Part shown: positions 1 through 22,885 of the stretch, piece after piece | Numbering within the stretch: the stretch's first letter is position 1 | How the letters are laid out: each line of letters begins with the position of its first letter | IMG/VR virus record: IMGVR_UViG_3300042509_003092 | Coordinates: 1-22,885 of that record | DNA from: a virus | Direction: 5' to 3' (one strand) | DNA: 22,885 bases | Translations under genes and position numbers: made by a program | Notes under the pieces: generated by a model | Databases searched by the model: none | The model's input: the letters and a program-made list of their open reading frames with translations, nothing else | What the model was told of the DNA's origin: nothing

Positions 1-402
1 GTTGCAGTGCATAGAGTTGTAACGGGTGGACTGACTGGGGCCTTGATCGGAAGCGGCAGCGTTGCCAACGCTTTGCTTGTATTCTCCTCTGGGGGTTGGA
101 TTTTCAGGAGTTTTAACGGCGGCGGCAGCGTGACTGGAGGAGACTTGCTTGGCCTTGCTGGAGTATCTAGGTCCAATTCCTCTAATTATGCCTATAGACT
201 TGGAGGAAGTAACGGAACTATAACCGCCACAGCTTCGGCAAACACTGAAAATGTTTTCGTGTTTGCAAGAAACCAAAGCGGTGCTCAGCAATTTTCTAGC
301 GTGAGATTAGATTCCTACAGCATTGGTGAAGATATTAATCTTGCAGTGCTTGACGCTCGTCTTACCGCCCTGACGACTGCCCTTGGCGCCGCAATCCCGT
401 AA
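1..402 (+). CDS. Tail fiber/tail tip protein, C-terminal part (5' end outside window)
   Basis: The reading frame is open from the first base, so the gene begins outside the window and only about 133 residues are seen. The visible part is rich in Gly, Ser, Asn and Thr, with alternating hydrophobic residues typical of beta-structured phage tail proteins. It ends with a pattern common at the C-termini of phage tail and host-recognition proteins: a surface-type strand with NVFVFARN, then RLDSYSIGEDINLAVLDARL and a short helix ending in AAIP. The segment is clearly richer in A+T than its neighbours, which is common in fast-evolving receptor-binding genes. It precedes a small membrane protein and the small terminase candidate, the place where T7-like phages carry tail fiber and lysis/packaging genes. 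The exact tail protein cannot be named. Confidence 0.6.
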   Translation, partial: VAVHRVVTGGLTGALIGSGSVANALLVFSSGGWIFRSFNGGGSVTGGDLLGLAGVSRSNSSNYAYRLGGSNGTITATASANTENVFVFARNQSGAQQFSSVRLDSYSIGEDINLAVLDARLTALTTALGAAIP

Positions 403-464
403 ATCACCGCACGCAACGCCCTCCCACTGCACCCCTGTAGACTTCGCCTGCGGATGGAGTCCCC

Positions 465-665
465 ATGCTCATTGAGGTCGGCGGCCTCCTCCTCGGGAGC
501 GGAATCCTCGTCAAGGGGGTTCAGGGGCTTTGGGCCATTGCCAAGGCCATTGGCTCCTACGAAGCCTCGACCGCAAAGTGCTTGGAGCACCTGACCGAGA
601 TGGCCAAGGATCACGAGAACAGGATTCGAGCCCTGGAGGATGGCGATGCAAGAAAACGACGCTGA
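465..665 (+). CDS. Small membrane protein with coiled-coil tail (lysis-type candidate)
   Basis: A 66-residue protein. Residues 1-29 form one hydrophobic or amphipathic helix (MLIEVGGLLLGSGILVKGVQ). A charged helix with heptad-like spacing follows (about 38-58, EHLTEMAKDHENRIRALED), then a basic tail ending in KRR. One membrane segment plus a charged tail is seen in small phage holins, i-spanins and similar lysis proteins. T7 keeps its holin gp17.5 between the tail fiber and the small terminase, and this gene has the same neighbours. No family can be recognised from the sequence. The preceding gap of about 60 bp has no strong ribosome binding site. The 3' end overlaps the next gene by 26 bp. 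Confidence 0.5.
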   Translation: MLIEVGGLLLGSGILVKGVQGLWAIAKAIGSYEASTAKCLEHLTEMAKDHENRIRALEDGDARKRR

Positions 666-894
666 CAACGACCAGCAACGGCTGGAGGCCCTGCACAGCA
701 GGCTCCTCGACACGGCCGAGGAGTTGCTGGAGAAGGGGGAATACGGCCTGGCCCTGCAGATGATCAAGCACAACAACGTCACCGCGCCGAAGCGGGGAGA
801 GCGGGGAACCATGGACGACGCGGGGAAGGTGGCCGCGAAGCTGACCTTCTCTCCCCGCACACCGGTGGTGCCTCTCAGACGGTCAGCCGGCTGA
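640..894 (+). CDS. Probable terminase small subunit
   Basis: An 84-residue protein that would recognise phage DNA and hand it to the large terminase. Residues 15-48 (LHSRLLDTAEELLEKG, then LALQMIKHNNVTAP) fit the pattern of small terminases of T7/N4-type podoviruses: a leucine-rich helix followed by a helix ending in a (K)xNN(I/V) motif. The C-terminal part (GTMDDAGKVAAKLTFSP onward) is not recognised. Two start codons lie close together, at 640 and 646. The gene overlaps the membrane protein upstream. Its stop runs 20 bp into the end of the large terminase on the opposite strand, so the two terminase genes converge, unlike the co-oriented pair of T7. The call rests on a motif and on context. 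The protein encoded at 2746-3042 is the other possible small terminase. Confidence 0.55.
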   Translation: MAMQENDADNDQQRLEALHSRLLDTAEELLEKGEYGLALQMIKHNNVTAPKRGERGTMDDAGKVAAKLTFSPRTPVVPLRRSAG

Positions 895-2749
895 CGCCCC
901 CCTCGGCCCGCCCGAATTTTGAGCTCGCCGGGGGCGGCGGCAGCCCGAGCACAGCGCGCCCCGCGCCAGGCTGCCTCACCAGCGAGCGGGGGCGCAGGCC
1001 CAGGGCCAGCCGATCCGCACTGCCCTCGGCATTCAAGAAGAACTCCTCGATCACGGCTTCGGCCTCCTCCTCCTCCCGCTGCAGCGCTGCCTTCTCCTGA
1101 TCCTGCGCGACTGCCAGGGTGAAGTGGCTGACGCAATAGGACAACGCATCGATGCGGTCATACCAGCTCAGGGCCCCCCGCTCTGTCGTCAACCGGCTGA
1201 GCTGGAACGCCAGGGAGCGCTCGTGGCCACTCTCTGGATCCCTCTCCGCCTCCAGGTAATCAGAGCGCAGCAGCTCCCGAGAGACCACCAGGCGGTGCTG
1301 TTGGATCGCGGGCGCCAGGCTGTCCACCAGGCGCCGCTCCTTCTGCTGGTTCCCCGAGGGGACCTCCTCGATCGTGCAGGGGTGAATCCGGTTCATCACC
1401 TTGGTGAGAGCCGCGGCAAACATCCCGCCGCCGTAGTTGGCCTCCGGAAGGCACAGGCCAACATCCCATCGCGCGGCAACCCGGGCCAGGCGCTCCAGGG
1501 ATTCGTCGGCATAGCCCAGCTGGGTCCCCCCGCACTCAAGGAGGAAGATGTTTCCGTTCAGCTCGGCGCACACAGCCCAGGCCAGTTCATCGTGGCCACG
1601 GCCGGACGGGTCGATGCCCATCACGCAGTTCCACCGGTCCAGTTTGCTGATCCAGCGCTGGACCACTCCAGGGCCGTAGTACCAGCGATCGGAGCCCAGG
1701 CCCGTGCAGACCAGGTCCCTGAGGATCATGTCCGAGGCATTGCCCCAGGTGACGGTCTCTGGCAGGGCCTTGCCGTCCAGGTCCATCACGATCAGGTCGC
1801 CCAGGCGGATCGGGTAGCGCTGCTCCGTGGAGAGCCGGCAGTTGAGCTGGTACTGCATCAGCCAGGTCACCCGGCTGTTTTTTGCCTCCCGCACCTGGAG
1901 CTCCTCTTCTCCAAACCGCTCCGGATCGGTGGGCGCGCCAACCAGGGATGGATCCTCGGTGGCCTCCCGAAGAATCTCTGGGTCGAGGTTGCCCTCGTAG
2001 CAGGCGATGGACTCCTCGCTGAAGGGGTCCGGATACCTGGCCGGCCAGTAGCGGATGGCGTATCCCCGCTTCCGCACCAGCTCCAGGTACAGGCTGGTCT
2101 CCACGTGGGGAGTCCCCAGGTAGAGGATCTGCCGCGGCAGGAGCTGGCCCTTTTCCGGCAGCAGGATCTGCTCGAGCTCGCTGCAGGCGTGCGCGATCCG
2201 CGCCTGCTTGTGCGGGGTGATGGAGTTGCTGAGCGTCTCCGTGTCGTCAGCGGTGGCGATGCTGCAGCGCTTCCCGGTCAGGCCAGATGACAGGATCCCC
2301 GATGGCCGGCAGCTGGGGGACTGGGAGTGGCCCTTGGGGCATGGGCCCACGTCGAAGCCGCGCTGGGCTGACTGGCGCTGGTCTCGGCGGGGATGGAGGC
2401 ATCGCAAGATGTCGATCACATCGAACCACTCCAGCAGCTGGGTGGAAATTTCAACGGCCTTCTCAGCCGTGCTTCCGGTGATCAGGCACTTCTCCTCGAC
2501 GGGATCCATTCGGAGCCGCCAGGAGTTGTAGATCGCCACCATCGTGGACTTCGCAATCCCGCGAAAACCAACAGTGATTTGCCGGCTTGGCCCATGGACC
2601 ATCCAGTTGAGGATGGCTGATTGCCTATAAGTTGCGGACCCGTTCCGGGGCACCAGTCCCAACTCCCGCAGGATATAAGCCGCATAGTTCTCCAAATGCT
2701 GCAGCTCTTCCGGCAGCGGTTCCCACTCGGGATATTTGATGTAATTCAT
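875..2749 (-). CDS. Terminase large subunit (T7 gp19-like)
   Basis: A 624-residue ATPase-nuclease that pumps DNA into the prohead and cuts it (T7 gp19 is 586). Walker A is at residues 61-69 (GFRGIAKST, very close to the T7-type FRGxGKS). A conserved ITGSTAEKA segment lies near 90, GFDVG near 131-135, and the Walker B acidic pair is in ATADDTET near 165-172. The RNase H-like nuclease has its first acid in MGIDPSGRGHDE (377-388) and later acids in YDRIDALSY (530-538). All key residues are present, so the gene looks intact. The start at 2749 gives an ATGA overlap with the upstream gene. It is the last gene of the leftward operon, convergent with the small terminase candidate, which is unusual for a T7-like phage. 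Confidence 0.93.
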   Translation of the reverse strand: MNYIKYPEWEPLPEELQHLENYAAYILRELGLVPRNGSATYRQSAILNWMVHGPSRQITVGFRGIAKSTMVAIYNSWRLRMDPVEEKCLITGSTAEKAVEISTQLLEWFDVIDILRCLHPRRDQRQSAQRGFDVGPCPKGHSQSPSCRPSGILSSGLTGKRCSIATADDTETLSNSITPHKQARIAHACSELEQILLPEKGQLLPRQILYLGTPHVETSLYLELVRKRGYAIRYWPARYPDPFSEESIACYEGNLDPEILREATEDPSLVGAPTDPERFGEEELQVREAKNSRVTWLMQYQLNCRLSTEQRYPIRLGDLIVMDLDGKALPETVTWGNASDMILRDLVCTGLGSDRWYYGPGVVQRWISKLDRWNCVMGIDPSGRGHDELAWAVCAELNGNIFLLECGGTQLGYADESLERLARVAARWDVGLCLPEANYGGGMFAAALTKVMNRIHPCTIEEVPSGNQQKERRLVDSLAPAIQQHRLVVSRELLRSDYLEAERDPESGHERSLAFQLSRLTTERGALSWYDRIDALSYCVSHFTLAVAQDQEKAALQREEEEAEAVIEEFFLNAEGSADRLALGLRPRSLVRQPGAGRAVLGLPPPPASSKFGRAEGGVSRLTV

Positions 2750-3042
2750 TTTCGCCAGTTGGTGCCACGGTTGGCACGGCCTGCCTGCCGCTCATACTGC
2801 TTTTGAAGCTCAAGCTCAGCCTGGCGAAGCTCTTCACGCTTTCGCCGGGAGCGAGCATCTCGATCTTTAGCGATTTGCACCAGGGCTTCTTCACGGCCTG
2901 GCGGCTCAGGGATGCCTGCCTTGCGCAGGGTCTTGGCCCAGTCAACCAAGGGGCCAAGTAATCTGTTTGGAATGGGAGGGGCCCCCACGTCCGAGACACC
3001 ACATCTCGTTCCTGAGGCAGGAATAGGGACCCCGACTTTCAT
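2746..3042 (-). CDS. Basic coiled-coil protein upstream of the large terminase
   Basis: A 98-residue protein not recognised as a known family. The first third is rich in Gly and Pro. Residues 35-42 (DWAKTLRK) begin a helical region, and residues 58-90 are an almost continuous Arg/Lys/Glu/Gln helix (DARSRRKREELRQAELELQK) that should form a coiled coil. The net charge is strongly positive. The start is well supported by a GGAGG ribosome binding site seven bases upstream on the minus strand (ctGGAGGtatcATG). The stop overlaps the start of the large terminase (ATGA), so the two are probably translated together. Position and charge would fit a packaging accessory or DNA-binding small terminase, but no diagnostic motif is seen. 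Confidence 0.65.
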   Translation of the reverse strand: MKVGVPIPASGTRCGVSDVGAPPIPNRLLGPLVDWAKTLRKAGIPEPPGREEALVQIAKDRDARSRRKREELRQAELELQKQYERQAGRANRGTNWRK

Positions 3043-3079
3043 GATACCTCCAGGCGAAAGCCGCCTGTGTCAGGGCAGG

Positions 3080-3340
3080 CTACTGCAGGGGTGCATCAGT
3101 CTGCTCTGTTCTGCTGGGATCGCGCAGGCTTGGGTTGTAGGTGTTGTAGCCAAGCATGTATCCAGCCTTCCCCATCCCGCCGATGCCCATCATCGAGCCA
3201 GCCGTGAGCCAGCAGCGATCTTGGGCATCCCATGGACCGCGCGTGTTCCAGCGACAGTCCACGAGATAGGCCGTGCCAAAGGCCAAGCACAGTGAGGTTC
3301 CGGTATTGAGGAGAGCTTTGGCGAACGCAGAGACGTTCAA
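3080..3340 (-). CDS. Two-helix membrane protein (holin-like by topology)
   Basis: An 86-residue protein with two hydrophobic stretches: about residues 9-27 (LLNTGTSLCLAFGTAYLVD) and about 44-66 (WLTAGSMMGIGGMGKAGYML). A short Trp/Arg/Asp-containing loop separates them, and a polar C-terminal tail follows (NPSLRDPSRTEQTDAPLQ). Two membrane helices in a small protein close to the terminase genes fit a class II holin, but cysteine and glycine content and the absence of a family signature leave this open. The start is TTG at 3340, overlapping the previous stop as TTGA. The first internal ATG lies near residue 50 and would remove the first helix, so the TTG start is preferred. Confidence 0.55.
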   Translation of the reverse strand: MNVSAFAKALLNTGTSLCLAFGTAYLVDCRWNTRGPWDAQDRCWLTAGSMMGIGGMGKAGYMLGYNTYNPSLRDPSRTEQTDAPLQ

Positions 3341-4473
3341 TGGCGAACCCCAAACACGTCCCGACTTGCAAACGCGCGAACGTTTGAATGCAAGTTGTCT
3401 GACGCAATAAGGCCCGCTATCTCTTGCAGGCTTTTGCCCCTCATGGCCTCAAGAAGCTCCGCCGCGAGGCGCCTCCGCCAGGTGTCGTGATCCCCGGCTG
3501 CAGTGCCTGAGGGCGCTTGAGACGGACGCATGGCAGAAGAGGGGCTGGCCGGGCGCGGAGGCATGGGGGGAAAGCCGGGCGCGCGCGAACGATCTTGGCT
3601 CGCAGGCGCAGGGGGCGCAGGGGGCGCGGGAGGAGCTGGAGGTGCTGGAGGTGCTGGAGGTGCAGCGGCTTGCTCTTCCGCGATGCGCTGGCGCTCCTCT
3701 TGCCGCGCCTGCTCGGCAGCTTCTGCGCGGATTTGCTCTTCCCGCTCTTTCCGCTCCTCCTCCTCTCGCTGCTTCCTTTCCTCCTCCTCCTGGGCTTCGG
3801 CTGCCTCGCGCATCCTGGCATTGCCCCCCGCGTGAAGAAGGAAGACCGCTGCTCGTTCCAAGGCCTGCTTCGCTTCTTCTTGAAACTCTTCCCGATCCTC
3901 GGGGGGATTCTCTTCCGCGAACACGCGAAGGCTCTCACACAGCCCGTCGATCTCTTCCGATGTCTTCGCCACTCGGTCCAGTTTTCCTGGCTCCCGGATG
4001 ATCCGCTGCTCAAATCGCTGAAGCTCTGCAATCACATCCCTGTGCCCCTGGACACGGGCCTCCTCGGCCTTTTGAATCTCCGTCAAGGCGTCGACATGTG
4101 GCTGGATCAAGCCCTCAAGCGGTTCCGTCAGGGCTTTCTCGGCCTGGATCATGCCCTTCCATCGCTTGTGATGAATGTCAGATGCTGCCTTTCTGGCGGC
4201 GATGATCTCAGTGATGAGTTTCTTGATCTTGCCGATAAACTTCCTTGCGGCCTTTTCGCCTTCAATCGAGCTGTAGTTGAACGGCTCGATTGCCTTGCCA
4301 TCCTTAACCGCCTCTTTGACTTTGAGCTGGAGAACCTCCCATTGCTCCAGGACGCGCACGTCGTCCGAGTCCTGAGCGGCAAGAGCAGAAGAGTCTTCCC
4401 GGCCTGACAGGTCGTCATTTGGATCAAATTTGGTTGGGATGTAGCCAGTGCCCGCTTGGATGATCTTGGTCAT
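3337..4473 (-). CDS. Coiled-coil protein with proline-rich repeats, unknown function
   Basis: A 378-residue protein in three parts. Residues about 50-205 are predicted helical, including EKALTEPLEGLIQPHVDAL, which recalls long-helix phage proteins that accompany recombination genes (weak resemblance). Residues about 215-270 are an uninterrupted Glu/Arg/Lys/Gln coiled coil (EEEERKQREEEERKEREEQ). Residues about 271-295 are a tandem PAP repeat. A Pro/Ser/Arg-rich linker and a folded-looking C-terminus (WRRRLAAELLEAMRGKSLQE, then IAGLIASDNLHSNVRAF) close the protein. Such architecture suits an elongated scaffold or structural linker. The ATG at 4473 overlaps the previous stop (ATGA). No catalytic motif is visible. 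Confidence 0.7.
   Translation of the reverse strand: MTKIIQAGTGYIPTKFDPNDDLSGREDSSALAAQDSDDVRVLEQWEVLQLKVKEAVKDGKAIEPFNYSSIEGEKAARKFIGKIKKLITEIIAARKAASDIHHKRWKGMIQAEKALTEPLEGLIQPHVDALTEIQKAEEARVQGHRDVIAELQRFEQRIIREPGKLDRVAKTSEEIDGLCESLRVFAEENPPEDREEFQEEAKQALERAAVFLLHAGGNARMREAAEAQEEEERKQREEEERKEREEQIRAEAAEQARQEERQRIAEEQAAAPPAPPAPPAPPAPPAPPAPASQDRSRAPGFPPMPPRPASPSSAMRPSQAPSGTAAGDHDTWRRRLAAELLEAMRGKSLQEIAGLIASDNLHSNVRAFASRDVFGVRH
3604..3663 (-). repeat. Short tandem repeat encoding PAP units
   Basis: On the plus strand, copies of GGGGGCGCA/GGAGCTGGA-like 9-mers followed by three GGTGCTGGA-type units run in tandem. They encode the proline-alanine repeat of the coiled-coil protein on the minus strand. 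Such 9-bp repeats are prone to slippage, so copy number may vary between related phages. Confidence 0.75.
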
Positions 4474-4772
4474 GAGTTGAATGAGTTGGATGATTTGGAT
4501 TTGTTGGTGTAGTGATTATAGGTTTTATTTTTTAGGCCTTCGTCAAGCAGGCGGTCTGCCAAGCTGTTAATGTGATCTCTTGGAATTTCATTGCCATTGC
4601 TGTCATAAAAAATCGTTTCAAGCAAGTAGCAGATCAAGGCATCACGAAACAGGCGGGGCCTGTTGACTTGTAGAAGATCACAAACCTCTCCTACAATCTT
4701 GTTGTATTCTCTTGTCGACCTAATTACAATCTGGGCCAACCGTGGTCCTTTTTGCTTTTCAGGGTCAAGCAT
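4470..4772 (-). CDS. Small protein, possible ribbon-helix-helix-like, unknown function
   Basis: About 100 residues from the ATG at 4772. An ORF extends 30 codons further upstream to 4862, but that part lies inside the upstream gene. The ATG at 4772 gives an 8-bp overlap with the upstream stop (ATGCTTGA), matching the coupling seen elsewhere in this operon. Residues 8-50 (PRLAQIVIRSTREYNKIV, then VNRPRLFRDALICYLLETI) look like a strand followed by two helices, loosely resembling ribbon-helix-helix DNA-binding folds. The C-terminus is polar (NKSKSSNSFNS). Base composition is clearly more A+T-rich than that of the large terminase, suggesting separate acquisition. The function is unknown. Confidence 0.6.
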   Translation of the reverse strand: MLDPEKQKGPRLAQIVIRSTREYNKIVGEVCDLLQVNRPRLFRDALICYLLETIFYDSNGNEIPRDHINSLADRLLDEGLKNKTYNHYTNKSKSSNSFNS

Positions 4773-5304
4773 CTGGAGAATCTGACAATCGGTCTGACTG
4801 GTCGCCGTTATTTGCTGGATCCACTTGCACACAAAGCTTGGACAGTGCTTCGGAGATCGCATTGGCGTCAGCGACGCTTTTGTCGCACGAAATTATTTTG
4901 CCTGTTGTACGCATACTTTGCCATTGCCTGCCAAACTCAAATAAGAGACGTTTACGTGTCGGATAAGGCCTAGTATTGATAGCAGGGAAGTTAGCTATTA
5001 AGTCATTTAGCTCAGCGTCTGACGGCAATCGAAGCCATGTAGCGCCATTATGTCGGACGGGAGTTATTTCTAAACGTTCTAGGGTTACCTCCAGTGCGTC
5101 AATTCTTTCTTCTAGAGTCCTCAAATGAAGAAAAACCTCTGGGCCGGTGTTGCGCAATTTGAAAATCAATTCCTCTGCGCGGTAAACACGTTTTGTCATC
5201 TCTCCAAACAATTGAAGAATTGTCCTGTGTTCTCTATACAACTCTATGATGTTTTGCTCCAAGTCTTCTCCAATCAGCCAACGACGCAGCAAATTCCGAA
5301 GCAT
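4765..5304 (-). CDS. Helical/coiled-coil protein, unknown function
   Basis: A 179-residue protein not recognised as a family. It starts MLRNLLRRWL, followed by a long amphipathic helical region with heptad leucines (about residues 12-80, including LHLRTLEERIDALEVTLERL). A second half with less regular structure follows and ends SDSPDA. The A+T-rich composition matches the next gene downstream, so the two may have entered together. The start codon is preceded by a CA-rich stretch (GACACCACCATTGCC then ATG) instead of a Shine-Dalgarno site. This resembles the CA-rich leader of several rightward early genes. Confidence 0.6.
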   Translation of the reverse strand: MLRNLLRRWLIGEDLEQNIIELYREHRTILQLFGEMTKRVYRAEELIFKLRNTGPEVFLHLRTLEERIDALEVTLERLEITPVRHNGATWLRLPSDAELNDLIANFPAINTRPYPTRKRLLFEFGRQWQSMRTTGKIISCDKSVADANAISEALSKLCVQVDPANNGDQSDRLSDSPDA

Positions 5305-5334
5305 GGCAATGGTGGTGTCAAGGACCCAACATGT

Positions 5335-5802
5335 CTACATGGGTGCAGAGCCGTTGTCAAGCCGACTTGCGTCTCGTGTTGCCTCGTCAATGGCCCAGGC
5401 GGCGAGGGCCTGCTCGGTGAAGACCGCCGCGGCCCGGCCATCGGTGGCCTCGCAGAACCTGGCCCAGATCCACCCCCGCCGTTGGCTGTTGCCCATGGAG
5501 GAGACATGGGGGTTGAGCACCAACATGCGTTGCTTGGTTCGGGGATCCTTCCAGGTGGCCACCAGCAGCGCCTTTCGCAGCCGCCCGATCGAATGGGCCA
5601 CATGCGAGCCCGAGAGCCCGTAGAGGCTGCCCAGGTGGTCGGGGCTGAGCACCACCGCTCCAAGGGCAGGGATGACGTGCTGTTGCAGCAGTTGCCAGGT
5701 GGAGAGGTCGAGAGGCCGGATGACTCGATCGCTCAGAAGCCCTTGCCACAGCCCTGGCAGCTGGTGGGCCATCACAAAAAACCTCTCGGTGCAAGACTCC
5801 AT
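5335..5802 (-). CDS. Winged-helix DNA-binding protein, RepL-like replication initiator candidate
   Basis: A 155-residue protein, first gene of the leftward operon. Residues about 30-85 form a helix-turn-helix unit (LSPDHLGSLYGLSGSHVAHS, then IGRLRKALLV). A wing-like strand segment, RMLVLNPHVSSMGN (92-105), follows. The order HTH, recognition helix, wing with an (L/I)NPxxxxxGN-like motif resembles plasmid RepL-type initiators, which end their winged helix with a similar NP...G segment. It is also compatible with a repressor. Two starts are possible: ATG at 5802, or ATG at 5772, which has GAGAGG about nine bases upstream. It lies beside a region with a DnaA box, a palindrome and tandem 9-bp repeats, which favours an origin-binding role. 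This is inference from motif and context. Confidence 0.6.
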   Translation of the reverse strand: MESCTERFFVMAHQLPGLWQGLLSDRVIRPLDLSTWQLLQQHVIPALGAVVLSPDHLGSLYGLSGSHVAHSIGRLRKALLVATWKDPRTKQRMLVLNPHVSSMGNSQRRGWIWARFCEATDGRAAAVFTEQALAAWAIDEATRDASRLDNGSAPM

Positions 5803-5899
5803 CTGTCGCCTGCTCTGTGGGGGTTGGCGGCGGAGCCAGTGATCTGCAGTCGTGTTCCCGCACGGCTACAGGGAGGCTCCTGCGCGTCCAAATGTAGCT

Positions 5900-5908
5900 T
5901 GTGGAAAA
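5900..5908 (-). promoter_or_regulatory. DnaA box (TTTTCCACA on minus strand)
   Basis: The plus strand reads TGTGGAAAA, which is TTTTCCACA on the minus strand. This is identical to the DnaA-box consensus reported for the Synechococcus elongatus chromosomal origin. I noticed no other copy of this 9-mer in the window. It sits about 100 bp upstream of the winged-helix initiator candidate. A single box can occur by chance, so the weight comes from the neighbouring repeats. Confidence 0.5.
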
Positions 5909-5956
5909 ACCCCTCTCCAAACAAAACCCAGTCACAGCAAGGGATCTGAATTTCGG

Positions 5957-5977
5957 CTGTGCAGAAAAATTGCACAG
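5957..5977. promoter_or_regulatory. Perfect 7-7-7 inverted repeat, operator candidate
   Basis: CTGTGCA (5957-5963) and TGCACAG (5971-5977) are perfect inverted copies separated by the A+T-rich spacer GAAAAAT. A 21-bp dyad with a 7-bp spacer has the geometry of a dimeric helix-turn-helix operator. It lies about 155 bp upstream of the winged-helix gene and could be its own binding site. Confidence 0.5.
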
Positions 5978-6044
5978 AGCGAGGCGAAAACCCAGATCTG
6001 GACAGGGCTGGGTTGCGTGAGCCTTCTTGATCTCTTAAGTCAGA

Positions 6045-6128
6045 ACACCAGGAACAGCCGAGACAGCCAGAACAGCCAGGGCATCCAGGACAACCCGGGG
6101 CCACCCAGGACCACCCGGAACGACCCGA
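6045..6128 (+). repeat. Nine degenerate 9-bp tandem repeats (iteron-like)
   Basis: Consecutive 9-mers starting at 6045: ACACCAGGA, ACAGCCGAG, ACAGCCAGA, ACAGCCAGG, GCATCCAGG, ACAACCCGG, (2-nt slip) CCACCCAGG, ACCACCCGG, (1-nt slip) ACGACCCGA. The consensus is near ACAnCCAGG. The units are shorter than classical plasmid iterons but lie between the initiator-like gene with its DnaA box and the early genes. An RNA or protein-binding array, or a slippage product, are alternatives. Confidence 0.6.
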
Positions 6129-6149
6129 AGGCCAGAAAGCAAATCCTTA

Positions 6150-6183
6150 CCCCCTTACGGGAAGGGGGGGGCCCGCTTGCGGG
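6150..6183. other. Two adjacent G/C hairpins
   Basis: CCCCCTT (6150-6156) pairs with AAGGGGG (6162-6168) across the loop ACGGG. Directly after it, CCCGC-TT-GCGGG (6172-6183) forms a second short hairpin. No T-run follows on either strand, so a standard intrinsic terminator is not supported. Confidence 0.45.
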
Positions 6184-6536
6184 GGGTCGTCAGACCCGGT
6201 GGATGCCTGTGGTCGCGCCAGCGGCCTCAGGGAGCCACCCCCAGGGGCCTCCAGCGGTGCTCAGGCCCTCCGGGATGGTCGGGACTTCTCGCAGCCCCTC
6301 AAAACCCCACACAGGGCCCAATGGAGCTCTGCACCACTCCAGGGGTTCGGGCAAATCCCTGCAATTTTGGGTCGCCTAATTGAGTGGGGTACCGCTTGGC
6401 GATCCGAGCAGGCGCCCCCCCATGCCCCCTGCCCGGCCGGCCACCAGGGGCGCAGGGGGCCAGGGTGGCCGGCTGTGCTTGGCCAGGGGGCAGCGGCAGC
6501 AGCAGGGGGGCTAAGCCCTTGTGGCTACTGGGCTGA

Positions 6537-6557
6537 TAGCGGACATCATATCCGCTA
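6537..6557. promoter_or_regulatory. Inverted repeat TAGCGGA-N7-TCCGCTA
   Basis: TAGCGGA (6537-6543) and TCCGCTA (6551-6557) are perfect inverted copies around the spacer CATCATA, giving another 21-bp dyad with a 7-bp spacer. It ends only seven bases before the first Fur/Zur-like box. The same arm/spacer geometry as the 5957-5977 dyad suggests a related type of dimeric regulator, although the sequences differ. Confidence 0.45.
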
Positions 6558-6563
6558 CGGGGC

Positions 6564-6582
6564 TGAGAATGATTCTCATTCC
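6564..6582. promoter_or_regulatory. Fur/Zur-family box 1
   Basis: TGAGAATGATTCTCATTCC contains the perfect 7-1-7 palindrome TGAGAAT-G-ATTCTCA. It matches the Fur-family 7-1-7 consensus TGATAATnATTATCA at 12 of 14 arm positions, with symmetric changes at positions 4 and 12. A further half-site TTCTCA follows at 6585-6590. It lies about 200 bp upstream of the first rightward early gene. Confidence 0.55.
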
Positions 6583-6621
6583 CGTTCTCAAGGCCTTGCC
6601 TGCCTGCTGTCCGGAGCGGAT

Positions 6622-6640
6622 TGAGAATGATTCTCATTCC
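6622..6640. promoter_or_regulatory. Fur/Zur-family box 2
   Basis: The 19-bp sequence is identical to the box at 6564-6582 and starts 58 bp later. A -10-like TATGTA follows immediately at 6641-6646, so a protein bound here would cover a rightward promoter. The spacing to a -35-like TTGAGA (6621-6626) is only 14 bp, so the promoter itself is uncertain. Flanking bases of the two copies differ, which argues that the 19-mer itself is what is conserved. Confidence 0.55.
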
Positions 6641-6779
6641 TATGTAAAGATTTGTGACCCTACTCTTTCCGCCCTTCGCCAGTGCTGCACCTGTGCACCT
6701 ATCATCAGGACATCGACGGGCCCGCTGGAGGCCTGAGCCGTCCCTGGCCCTGCCTGTCGTCCTCATTGCTTTCTGATTC

Positions 6780-7127
6780 ATGAAGACCACCACCGATACG
6801 GGTGCAGCCGCCATTGCCGCATCCCTGGCGTTGGCCACCGTGCTGGCCCAGGGATTCGCCGTGTTCCTGGCCCATGGGCTGGCCCTGGCCATTGTTCTGA
6901 CTGAGCTGGTCACGGGTCGCCAGCTGATCCGCGCGGGCCAGGCACCAGCGCCAGCACCAGCACCGGCCGCGCCACCTGTCCAGCCCCTGGTGGCAGTGCC
7001 AGCGGCCGCGGCGCCTGCCCTGGACAGCTTGCCCGTGCGCGAGCTGCGAGCCCTGGCCCGCTCTGCTGGCCACCGCTCGCTAGCCCGCTCCGGGCGCCGA
7101 TCGGAGCTGCTGGCAGCTCTGGCCTGA
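6780..7127 (+). CDS. Membrane protein with C-terminal SAP/Rho_N-like motif
   Basis: A 115-residue protein, first gene of the rightward early region. Residues about 10-43 are strongly hydrophobic (AIAASLALATVLAQGFAVFL, then AHGLALAIVLTEL) and form one or two membrane helices. Residues 55-80 are an Ala/Pro linker. Residues 81-115 (LDSLPVRELRALARSAGHRS, LARSGRRSELLAAL) match the two-helix pattern of SAP or Rho N-terminal motifs, which bind nucleic acid. The protein could tether DNA or RNA to the membrane. The start codon has no clear ribosome binding site, and the upstream region carries the Fur/Zur-like boxes. Function is inferred only from architecture. Confidence 0.6.
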   Translation: MKTTTDTGAAAIAASLALATVLAQGFAVFLAHGLALAIVLTELVTGRQLIRAGQAPAPAPAPAAPPVQPLVAVPAAAAPALDSLPVRELRALARSAGHRSLARSGRRSELLAALA

Positions 7128-7137
7128 TAGGCCGCAA

Positions 7138-7156
7138 ACGTCAAACACCACACCAC
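7138..7156 (+). promoter_or_regulatory. CA-rich start-codon leader element, copy 1
   Basis: ACGTCAAACACCACACCAC ends nine bases before the ATG of the sigma factor gene. No GGAGG-type site is present in the leader. The same core (GTCAA plus ACCACACCAC) recurs at 7773, 8792 (shorter), 10542 and 10791, each time immediately before a start codon. Confidence 0.6.
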
Positions 7157-7165
7157 AAGCACAAC

Positions 7166-7735
7166 ATGGCTAACCGACAGACAAAAACTGATCGACTGAT
7201 CATTGAAAACCTTCCACTCGCCGACAGGCTGGGAGCCAGTGCAGCCAGGCGACTGTGCGGGTTGGCGGAGAAGGATGACTTAATTCAGGAAGCACGAATG
7301 GCGCTAGTTTTAGCTGCCAGAAAATGCGACGAACAAAGAGAACCTACAGCTTACATTATCGCCTCAATTCGCGGAGCTATTCAGCACTACGTAAGGGATA
7401 AAGTCCGTATGGTTCGCGTCTCTCGCCGAGAGCATGAGAAGAGCCGGCCACCATTCGCCCATGCCTCCTTGGATGCCTGCCTGCCGTGCGGCACCCCATT
7501 CGTGGACCTGCTGACCGCTGATCCGGTCACCACCGACCAGGCGGATGAGTCTCCAGAGGAGCTGGAGGCACTGGTGGAACAGTTGCCAGCGGCAGACGCG
7601 GCAGCGCTTCGTCTCACCCTGCTACAGGGCATGTCACTGCGGCAGGCAGGGGAAGCCCTCGGCGTCTCAGTGATGACAGCTCAGCGCAGGAAGGAACGAG
7701 CGGTCAAGGCCATTCGAGAAGCCCTGCAAGCGTGA
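7166..7735 (+). CDS. RNA polymerase sigma factor, sigma-70 family (group 3-like)
   Basis: A 189-residue sigma factor that would redirect host RNA polymerase to phage promoters. Region 2 covers about residues 10-90: LIIENLPLADRL, KDDLIQEARMALVLAARKCD and YIIASIRGAIQHYVRDKVRM, ending VRVSRREHE. This is the pattern of core-binding and -10-recognition segments in SigB/SigF-type factors. Region 4 covers about 132-187, with the helix-turn-helix LRLTLLQGMSLRQAGEALGV followed by SVMTAQRRKERAVKAIREAL. Region 3 appears reduced to a linker. It lies between the membrane/SAP gene and ArdC. The start follows a CA-rich leader. Coexistence with a single-subunit phage RNA polymerase downstream is unusual. Confidence 0.85.
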   Translation: MANRQTKTDRLIIENLPLADRLGASAARRLCGLAEKDDLIQEARMALVLAARKCDEQREPTAYIIASIRGAIQHYVRDKVRMVRVSRREHEKSRPPFAHASLDACLPCGTPFVDLLTADPVTTDQADESPEELEALVEQLPAADAAALRLTLLQGMSLRQAGEALGVSVMTAQRRKERAVKAIREALQA

Positions 7736-7772
7736 GACACGCGGCCCGCCAGAGCCGCACCCAATCCCGGCA

Positions 7773-7792
7773 ACGTCAAAACACCACACCAC
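7773..7792 (+). promoter_or_regulatory. CA-rich start-codon leader element, copy 2
   Basis: ACGTCAAAACACCACACCAC ends three bases before the ATG of the ArdC-like gene. It differs from copy 1 by one extra A. It lies in a 60-bp gap between two genes, so it is not constrained by coding. Confidence 0.6.
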
Positions 7793-7795
7793 GCC

Positions 7796-8743
7796 ATGAC
7801 ATCCACAGCACCACGCAAACGCCGTCAATACGACGGGCCAACGAGCGAGGAAGTTCTAGTCAATAATCTTATTGAATTGATGGAAAGTAGCGACCTTCCG
7901 CCCTGGCGTCGCCCATGGTCTGCCGTCAGTGGTTCCCATCGAAACCTGCTCACCGGGCACGAATACAGGGGCAGCAACCCGATTCTGTTGGAGATTGCAA
8001 GCCTCTGCGGTGGGCATCACCTGCCCCTGTGGCTGGGCGCCAGCCAGGCCAAGCAGCGCGGGTGGTTTCCCAAAAAGGGCACAAAGGCGGCAAGGATTGT
8101 GCGGCCACAACTGAACAGCAGGGAAGAGGAGAATCCTCAGACAGGCGAGAAAGAATTGAAATCATGGGTTAGCTATAAGATCGTGTGCGTTTTCAACGTG
8201 AACGATCTACAGGGAGCCGATGACGCCTCACGGGATTCCCTCGCGGCGGCGATCCTCTCCCAGCTGGATGGCCAGCTTGTGCCTGAGGCCGCAGAGCGCC
8301 ACGATCGAGCCGAGGCCTGCCTGAGTACCTGGGATGTGACGACCACCTGGGGTGGCCAGAAGGCCTACTACTTGCGGTCGTCCGACACGATCCACATGCC
8401 GGCCCGCGAGACGTTCCTCGATCGCGAGGCCTGCTATTCCACCTGGGCCCATGAGACGGCTCACAGCACCGGCCACGAGAGCAGGCTCGCGCGGACCTTT
8501 GGGGTGGTGGGCGAACCGGAATATGCCCGGGAGGAGCTGGTGGCCGAGCTGGCCTGTGTGCTGATCTGCTACCGGCTCCAGGTGGGCACGGAGATGCAGG
8601 ACCACGCGTCCTATCTGAAGGCCTGGGCGGGAATGCTTCGCGATGGCGGGGCGCGCGTGTTGTTCAAGGTGCTGACCGATGCGCGACGCGCGGCAGATCT
8701 GATCTGCCCTGAAGAGGCTCAGGAGGAGACCGCTGAAGGCTGA
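7796..8743 (+). CDS. ArdC-like antirestriction protein (ssDNA-binding domain plus zincin metallopeptidase-like domain)
   Basis: A 315-residue protein. Residues about 15-135 fit the ArdC N-terminal domain (ELMESSDLPPWRRPWSA, then NPILLEIASLCGGHHLPLWL and QAKQRGWFPKKGTKAARIV), which binds single-stranded DNA. Residues about 195-262 fit the zincin-like C-terminal domain: HExxH at 219-223 (HETAH), H227, and the downstream glutamate helix YAREELVAELA (243-253). The metal ligands are all present. ArdC proteins come mainly from plasmids and protect incoming DNA from restriction, and they also occur in phages. The gene lies in the early region after the sigma factor, consistent with defence against host restriction on entry. 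The start is preceded by a CA-rich leader. Confidence 0.88.
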   Translation: MTSTAPRKRRQYDGPTSEEVLVNNLIELMESSDLPPWRRPWSAVSGSHRNLLTGHEYRGSNPILLEIASLCGGHHLPLWLGASQAKQRGWFPKKGTKAARIVRPQLNSREEENPQTGEKELKSWVSYKIVCVFNVNDLQGADDASRDSLAAAILSQLDGQLVPEAAERHDRAEACLSTWDVTTTWGGQKAYYLRSSDTIHMPARETFLDREACYSTWAHETAHSTGHESRLARTFGVVGEPEYAREELVAELACVLICYRLQVGTEMQDHASYLKAWAGMLRDGGARVLFKVLTDARRAADLICPEEAQEETAEG

Positions 8744-8752
8744 AGGCATCTC

Positions 8753-8786
8753 AGGGGGCAACTGCCCCCTCTGCTGCCCTCAGCAG
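8753..8786. other. Two back-to-back perfect hairpins between ArdC and the PolX-like gene
   Basis: AGGGGGC (8753-8759) pairs with GCCCCCT (8764-8770) around AACT. Immediately after, CTGCTG (8771-8776) pairs with CAGCAG (8781-8786) around CCCT. No T-run follows, so this is not a standard intrinsic terminator. An RNA-processing or stability element is possible. Confidence 0.5.
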
Positions 8787-8791
8787 CATTC

Positions 8792-8804
8792 ACGTCAACA
8801 TCAC
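8792..8804 (+). promoter_or_regulatory. CA-rich start-codon leader element, short copy 3
   Basis: ACGTCAACATCAC abuts the ATG at 8805. It keeps the GTCAAC core and the CAC end but is shorter than the other copies. It directly follows the double hairpin. Confidence 0.45.
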
Positions 8805-9338
8805 ATGGCAACAATGAGCAAAAATCAAATACGCCTGCCACTGAATGAGGCAAGGATGATTGCCGAGCGGGTGGTTGCCGAGCTGGAGCCTCACTGTTGG
8901 ATGATCAGCATCGCTGGAAGCATTCGCCGAGAGCGTCCGACCATCGGTGACATCGAGATCGTTTGCGTGCCGCGCCCTTACGACGCCTCGCCGCTGTTTC
9001 AGTCTGGCATCGCCACGGTTGTGAACCAGTGGGAAGCGGTGCGTGGAGAGCTGCCTTGCAAGTACACCCAGCGAAAATTGCCCGAGGGGATGAATCTGGA
9101 CCTGTTCATGGTCAATCCTGAAGGGTGGGGCTTGCAGCTGGCGATCCGCACTGGCTCCGCCAGCTGGTGTCGTGAGGTGCTCGCAAAGGCCTGGGTTCGC
9201 GCAGGATTCCGTTCCAAGGATGGCCTACTGCGCAACAAGCTAGGTGCGGGCACCGTGCAATTTGTTCGCACTGAGCGCGAGCTGTTCGAGATTATCGACC
9301 TGCCGTGGGTTGAGCCTGTAGACCGTGAATTCCCTTAA
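8805..9338 (+). CDS. DNA polymerase X-like nucleotidyltransferase
   Basis: A 177-residue protein with the palm and finger signature of family X polymerases: AGSIRRERPTIGDIEIVCVP (37-56) with the GS...RR motif and the acidic pair D49/E51, the third acid D99 in NLDLFMV, the RTGSASW motif (115-121) for nucleotide binding, and a C-terminal DLPWVEPVDRE (165-175) like the end of Pol beta-type enzymes. It lacks the 8-kDa lyase domain, so it is shorter than repair PolX. Similar short proteins are known in phages. It may fill gaps or extend ends. It is too small and of the wrong family to be the main replicase. The start is ATG 8805 after a CA-rich leader. A second ATG is at 8814. Confidence 0.82.
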   Translation: MATMSKNQIRLPLNEARMIAERVVAELEPHCWMISIAGSIRRERPTIGDIEIVCVPRPYDASPLFQSGIATVVNQWEAVRGELPCKYTQRKLPEGMNLDLFMVNPEGWGLQLAIRTGSASWCREVLAKAWVRAGFRSKDGLLRNKLGAGTVQFVRTERELFEIIDLPWVEPVDREFP

Positions 9339-9354
9339 ATTCAGGAAAACCACA

Positions 9355-9561
9355 ATGCGCACCATTTCAATCACCGTCACGGAAGCAGAGGCCGCAGAGG
9401 CTCTGCCGCTGTTGATGCGACACGCCGAACAACTGAATGAAATGCGAAGCCAGGAAATCATGCATTGCGAGCCAGGCGACGACGCCTGGGAGCGAACAGG
9501 AAAAAGGCTCGCAAGTACAAATAAAATGATCATGCAATTATCTCAGCTGACAGTATCATGA
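9355..9561 (+). CDS. Small hypothetical protein
   Basis: A 68-residue protein starting at ATG 9355. A GTG at 9325 would overlap the previous gene. It begins with a strand-like segment (MRTISITVTEAEAAEALPLL) followed by two helices (MRHAEQLNEMRSQEI and DAWERTGKRLASTNKMIMQL). The start is preceded by AGGAAAACCACA, which combines a weak AGGA and a CA-rich stretch. It overlaps the following gene by ATGA. The family is not recognised. The size and fold pattern resemble small phage-encoded inhibitors or accessory proteins, but nothing specific supports that. Confidence 0.55.
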   Translation: MRTISITVTEAEAAEALPLLMRHAEQLNEMRSQEIMHCEPGDDAWERTGKRLASTNKMIMQLSQLTVS

Positions 9562-9755
9562 CCACCATTCTTGCTGCTTGTGTTTTATGGATTCCCTTGT
9601 ATTGCGTGGGGCTGATAGTTCAAAGCTTTCGAAAGTCGCCTCGGCACGGAAGCAGGCGCCAGCTGGAGGAGCTCGAAATTCAGGCCTGGAACAATCGGCG
9701 CCTGCAGCGGATGCATCGCTTCAACCAGGCCTACCAGCGGCGGAGGAGATCATGA
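9558..9755 (+). CDS. Small single-pass membrane protein, basic tail
   Basis: A 65-residue protein. Residues 3-23 are a membrane helix (TILAACVLWIPLYCVGLIV). The rest is a highly basic tail ending in QRRRRS with many Arg and His, expected on the cytoplasmic side. It is coupled to the preceding gene by an ATGA overlap, and its end overlaps the next start by four bases. The family is not recognised. Confidence 0.5.
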   Translation: MTTILAACVLWIPLYCVGLIVQSFRKSPRHGSRRQLEELEIQAWNNRRLQRMHRFNQAYQRRRRS

Positions 9756-10108
9756 GCCAAGACCTGGCCCGTGGCCTTGCCGAGTGGCTGGGGGAAGTGC
9801 GGAGCGTTGCGCCTGGCCTTTCCCTGGCTGCGCTTGAGGCCTTCCTATGGGTTGGCAGCGGGTCCGACTCCTCGGACGCAGTGCATACCCGAATGGCGGC
9901 CGGTGCGCCCCTGGCCAAGCCGACGGTCACCCGTGCCCTGGGTCTGCTGCGGGGGCGGGGGCAGTGGAGGTCTGACCACTGGGTCAAGCCGCTGGACTGG
10001 CTGGAGGGGAGGCCCCATCCCCACGTTGCGCGAGCGATCGCTTATCGACTGTCCAGGCAGGGGCGGAAGATTCTAGCCTCGCTTAGTACGCTTGTTCTAC
10101 CATCATGA
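9752..10108 (+). CDS. MarR-like winged-helix regulator (first of two)
   Basis: A 118-residue protein with a MarR-like layout: helix LSLAALEAFLWVGSG, HTH region with PLAKPTVTRALGLLRGRG (about 56-73), a wing-like stretch, and a C-terminal segment AIAYRLSRQGRKILASL (about 93-109). The last part mirrors the xxLTxxGxxL motif that closes the wing in MarR proteins. The start has the clearest Shine-Dalgarno site of the early region (GGAGGAGATC before ATG), in contrast to its neighbours with CA-rich leaders. It may control lysogeny or early genes together with the second MarR-like gene. Confidence 0.6.
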   Translation: MSQDLARGLAEWLGEVRSVAPGLSLAALEAFLWVGSGSDSSDAVHTRMAAGAPLAKPTVTRALGLLRGRGQWRSDHWVKPLDWLEGRPHPHVARAIAYRLSRQGRKILASLSTLVLPS

Positions 10109-10383
10109 CCCGGCTTGTGTTTGGCCTTGCCATCCCTCAGGTTTTCCGGCCCGGCTGGGCGGGGGTCACCATCCACGTACGGCAAGGGATGGTTTTCGTA
10201 CACTGGTGGAAGACAGAGCGACACAAGCACCTAGGGCCATGGGTTTTCTGGAGCTACAGAGGTGCATTGGCCTTTTCGCGGTGCTTGATCCGCAGATGCC
10301 TTTGCATTTCATGCAGATATTTCTGCACGTGGCTCAGGGGCCCGCAGAAGGGCTCACGTATCGGGAGCTGGAGGAGGCAATGA
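10105..10383 (+). CDS. Possible small protein overlapping the second MarR-like gene
   Basis: A 92-residue frame that starts with an ATGA overlap on the preceding gene and would fill the 130-bp gap before the next regulator. Its first 45 residues (TRLVFGLAIPQVF, VTIHVRQGMVFVHWW) have protein-like hydrophobic alternation. The remainder overlaps the MarR-like gene and is Cys/Arg/Trp-rich, which looks like an out-of-frame reading. It may be a short gene with a fortuitous tail or no gene at all. Confidence 0.3.
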   Translation: MTRLVFGLAIPQVFRPGWAGVTIHVRQGMVFVHWWKTERHKHLGPWVFWSYRGALAFSRCLIRRCLCISCRYFCTWLRGPQKGSRIGSWRRQ

Positions 10384-10571
10384 GCCTCACCAACTCCAGC
10401 GTCTCCCGAACACTTGATGCCCTGGGAGAGGAGCACAGAAAGGGATATCGAGGCTATGGCCTCATCGAAAGGAAGCCAGACCCTGCCGATTCCCGACGGC
10501 TACGGGTCTTCCTTTCCGCCAGGGGCCACGCCCTGGCCAACCAAATCGTCAACCACACCACACAATCATGA
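10239..10571 (+). CDS. MarR-like winged-helix regulator (second)
   Basis: A 110-residue protein with good MarR features: dimerisation-type N-terminal helices (LELQRCIGLFAVL, MPLHFMQIFLHVAQG), the HTH LTYRELEEAMSLTNSSVSRT with following LDALGEE, a wing with LIERKPDPADSRRLRVFLSA, and the closing ARGHALANQI. The DPxDxRxxxxxLxxxG wing motif is the classic MarR signature. The last codons (NQIVNHTT) run through a 24-bp sequence that is repeated before the integrase. The stop overlaps the next start (ATGA). It is a likely lysogeny or early-gene regulator beside the integrase. Confidence 0.75.
   Translation: MGFLELQRCIGLFAVLDPQMPLHFMQIFLHVAQGPAEGLTYRELEEAMSLTNSSVSRTLDALGEEHRKGYRGYGLIERKPDPADSRRLRVFLSARGHALANQIVNHTTQS
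10542..10565 (+). repeat. 24-bp direct repeat / CA-rich leader, copy A
   Basis: A 24-bp sequence with the core GTCAACCACACCACACAA that is identical to 10791-10814. Here it lies in the last codons of the MarR-like gene and ends two bases before the ATG of the next gene. It carries the same CA-rich leader theme found before the sigma, ArdC and PolX-like genes. Confidence 0.85.
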
Positions 10572-10777
10572 AGACTGTCGAAGACGTTCTCGCCGACACC
10601 GCCGTCGGATGTGGCTTCCACGATTTCGCCGTCGAAGGCGGCACAATCCGAGTCACAACTCAGAAGCTGCGGGCGGCATTGGAAGCTGCCTATGACGAGA
10701 CCAACCCAAACTGGGTTGTGTTTGTTGATATAGAGGAAGGCGATGAGATAGAAGAAGACGACGATTTGAGAATCTGA
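10568..10777 (+). CDS. Small acidic protein
   Basis: A 69-residue protein. The N-terminal part alternates short helices and strands (MKTVEDVLADTAVGCGFHDF). The middle contains TTQKLRAALEAAYDETNPNW. The C-terminus is very acidic (VDIEEGDEIEEDDDLRI), with about ten acidic residues in the last seventeen. Strongly acidic small phage proteins often mimic DNA or inhibit host enzymes, but no family can be named. It lies between two identical 24-bp leader repeats, just upstream of the integrase, and could be a small cassette with its own leader. Confidence 0.55.
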   Translation: MKTVEDVLADTAVGCGFHDFAVEGGTIRVTTQKLRAALEAAYDETNPNWVVFVDIEEGDEIEEDDDLRI

Positions 10778-10790
10778 TTGAGCTGAGCGA

Positions 10791-10814
10791 CAAATCGTCA
10801 ACCACACCACACAA
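10791..10814 (+). repeat. 24-bp direct repeat / CA-rich leader, copy B
   Basis: This copy is identical over 24 bp to 10542-10565, but here it is non-coding and lies four bases before the GTG start of the integrase. The conservation outside a coding context argues that the sequence itself matters. Confidence 0.85.
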
Positions 10815-10818
10815 GACA

Positions 10819-11826
10819 GTGAAAACAGGATCAGTGAGGCGAGACCCCAGCGGCCGGGGGTGGATCGCTGACGTCAGCATCGACGGCAGAAGGAAGACCG
10901 CGCGCGCGAGCACCAAGGCCGAGGCCGAGGCCAAGCGCAGAGGCCTCCTGCAGACGCTGCTCGACGGCCCGCCGGCGTCGCGCCCACGGCCTGCCGCGGC
11001 CTTCACCTTGGCGGATGCCCGCCGCCTGAGCCTTCAGGTTCGCTGGGCTGGCAAGGCCTATGAGCGAACTGCTGCCATCTTCTCTCGCGCGGTACTCGAT
11101 GGGCTGGGCGAGGACCTGGGGGTGGAGGAGGTGACGCCACCCATGGTGATCGCCTGGCGCCAGAAGCTCCTCGATGGGGGGAACACCCCATCCACGTGCA
11201 ACAAGAAAGTCTCCGCCCTCGCGGCGATGCTTCGGGACGCGGTGAACTGCGGCCACCTGGCTGCCATGCCGAGCCTGCCCCAGCAGCTCAGCCCGGGCGG
11301 CCATCGGGACCGGGTGTTCCAGCCCGAGGAGACGGCCATGTTGTGCCGTTGGTTTAAGCAGGCGGGCCACCCCGCCGCGGCCGATCTGCTGGTGTTCCTG
11401 CTGGAGACGGCGGCCCGATGGGGGGAGGCGGAGAGGTTGCGTGGGCGAGACATCAACTTGGAGGGCAGGAAATGCACCTTCTGGCGCACGAAGAACGGGG
11501 ATCCCCGGACCATCCCCCTCACAAGGCGGGCGGTAGATGCCCTGGAGCGCAACATGCCCCCGAAGGAGACCCACAGGATCTGGCCTTACAGCTACCTGCA
11601 GTACAACAGGCTCTTCAACAAGGCGATCGCCAGCGCGGGGCTGGAGGGGCTGACGGTGCACATCACCCGCCACACGGCGGCAACCCGGATGGCCGAGGGG
11701 GGCGTGAGCCAGGCACAGCTCATGGCCTACGGGGGGTGGCGGAGCCTGGCCGCTGTTCAGCGCTACATGCACGTGCAGACAGAGCGGTTGGCAGACTGCG
11801 TCAAGGCCCTGGAGGACGGGTCGTGA
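10819..11826 (+). CDS. int: Tyrosine recombinase/integrase
   Basis: A 335-residue integrase that would insert phage DNA into the host tRNA-Leu gene. The N-terminal arm-binding-like part is residues 10-40 (SGRGWIADVSIDGRRKTARA). The core-binding domain spans about 65-155, and the catalytic domain about 165-330. Active-site residues are visible: R200 (TAARWGEAERL), K225 (FWRTKNGD), H281 and R284 (VHITRHTAAT), W307 in the place of the second His (GGWRSL), and Y316 (AAVQRYMHV). The start is GTG at 10819, immediately after a 24-bp CA-rich repeat, with no in-frame ATG close by. Downstream lie a large dyad (11863-11914) and a tRNA-Leu fragment (11949-11990), the attachment region. The set is complete, so the enzyme should be active. 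Confidence 0.93.
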   Translation: MKTGSVRRDPSGRGWIADVSIDGRRKTARASTKAEAEAKRRGLLQTLLDGPPASRPRPAAAFTLADARRLSLQVRWAGKAYERTAAIFSRAVLDGLGEDLGVEEVTPPMVIAWRQKLLDGGNTPSTCNKKVSALAAMLRDAVNCGHLAAMPSLPQQLSPGGHRDRVFQPEETAMLCRWFKQAGHPAAADLLVFLLETAARWGEAERLRGRDINLEGRKCTFWRTKNGDPRTIPLTRRAVDALERNMPPKETHRIWPYSYLQYNRLFNKAIASAGLEGLTVHITRHTAATRMAEGGVSQAQLMAYGGWRSLAAVQRYMHVQTERLADCVKALEDGS

Positions 11827-11862
11827 CAGGCGATGGGTAGGCGCGTCTACCAGGCCCCGCCT

Positions 11863-11914
11863 TGATGCGTCATTGATGCCGCAGCACGCTTGCCGGCGCA
11901 TCAGTGACGCATCA
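11863..11914. promoter_or_regulatory. 17-bp inverted repeat, candidate integrase arm sites
   Basis: TGATGCGTCATTGATGC (11863-11879) and GCATCAGTGACGCATCA (11898-11914) are inverted copies matching at 16 of 17 positions around an 18-nt spacer. Each arm holds two TGATGC units 11 bp apart, one helical turn. They lie between the integrase stop and the tRNA fragment, where arm-type sites are expected. No T-run follows, so a terminator is less likely. Confidence 0.6.
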
Positions 11915-11948
11915 GCTAGGTTGGTCAAACCCCAGTCGGGGTCAGCAA

Positions 11949-11990
<42 letters not shown>

Positions 11991-12003
11991 TTTCTCAGCC
12001 GTG

Positions 12004-12077
12004 CACCCCTGCAGCATTGCCCACCAGTACGGCGCCGAGCGCCTGAGCAGCGCCTGATCGCCATCTCTGCAGGGGTG
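12004..12077. other. Structured segment with 11-bp perfect inverted repeat
   Basis: CACCCCTGCAG (12004-12014) and CTGCAGGGGTG (12067-12077) are perfect inverted copies. Inside them are a GGCGC-CGA-GCGCC hairpin (12031-12043) and a direct repeat of GCGCCTGA (12039 and 12050). The segment lies between the attachment core and the RNA polymerase gene. It may hold further integrase arm sites or fold as the 5' leader of the polymerase mRNA. Confidence 0.5.
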
Positions 12078-12115
12078 GAGCAGAATTGCTGCGTCCGGCA
12101 CCACACCAGGCAGCA

Positions 12116-14500
12116 ATGTCAGCATCACGCAGCGCGTCCACCCGCGAACAGGAAGGGCGAGAGAGGCACGAGGAACAACGGAGTCGAGAGCGAATAGCGA
12201 ATACCGAAAGCTCCCTGCGAGCGGCTGGAAGAGAAACAAGAACGGCCGCTGGGCGAAAGGTTTTCCGAGACGCCGCCACTCCCCTGGCGCGAGCACTCGA
12301 AAACCTGCTGGCGGAGAACCTCCAGAACCCGGTGGCCGGGGTCGGCCATGCGGCGCTGGATCTGGTGGCCCGCTTCAGACACCCGAATTATGTGGCGGTG
12401 ACCGCCCTGCGGGTGGTCCTGGACCAAATCTCAGGGGCGAGGCCCTACACCGCCCTGGCGATCCGGATTGGGCAGGCCATCGAGAGCGAGCTCAAGGGTG
12501 AGGCCCTTGTGCATGCCGCGCCCCAGCTGACCACCTCGATCCAGCGGCGCTACGGCCCGCGCGCCGTTCTGAAGGAGCGGGTCGCTGCCCGGGTGGCACC
12601 GATGAACCACCACGAACCATGGTCATCGCGGGGACACGCGCAAGCCGGGGCCCTGATGCTCCAGCTCATGGAGCGCATCGGCCTGATTGAAACGACGCTG
12701 GCGACCACCGGCACCAAGCGACCGCGAATGGTGGTGCCCTCCACGGAGGTCATCGCCCTGGCCGAGGGTGTGCACGACCAGTTCTGGGCGCCGAGCCGTG
12801 GGCCAATGGTGGTGCCACCACAGGATTGGTCTGGTTTGACCGGCGGAGGCCACCTGTCCGGGGGGTGGCTGGTGCGAGATCGATCCTGCGAAACCCAGGA
12901 GCTCCACAACCGGTTTGACCGACAGGCCATTCAGCGGTTCGGTCAGATCGCCAACGTGCAGCAAGGCGTTCCCCTCTGGGTTGATCCGGAGATGGTGTCT
13001 CTTGCCATTCAGGCCTGGGAGAACGGGGGCCTCGGGTTGTTCAAGGTGGATCGGGCGCCGGCGCCACTCCCGCCAACGCCCCCACAGGATGCGCCGAAGG
13101 AGGTGTGGACTGCTTGGAAGCGGGCCGCCGCCGCGCACCATGCGGATCTGCGGGAGAACGTGGGCCGACGGGTGCGGATTTCCCGGGGCCTGCGGGAACT
13201 GGGGGAGCTGGCTGGCCGGGAGATCTACCAAGCCCACTGGTTTGACGGACGGGGCCGTCTCTACACCAGGAACAGGCACGCCTCCACCCAGGGGCAGGAC
13301 GTTGAGAAGGGGTGCATCGCGTTCGCGAAGAACTGGGCTGCCTCCGATGGAGCTGATCTCTCCACCTTGGCAGAAGAAGCCTGCCGGCGCCATGGATCGC
13401 CAGTCACCTTGTCGCTTCATGTCGGGAGGCTGGACAGCCCGTTGGACCACCTTGAGCTGTGGCGCGACGCCAAAGACCCGTGGCAATTTCTTCAGGCCGC
13501 GCGGGCTTATGCCAAGCGGAGCCGAGGTTGTTTCACGAGGAACACCCCTGGCCGCCTGGATCAGACCTGCTCGGGCTGCGGGATTATCGCCGCGCTCACG
13601 CGGGATCGCTGGCTGGCAAGGCAAACCAACGTCATAGGGGACGAGGTGTCCGATCTGTACCTCACCCTGGCCCGGAAGCTGGAGGAGCTGCTCACCGCGG
13701 TGTTGCACACCTCGGCGCCGGGCACGGAAGACTTTCGTTGGGCGGAGATGTTTCTCCAGCTCGGCATCACCAGATCCACGGTGAAGCCCATCGTTCTGGC
13801 CCTGCCCTACGGGGGCCAGCGGCTGGGGATGGTTGGGGCGTTCGAGGACTACCTTTCCGCTGCCATTGGCTGGCAGGACCCGGCGGTCTACGTGGACCGA
13901 GTCTCGCGCCCATCCGCTTGGCTGGCCAAGCAGTTCAGCAAGATCCTGCAGGAGGACATGGGGTCGGCCCTGGCCTTCCGGCGGTGGGCGAGGGATCTGG
14001 TCAAGGCTGTGATTCCGGTCACGGATTCAGCCATTCAGTGGCGGTCCCCATCGGGGTGGCCGATGCGGCTGGGTGCCACGAAATCCAGCGAGACGGTGGT
14101 GCGCACCGAGTTTTTCGGTGTCGCTCGATTGATGACCCTGCAGGAGGAAGACCCCGGGGCAGAGCTGAGCGCCCTGGCCACGGCGGGGAGCGCCGCAGCC
14201 AACATCGTGCACGGCTTGGATGCGGCGGTGGTGCACTTGGCTGTTCGGCGAGTGCGGGGGCCAATGCTGACGAACCACGACTGCTTCGCGGTGCCATGGC
14301 CTCAAACCGGGGAGCTGCACCAGGAGCTTCTGCGGACGTTCCGCCAAACGATGGAAGAGGCGGTGGCTGAGTTGCTGGGGCAGGTCGAAGAGGGATGCAG
14401 GGGTGCAGTGTCGGATTTCCCAGGCCTGCCAGCGTTTCCATTTGCGGGAGAGCCATGGGCAGAGGGAGAACTGGCAAGCAACCCGGCCATGTATGGATGA
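12116..14500 (+). CDS. Single-subunit DNA-dependent RNA polymerase (T7 gp1-like)
   Basis: About 794 residues from the ATG at 12116 (a TTG at 12086 would add ten). T7 RNA polymerase has 883. The palm and finger motifs are visible: HWFDGRGRLYTRNR (T7 DWRGRVYA equivalent), the first catalytic Asp in RLDQTCSGCGI (D482, T7 D537 equivalent), the nucleotide-binding helix ITRSTVKPIVLALPYGG with K557 and Y565 (T7 K631 and Y639), and the second catalytic Asp in NHDCFAVP (D722, T7 D812). The N-terminal domain, which contacts promoters in T7, is shorter and very basic at the start. The ATG follows a degenerate CA-rich leader (CACCACACCAGGCAGCA). The gene lies just after the attachment region and before SSB, as in T7-like cyanophages, and would transcribe middle and late genes. 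Confidence 0.93.
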   Translation: MSASRSASTREQEGRERHEEQRSRERIANTESSLRAAGRETRTAAGRKVFRDAATPLARALENLLAENLQNPVAGVGHAALDLVARFRHPNYVAVTALRVVLDQISGARPYTALAIRIGQAIESELKGEALVHAAPQLTTSIQRRYGPRAVLKERVAARVAPMNHHEPWSSRGHAQAGALMLQLMERIGLIETTLATTGTKRPRMVVPSTEVIALAEGVHDQFWAPSRGPMVVPPQDWSGLTGGGHLSGGWLVRDRSCETQELHNRFDRQAIQRFGQIANVQQGVPLWVDPEMVSLAIQAWENGGLGLFKVDRAPAPLPPTPPQDAPKEVWTAWKRAAAAHHADLRENVGRRVRISRGLRELGELAGREIYQAHWFDGRGRLYTRNRHASTQGQDVEKGCIAFAKNWAASDGADLSTLAEEACRRHGSPVTLSLHVGRLDSPLDHLELWRDAKDPWQFLQAARAYAKRSRGCFTRNTPGRLDQTCSGCGIIAALTRDRWLARQTNVIGDEVSDLYLTLARKLEELLTAVLHTSAPGTEDFRWAEMFLQLGITRSTVKPIVLALPYGGQRLGMVGAFEDYLSAAIGWQDPAVYVDRVSRPSAWLAKQFSKILQEDMGSALAFRRWARDLVKAVIPVTDSAIQWRSPSGWPMRLGATKSSETVVRTEFFGVARLMTLQEEDPGAELSALATAGSAAANIVHGLDAAVVHLAVRRVRGPMLTNHDCFAVPWPQTGELHQELLRTFRQTMEEAVAELLGQVEEGCRGAVSDFPGLPAFPFAGEPWAEGELASNPAMYG

Positions 14501-14546
14501 AAGCGGCGCGGTGCTCTACACTGGTGCAGTCCTTCAGACACCACTC

Positions 14547-15290
14547 ATGGCCAAGACGATGATGAAAACCCCGATCGGGATGCTCCAGTGGGCCCAGATC
14601 CTTGAGCCCACCAAGGCCCTGGACGCGGACAAGCCCGATCTGTGGAAAGTCGATTTCGTTACCGAGTGGAACGAGGCGGCATACAGCCTGACCCAGGCGC
14701 TTGAGGGCGTCTACATGCAGGAGTTTGGCAGCAACAGCAATCCAGCCGAACACGCATGGCCGTTCAAGATGGAAGTCTTGGATGGGAAGGACACGGGCAA
14801 CATTGTCTTCACGTTTAAGAGGAACACTATCAACAGCAACGGGAGGCCGGTCTCACGGCCAATAGTCGTGGATTCCCAGAGGAATCCCTGGCCAAAAGAA
14901 TTATTGATTGGGAATGGATCTCATGGCATCGTTGCCTTTTCTCCGTTTACGTGGAGGAACAAGCTCAACAAATGCGGAGTGTCTTTATACCTAGACGGCG
15001 TTCAGGTATTGAGCCATGTGCCCTATGAATCGTTTGACGCCGAGTCCACCTTCGACGTGGTCGAGGGCGGATTCGTTGCGCCACAAGGCGACATGTTTGG
15101 CCAGGCGGCACCGGAACCCCAGGTTGCTGCCGCTGCTCCCACCTGTCCAGCTCCCACCCGTCCAGCTCCAGCGCGTCCAGCTCCTGCTCGCCCAACACCA
15201 GCTCCCACCCGCCTGCCAGCCCCCTCTGGGCAGCCGCAGCCATGGTCGGTAGTTGCTGGCCCAGCTTCCGATGAAGAGGTGGGCCCCTGA
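14547..15290 (+). CDS. Single-stranded DNA-binding protein (T7 gp2.5-like)
   Basis: A 247-residue protein. The N-terminal 175 residues have the gp2.5-type OB-fold layout: KTPIGMLQWAQILEPTKALD near the start, aromatic positions in WPFKMEVLDG, FTFKRNTINSNGRPVSRPIV, and later AFSPFTWRNKLNKCGVSLYL. From about residue 190 the protein is a Pro/Ala/Arg/Thr-rich linker with repeated PAPARPAP units, ending SDEEVGP. T7 gp2.5 ends in a strongly acidic tail with a terminal Phe that contacts the polymerase and helicase-primase, whereas here only three acidic residues remain. The start at 14547 is preceded by CAGACACCACTC, resembling the CA-rich leaders. It is next to the RNA polymerase, as in T7. Confidence 0.85.
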   Translation: MAKTMMKTPIGMLQWAQILEPTKALDADKPDLWKVDFVTEWNEAAYSLTQALEGVYMQEFGSNSNPAEHAWPFKMEVLDGKDTGNIVFTFKRNTINSNGRPVSRPIVVDSQRNPWPKELLIGNGSHGIVAFSPFTWRNKLNKCGVSLYLDGVQVLSHVPYESFDAESTFDVVEGGFVAPQGDMFGQAAPEPQVAAAAPTCPAPTRPAPARPAPARPTPAPTRLPAPSGQPQPWSVVAGPASDEEVGP

Positions 15291-15604
15291 TGGCGTCACC
15301 ACGCGTTCTGAAAGAGGCCGAGCAGCTCGGGCTGGAGAAGGCAAAGGCCACCGAACTGGTTGATGCCCTTTTGCTTGAGCATCTTCCGCATGCTGCCAGT
15401 TGCAGGGTTGAGGAAAAGTTCGCGGTCTCAATTGCTATCACATTTGAGCGCAATGCTCACAACACGGAATTGAAAGCGAAGATTTCCTATTCCAAGAAAT
15501 ACTCTGAAGTAATTGAGGCCATAGCCTCTCCCTTCCAGCAGCTTGACATTGACTCGGTCATTCAAGATGAGGTTGACAGAATGTTTGATAGTGAGCCCTC
15601 ATGA
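15290..15604 (+). CDS. Small helical protein, unknown function
   Basis: A 104-residue protein between SSB and the resolvase. It starts with TGATG overlap on SSB. It has an N-terminal helix rich in Lys, Glu and Leu (RVLKEAEQLGLEKAKATELV), a central strand-rich part (EEKFAVSIAITFERNAHN, ELKAKISYSKKYSEV) and a C-terminal acidic helix ending in DRMFDSEPS. The 3' half is richer in A+T than SSB. No known family is recognised. The tight coupling on both sides places it in the DNA-metabolism operon. Confidence 0.65.
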   Translation: MASPRVLKEAEQLGLEKAKATELVDALLLEHLPHAASCRVEEKFAVSIAITFERNAHNTELKAKISYSKKYSEVIEAIASPFQQLDIDSVIQDEVDRMFDSEPS

Positions 15605-16062
15605 AATCCATTCTCGCCCTGGACCTGGGAACAACAATGGGCTGGGCAACAAAAGTTCCAGCCGGAGTCATTGTTTCGGGAGTAACCAACCTACGAGGAG
15701 GTCGTTTTGAGGGAGGCGGGGCTCGTTTCCTGCGCTTTAACCAGTGGCTGGAGGGGAGGATCGCTCGTATAGACGCTTGCTACTACGAGGAGGTCCGAAG
15801 GCATTTGTCCACGGACTCGGCCCATATTTACGGAGGCCTTCTCGGAATACTTCAGGCGTTCTGCGAGTCTAGGCAGATTCCTTACATCGGGGTACCCGTT
15901 GCCACGATCAAGAAGCATGCCACCGGCAGGGGCAACGCCAACAAGCAGGCGATGATCCAGGCCGCCAGGGATCGAGGGCACAAGCCTGAGGACGACAACG
16001 AGGCAGACGCACTCTGCCTCCTGCATTGGGCCATTGAGCAGGAGGCACCGCCTCCGGCATGA
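15601..16062 (+). CDS. RuvC-like Holliday junction resolvase
   Basis: A 153-residue nuclease of the RNase H-like fold. The first catalytic acid is D8 in ILALDLGTTMGWA, the second E63/E64 in YYEEVRRH, and the C-terminal pair in DDNEADALCL (D131/D132 and D136). VATIKKHATGRGNANKQAM (100-118) is the basic helix typical of phage RuvC-like enzymes. It stands in for T7 endonuclease I (gp3), resolving branched DNA before packaging. It is coupled on both sides by ATGA overlaps. Its length is normal for phage RuvC proteins and all acids are present. Confidence 0.88.
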   Translation: MKSILALDLGTTMGWATKVPAGVIVSGVTNLRGGRFEGGGARFLRFNQWLEGRIARIDACYYEEVRRHLSTDSAHIYGGLLGILQAFCESRQIPYIGVPVATIKKHATGRGNANKQAMIQAARDRGHKPEDDNEADALCLLHWAIEQEAPPPA

Positions 16063-16781
16063 ACTGTCCCAACTGCAACGAATCTGTCACGCAGGTTCGG
16101 TCAACCCGACGGCTCGCCAGTGGCGACGTCAGGCGGATGCGGGCTTGCAGCGCATGCGGTCACAGCTTCCCCACTCTGGAAGCTCTACTTGATCCAGCCA
16201 GCATGAGTGCGGGCAACCTCGCGGAGTTGAAGCCGGCTCCGCGGCGAAGCCCGCCCCCAGGGGGCGCCTACATGAACCCCGAAATTGCCGAAGGATTACT
16301 GCCTCCTTTGCTGGCCGAGAAGGTGGTGGATTGGTGGGTGACAGCCCGCCGGCTGAAGCACGGCCGAAAAGCCGTGTGGTCCGAGAGGGCTTTTCGTGGC
16401 TCGCTTAACCGGGTGGTGGCCCTGTACCAGGCCAATCCAGCCAAGGCGGACTACCTGGTGGAGCGAGGCCTTGAACAGGGCTGGCAATCTCTCGACCCGG
16501 AGTTTGTTCAAAACCACAAGGCCTATCAGGACATTCCGCCCCCACCCAATCCAGGTGATCGGAGGCCACTGACCGATCCGAGCAGGATTGTGTCGGCTGC
16601 CGAAGCAACCCGCGATTGGCCGGCGGCTCCCCCCAGGCCAGTGGCATTGCCGTGGGGGGAGAACAAGCAGCCACCTCCTGAAATCCAGATGAGCCCATGC
16701 GCCAAACGCTTTGAGCAGGGAGACCCAGCCGCAGCTCAACAGGCAAAGCGGCAAATCCAAAACCTATTCAAGATCCCATGA
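16059..16781 (+). CDS. NrdR-like zinc-ribbon protein with helical C-terminal domain, possible replication protein
   Basis: A 240-residue protein. Residues 1-41 form a zinc ribbon: CPNC (C3, C6) and CSAC (C30, C33) around TQVRSTRR and VRRMRA, then GHSFPTLE. This is very close to the NrdR N-terminal pattern CPxC...RRRRxCxxCxxRFTTxE. There is no NrdR ATP-cone after it. Instead residues about 75-150 are helical (EKVVDWWVTARRLKHGR, SLNRVVALYQANPAKADYLV), with ERGLEQGWQSLDPEF resembling the helix-GW segment at the C-termini of phage replication proteins. The tail is Pro-rich. It is coupled with RuvC and the exonuclease, in the slot where T7 encodes primase-helicase and DNA polymerase. Role inferred only. 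Confidence 0.65.
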   Translation: MNCPNCNESVTQVRSTRRLASGDVRRMRACSACGHSFPTLEALLDPASMSAGNLAELKPAPRRSPPPGGAYMNPEIAEGLLPPLLAEKVVDWWVTARRLKHGRKAVWSERAFRGSLNRVVALYQANPAKADYLVERGLEQGWQSLDPEFVQNHKAYQDIPPPPNPGDRRPLTDPSRIVSAAEATRDWPAAPPRPVALPWGENKQPPPEIQMSPCAKRFEQGDPAAAQQAKRQIQNLFKIP

Positions 16782-17557
16782 ACAATCCTCTTTCTGATCT
16801 TCCCACTGATACTGGGCGTCTACTCATCGACGCCGAAGGGCTCCTCTATAGCGCAGCGTGCGCAGGGGAACAGGAGGTTGAGTGGCAAGAAGACCAGTGG
16901 ACATACTCGTGTGACCACCTGGTCGCGCGAGACGTCTTTCAGCAGGCGACAGCTGGATTGTGCCAGCTTGCGCCCGAGCATTATCCGGTGATTATCATCG
17001 GCGGCACCCGGAATTTTCGTTACGGCTTATGGGGTGAGTACAAAGCAAATAGGAAGAATAAGCGGAAACCCGCTGGCTATTCTTCCTTGCTGGACTGGCT
17101 CGAAATCCATGCCGCATCACGCGGCTGGAGTTTTGCCCGCCTCACGTCTGTTGAGGGCGACGACGTGTTGGGCCTACTGGCTGATCCGTCCCGAGGAGAC
17201 ATCATTGCCAGCGACGACAAAGATCTCCTCACCGTTCCGGGCAAGCTCTTGAGGCGGGGAGAGATTCTTGAAATCTCAGAGAAGGACGCGGACATCAAAT
17301 TCCTGTCCCAAACACTCATCGGCGACAGTGCTGATGGGTATCCGGGGTGCCCCAAGGTGGGAGAGAAGGGGGCCGAGACCCTGCTGAACGGGGTCACAAG
17401 CATGCAGGAAGGCTGGCAAGTCGTCCTTGCTGCCTTCAAGAAGGCCGGGAAAAACGAGCATTTCGCTCTCACCATGGCACGGTGCGCGCGCATCCTTCGC
17501 CCAGGCGAGTTCGATTGGGAATCGGGATCACCAATTTTGTGGAACCCACCGGCCTAG
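16778..17557 (+). CDS. 5'-3' exonuclease (T7 gp6-like, FEN fold)
   Basis: A 259-residue FEN-type exonuclease (T7 gp6 is 300). Metal-binding acids appear in order: D18 in LLIDAEGLLY, E126, D128 and D129 in SVEGDDVLGLL, and D146, D147 and D149 in ASDDKDLL. The helix-three-turn-helix is GDSADGYPGCPKVGEKGA (182-199). The arch-like basic segment is EYKANRKNKRKPAG (87-100). In T7 it removes RNA primers and degrades host DNA. It follows the zinc-ribbon gene with an ATGA overlap and precedes a small unknown gene. All catalytic residues are seen. Confidence 0.92.
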   Translation: MNNPLSDLPTDTGRLLIDAEGLLYSAACAGEQEVEWQEDQWTYSCDHLVARDVFQQATAGLCQLAPEHYPVIIIGGTRNFRYGLWGEYKANRKNKRKPAGYSSLLDWLEIHAASRGWSFARLTSVEGDDVLGLLADPSRGDIIASDDKDLLTVPGKLLRRGEILEISEKDADIKFLSQTLIGDSADGYPGCPKVGEKGAETLLNGVTSMQEGWQVVLAAFKKAGKNEHFALTMARCARILRPGEFDWESGSPILWNPPA

Positions 17558-17581
17558 ACTGCAGCCGTGCAGAGGTTTGCC

Positions 17582-17740
17582 ATGACTCCCGATTGGACAA
17601 AGGAACATCTCCACCATTTGAGACAAGTGTTCCCTGACCGCACGCCCAGCGAGGGAGACGACCTGCGGGCAATCGATCGGGCCATCGGTGCCCAGCGCGT
17701 TGTGCGCTGGGTAGAAGCCCAGATTGGGCAGGAGGGCTGA
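17582..17740 (+). CDS. Very small protein between exonuclease and gp6.7/7.3-like genes
   Basis: A 52-residue frame starting ATG 17582 (MTPDWTKEHLHHLRQVFPDR) and ending AQRVVRWVEAQIGQEG. It is mostly helical. The stop overlaps the next ATG (TGATG), the same coupling as elsewhere in this operon, and it fills the only gap between the exonuclease and the virion genes. No known family. Confidence 0.55.
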   Translation: MTPDWTKEHLHHLRQVFPDRTPSEGDDLRAIDRAIGAQRVVRWVEAQIGQEG

Positions 17741-18117
17741 TGTGCGGCGGCGGCGGCGGCGGACGGATCTACGAGCCGGACTATGGCGCCGCAAGCCGCG
17801 GGCTGGAGCTGCAATTGCAGGCCATGCGATCGCAGCAGTCCGACGGCGTTTTGCTAGCCCAGCAGGGCCTCAGCGCCGTCCTCGGGCAGCAGCAGGGCGT
17901 GCTTGGCCAGCTCGCGGAGATCAAGACCTTGCGAGCGAACGAGACCGACGCCAACGCGCGCCGGATGGCAGATCTGTTGGGCGCCCCGCCGCCCGACAAG
18001 ACCGCAGAAGCCCCGCAGGTCGCGAGCAACAGGCCAGGCCCGCAGTCCACGGGGCGCGGCGACCTACGGATCAACCGCCGCCGCACTGGCCCGGGCGCCG
18101 GCCTCAACCTCACCTAA
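17740..18117 (+). CDS. gp6.7/gp7.3-like virion protein, copy 1
   Basis: A 125-residue protein starting MCGGGGGG, followed by a Gln/Leu-rich helix (LELQLQAMRSQQSDGVLLAQ, GLSAVLGQQQGVLGQLAEI) and an Arg/Pro-rich C-terminus ending LRINRRRTGPGAGLNLT. T7 gp6.7 also begins with MC, and T7 gp7.3 ends with a basic-to-glycine tail (KKSLSVARSSGGGINI). Both T7 proteins are small virion components that leave the particle at infection. The next gene has the same start and the same ending, so the two look like paralogues. It lies just before the portal, where T7 has gp6.7 and gp7.3. Confidence 0.65.
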   Translation: MCGGGGGGRIYEPDYGAASRGLELQLQAMRSQQSDGVLLAQQGLSAVLGQQQGVLGQLAEIKTLRANETDANARRMADLLGAPPPDKTAEAPQVASNRPGPQSTGRGDLRINRRRTGPGAGLNLT

Positions 18118-18122
18118 CAGCC

Positions 18123-18497
18123 ATGTGTAATGCACGCCCTCCTCAGCGGGTCCTCCAACAATCCCGGACGCAACCAGACAACAGCGCTCTGCAGCAGGCC
18201 ATAGAGGCCAGCAGGCGGCAAAACGATTTGCTGGTGGCGCAGCTGAACCAGCAAAGGAGCGACGCCGAGGCACAGACAAGGCTCCGAAGCCAGGAGCTGG
18301 CGGCCGAACAAGCCGCCCTGCAGTCCGCCAGGGCCGCGCAACAGCAGGGCGCCTACGCGAGCCTGACGCAGGCCTCCCCCACCGAGGGGGCGATGGTTAC
18401 CACGGCTGCCACGCCGAAGAAGAAGCCAAAAGAAAGCCTGAGGATCGCCAGCCCGAGCCGGACCGGGGCAGGCGCCGGGCTCAATTTGGGAGTGTGA
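18123..18497 (+). CDS. gp6.7/gp7.3-like virion protein, copy 2
   Basis: A 124-residue protein beginning MCNARPPQ, with a long Gln/Ala/Glu helix in the middle (ALQQAIEASRRQNDLLVAQL and AEAQTRLRSQELAAEQAALQ). It ends PKKKPKESLRIASPSRTGAG then AGLNLGV. The tail matches T7 gp7.3 (KKSLSVARSSGGGINI) in order: lysines, Ser-Leu, basic residues, Gly-rich, Asn-hydrophobic end. It also shares the ending RTGxGAGLNL with copy 1. The frame is open further upstream (from 17724), but the MC start at 18123 parallels its neighbour. The stop overlaps the portal start. Confidence 0.65.
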   Translation: MCNARPPQRVLQQSRTQPDNSALQQAIEASRRQNDLLVAQLNQQRSDAEAQTRLRSQELAAEQAALQSARAAQQQGAYASLTQASPTEGAMVTTAATPKKKPKESLRIASPSRTGAGAGLNLGV

Positions 18498-20167
18498 TGA
18501 AAAAGGAAACGGCAAAGGAGATCTATGACGCGCTGATTGCGCAGCGGGATCAGTTTCTGCACCGTGCCAAAACAGCGGCGGGATATACGATTCCGTACTT
18601 TGCTCATTTGTGTGATACGAATATCGACCACTACGGCGATACGCCGCAGCTTGAAATGCCGTGGAATTCGATAGGCACTCGGGGGTTGCAGCGGCTTGCG
18701 ACCAAGCTGTTGCTAGCGCTCATGCCTCCCAACGAGCCGTTTTTTAGGCTCACAATCAATGAGGTGGAATACGCAATGTCAACTCAGGGAATGGACCCTG
18801 AGGAAGCGAGAAAGGGGAAAGTTGAATTTGAAACAGCGCTAAGTGTGTTGGAGAGGGCGCAGCTGAATACAATAGCTTCGAGCAATGACCGGGTTGCGTT
18901 GTTTGAGATATTGCAGCACTTGCTTATTGTTGGCAACGTACTTGGGTTTATCGGGGAAGACTCTCTCTCTGTCTTCCACCTGCGGAATTATGTTGTGCAA
19001 CGCGATAGCGATGGGCAGCCGTGGCGGCTTGTAATTTGCGAATCAAAACTACCCGATTTACTTCCGGGTCAGGCAAAGGAGATATGGGACAACAAGAATG
19101 AAGGTCAACCTTCGGCAACCTATGGATCGCCATCCGACACTCGCGCTCATATTTATACAAGAATTGAATGGAAGTCTGATGGGGGCTGCGAGTGGTGGCA
19201 GGAGATCCTCGACGCGGTGATTCCTGGCAGCGAGCAAGAAGCGACGAAGGCCGAGTGTCCGTGGTTGCCCCTCCGGATGCACGCCATTACGGGGTGGAAC
19301 TACTCCCCTGGCTACGTGGAGTCTTCCACGATCGGCGACCTGCACACGATCGACCAGCTGTCGCAGGCGGTTGCCGAGGGCAGCCTTGGCGCAGCCCGCC
19401 TTCTGTGGGGGCAGTTATCGGGTTGCCCCACCACCGCCAAGGCCGTCGCTAACGCCAAGAATGGGGCGGTGATTCCCGTCACCAGTGAAAAAGATATCTT
19501 TGCAATTCAAGCAAAGATTGGCAACGATTTGAGCGTGGCCGCTCAGACGTTGATGACATTTGAGCAGCGAGCTTCAACCGCATTCTCGTTGTTGAACGTG
19601 CGCGATTCAGAGCGCACCACTCAGGAGGAGATCATCCGCACGGCCCAGGAAGGCCACGAAATGTTTGCCTCTCTCTACATGATTTTATCTGTAGAGTTTT
19701 GCTATCCCTATGTCCTGGCCAAGTTTGCGCGGATGAAGCGCGCGCTGCCAGGAGTGTTTGCCACATTGCAAGAGAACCTGATCCAGCCGGTCGTCAGCGT
19801 CGGGCTTTCCGCTGTGGGGCGCGGTTCCGATCTGGAGCGGTTTGCCACCTTCATTCGGATTGTGAAGGATTTGTTCGGGCCGGAGGCCGCCCAGCAGTTC
19901 ACCAACCCGGTGCGGATGTTCCAGCAGCTGGCCGTTGCCAGCAACTTGCCATCCCTCGACAGCATCAAAACAGAAGAGCAGGCCAGCCAGGACCAGGCCA
20001 ATGCCGAGCAGGCAAGGCAGCAGGAGATGCAGATGCGCTTGGCCGAGGCGGCTGCACGCAGCCCCATGGCAGATCCGGCAAAGCAGGCGATAGCAGAGAA
20101 GACCCAGTTCGAGATGGGCCAGCCCCCTCCTAACGCTGGCCCGACCATGCCACCGATGCCCCAATGA
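18497..20167 (+). CDS. Portal / head-tail connector (T7 gp8-like)
   Basis: About 556 residues from ATG 18497 (GTG at 18494 adds one); T7 gp8 has 536. The N-terminus has the gp8-type signature: YDALIAQRDQFLHRAKTAAG, TIPYF and then GTRGLQRLATKLLLALMPPN followed by EPFFRL. A long central domain follows, with ERTTQEEIIRTAQEGHEMFA in the wing/clip region, and a C-terminal part ending in a Gln- and Pro-rich tail. It forms the dodecameric ring through which DNA enters and leaves and to which the tail attaches. The first third is A+T-rich compared with the end. It lies before the scaffold gene as in T7. Confidence 0.93.
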   Translation: MKKETAKEIYDALIAQRDQFLHRAKTAAGYTIPYFAHLCDTNIDHYGDTPQLEMPWNSIGTRGLQRLATKLLLALMPPNEPFFRLTINEVEYAMSTQGMDPEEARKGKVEFETALSVLERAQLNTIASSNDRVALFEILQHLLIVGNVLGFIGEDSLSVFHLRNYVVQRDSDGQPWRLVICESKLPDLLPGQAKEIWDNKNEGQPSATYGSPSDTRAHIYTRIEWKSDGGCEWWQEILDAVIPGSEQEATKAECPWLPLRMHAITGWNYSPGYVESSTIGDLHTIDQLSQAVAEGSLGAARLLWGQLSGCPTTAKAVANAKNGAVIPVTSEKDIFAIQAKIGNDLSVAAQTLMTFEQRASTAFSLLNVRDSERTTQEEIIRTAQEGHEMFASLYMILSVEFCYPYVLAKFARMKRALPGVFATLQENLIQPVVSVGLSAVGRGSDLERFATFIRIVKDLFGPEAAQQFTNPVRMFQQLAVASNLPSLDSIKTEEQASQDQANAEQARQQEMQMRLAEAAARSPMADPAKQAIAEKTQFEMGQPPPNAGPTMPPMPQ

Positions 20168-20481
20168 CCAGACGACTCAAGGCTGTGGAGCCCCTCCAGC
20201 CCGCCACGCCCGCCACGCCCGCCCCACCCGCCGAACCTCCCGCTCCCCCCGAAACGCCTCCCGCTCCTCCTCCGTGCCACAACCCGGCGACATGGTGTGG
20301 CCCCACGTGCGGCCAATGCCAGTGGTCATTTCAGTTCGCTCACCAGGGCGAGGAGGGCGAAATCCACCGGGACACGCCCCAGTGCTATTTCAACCCGCCG
20401 ACGGACAGGGGTCGTCCGTGGGTTGGGATCGATGACCCCGCCTGTTCTCAATTTGCATCCAGATCATGCCCGACCCAGTAG
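20164..20481 (+). CDS. Proline-rich protein with a cysteine cluster
   Basis: A 105-residue protein coupled to the portal by ATGA. The first 37 residues are mostly Pro/Ala/Thr (PATPATPAPPAEPPAPPETP), giving an extended arm. The rest has seven cysteines in a zinc-ribbon-like arrangement: CHNPATWCGPTCGQC (38-52), later RDTPQCYFNPP and DDPACSQFASRSC. A metal-binding knot on a flexible arm suits a minor structural or assembly protein. It overlaps the scaffold start by 16 bp. Its place between portal and scaffold is not a T7 feature. No family recognised. Confidence 0.6.
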   Translation: MTRRLKAVEPLQPATPATPAPPAEPPAPPETPPAPPPCHNPATWCGPTCGQCQWSFQFAHQGEEGEIHRDTPQCYFNPPTDRGRPWVGIDDPACSQFASRSCPTQ

Positions 20482-21326
20482 ATCAATTCCTCGCCGCCTT
20501 TGAGGATGGCGGGGCAGACAACGGGTTTGCCGCCACCCAGCCTGGCCAAGACCCGCCCGCCGAAGCCGCAGCGGATGAGCTTCCGGACAAATACAAAGGC
20601 AAGACCGCTGAAGAGGTCTATGCCCTGATGCGGCAGGAACAGCAGTTCAACAGCCAGCGGCAGCAGCGGCAGGGCCAGAAGACCGAGGTCGAGGTTCCTC
20701 CGTTTGATCGCGACCAATCCGTGTCTGTCTATGGGGAGGAATTCACGACCGCGTTCGAGTCATCCGGCCTCAACCCGTTTGAGCTTGACGCCCGGGTGCG
20801 GGCTGGGGAATCAATCCCTGACGAAACCATCGGGGCCTATGCCGCAGCGCTGAAGATCCCAGCAGAGGTGGTCGGCCACTATGTCCGCAGCTTCGCGCCA
20901 CAGCAGGGCCAGCAACAGGGCCAGCAGCAGGCCCCCGATGCGGTCAAGGAGCGCCTGGTGGCATTTCTCGGGGGGGCTGAACAGGCACAGGCCCTGAGTC
21001 AGTGGGCGACGGACAACGTTCCGCCAGGGGAGATCCAGGCCTTCAACGACCACGTCGCGGCCGGCCGGGCCAAGGAAGCGGAGGAGGTCCTCCGGGGCCT
21101 GTGGGAGCGCAGGGCCAGCCAGGGCGCAGCACCGCAGAATCCGCGGCTAATCCGGGGCGACGCCCCTGGTGGAGGTGGCGACACATTCTCCAGCATGGAT
21201 GAAGTCGAGGCCTCCCTTTACAAGCGCAACCCGGCGACGGGGCAGCGCCTCTACGAAGTCGACAGTCGGTACCGGAAGGCGCACGACTCGAAGGTGCTTC
21301 GATCCGCCAAAAAGCTCGGGGTCTGA
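20466..21326 (+). CDS. Capsid assembly scaffold (T7 gp9-like)
   Basis: A 286-residue acidic, Gln-rich protein (T7 gp9 is 307). DKYKGKTAEEVYALMRQEQQ (near residue 41) is the segment typical of podovirus scaffolds. Residues about 135-160 have a QQGQQQGQQQ stretch. The C-terminal part, with LYKRNPATGQRLYEVDSRYR and KAHDSKVLRSAKKLGV, is basic and helical and would contact the capsid protein. It guides prohead assembly and is lost before packaging. It lies after the portal and just before the capsid region, in T7 order except for the inserted peptidoglycan-type gene. Confidence 0.88.
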   Translation: MPDPVDQFLAAFEDGGADNGFAATQPGQDPPAEAAADELPDKYKGKTAEEVYALMRQEQQFNSQRQQRQGQKTEVEVPPFDRDQSVSVYGEEFTTAFESSGLNPFELDARVRAGESIPDETIGAYAAALKIPAEVVGHYVRSFAPQQGQQQGQQQAPDAVKERLVAFLGGAEQAQALSQWATDNVPPGEIQAFNDHVAAGRAKEAEEVLRGLWERRASQGAAPQNPRLIRGDAPGGGGDTFSSMDEVEASLYKRNPATGQRLYEVDSRYRKAHDSKVLRSAKKLGV

Positions 21327-21874
21327 TGACACACATTGCGATGCTTGACCCACGCGGGTCGGAGGAGGCCGGCATGGCTGGCCCCAAGATCAAGGCCCCC
21401 ATGCGGCCGACGGACACCTACCTCCTGGTGAACGATCGAGATCAGGACGTCGAGGCGTATGACAATGCCGGCAAGCTTCTCTGGCGGAGGCCATGCCTGG
21501 CCAGGGGGCAGTTTGAGGACAACGAATGGAGGAGGACCGCAAGCGACACGCCGCCTGGCCTCTACAGGCTAGGGACGGTCTACAAGGATTACGAAAGCAA
21601 TCGCAATCCTCCCTTGTCTGACACTGCCATGTCCTATGGCTGGTACAGCTTTGACATGCAGGAGATGGAGGGGCAAGAGCGTGTGAACGGCCGCGCCGGA
21701 ATAATGCTCCATGGCGGCGGCTCTGCCTGCGGCTGGCCCGGCGCATGGGCGCCGCTTCAGCAGCTCTTCCCCACCCTGGGGTGCCTGCGGATGCACAATA
21801 CGCACCTTCGCGATCTGGTCCTGCCCAGATACAACATGGGAGTCGTCTACGTCGGGGTATTCCAGGAGCGCTAA
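21326..21874 (+). CDS. YkuD-type L,D-transpeptidase-like protein
   Basis: A 182-residue protein (ATG 21374 would give about 166). The first half is strand-rich (TYLLVNDRDQDVEAYDNAG, then TPPGLYRLGTV, like the YkuD core where the peptide lies). The catalytic signature HG...(S/T)xGCxR is visible: IMLHGGG (126-132) with H129, and LFPTLGCLRMHN (147-158) with C153 and R155. Canonical enzymes have HGC before the Cys, and here the His is Leu. YkuD enzymes cross-link or cut peptidoglycan peptides. No signal peptide is seen. Its position between scaffold and capsid is unusual. It could be a virion or lysis enzyme that modifies the wall. Confidence 0.75.
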   Translation: MTHIAMLDPRGSEEAGMAGPKIKAPMRPTDTYLLVNDRDQDVEAYDNAGKLLWRRPCLARGQFEDNEWRRTASDTPPGLYRLGTVYKDYESNRNPPLSDTAMSYGWYSFDMQEMEGQERVNGRAGIMLHGGGSACGWPGAWAPLQQLFPTLGCLRMHNTHLRDLVLPRYNMGVVYVGVFQER

Positions 21875-21978
21875 GATCGCCTCACGAGTGATAACACCCA
21901 AGCAGGGGTTTGCGGCCCGGTGCGCCGATAACCGCTTACCTCTGCCGCAGGGCTGGACAGCTCGGCAAACCCAGGCAA

Positions 21979-22885
21979 ATGCCAAACACTATCGACCTGT
22001 CCCGGACGGGGCAACTCAACGGCAACACGGCTGACGATCGTGCTGCGTTCATTACGCTCAGCACCACCGAGGTGATTTCGGCGTTCAACCGAGCTTGCAT
22101 TTTCAAGGATCTTGTGATGAGCCGCCCCCTCCAGAGGGGTCGGAAGGGCGAGGAGTTTCCCGTCCTGGGACGCAAGAAGGCCAGGTACCACACGACCGGG
22201 CAGTCGGTCTTGACCAACCTGAACAATAGCCCGAGCGATCGGGCAAAGGAGGTCATCAACATCGACGGGCTCATGATTGCCCTCGAAGTGGTGGACGACA
22301 TGGACGCATTGCTCGATTTTGCGGCGCCACAAGTGCGCCAGGAAACAAACGAGCAACTTGGGCAGGCCCTTGCGGAAGAGCGGGATAGTCGAACCGCGCG
22401 CGTGTTGTTTGCTTGCTCCAAGCGAAACACCCCGCAGCTTCAGAAGGCCTCTGATGCGGACAGGGTGGGAACAACCCGCACCCTGTCCGCAGGGTATGCA
22501 AATGCCACAAAGGCCGCCAAGGGCAACGAGCTGGTCTCCATCATCGGAGACCTCAAGACTGCCATGAAGCGGAAGAATGTTCCGTGGCGGGACATGACGA
22601 TCGTGGTCCCTCCCGAGGAGTACGAGTTTCTCCAGGAGGGAGACAAAGTGCTCAACGCTGACTACAACGCCAACGCCTCAAACGGAAGCGTCCGTGAGGG
22701 GGCGCCGAACCTTCGCGTCAAAGGAATCCCCGTCCTTGAGTCCAATGTCGTCAATCAAGAAGCGTACGTGCTTCAAGCTGGCGACAGGGGGAACTCGGAA
22801 TACCAGCAAGACATGAGCAAGTGTCGGATGCTGATGTTCCACAAGTCGGCCATTGGCGTGTTGACGTTGCTCAATCCACAGTTTC
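21979..22885 (+). CDS. Major capsid protein (T7 gp10-like), 3' end outside window
   Basis: About 302 residues are visible from ATG 21979, with the frame open at the right edge. T7 gp10A has 345, so most of the protein is present. It begins with STTEVISAFNRACIFKDLVM, then SRPLQRGRKGEEFPVLGRKK (the N-arm/E-loop region), the spine helix LDFAAPQVRQETNEQLGQAL, and WRDMTIVVPPEEYEFL in the A-domain, an order seen in HK97-fold capsids of T7-like phages. About 100 bp separate it from the upstream gene, with no clear ribosome binding site, so the late promoter or leader may lie there. It is the last gene in the window. Confidence 0.92.
   Translation, partial: MPNTIDLSRTGQLNGNTADDRAAFITLSTTEVISAFNRACIFKDLVMSRPLQRGRKGEEFPVLGRKKARYHTTGQSVLTNLNNSPSDRAKEVINIDGLMIALEVVDDMDALLDFAAPQVRQETNEQLGQALAEERDSRTARVLFACSKRNTPQLQKASDADRVGTTRTLSAGYANATKAAKGNELVSIIGDLKTAMKRKNVPWRDMTIVVPPEEYEFLQEGDKVLNADYNANASNGSVREGAPNLRVKGIPVLESNVVNQEAYVLQAGDRGNSEYQQDMSKCRMLMFHKSAIGVLTLLNPQF

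Follow-up and report, generated by a model that had tools for sequence, protein, structure and literature searches.

The window analysed here is a 22,885-base IMG/VR fragment from a temperate T7-like cyanophage, a relative of Synechococcus phage S-SRP02. Between positions 5335 and 6128 it carries a gene for a 155-residue winged-helix protein (5335–5802, minus strand), an exact DnaA box (5900–5908, minus strand), a 7-7-7 palindrome (5957–5977) and about nine degenerate 9-bp tandem repeats (6041–6126), all located as an earlier note on this DNA had described them. That note read the four features together as a plasmid-like replication origin; the features are all present, but only the winged-helix gene is conserved beyond one near-identical contig. 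This contig (32,157 bases; terminase large subunit, TerL, 99% identical) matches the window over most of the overlap and extends it by 10.7 kb to the left, where a comparison with PHROGs yielded no replication gene, only structural, tail or unknown genes. The gene set of the window lineage comprises a single-subunit RNA polymerase, an integrase, a MarR-type regulator, SSB, a RuvC-like nuclease, a 5'-3' exonuclease, portal, scaffold and terminase. A sigma-70 type factor in the early operon (7166–7735; regions 2 and 4 above the Pfam cut-offs) coexists with the phage's own RNA polymerase. The nearest named relatives are S-SRP02 and the uvMED fosmid phages S38-C3, S31-C1 and S37-C6, and gene content was compared across 22 related records; in a TerL tree, the nearest relative after the near-identical contig is locus L077. 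The isolate S-SRP02 grows lytically (PMC8790148) and carries the winged-helix gene set studied here.

The winged-helix gene sits at a divergent junction between the terminase side and the early genes, where it heads a leftward operon running to TerL. A 99%-identical copy of the protein exists, and S-SRP02 (p013) and S38-C3 each have a homologue at this junction. A profile built from these two homologues and the window protein retrieved 42 loci in IMG/VR, which were aligned. The family, previously unnamed, is characterised by an N-terminal ENFVMV, the winged helix and, after the wing, NPYLASVGGPxRRGHLWQQF, and the gene is under purifying selection among relatives (dN/dS 0.03–0.20 in five pairs). 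A search of 84,980 bacterial and archaeal genomes returned a single match, on a Cyanobium MAG contig. A different winged-helix gene with O-like matches, found in the same place in S37-C6, was rejected as a member because comparing profiles did not tie it confidently to the family (probability 8%).

The 155-residue protein has by itself no meaningful family match. We scanned 15 other family members individually against Pfam, including RepL (PF05732; gathering score 20.3 bits). Eight of them reached the RepL gathering score (20.9–23.6 bits) over almost their full length, in most cases with residues 4–121 aligned to profile positions 31–137 of 164, and no other Pfam family scored above its own cut-off in any of the 15. 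The window's own protein gave no RepL match at E ≤ 1 and is for that reason not filed as RepL; the RepL resemblance noted earlier is supported through the family members that reach the cut-off. Matches of family members to PHROGs include O-like initiators and DnaD-like loaders, at weak scores. Many members also match general models of winged-helix regulators, among them MarR_2, which reached at most 24.3 bits against a curated cut-off of 27. The AlphaFold model of the 155-residue protein (pLDDT 79) consists of a winged helix with further helices after it. Similar structures in the PDB are, at Z of about 8, RepA initiators (4pql, 4pt7, 4pta) and the DnaD N-terminal domain (2v79) and, at similar Z, SarX, CRP and MarR regulators. 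Its nearest Foldseek matches in the PDB were MarR repressors; its matches among viral models included the S38-C3 homologue and a RepL protein (RepL model E 5e-4). As initiator and regulator folds score alike, the fold alone leaves the function undecided. Alternatively, the winged-helix protein could regulate transcription from the divergent promoters, either as an autorepressor or as an early/late switch, with the repeats as its operators. The generic regulator models and the Foldseek matches count for this explanation, as do the orientation of the gene, which faces the early operon, and the conserved boxes and palindromes upstream of it (see below); on the other hand, no regulator family exceeds its cut-off, whereas RepL does. 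Together with the evidence from MarR and from gene content given below, this makes a regulatory role rather unlikely.

Upstream of the gene, the sequence TTTTCCACA at 5900–5908 is identical to the published cyanobacterial DnaA box (PMC4674748) and is the only exact copy within the window, where 0.17 copies are expected and at least one appeared in 15 of 100 shuffles. The stretch 5900–5999, examined for an AT-rich unwinding element, has 48% GC, which lies at the 8th percentile of the window. The near-identical contig has the box too; none of the other 41 loci checked had an exact copy upstream of the winged-helix gene, and L077 has neither the box nor the 9-mers. The 9-mers form a real non-coding array (period-9 identity 0.61), although the window is equally or more periodic at three further places (near 3600, 15130 and 20190); the length of the array differs between the window and the near-identical contig, and other relatives lack a counterpart. 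No counterpart in relatives was seen for the palindrome (CTGTGCA-GAAAAAT-TGCACAG) either, which is ordinary for this DNA: the window contains 32 perfect palindromes with 7-bp arms and a spacer of at most 8, so that one can be expected roughly every 600 bp. Comparison with related loci therefore ruled out the DnaA box and the 9-mers as conserved parts of an origin, so that the plasmid-like origin seen in them earlier is not supported, and they may be incidental.

Other elements upstream of the winged-helix gene are conserved. Box A, TTAAGAGATCAAGAA (6024–6038, minus strand), reads TAGAGAGATCAGAG in relatives, and box B, AGATCCCTTGCTGTGACTGGGT (5926–5947, minus strand; a single exact copy in the window), reads AGAYCCSTTGCNNNNACTGGGT. 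Box B occurs once each in the window, in S-SRP02 and in several other records with the winged-helix gene, and was absent from the examined loci of the three primase-type phages described below. A third element conserved upstream of the gene in relatives, CGCGACCCAAAANNGGGA, was examined as a candidate phage promoter and is nearly single copy; its weak counterpart in the window is, tentatively, GGCGACCCAAAATTGCA (6360–6376, minus strand). The Fur-box-like 7-1-7 palindrome TGAGAATGATTCTCATTCC is present in two exact copies (6564–6582 and 6622–6640, plus strand), which lie towards the early operon within the divergent region. In S-SRP02, G003, G004 and G012, the 18-bp pattern TGAGAATNNTTCNCATTC is likewise found exactly, at a distance of 600–790 bp upstream of the winged-helix gene. 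This palindrome could subject the early genes to a metal sensor of the host, or could be another operator. Sites resembling GCTCTCCACCTGTG recur several times in the S-SRP02-like genomes L006, G003 and G004, including positions just before and just after the winged-helix gene; the window contains none.

The GC-skew check proposed with the earlier reading did not place the minimum at the site. The cumulative minimum in the window lineage lies about 2 kb to its right, at weak amplitude, and detrended minima of S-SRP02-like relatives lie mostly 5–8 kb away towards the early/RNA polymerase side. Because the amplitude is small and the minima are inconsistent, skew is uninformative for the origin; an origin at 5800–6400, itself weakly supported, is neither favoured nor excluded by it. 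The origin might instead lie elsewhere, for example near the Zn-ribbon/O-like gene described below or, as in T7, at a promoter for the phage RNA polymerase, with the DnaA box and 9-mers at 5900–6126 being incidental. The absence of both elements from relatives outside the near-identical contig and the displaced minima of the relatives argue for such a location, while the skew is confounded by gene direction and boxes A and B near the winged-helix gene are conserved; we consider the probability of an origin elsewhere to be slightly short of even. Such a location is compatible with the winged-helix protein as an initiator.

The lifestyle proposed earlier was integration, possibly combined with that of a phage-plasmid. 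The first part agrees with our data: the window has an integrase gene adjoined by a tRNA-like remnant, which together indicate integration. This tRNA-like stretch (11949–12009, directly after the integrase gene) scored 29.2 bits against an Rfam threshold of 29, was not called as a tRNA by ARAGORN, and is probably what is left of a tRNA-Leu gene at the attachment site. A phage-plasmid lifestyle is unsupported, as tblastn detected no homologue of the window protein among 72,556 plasmids. Family scans of the main genes gave no convincing match to ParA or ParB.

The MarR-type regulator, a likely repressor, is encoded at 10239–10571 (plus strand) and has counterparts in 21 of the 22 related records. 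The only CCTAGG in the window (10230–10235) is located 3 bp before its likely start codon. Both the MarR and the winged-helix promoters of relatives are marked by the palindrome GACTCCTAGGAGTC: most S-SRP02-like genomes have GACWCCTAGGWGTC 36–60 bp ahead of the winged-helix gene, often twice, and also close to the MarR start, with only one further site (S-SRP02 18904) beyond those two promoters in 14 genomes and an expectation of 0.03 per 42 kb. MarR looks like the repressor because these palindromes mark both promoters, and the arrangement suggests that MarR regulates the winged-helix operon. That the phages have a separate MarR, whose own promoter carries palindromes matching those of the winged-helix promoter, argues against the winged-helix protein being the regulator.

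The position of the winged-helix gene upstream of TerL, in the same operon, also raised the question of a role in packaging. HTH domains are found in the small subunits of terminases, and the genome ends of T7-like phages are located between the terminase and the early genes. Both points would fit the 155-residue protein being the terminase small subunit, or another protein that binds the packaging site, with the intergenic region as the concatemer junction. However, three relatives with 48–52% identical TerL (S31-C1, S37-C6 and G014) do without the winged-helix gene, another conserved small ORF separates it from TerL in the S-SRP02-like phages examined, several ORFs lie between the two in the window, and the matches of the family include no terminase small-subunit family. 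A packaging function is accordingly improbable. The small conserved ORF between the winged-helix gene and TerL (MYLSNxxRIRLGL...VNEAF; L006:9278-9649) is found in the same place in L016, L024, L025 and L041 and is unannotated in S-SRP02.

Overall, no match to a family A or B DNA polymerase (PolA, PolB) was found in any of the 22 records, in line with the earlier remark that replicase genes are missing. The annotated 'DNA polymerase I' of S-SRP02 is a homologue of the window's exonuclease, and no PolA polymerase domain was found in the S-SRP02 record. A short PolX-like protein (8805–9338), in which the DNA polymerase beta thumb scored above cut-off and the palm weakly, is unlikely to be a replicase. 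As to the accompanying idea that such a set would supply what the missing replicase genes cannot, an initiator could not replace a polymerase and would have to recruit that of the host.

The winged-helix gene is present in 19 of the 22 records, and the three without it (the same S31-C1, S37-C6 and G014) are exactly those that encode a DnaB/toprim protein of the helicase-primase type. We considered whether this swap could be counted as many independent events; this was ruled out, as the TerL tree gives a single change, so that the swap has the weight of one coincidence and could be coincidental. The presence of the gene where the helicase-primase is absent, in phages without PolA or PolB, nevertheless lends support to an initiator working through recruitment of the host replisome, and the absence of the gene exactly where a helicase-primase is present speaks against a regulator. 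We therefore propose, at roughly balanced confidence, that the 155-residue protein is a RepL-related initiator providing the DNA-binding part of host-dependent replication in polymerase-less temperate T7-like cyanophages. Points that count against this are the missing RepL match of the window's own protein, the equally good scores of regulator folds, the lack of conserved iterons or DnaA boxes upstream of the gene, a GC skew that does not indicate this site, and the modest O-like matches described below. The earlier hunch about the protein is thus better supported than the origin drawn around it, and the earlier interpretation as a whole is partly supported.

A candidate partner of the winged-helix protein is encoded at 16059–16781 (plus strand), a Zn-ribbon protein whose C-terminal domain matches the O-like initiator profile phrog_678 at 213–296 (E 1.4e-5), which is the C-terminal part of that profile. 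Winged-helix members match the same profile at 74–127, weakly (best E 0.01), and four of 11 Zn-ribbon members match it, with modest scores. The C-terminal domain is present in 18 of the 19 winged-helix records, while in the three helicase-primase records the Zn-ribbon protein matches over the N-terminal ribbon only. This distribution suggests that the winged-helix protein and the O-like domain might constitute a split initiator. That the helicase-primase was swapped for such a two-gene initiator, a RepL-like winged-helix protein encoded at the terminase/early junction plus a Zn-ribbon protein carrying an O-like domain for helicase recruitment, is a speculative and, on balance, unlikely extension of our proposal. 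A DnaN-like gene that also matches a RusA-like profile (L006:10903-11607) starts the early operon of S-SRP02 and is found in only four of the 22 records.

In the proposed mechanism, the winged-helix protein would bind phage DNA, probably near its own gene, with boxes A and B as the best candidate binding sites, and would draw DnaB helicase and Pol III from the host, perhaps joined in this recruitment by the O-like domain of the Zn-ribbon protein. MarR would probably repress the winged-helix gene during lysogeny, acting through the two palindromes on its promoter in relatives. This strain's DnaA box and 9-mers are dispensable for the model.

Compared with known systems, the family is similar to RepL of small Firmicute plasmids in size class, in its winged helix and in the NP...G motif after the wing. 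Unlike plasmid RepL, the window protein is below detection by the RepL profile, gave no plasmid homologue in the tblastn search and is encoded by an integrase-bearing phage. S-SRP02 (MW822601) and the uvMED group G9 phage S38-C3 share with the window the homologous gene at the same divergent junction, MarR, integrase, RNA polymerase, SSB, the Zn-ribbon protein, the exonuclease and the lack of a DNA polymerase, but their winged-helix proteins are only 22–28% identical to that of the window and their upstream regions have neither an exact DnaA box nor 9-mers. Similar to lambda O-type initiators and DnaD-type loaders, the proposal combines a winged-helix DNA-binding part with a separate helicase-recruiting part, and the two phage proteins match different halves of the O-like profile phrog_678; in contrast to lambda O and DnaD, the parts would be on two proteins encoded 10 kb apart, and the matches are weak to modest. 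The MPP-C cyanopodoviruses are likewise T7-like without a DNA polymerase gene, and recruitment of host Pol III has been proposed for them (PMC9860041); they retain a helicase-primase, whereas the winged-helix phages lack one.

How polymerase-less T7-like cyanophages replicate has been posed as a question for the abundant MPP-C clade (PMC9860041). Our analysis names a conserved gene as a candidate initiator whose presence mirrors the absence of the helicase-primase, and, as its lineage includes the isolate S-SRP02, the question becomes directly testable. If true, a split initiator would turn a self-replicating T7-type phage into one copied wholly by the cyanobacterial Pol III replisome.

Follow-up and report, generated by a model that had tools for sequence, protein, structure and literature searches.

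The early operon of an integrase-bearing, T7-like (Autographiviridae-type) freshwater cyanobacterial phage is preceded by a divergent control region containing two identical palindromic boxes. We predict, with reasonable confidence, that these boxes are operators for Zur, the zinc sensor of the host. Judging from the box sequence and its recurrence at this place in distant relatives, these phages probably read the zinc state of the host, and the early control region probably senses zinc via Zur in interplay with RpaB, the cyanobacterial light/redox regulator. If this is true, the zinc state, and probably also the light/redox state, of an abundant primary producer would be tied to the viral infection programme through the host's own sensors. 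The use of host regulators by phages is already known in kind. The earlier note knew of no description of metal control in a T7-like phage, and we likewise found no report that places host Zur at the early control region of a cyanophage in the open-access papers searched.

Two identical boxes precede the early operon

The window, that is, the whole stretch of DNA analysed, is an entire IMG/VR record of 22,885 bases that probably covers the phage genome only in part. It encodes a single-subunit RNA polymerase (Table 1) together with a terminase and a capsid protein related to those of Synechococcus phage S-SRP02, which places the phage in the Autographiviridae type. The early operon begins with a small protein, a sigma factor and an ArdC-like protein, and continues to the MarR-like regulator, the integrase and the phage RNA polymerase.

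The 19-mer TGAGAATGATTCTCATTCC occurs exactly at 6564-6582 and 6622-6640 on the plus strand, 58 bp apart from start to start, and the sequence outside the repeats differs. When 3 mismatches were allowed, dinucleotide-preserving shuffles averaged 0.01 matches, and the only other hits in the window came from the minus strand of these two palindromes. A reversed control pattern gave 0 pairs in viral contigs, compared with 47 stretches for the real pattern. A chance repeat was ruled out by these two controls. The 15-mer core, TGAGAATGATTCTCA, is a perfect 7-1-7 palindrome that agrees with the Fur-family consensus TGATAATNATTATCA at 12 of 14 arm positions, and a one-sided ATTCC extension lies beside this symmetric core. 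Box 1 extends further to a 27-mer, TGAGAATGATTCTCATTCCCGTTCTCA (6564-6590), which recurs in relatives. The earlier note had described the repeated 19-mer, its non-coding surroundings with differing flanks and its Fur-like palindrome; all were recovered on recounting. Its placing of a Fur-superfamily box before the early operon of a T7-like cyanobacterial phage is upheld.

Table 1. Features of the control region and of the neighbouring genes in the window.
Feature	Position	Strand	Remarks
Divergent leftward gene, left of the gap	5335..5802	-	No Pfam/PHROG match; 26-34% identity in relatives, 99% in the closest contig
Divergent gap holding both boxes	5803-6779		Between leftward ORF 5335-5802 and rightward ORF 6780-7127
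Palindrome TAGCGGACATCATATCCGCTA	6537..6557	.	6 bp to the left of box 1; S-SRP02 has a similar one in its gap
Box 1	6564..6590	+	7-1-7 Zur-type palindrome; core 6564-6578; one-sided extension TTCCCGTTCTCA
Box 2	6622..6640	+	19-mer identical to that of box 1; core 6622-6636
HLR1-like element (candidate RpaB site), GTCACAAATCTTTACATA	6641..6658	-	15/16 specified positions; abuts box 2
Sigma-70-like promoter candidate, TCGCCA-18-TATCAT	6676..6705	+	Weak; sole one in the gap; 1 found vs 0.2 expected in shuffles
First rightward ORF, 115 aa	6780..7127	+	Family match: none
Sigma-70-family factor	7166..7735	+	Regions 2 and 4
ArdC-like anti-restriction protein	7796..8743	+	Zincin-like domain
Polymerase-beta-like protein	8805-9338		In the rightward series
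MarR-like regulator	10092..10571	+	phrog_9665
Tyrosine integrase	10819..11826	+	
T7-like RNA polymerase	12086..14500	+	PF00940, phrog_414

Host genomes favour a Zur over a Fur reading of the boxes

The host family, Cyanobiaceae, was reached via a contig of the MAG Synechococcaceae WB9_2_112 that encodes a related RNA polymerase. To limit circularity, we gathered znuA orthologues by protein search and let the motif converge in the upstream regions of 21 Cyanobiaceae genomes; the starting motif was mostly generic for the Fur family, with TGAGAATCATTCTCA as one of four seeds. The converged motif was TGAGAAT(C/G)ATTCTCA. Scored against this motif, which represents the host family as a whole, both phage boxes reached 27.0 bits and outscored every left-out znuA site of the 21-genome set (9.0-24.0 bits).

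The exact core was present in 9 of 201 genomes of the host family. Four of the nine copies precede znuA-znuC or a COG0523 GTPase gene, and one copy before a zinc gene has a FUR-family gene as its other neighbour. The remaining copies comprise two in integrated elements, two that resemble long hairpins and one within a coding frame. Five GC-rich genomes contained 4-6 sites each with at most 2 mismatches; these sites were found at znuA and, in several cases, before COG0523 genes, and the rest were mostly in coding sequence.

The published cyanobacterial Zur consensus, NTNANAATGATNATCATTNTNAN (PMC9337993), agrees with box 1 at 13 and with box 2 at 14 of 16 specified positions, as counted by eye. 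One host genome (locus L071) has as its znuA site the variant TGAGAATGGTTCCCA, which four relatives of the phage also carry. Known Zur boxes of cyanobacterial znuA and bmtA (Synechococcus WH8102 SynZur, PMC9337993; RegPrecise consensus) share the 7-1-7 palindrome and the consensus with the phage boxes; those of bmtA are paired, as in the phage (PMC9337993), and some host znuA sites have a TTCTA-type extension similar to that of the phage boxes. These known boxes are on host DNA; the candidate operators described here are on phage DNA, before phage early genes. Capture of a host znuA promoter was rejected as an origin, because by eye the phage flanks are unlike host znuA flanks beyond the short extension.

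Because exact and near-exact host copies precede zinc genes, and in view of the motif scores and the published consensus, we read the boxes as Zur-type. The comparison of the 15-mer with host motifs, which the earlier note had proposed, thus points to the host Zur box rather than the Fur box. Its suggestion that iron or zinc controls the early genes gains support for zinc from the Zur-box match and the host znuABC and COG0523 sites; no support was found for iron.

Iron remains the chief alternative to zinc. The host iron regulator would then bind a Fur box and place the early genes under iron control, as might be argued from the 12 arm positions shared with a consensus general to the Fur family and from the presence of TGAGAATGATTCTCATTC in enterobacterial phages, where Fur would be the natural reader. 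In the host family, however, it is zinc genes that the exact sequence precedes, and no iron genes were seen beside the near-matches examined in the five GC-rich genomes. The upstream regions of flavodoxin likewise contained no such palindrome, a weak argument, as the genomes were mostly AT-rich and are uninformative for GC-rich hosts. We consider control by Fur unlikely.

An HLR1-like element abuts box 2

The element next to box 2 resembles HLR1 and, RpaB being a cyanobacterial protein, also fits cyanobacterial hosts. HLR1 is a direct repeat, KTTACAWW-N2-KTTACAWW, bound by RpaB (PMC13421787, PMC11633204); the copy in the window lies on phage DNA, in reverse orientation to the early operon. HLR1-like sites with at most 2 mismatches numbered 10 in 12.1 kb of half-gap sequence and 0 in 433.6 kb elsewhere (22 loci), a ratio that is indicative and not a p-value, since the half-gap was picked after the sites had been seen, some loci are closely related and a single element may be counted on both strands. 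An HLR1-like element was also observed in the gap of most relatives, several of them without a Zur box; no clear HLR1 was found in S-SRP02 or marine S31-C1.

A scan of the gap yielded no convincing promoter overlapping the boxes. RpaB sites at -66 to -45 activate, and those overlapping the start site repress (PMC13421787, PMC11633204). Only if the weak promoter candidate (Table 1) is correct would the HLR1 centre fall near -62, close to the activating positions published for RpaB, with the Zur boxes further upstream.

Under sufficient zinc, Zn-loaded Zur dimers would occupy both boxes. Because box 2 abuts the candidate RpaB site, bound Zur would be expected to hinder RpaB and/or the host RNA polymerase, holding early-operon expression low; a drop in zinc would release Zur from the boxes and allow the early operon to be expressed. 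Repression by Zur seems likelier than activation. Activation at the phage boxes is possible by analogy with bmtA, which Synechococcus Zur also activates from a promoter with two Zur boxes (PMC9337993).

The box recurs at one place yet appears dispensable

The closest contig, IMGVR_UViG_3300008113_000336, retains both boxes and their spacing. Its gap shows 61 differences from that of the window in 993 columns, so that it is too near for its intact boxes alone to prove constraint. The isolate Synechococcus phage S-SRP02 (Autographiviridae, PMC8790148) is more distant, with 54% identity in the terminase, 47% in the capsid protein and 33% in the RNA polymerase. It shares the gene order of the window (terminase leftward, gap, MarR, integrase, RNA polymerase) and carries a box of 24.6 bits in the syntenic gap, which reads TGAGAATGATTCCCATTCTTGTTCTCA where the window has TGAGAATGATTCTCATTCCCGTTCTCA. 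S-SRP02 differs from the window in its single box, its lack of a clear HLR1 and its other first genes, and the box is unmentioned in its description (PMC8790148). As S-SRP02 is an isolated phage with an isolated host, the zinc-sensing idea is testable now.

The RNA polymerase relatives L212, L215, L229, L251, L252, L253, L256 and L263 also carry a box in the gap, as does L260, in which the module is inverted along with its box. Roughly half of the relatives that share this gap lack the box. On a tree of 30 RNA polymerases the phages with a box do not cluster, and at least 9 gains or losses are required; these two results indicate that the box is not essential. L230 and L251, which form the closest pair, have closely similar flanks and differ in the box segment.

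An operator for a phage-encoded regulator, namely the MarR-like protein or the product of 5335-5802, with the likeness to Zur boxes a coincidence, would suit the frequency of paired palindromes among phage operators, and both genes are conserved beside the gap. These genes are, however, equally present in relatives that lack the box, and the box follows the host znuA consensus down to its tolerated variants. We regard such an operator as improbable, and both products were dropped as candidates, neither gene being associated with box presence. A separate palindrome, AGCGGA...TCCGCT (6537-6557 in the window; L192:10608; L216 gap), shares the gap with the box in both the window and S-SRP02; in S-SRP02 and L216 its distance upstream of the box is about 30-100 bp. 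It is a candidate operator of a phage regulator.

Titration offers another explanation, in which strong Zur sites would soak up host Zur during replication and thereby switch on host zinc uptake. The phage sites fit the consensus better than host sites do, and other phages have 3-6 copies, some of them between convergent genes. In this clade, by contrast, the box is single or double, sits in the divergent control gap and keeps the orientation of the early operon even in the inverted module, and there is little likelihood that titration explains it. A role of the palindromes as RNA hairpins or terminators is the least probable. Each box does fold into a short hairpin (z -2.7 and -1.9), but no terminators were called at the boxes, TGAGAATGRTTCCCA in most relatives breaks a pair with no compensating change, and folding of the S-SRP02 box is not better than that of shuffled sequence. 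This explanation was dropped, as folding is not conserved in relatives.

Returning to Zur operators, we propose more tentatively, and at somewhat less than even confidence, a scheme for the whole clade of integrase-bearing cyanobacterial T7-like phages. In their early control, abutting sites may combine input from Zur (zinc) with input from RpaB (light/redox), and the zinc part would be a swappable module that was repeatedly gained and lost. Host repressors are known to act on phages: Fur controls stx1, and LexA controls some prophages. There, as proposed here, a phage promoter responds to a stress sensor of the host; the present case would differ in involving a zinc sensor, a cyanobacterial phage and an early control region instead of a cargo gene.

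Similar boxes in other mobile elements and a repeated leader

Zur-type boxes were also seen in mobile elements of host genomes. In genome G122, an HK97-type capsid gene (13149-14297) is preceded at about 390 bp by tandem boxes (L087:12727-12762); this second, unrelated integrase-primase element ends near a tRNA and znuA. In genome G124, an integrated element contains one exact intergenic box (L119:9950), next to a minus-strand integrase gene (10624-11946).

Unrelated viral loci (L006, L008, L010, L019, L152, L175 and others) carry 1-6 copies of TGAGAAYSRTTCTCA. In several phages these copies lie between convergent genes and therefore cannot be simple promoter operators there; they possibly serve titration as decoy sites. 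Many enterobacterial isolate phages (BF23, OR083247 9221-9247; NR01, fp01, PVPSE1, CR3 and many others) contain TGAGAATGATTCTCATTC or close variants, which are possibly Fur-related; the site in BF23 falls within the left terminal repeat, in its long non-coding portion.

Within the early operon of the window, near-identical leaders, ACGTCAAA(A)CACCACACCAC, are located at 7138-7160 and 7772-7795, directly 5' of the start codons (ATG) of the genes for the sigma factor and ArdC. They may represent a phage promoter or a translation signal, and the leader region includes a 54-base stretch 85% matching phage S-H1.

Follow-up and report, generated by a model that had tools for sequence, protein, structure and literature searches.

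Early region of the window and its A/C leaders

The window, meaning the whole stretch of DNA analysed, corresponds to a virus record of 22.9 kb, with genes for an RNA polymerase of the single-subunit type (start 12116), an integrase (10819), a portal and a terminase. Among isolates it is closest to Synechococcus phage S-SRP02, a freshwater member of the Autographiviridae whose listed host is Synechococcus sp. SR-C1, with identities of 54% in the terminase, 40% in the portal and 33% in the polymerase; among virus contigs, L044 (IMG/VR 3300008113_000336) is the nearest, with 92% in the polymerase and 98% in the integrase. We infer that the window belongs to a temperate T7-like phage, whose hosts are most likely (freshwater) cyanobacteria. 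The tRNA-Leu half-site matched 19 stretches among genome contigs, with no record named cyanobacterial among them, which is uninformative as to the host.

The region upstream of the integrase includes a sigma-factor-like gene with sigma-70 domains and an ArdC-like antirestriction gene with an ArdcN domain, and several of its start codons follow tracts made only of A and C, here called A/C leaders (Table 1). A/C-only runs that reach 15 nt number exactly four on the + strand of the window, namely leaders 1, 2, 4 and 5, and one on the - strand, which does not precede a start. Leader 1 is kept in L044 with a diverged spacer, and leaders 4 and 5 share an exact 24-bp direct repeat, CAAATCGTCAACCACACCACACAA, whose first copy sits within the 3' end of a MarR-like ORF. 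An exact-motif scan of viral contigs gave 42 stretches, of which the near relative L027/L044 was looked at.

Table 1. Start-adjacent and associated features of the window
Feature	Position	Strand	Remarks
A/C leader 1, GTCAAACACCACACCAC	7140..7156	+	before sigma-factor-like gene, start 7166; spacing 9 nt
A/C leader 2, GTCAAAACACCACACCAC	7775..7792	+	before ArdC-like antirestriction gene, start 7796; spacing 3 nt
Stop-anchored bipartite hairpin	8741..8782	+	from the ArdC TGA stop to a closing TCA; two arms with an internal loop and the apical stem GGGGGC-AACT-GCCCCC
Downstream arm GCAGC	8783..8787	+	candidate alternative partner for hairpin 3' arm GCTGC (alignment A2, pair counts)
Weak leader 3, GTCAACATCAC	8794..8804	+	before ATG 8805, nucleotidyltransferase-like gene; a T interrupts the run
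First copy of the direct repeat, containing A/C leader 4 (10550-10565)	10542..10565	+	before ATG 10568; spacing 2 nt
69-aa gene	10568..10777	+	flanked by the two repeat copies; precisely missing from L044
Second copy of the direct repeat, containing A/C leader 5 (10799-10814)	10791..10814	+	before integrase GTG 10819; spacing 4 nt
Weak CACCACACCAG	12099..12109	+	before RNA polymerase start 12116

The motif CACCACACCAC, allowing at most one mismatch, has five matches in the window, all on the + strand before starts, against 0.38 expected, and none of 100 shuffles reached five; the repeat noticed in the sequence-only reading is genuine and not random, and its list of sites holds in part. That reading had placed the repeat before five starts; those at 7166, 7796, 10568 and 10819 are strong, whereas the one at 8805 is weak. 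The degenerate copies it had listed before 9355, 12116, 14547 and the leftward start at 5304 do not stand clearly above the window background, in which a run of at least 9 ends within 14 nt at 2.2% of positions and a run of at least 7 at 7.4%; the A/C runs at these starts measure 9 (with AGGA upstream), 10, about 7 and 9, respectively. The starts at 12116 and 14547 also lie downstream of the integrase, where the genes of relatives are without the trait; the weak CACCACACCAG is probably outside the leader class, as the polymerase genes of relatives have no leader.

A/C leaders across related phages

An integrase profile search fetched 79 loci, and the leader statistics were taken from 55 dereplicated contigs, which are akin to each other, so that the tests are not independent and their p-values are nominal. 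Genes were called with a home-made codon-score caller blind to the leader, which set 34 of 38 S-SRP02 starts as in the annotation; longest-ORF calling, which placed starts wrongly in GC-rich DNA and gave counts that were too low, was dropped.

At most of the integrase-profile loci the integrase starts behind an A/C-only tract of varying sequence, and an A/C-only leader of at least 12 nt precedes early genes in 51 of the 55 contigs, with a dialect that differs per phage. In S-SRP02, the repeat CCAACAACCACCACC, unlike that of the window, precedes early-gene starts including the integrase. The element had been described as GTCAA followed by ACCACACCAC; its CA-richness stands, whereas that sequence is the dialect of one phage and the conserved trait is the presence of A and C only. 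The composition of the leader is kept while its sequence drifts.

Runs of at least 12 nt were found before 42 of 52 integrases and before 97 of 190 genes lying 1.5-4.5 kb upstream of the integrase, compared with 12/191 genes less than 1.5 kb ahead of it, 4/630 genes downstream, none of 145 in the -10 to -6 kb bin and 6/205 minus-strand genes. Counting only genes preceded by a true intergenic gap, the leader is present in 72 of 165 early genes, about half of the gap-preceded early genes being without it, in 26 of 31 integrases and in none of 143 post-integrase genes. A Shine-Dalgarno (SD) site, that is, a purine-rich complement of the anti-SD 5-20 nt before the start, accompanies 9 of 151 A/C-leader genes, versus 47-52% of the genes 5-10 kb downstream. 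This restriction to one gene class upholds the earlier proposal that the early genes are marked as a set by a start-adjacent, non-SD, CA-rich signal.

Between orthologous leaders, A<->C exchanges make up 48% of substitutions, versus 11% at third codon positions (the pairs are not independent). The start region is predicted to be unpaired at 0.73 in A/C-leader genes and at 0.46 in late genes, and the predicted openness drops to 0.45 when late-gene leaders are swapped in. No A/C leader of at least 12 nt was found in the controls T7, LUZ100 and S-CBP2; P60 has two, the marine S38-C3 has three together with a module match (see below), and the remaining marine cyanophages checked are mostly without leaders or modules.

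Stop-anchored hairpins and gain/loss seams

Many leaders are preceded by a module of about 44 nt that begins at the TGA stop of the upstream gene and closes with TCA. After the TGA and one mismatch come 4-7 bp, then a small internal loop, and then a further 5-8 bp under an apical loop that is often UNCG-capped. The window holds one such module, just upstream of weak leader 3; it matches the structure model over 8741-8796 (54.7 bits, E 5e-10) and a sequence-only model (E 1e-8), and has a fold z of -3.74. Both this hairpin module and the gene gain/loss seams described below are additions to what had been noticed from the DNA before.

The 27 sequences of alignment A2 are 94% paired; these seeds were chosen by a pairing descriptor and are biased, and the counts were redone on the matches of the sequence-only model, itself built from the A2 seeds. 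This model gave 113 matches, from which 97 distinct rows were aligned, with the structure 92.4% paired and 212 two-sided changes versus 79 in shuffles; slid versions of the structure lower the pairing to 25-55%. The structure model gave 151 matches; 150 entered the alignment, and the + strand holds 140 of the aligned matches. Among 122 unique + strand modules, 107 begin with TGA, which in 97 of those ends an ORF of 40 aa or more, and in 84 modules the next start follows an A/C run of 12 or more. Nearly all modules with a placed integrase (115/116) lie 1-4 kb upstream of it. In 89 of the 97 modules with a usable TCA, the 3' arm of the hairpin can form an alternative stem of at least 5 bp after the TCA (24.7 expected). 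UNCG loops are present in 37 of 120 modules and G-U pairs are kept, both of which favor the hairpin being an RNA element. A search of Rfam at the gathering threshold gave no module match; its only hits were to tRNA and came from seven sources, each at the putative att site.

The elements also coincide with places where early genes come and go. L044, which lacks the 69-aa gene of the window, keeps one fused copy of the 24-bp repeat, and its element 3 (8805) carries an additional gene, placed right at the start codon. Comparison of close pairs gave 22 gene-size indels, 18 of which have a breakpoint no more than 16 nt from an element region, where 13% would be expected (three L132 rows were left out of this count as duplicates of L133, and some of the matches are A/C repeats inside first codons). 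The repeated modules are seams for the gain and loss of early genes.

Proposed function of the leader and its alternatives

Here it is proposed, with a probability of about 0.6, that the A/C-only leader lets early genes in a lineage of T7-like phages start translation independently of an SD site. A translation signal, which had already been suggested for the element, is its best reading on the basis of the class restriction, the openness of the starts and the A<->C substitution bias. The leader, being unable to fold on itself and carrying ACA/ACC repeats, would keep the start codon open for the 30S subunit, which may be recruited there, possibly via ribosomal protein S1 by analogy with other CA-rich starts, whereas SD sites are commoner among the later genes of these phages. 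Where the leader forms the downstream half of a module (hairpin at the upstream stop, A/C leader, start codon), the hairpin would most likely insulate or process, and may help to stabilise, a polycistronic early mRNA, presumably transcribed as a single operon, and the module copies would provide the homology for early-gene gain and loss.

Several known systems resemble parts of this arrangement. In enteric bacteria, ACA motifs near the ribosome-binding site enhance translation, with a proposed action at the initiation step, perhaps via S1 (Yang et al. 2014, PMC3879156); like these, the A/C leaders are CA-rich, unstructured tracts near the start, however, the ACA enhancers act together with an SD site on single host genes, whereas the A/C leader would replace the SD site and mark a class of phage genes. 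Cyanobacterial genes that start without SD are weakly structured around the start, with C just before it and both C and A around -15 (Nakagawa et al. 2017, PMC5397173). The C/A bias and the weak structure around the start are shared with the A/C leaders, although the cyanobacterial pattern is a tendency that emerges statistically from many genes and the leader is a near-absolute A/C-only tract of one gene class. Cyanobacterial rbcS is reported to need S1 rather than an SD site (Mutsuda and Sugiura 2006, cited in PMC6847405). The SAS/ESAS elements of cluster K mycobacteriophages are short asymmetric repeats of unknown function directly upstream of many starts and mostly in one orientation, half of which carry an upstream inverted repeat, with a consensus that differs by subcluster (Pope et al. 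2011, PMC3203893). The A/C leaders are likewise repeated, asymmetric, start-adjacent and in one orientation; however, the 13-mer of SAS, GGGATAGGAGCCC, is fixed and includes GGAG, while the leaders hold only A and C and are without SD, and the module hairpin begins at the upstream stop codon. Of the kinds described so far, the start-associated sequences come nearest; the module functions like them, yet is no member of them, the 13-mer being absent. The text of the S-SRP02 paper has no mention of "promoter", "motif" or "ribosom-", a literature search of titles and abstracts found no phage element of such kind, and the module appears to be undescribed within the literature searched.

The alternative that retains most weight, although the odds are against it, is that mRNA processing of the T7 type is the main role of the module. 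In T7, irregular hairpins form RNase III sites between early genes, which Dunn and Studier are said to have described in 1983. Host RNase III would cut the module hairpin between early genes, the 3' arm would refold with the downstream arm into a 5' cap against 5'-end-dependent decay by RNase J, and the A/C tract would be left as an open 5' UTR. Such a function would be compatible with the reading of the leader as SD-independent, and is favored by the covarying, irregular hairpin of about 20 bp, the alternative pairing of the 3' arm and the presence of both RNase III and RNase J in cyanobacteria. As in T7, the hairpins are irregular and separate early genes in a phage of the Autographiviridae, the early class being assigned from gene order; however, they differ from the T7 sites in being anchored on a stop codon, in the alternative 3' pairing and in the A/C leader, and their cleavage is putative. 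Against processing as the main function, the displayed integrase leaders keep the A/C tract without a hairpin, the window has a single module, and the internal loop is small and symmetric.

A binding site for an RNA-binding regulator controlling the early genes as a set had also been suggested from the DNA; such a regulator could be encoded by phage or host, or a small RNA could take its place. The similarity of leaders inside one phage, each phage repeating its own dialect, could mean a specific binder, and ACA enhancers can be silenced by the sRNA GcvB (PMC3879156). This proposal is weakened, and is now unlikely, since only composition is conserved: the relatives have no conserved sequence in common, one specific site would not be expected to follow an A/C-only rule with A<->C drift, and the dialects are explicable by recombination between modules. 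Recombination could be the main purpose of the repeats, as linkers of early-gene cassettes with start adjacency incidental, as the indel breakpoints and the gene between exact repeats that L044 is missing would suggest; this is improbable, as it leaves unexplained the A/C-only composition, the tight adjacency to starts, the absence downstream of the integrase and the fact that the integrase, although a fixed gene, has the leader too. A signal at the level of DNA or transcription (a stoperator-like repressor site, a leaderless-mRNA promoter, an intrinsic terminator or a Rho site) is already disfavoured and the least probable of these readings. The sites are repeated, oriented and intergenic in an integrase-bearing phage, the C-rich, G-poor RNA fits Rho and the hairpins look like terminator stems; however, the tract is without palindrome or conserved sequence, the hairpin keeps G-U pairs and is not followed by a T run, and terminator and promoter matches are absent at the window elements, with counts near the shuffle level. 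The Rho RNA-binding domain was found in 9 of 14 control genomes but not in Synechococcus elongatus, which may not represent the host.

A broader form of the proposal, offered only tentatively and rather doubtful as a whole, is that of a lineage-wide punctuation of early-gene RNA, in which a bistable stop-codon hairpin is coupled to the A/C-only, SD-free leader, giving early genes a translation mode that differs from that of late genes. The 3' arm would pair with the 5' arm in the intact transcript and, once a terminating ribosome masks the 5' arm or cleavage removes it, would re-pair with the downstream arm; the phage could later shut off the early mode, for example by acting on S1-dependent initiation.

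If the leader is an SD-independent start site, the early and late genes of one phage genome would use different start codes (A/C-only non-SD versus SD), and the early code would be preserved as composition while its sequence drifts. This may be a route for the phage to separate early from late protein synthesis. The fast turnover of small early phage genes would also gain a concrete mechanism, each gene having its own start module, with the repeats as seams of gain and loss. Additionally, these natural, repeated and portable leaders would allow a direct test of SD-independent initiation in cyanobacteria, and the leader would yield a compact expression part.

Upstream of the early genes

In the window, the sequence TGAGAATGATTCTCA occurs twice upstream of the first early gene; it forms a perfect inverted repeat (7-1-7) with a layout similar to that of the Fur box. 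Both copies are retained in L044, the nearest relative virus contig, and the repeat was not detected in the remaining contigs scanned; it is a possible operator on the early promoter. The only relative of the early sigma-70-type factor found on a viral contig is that of L044.

Coordinates of features in the window and its relatives
Feature	Window	Relative	Remarks
Inverted repeat, two copies	6564-6582, 6622-6640	L044 3306, 3364	
Sigma-70-type factor gene	7166-7735		sigma-70 regions 2 and 4
Partial tRNA-Leu(UAA) gene	11949-12009	L044 9756-9816	Rfam tRNA, 29.2 bits
Additional gene		L044 about 9040-9650	between integrase and tRNA piece
A/C leader of S-SRP02		L092 12841-12873	ahead of ATG 12873

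Downstream of the integrase

In both contigs the integrase is followed by the tRNA-Leu(UAA) fragment, which is probably the attP core; ARAGORN called no tRNA there. The additional L044 gene, which has no counterpart in the window, is preceded by GAAGCAACCACA and, by analogy with the gene order of Synechococcus phage S-SRP02, is a candidate KilA-N gene.

Leaders in relatives

In S-SRP02 (L092), the ATG with the A/C leader lies upstream of the annotated start at 12912, suggesting that this start is mis-annotated. The integrase leader of two other relatives' loci, L061 (from 108) and L121, is a microsatellite-like (ACC)n tract some 40 nt long, and variation in tract length could tune expression.
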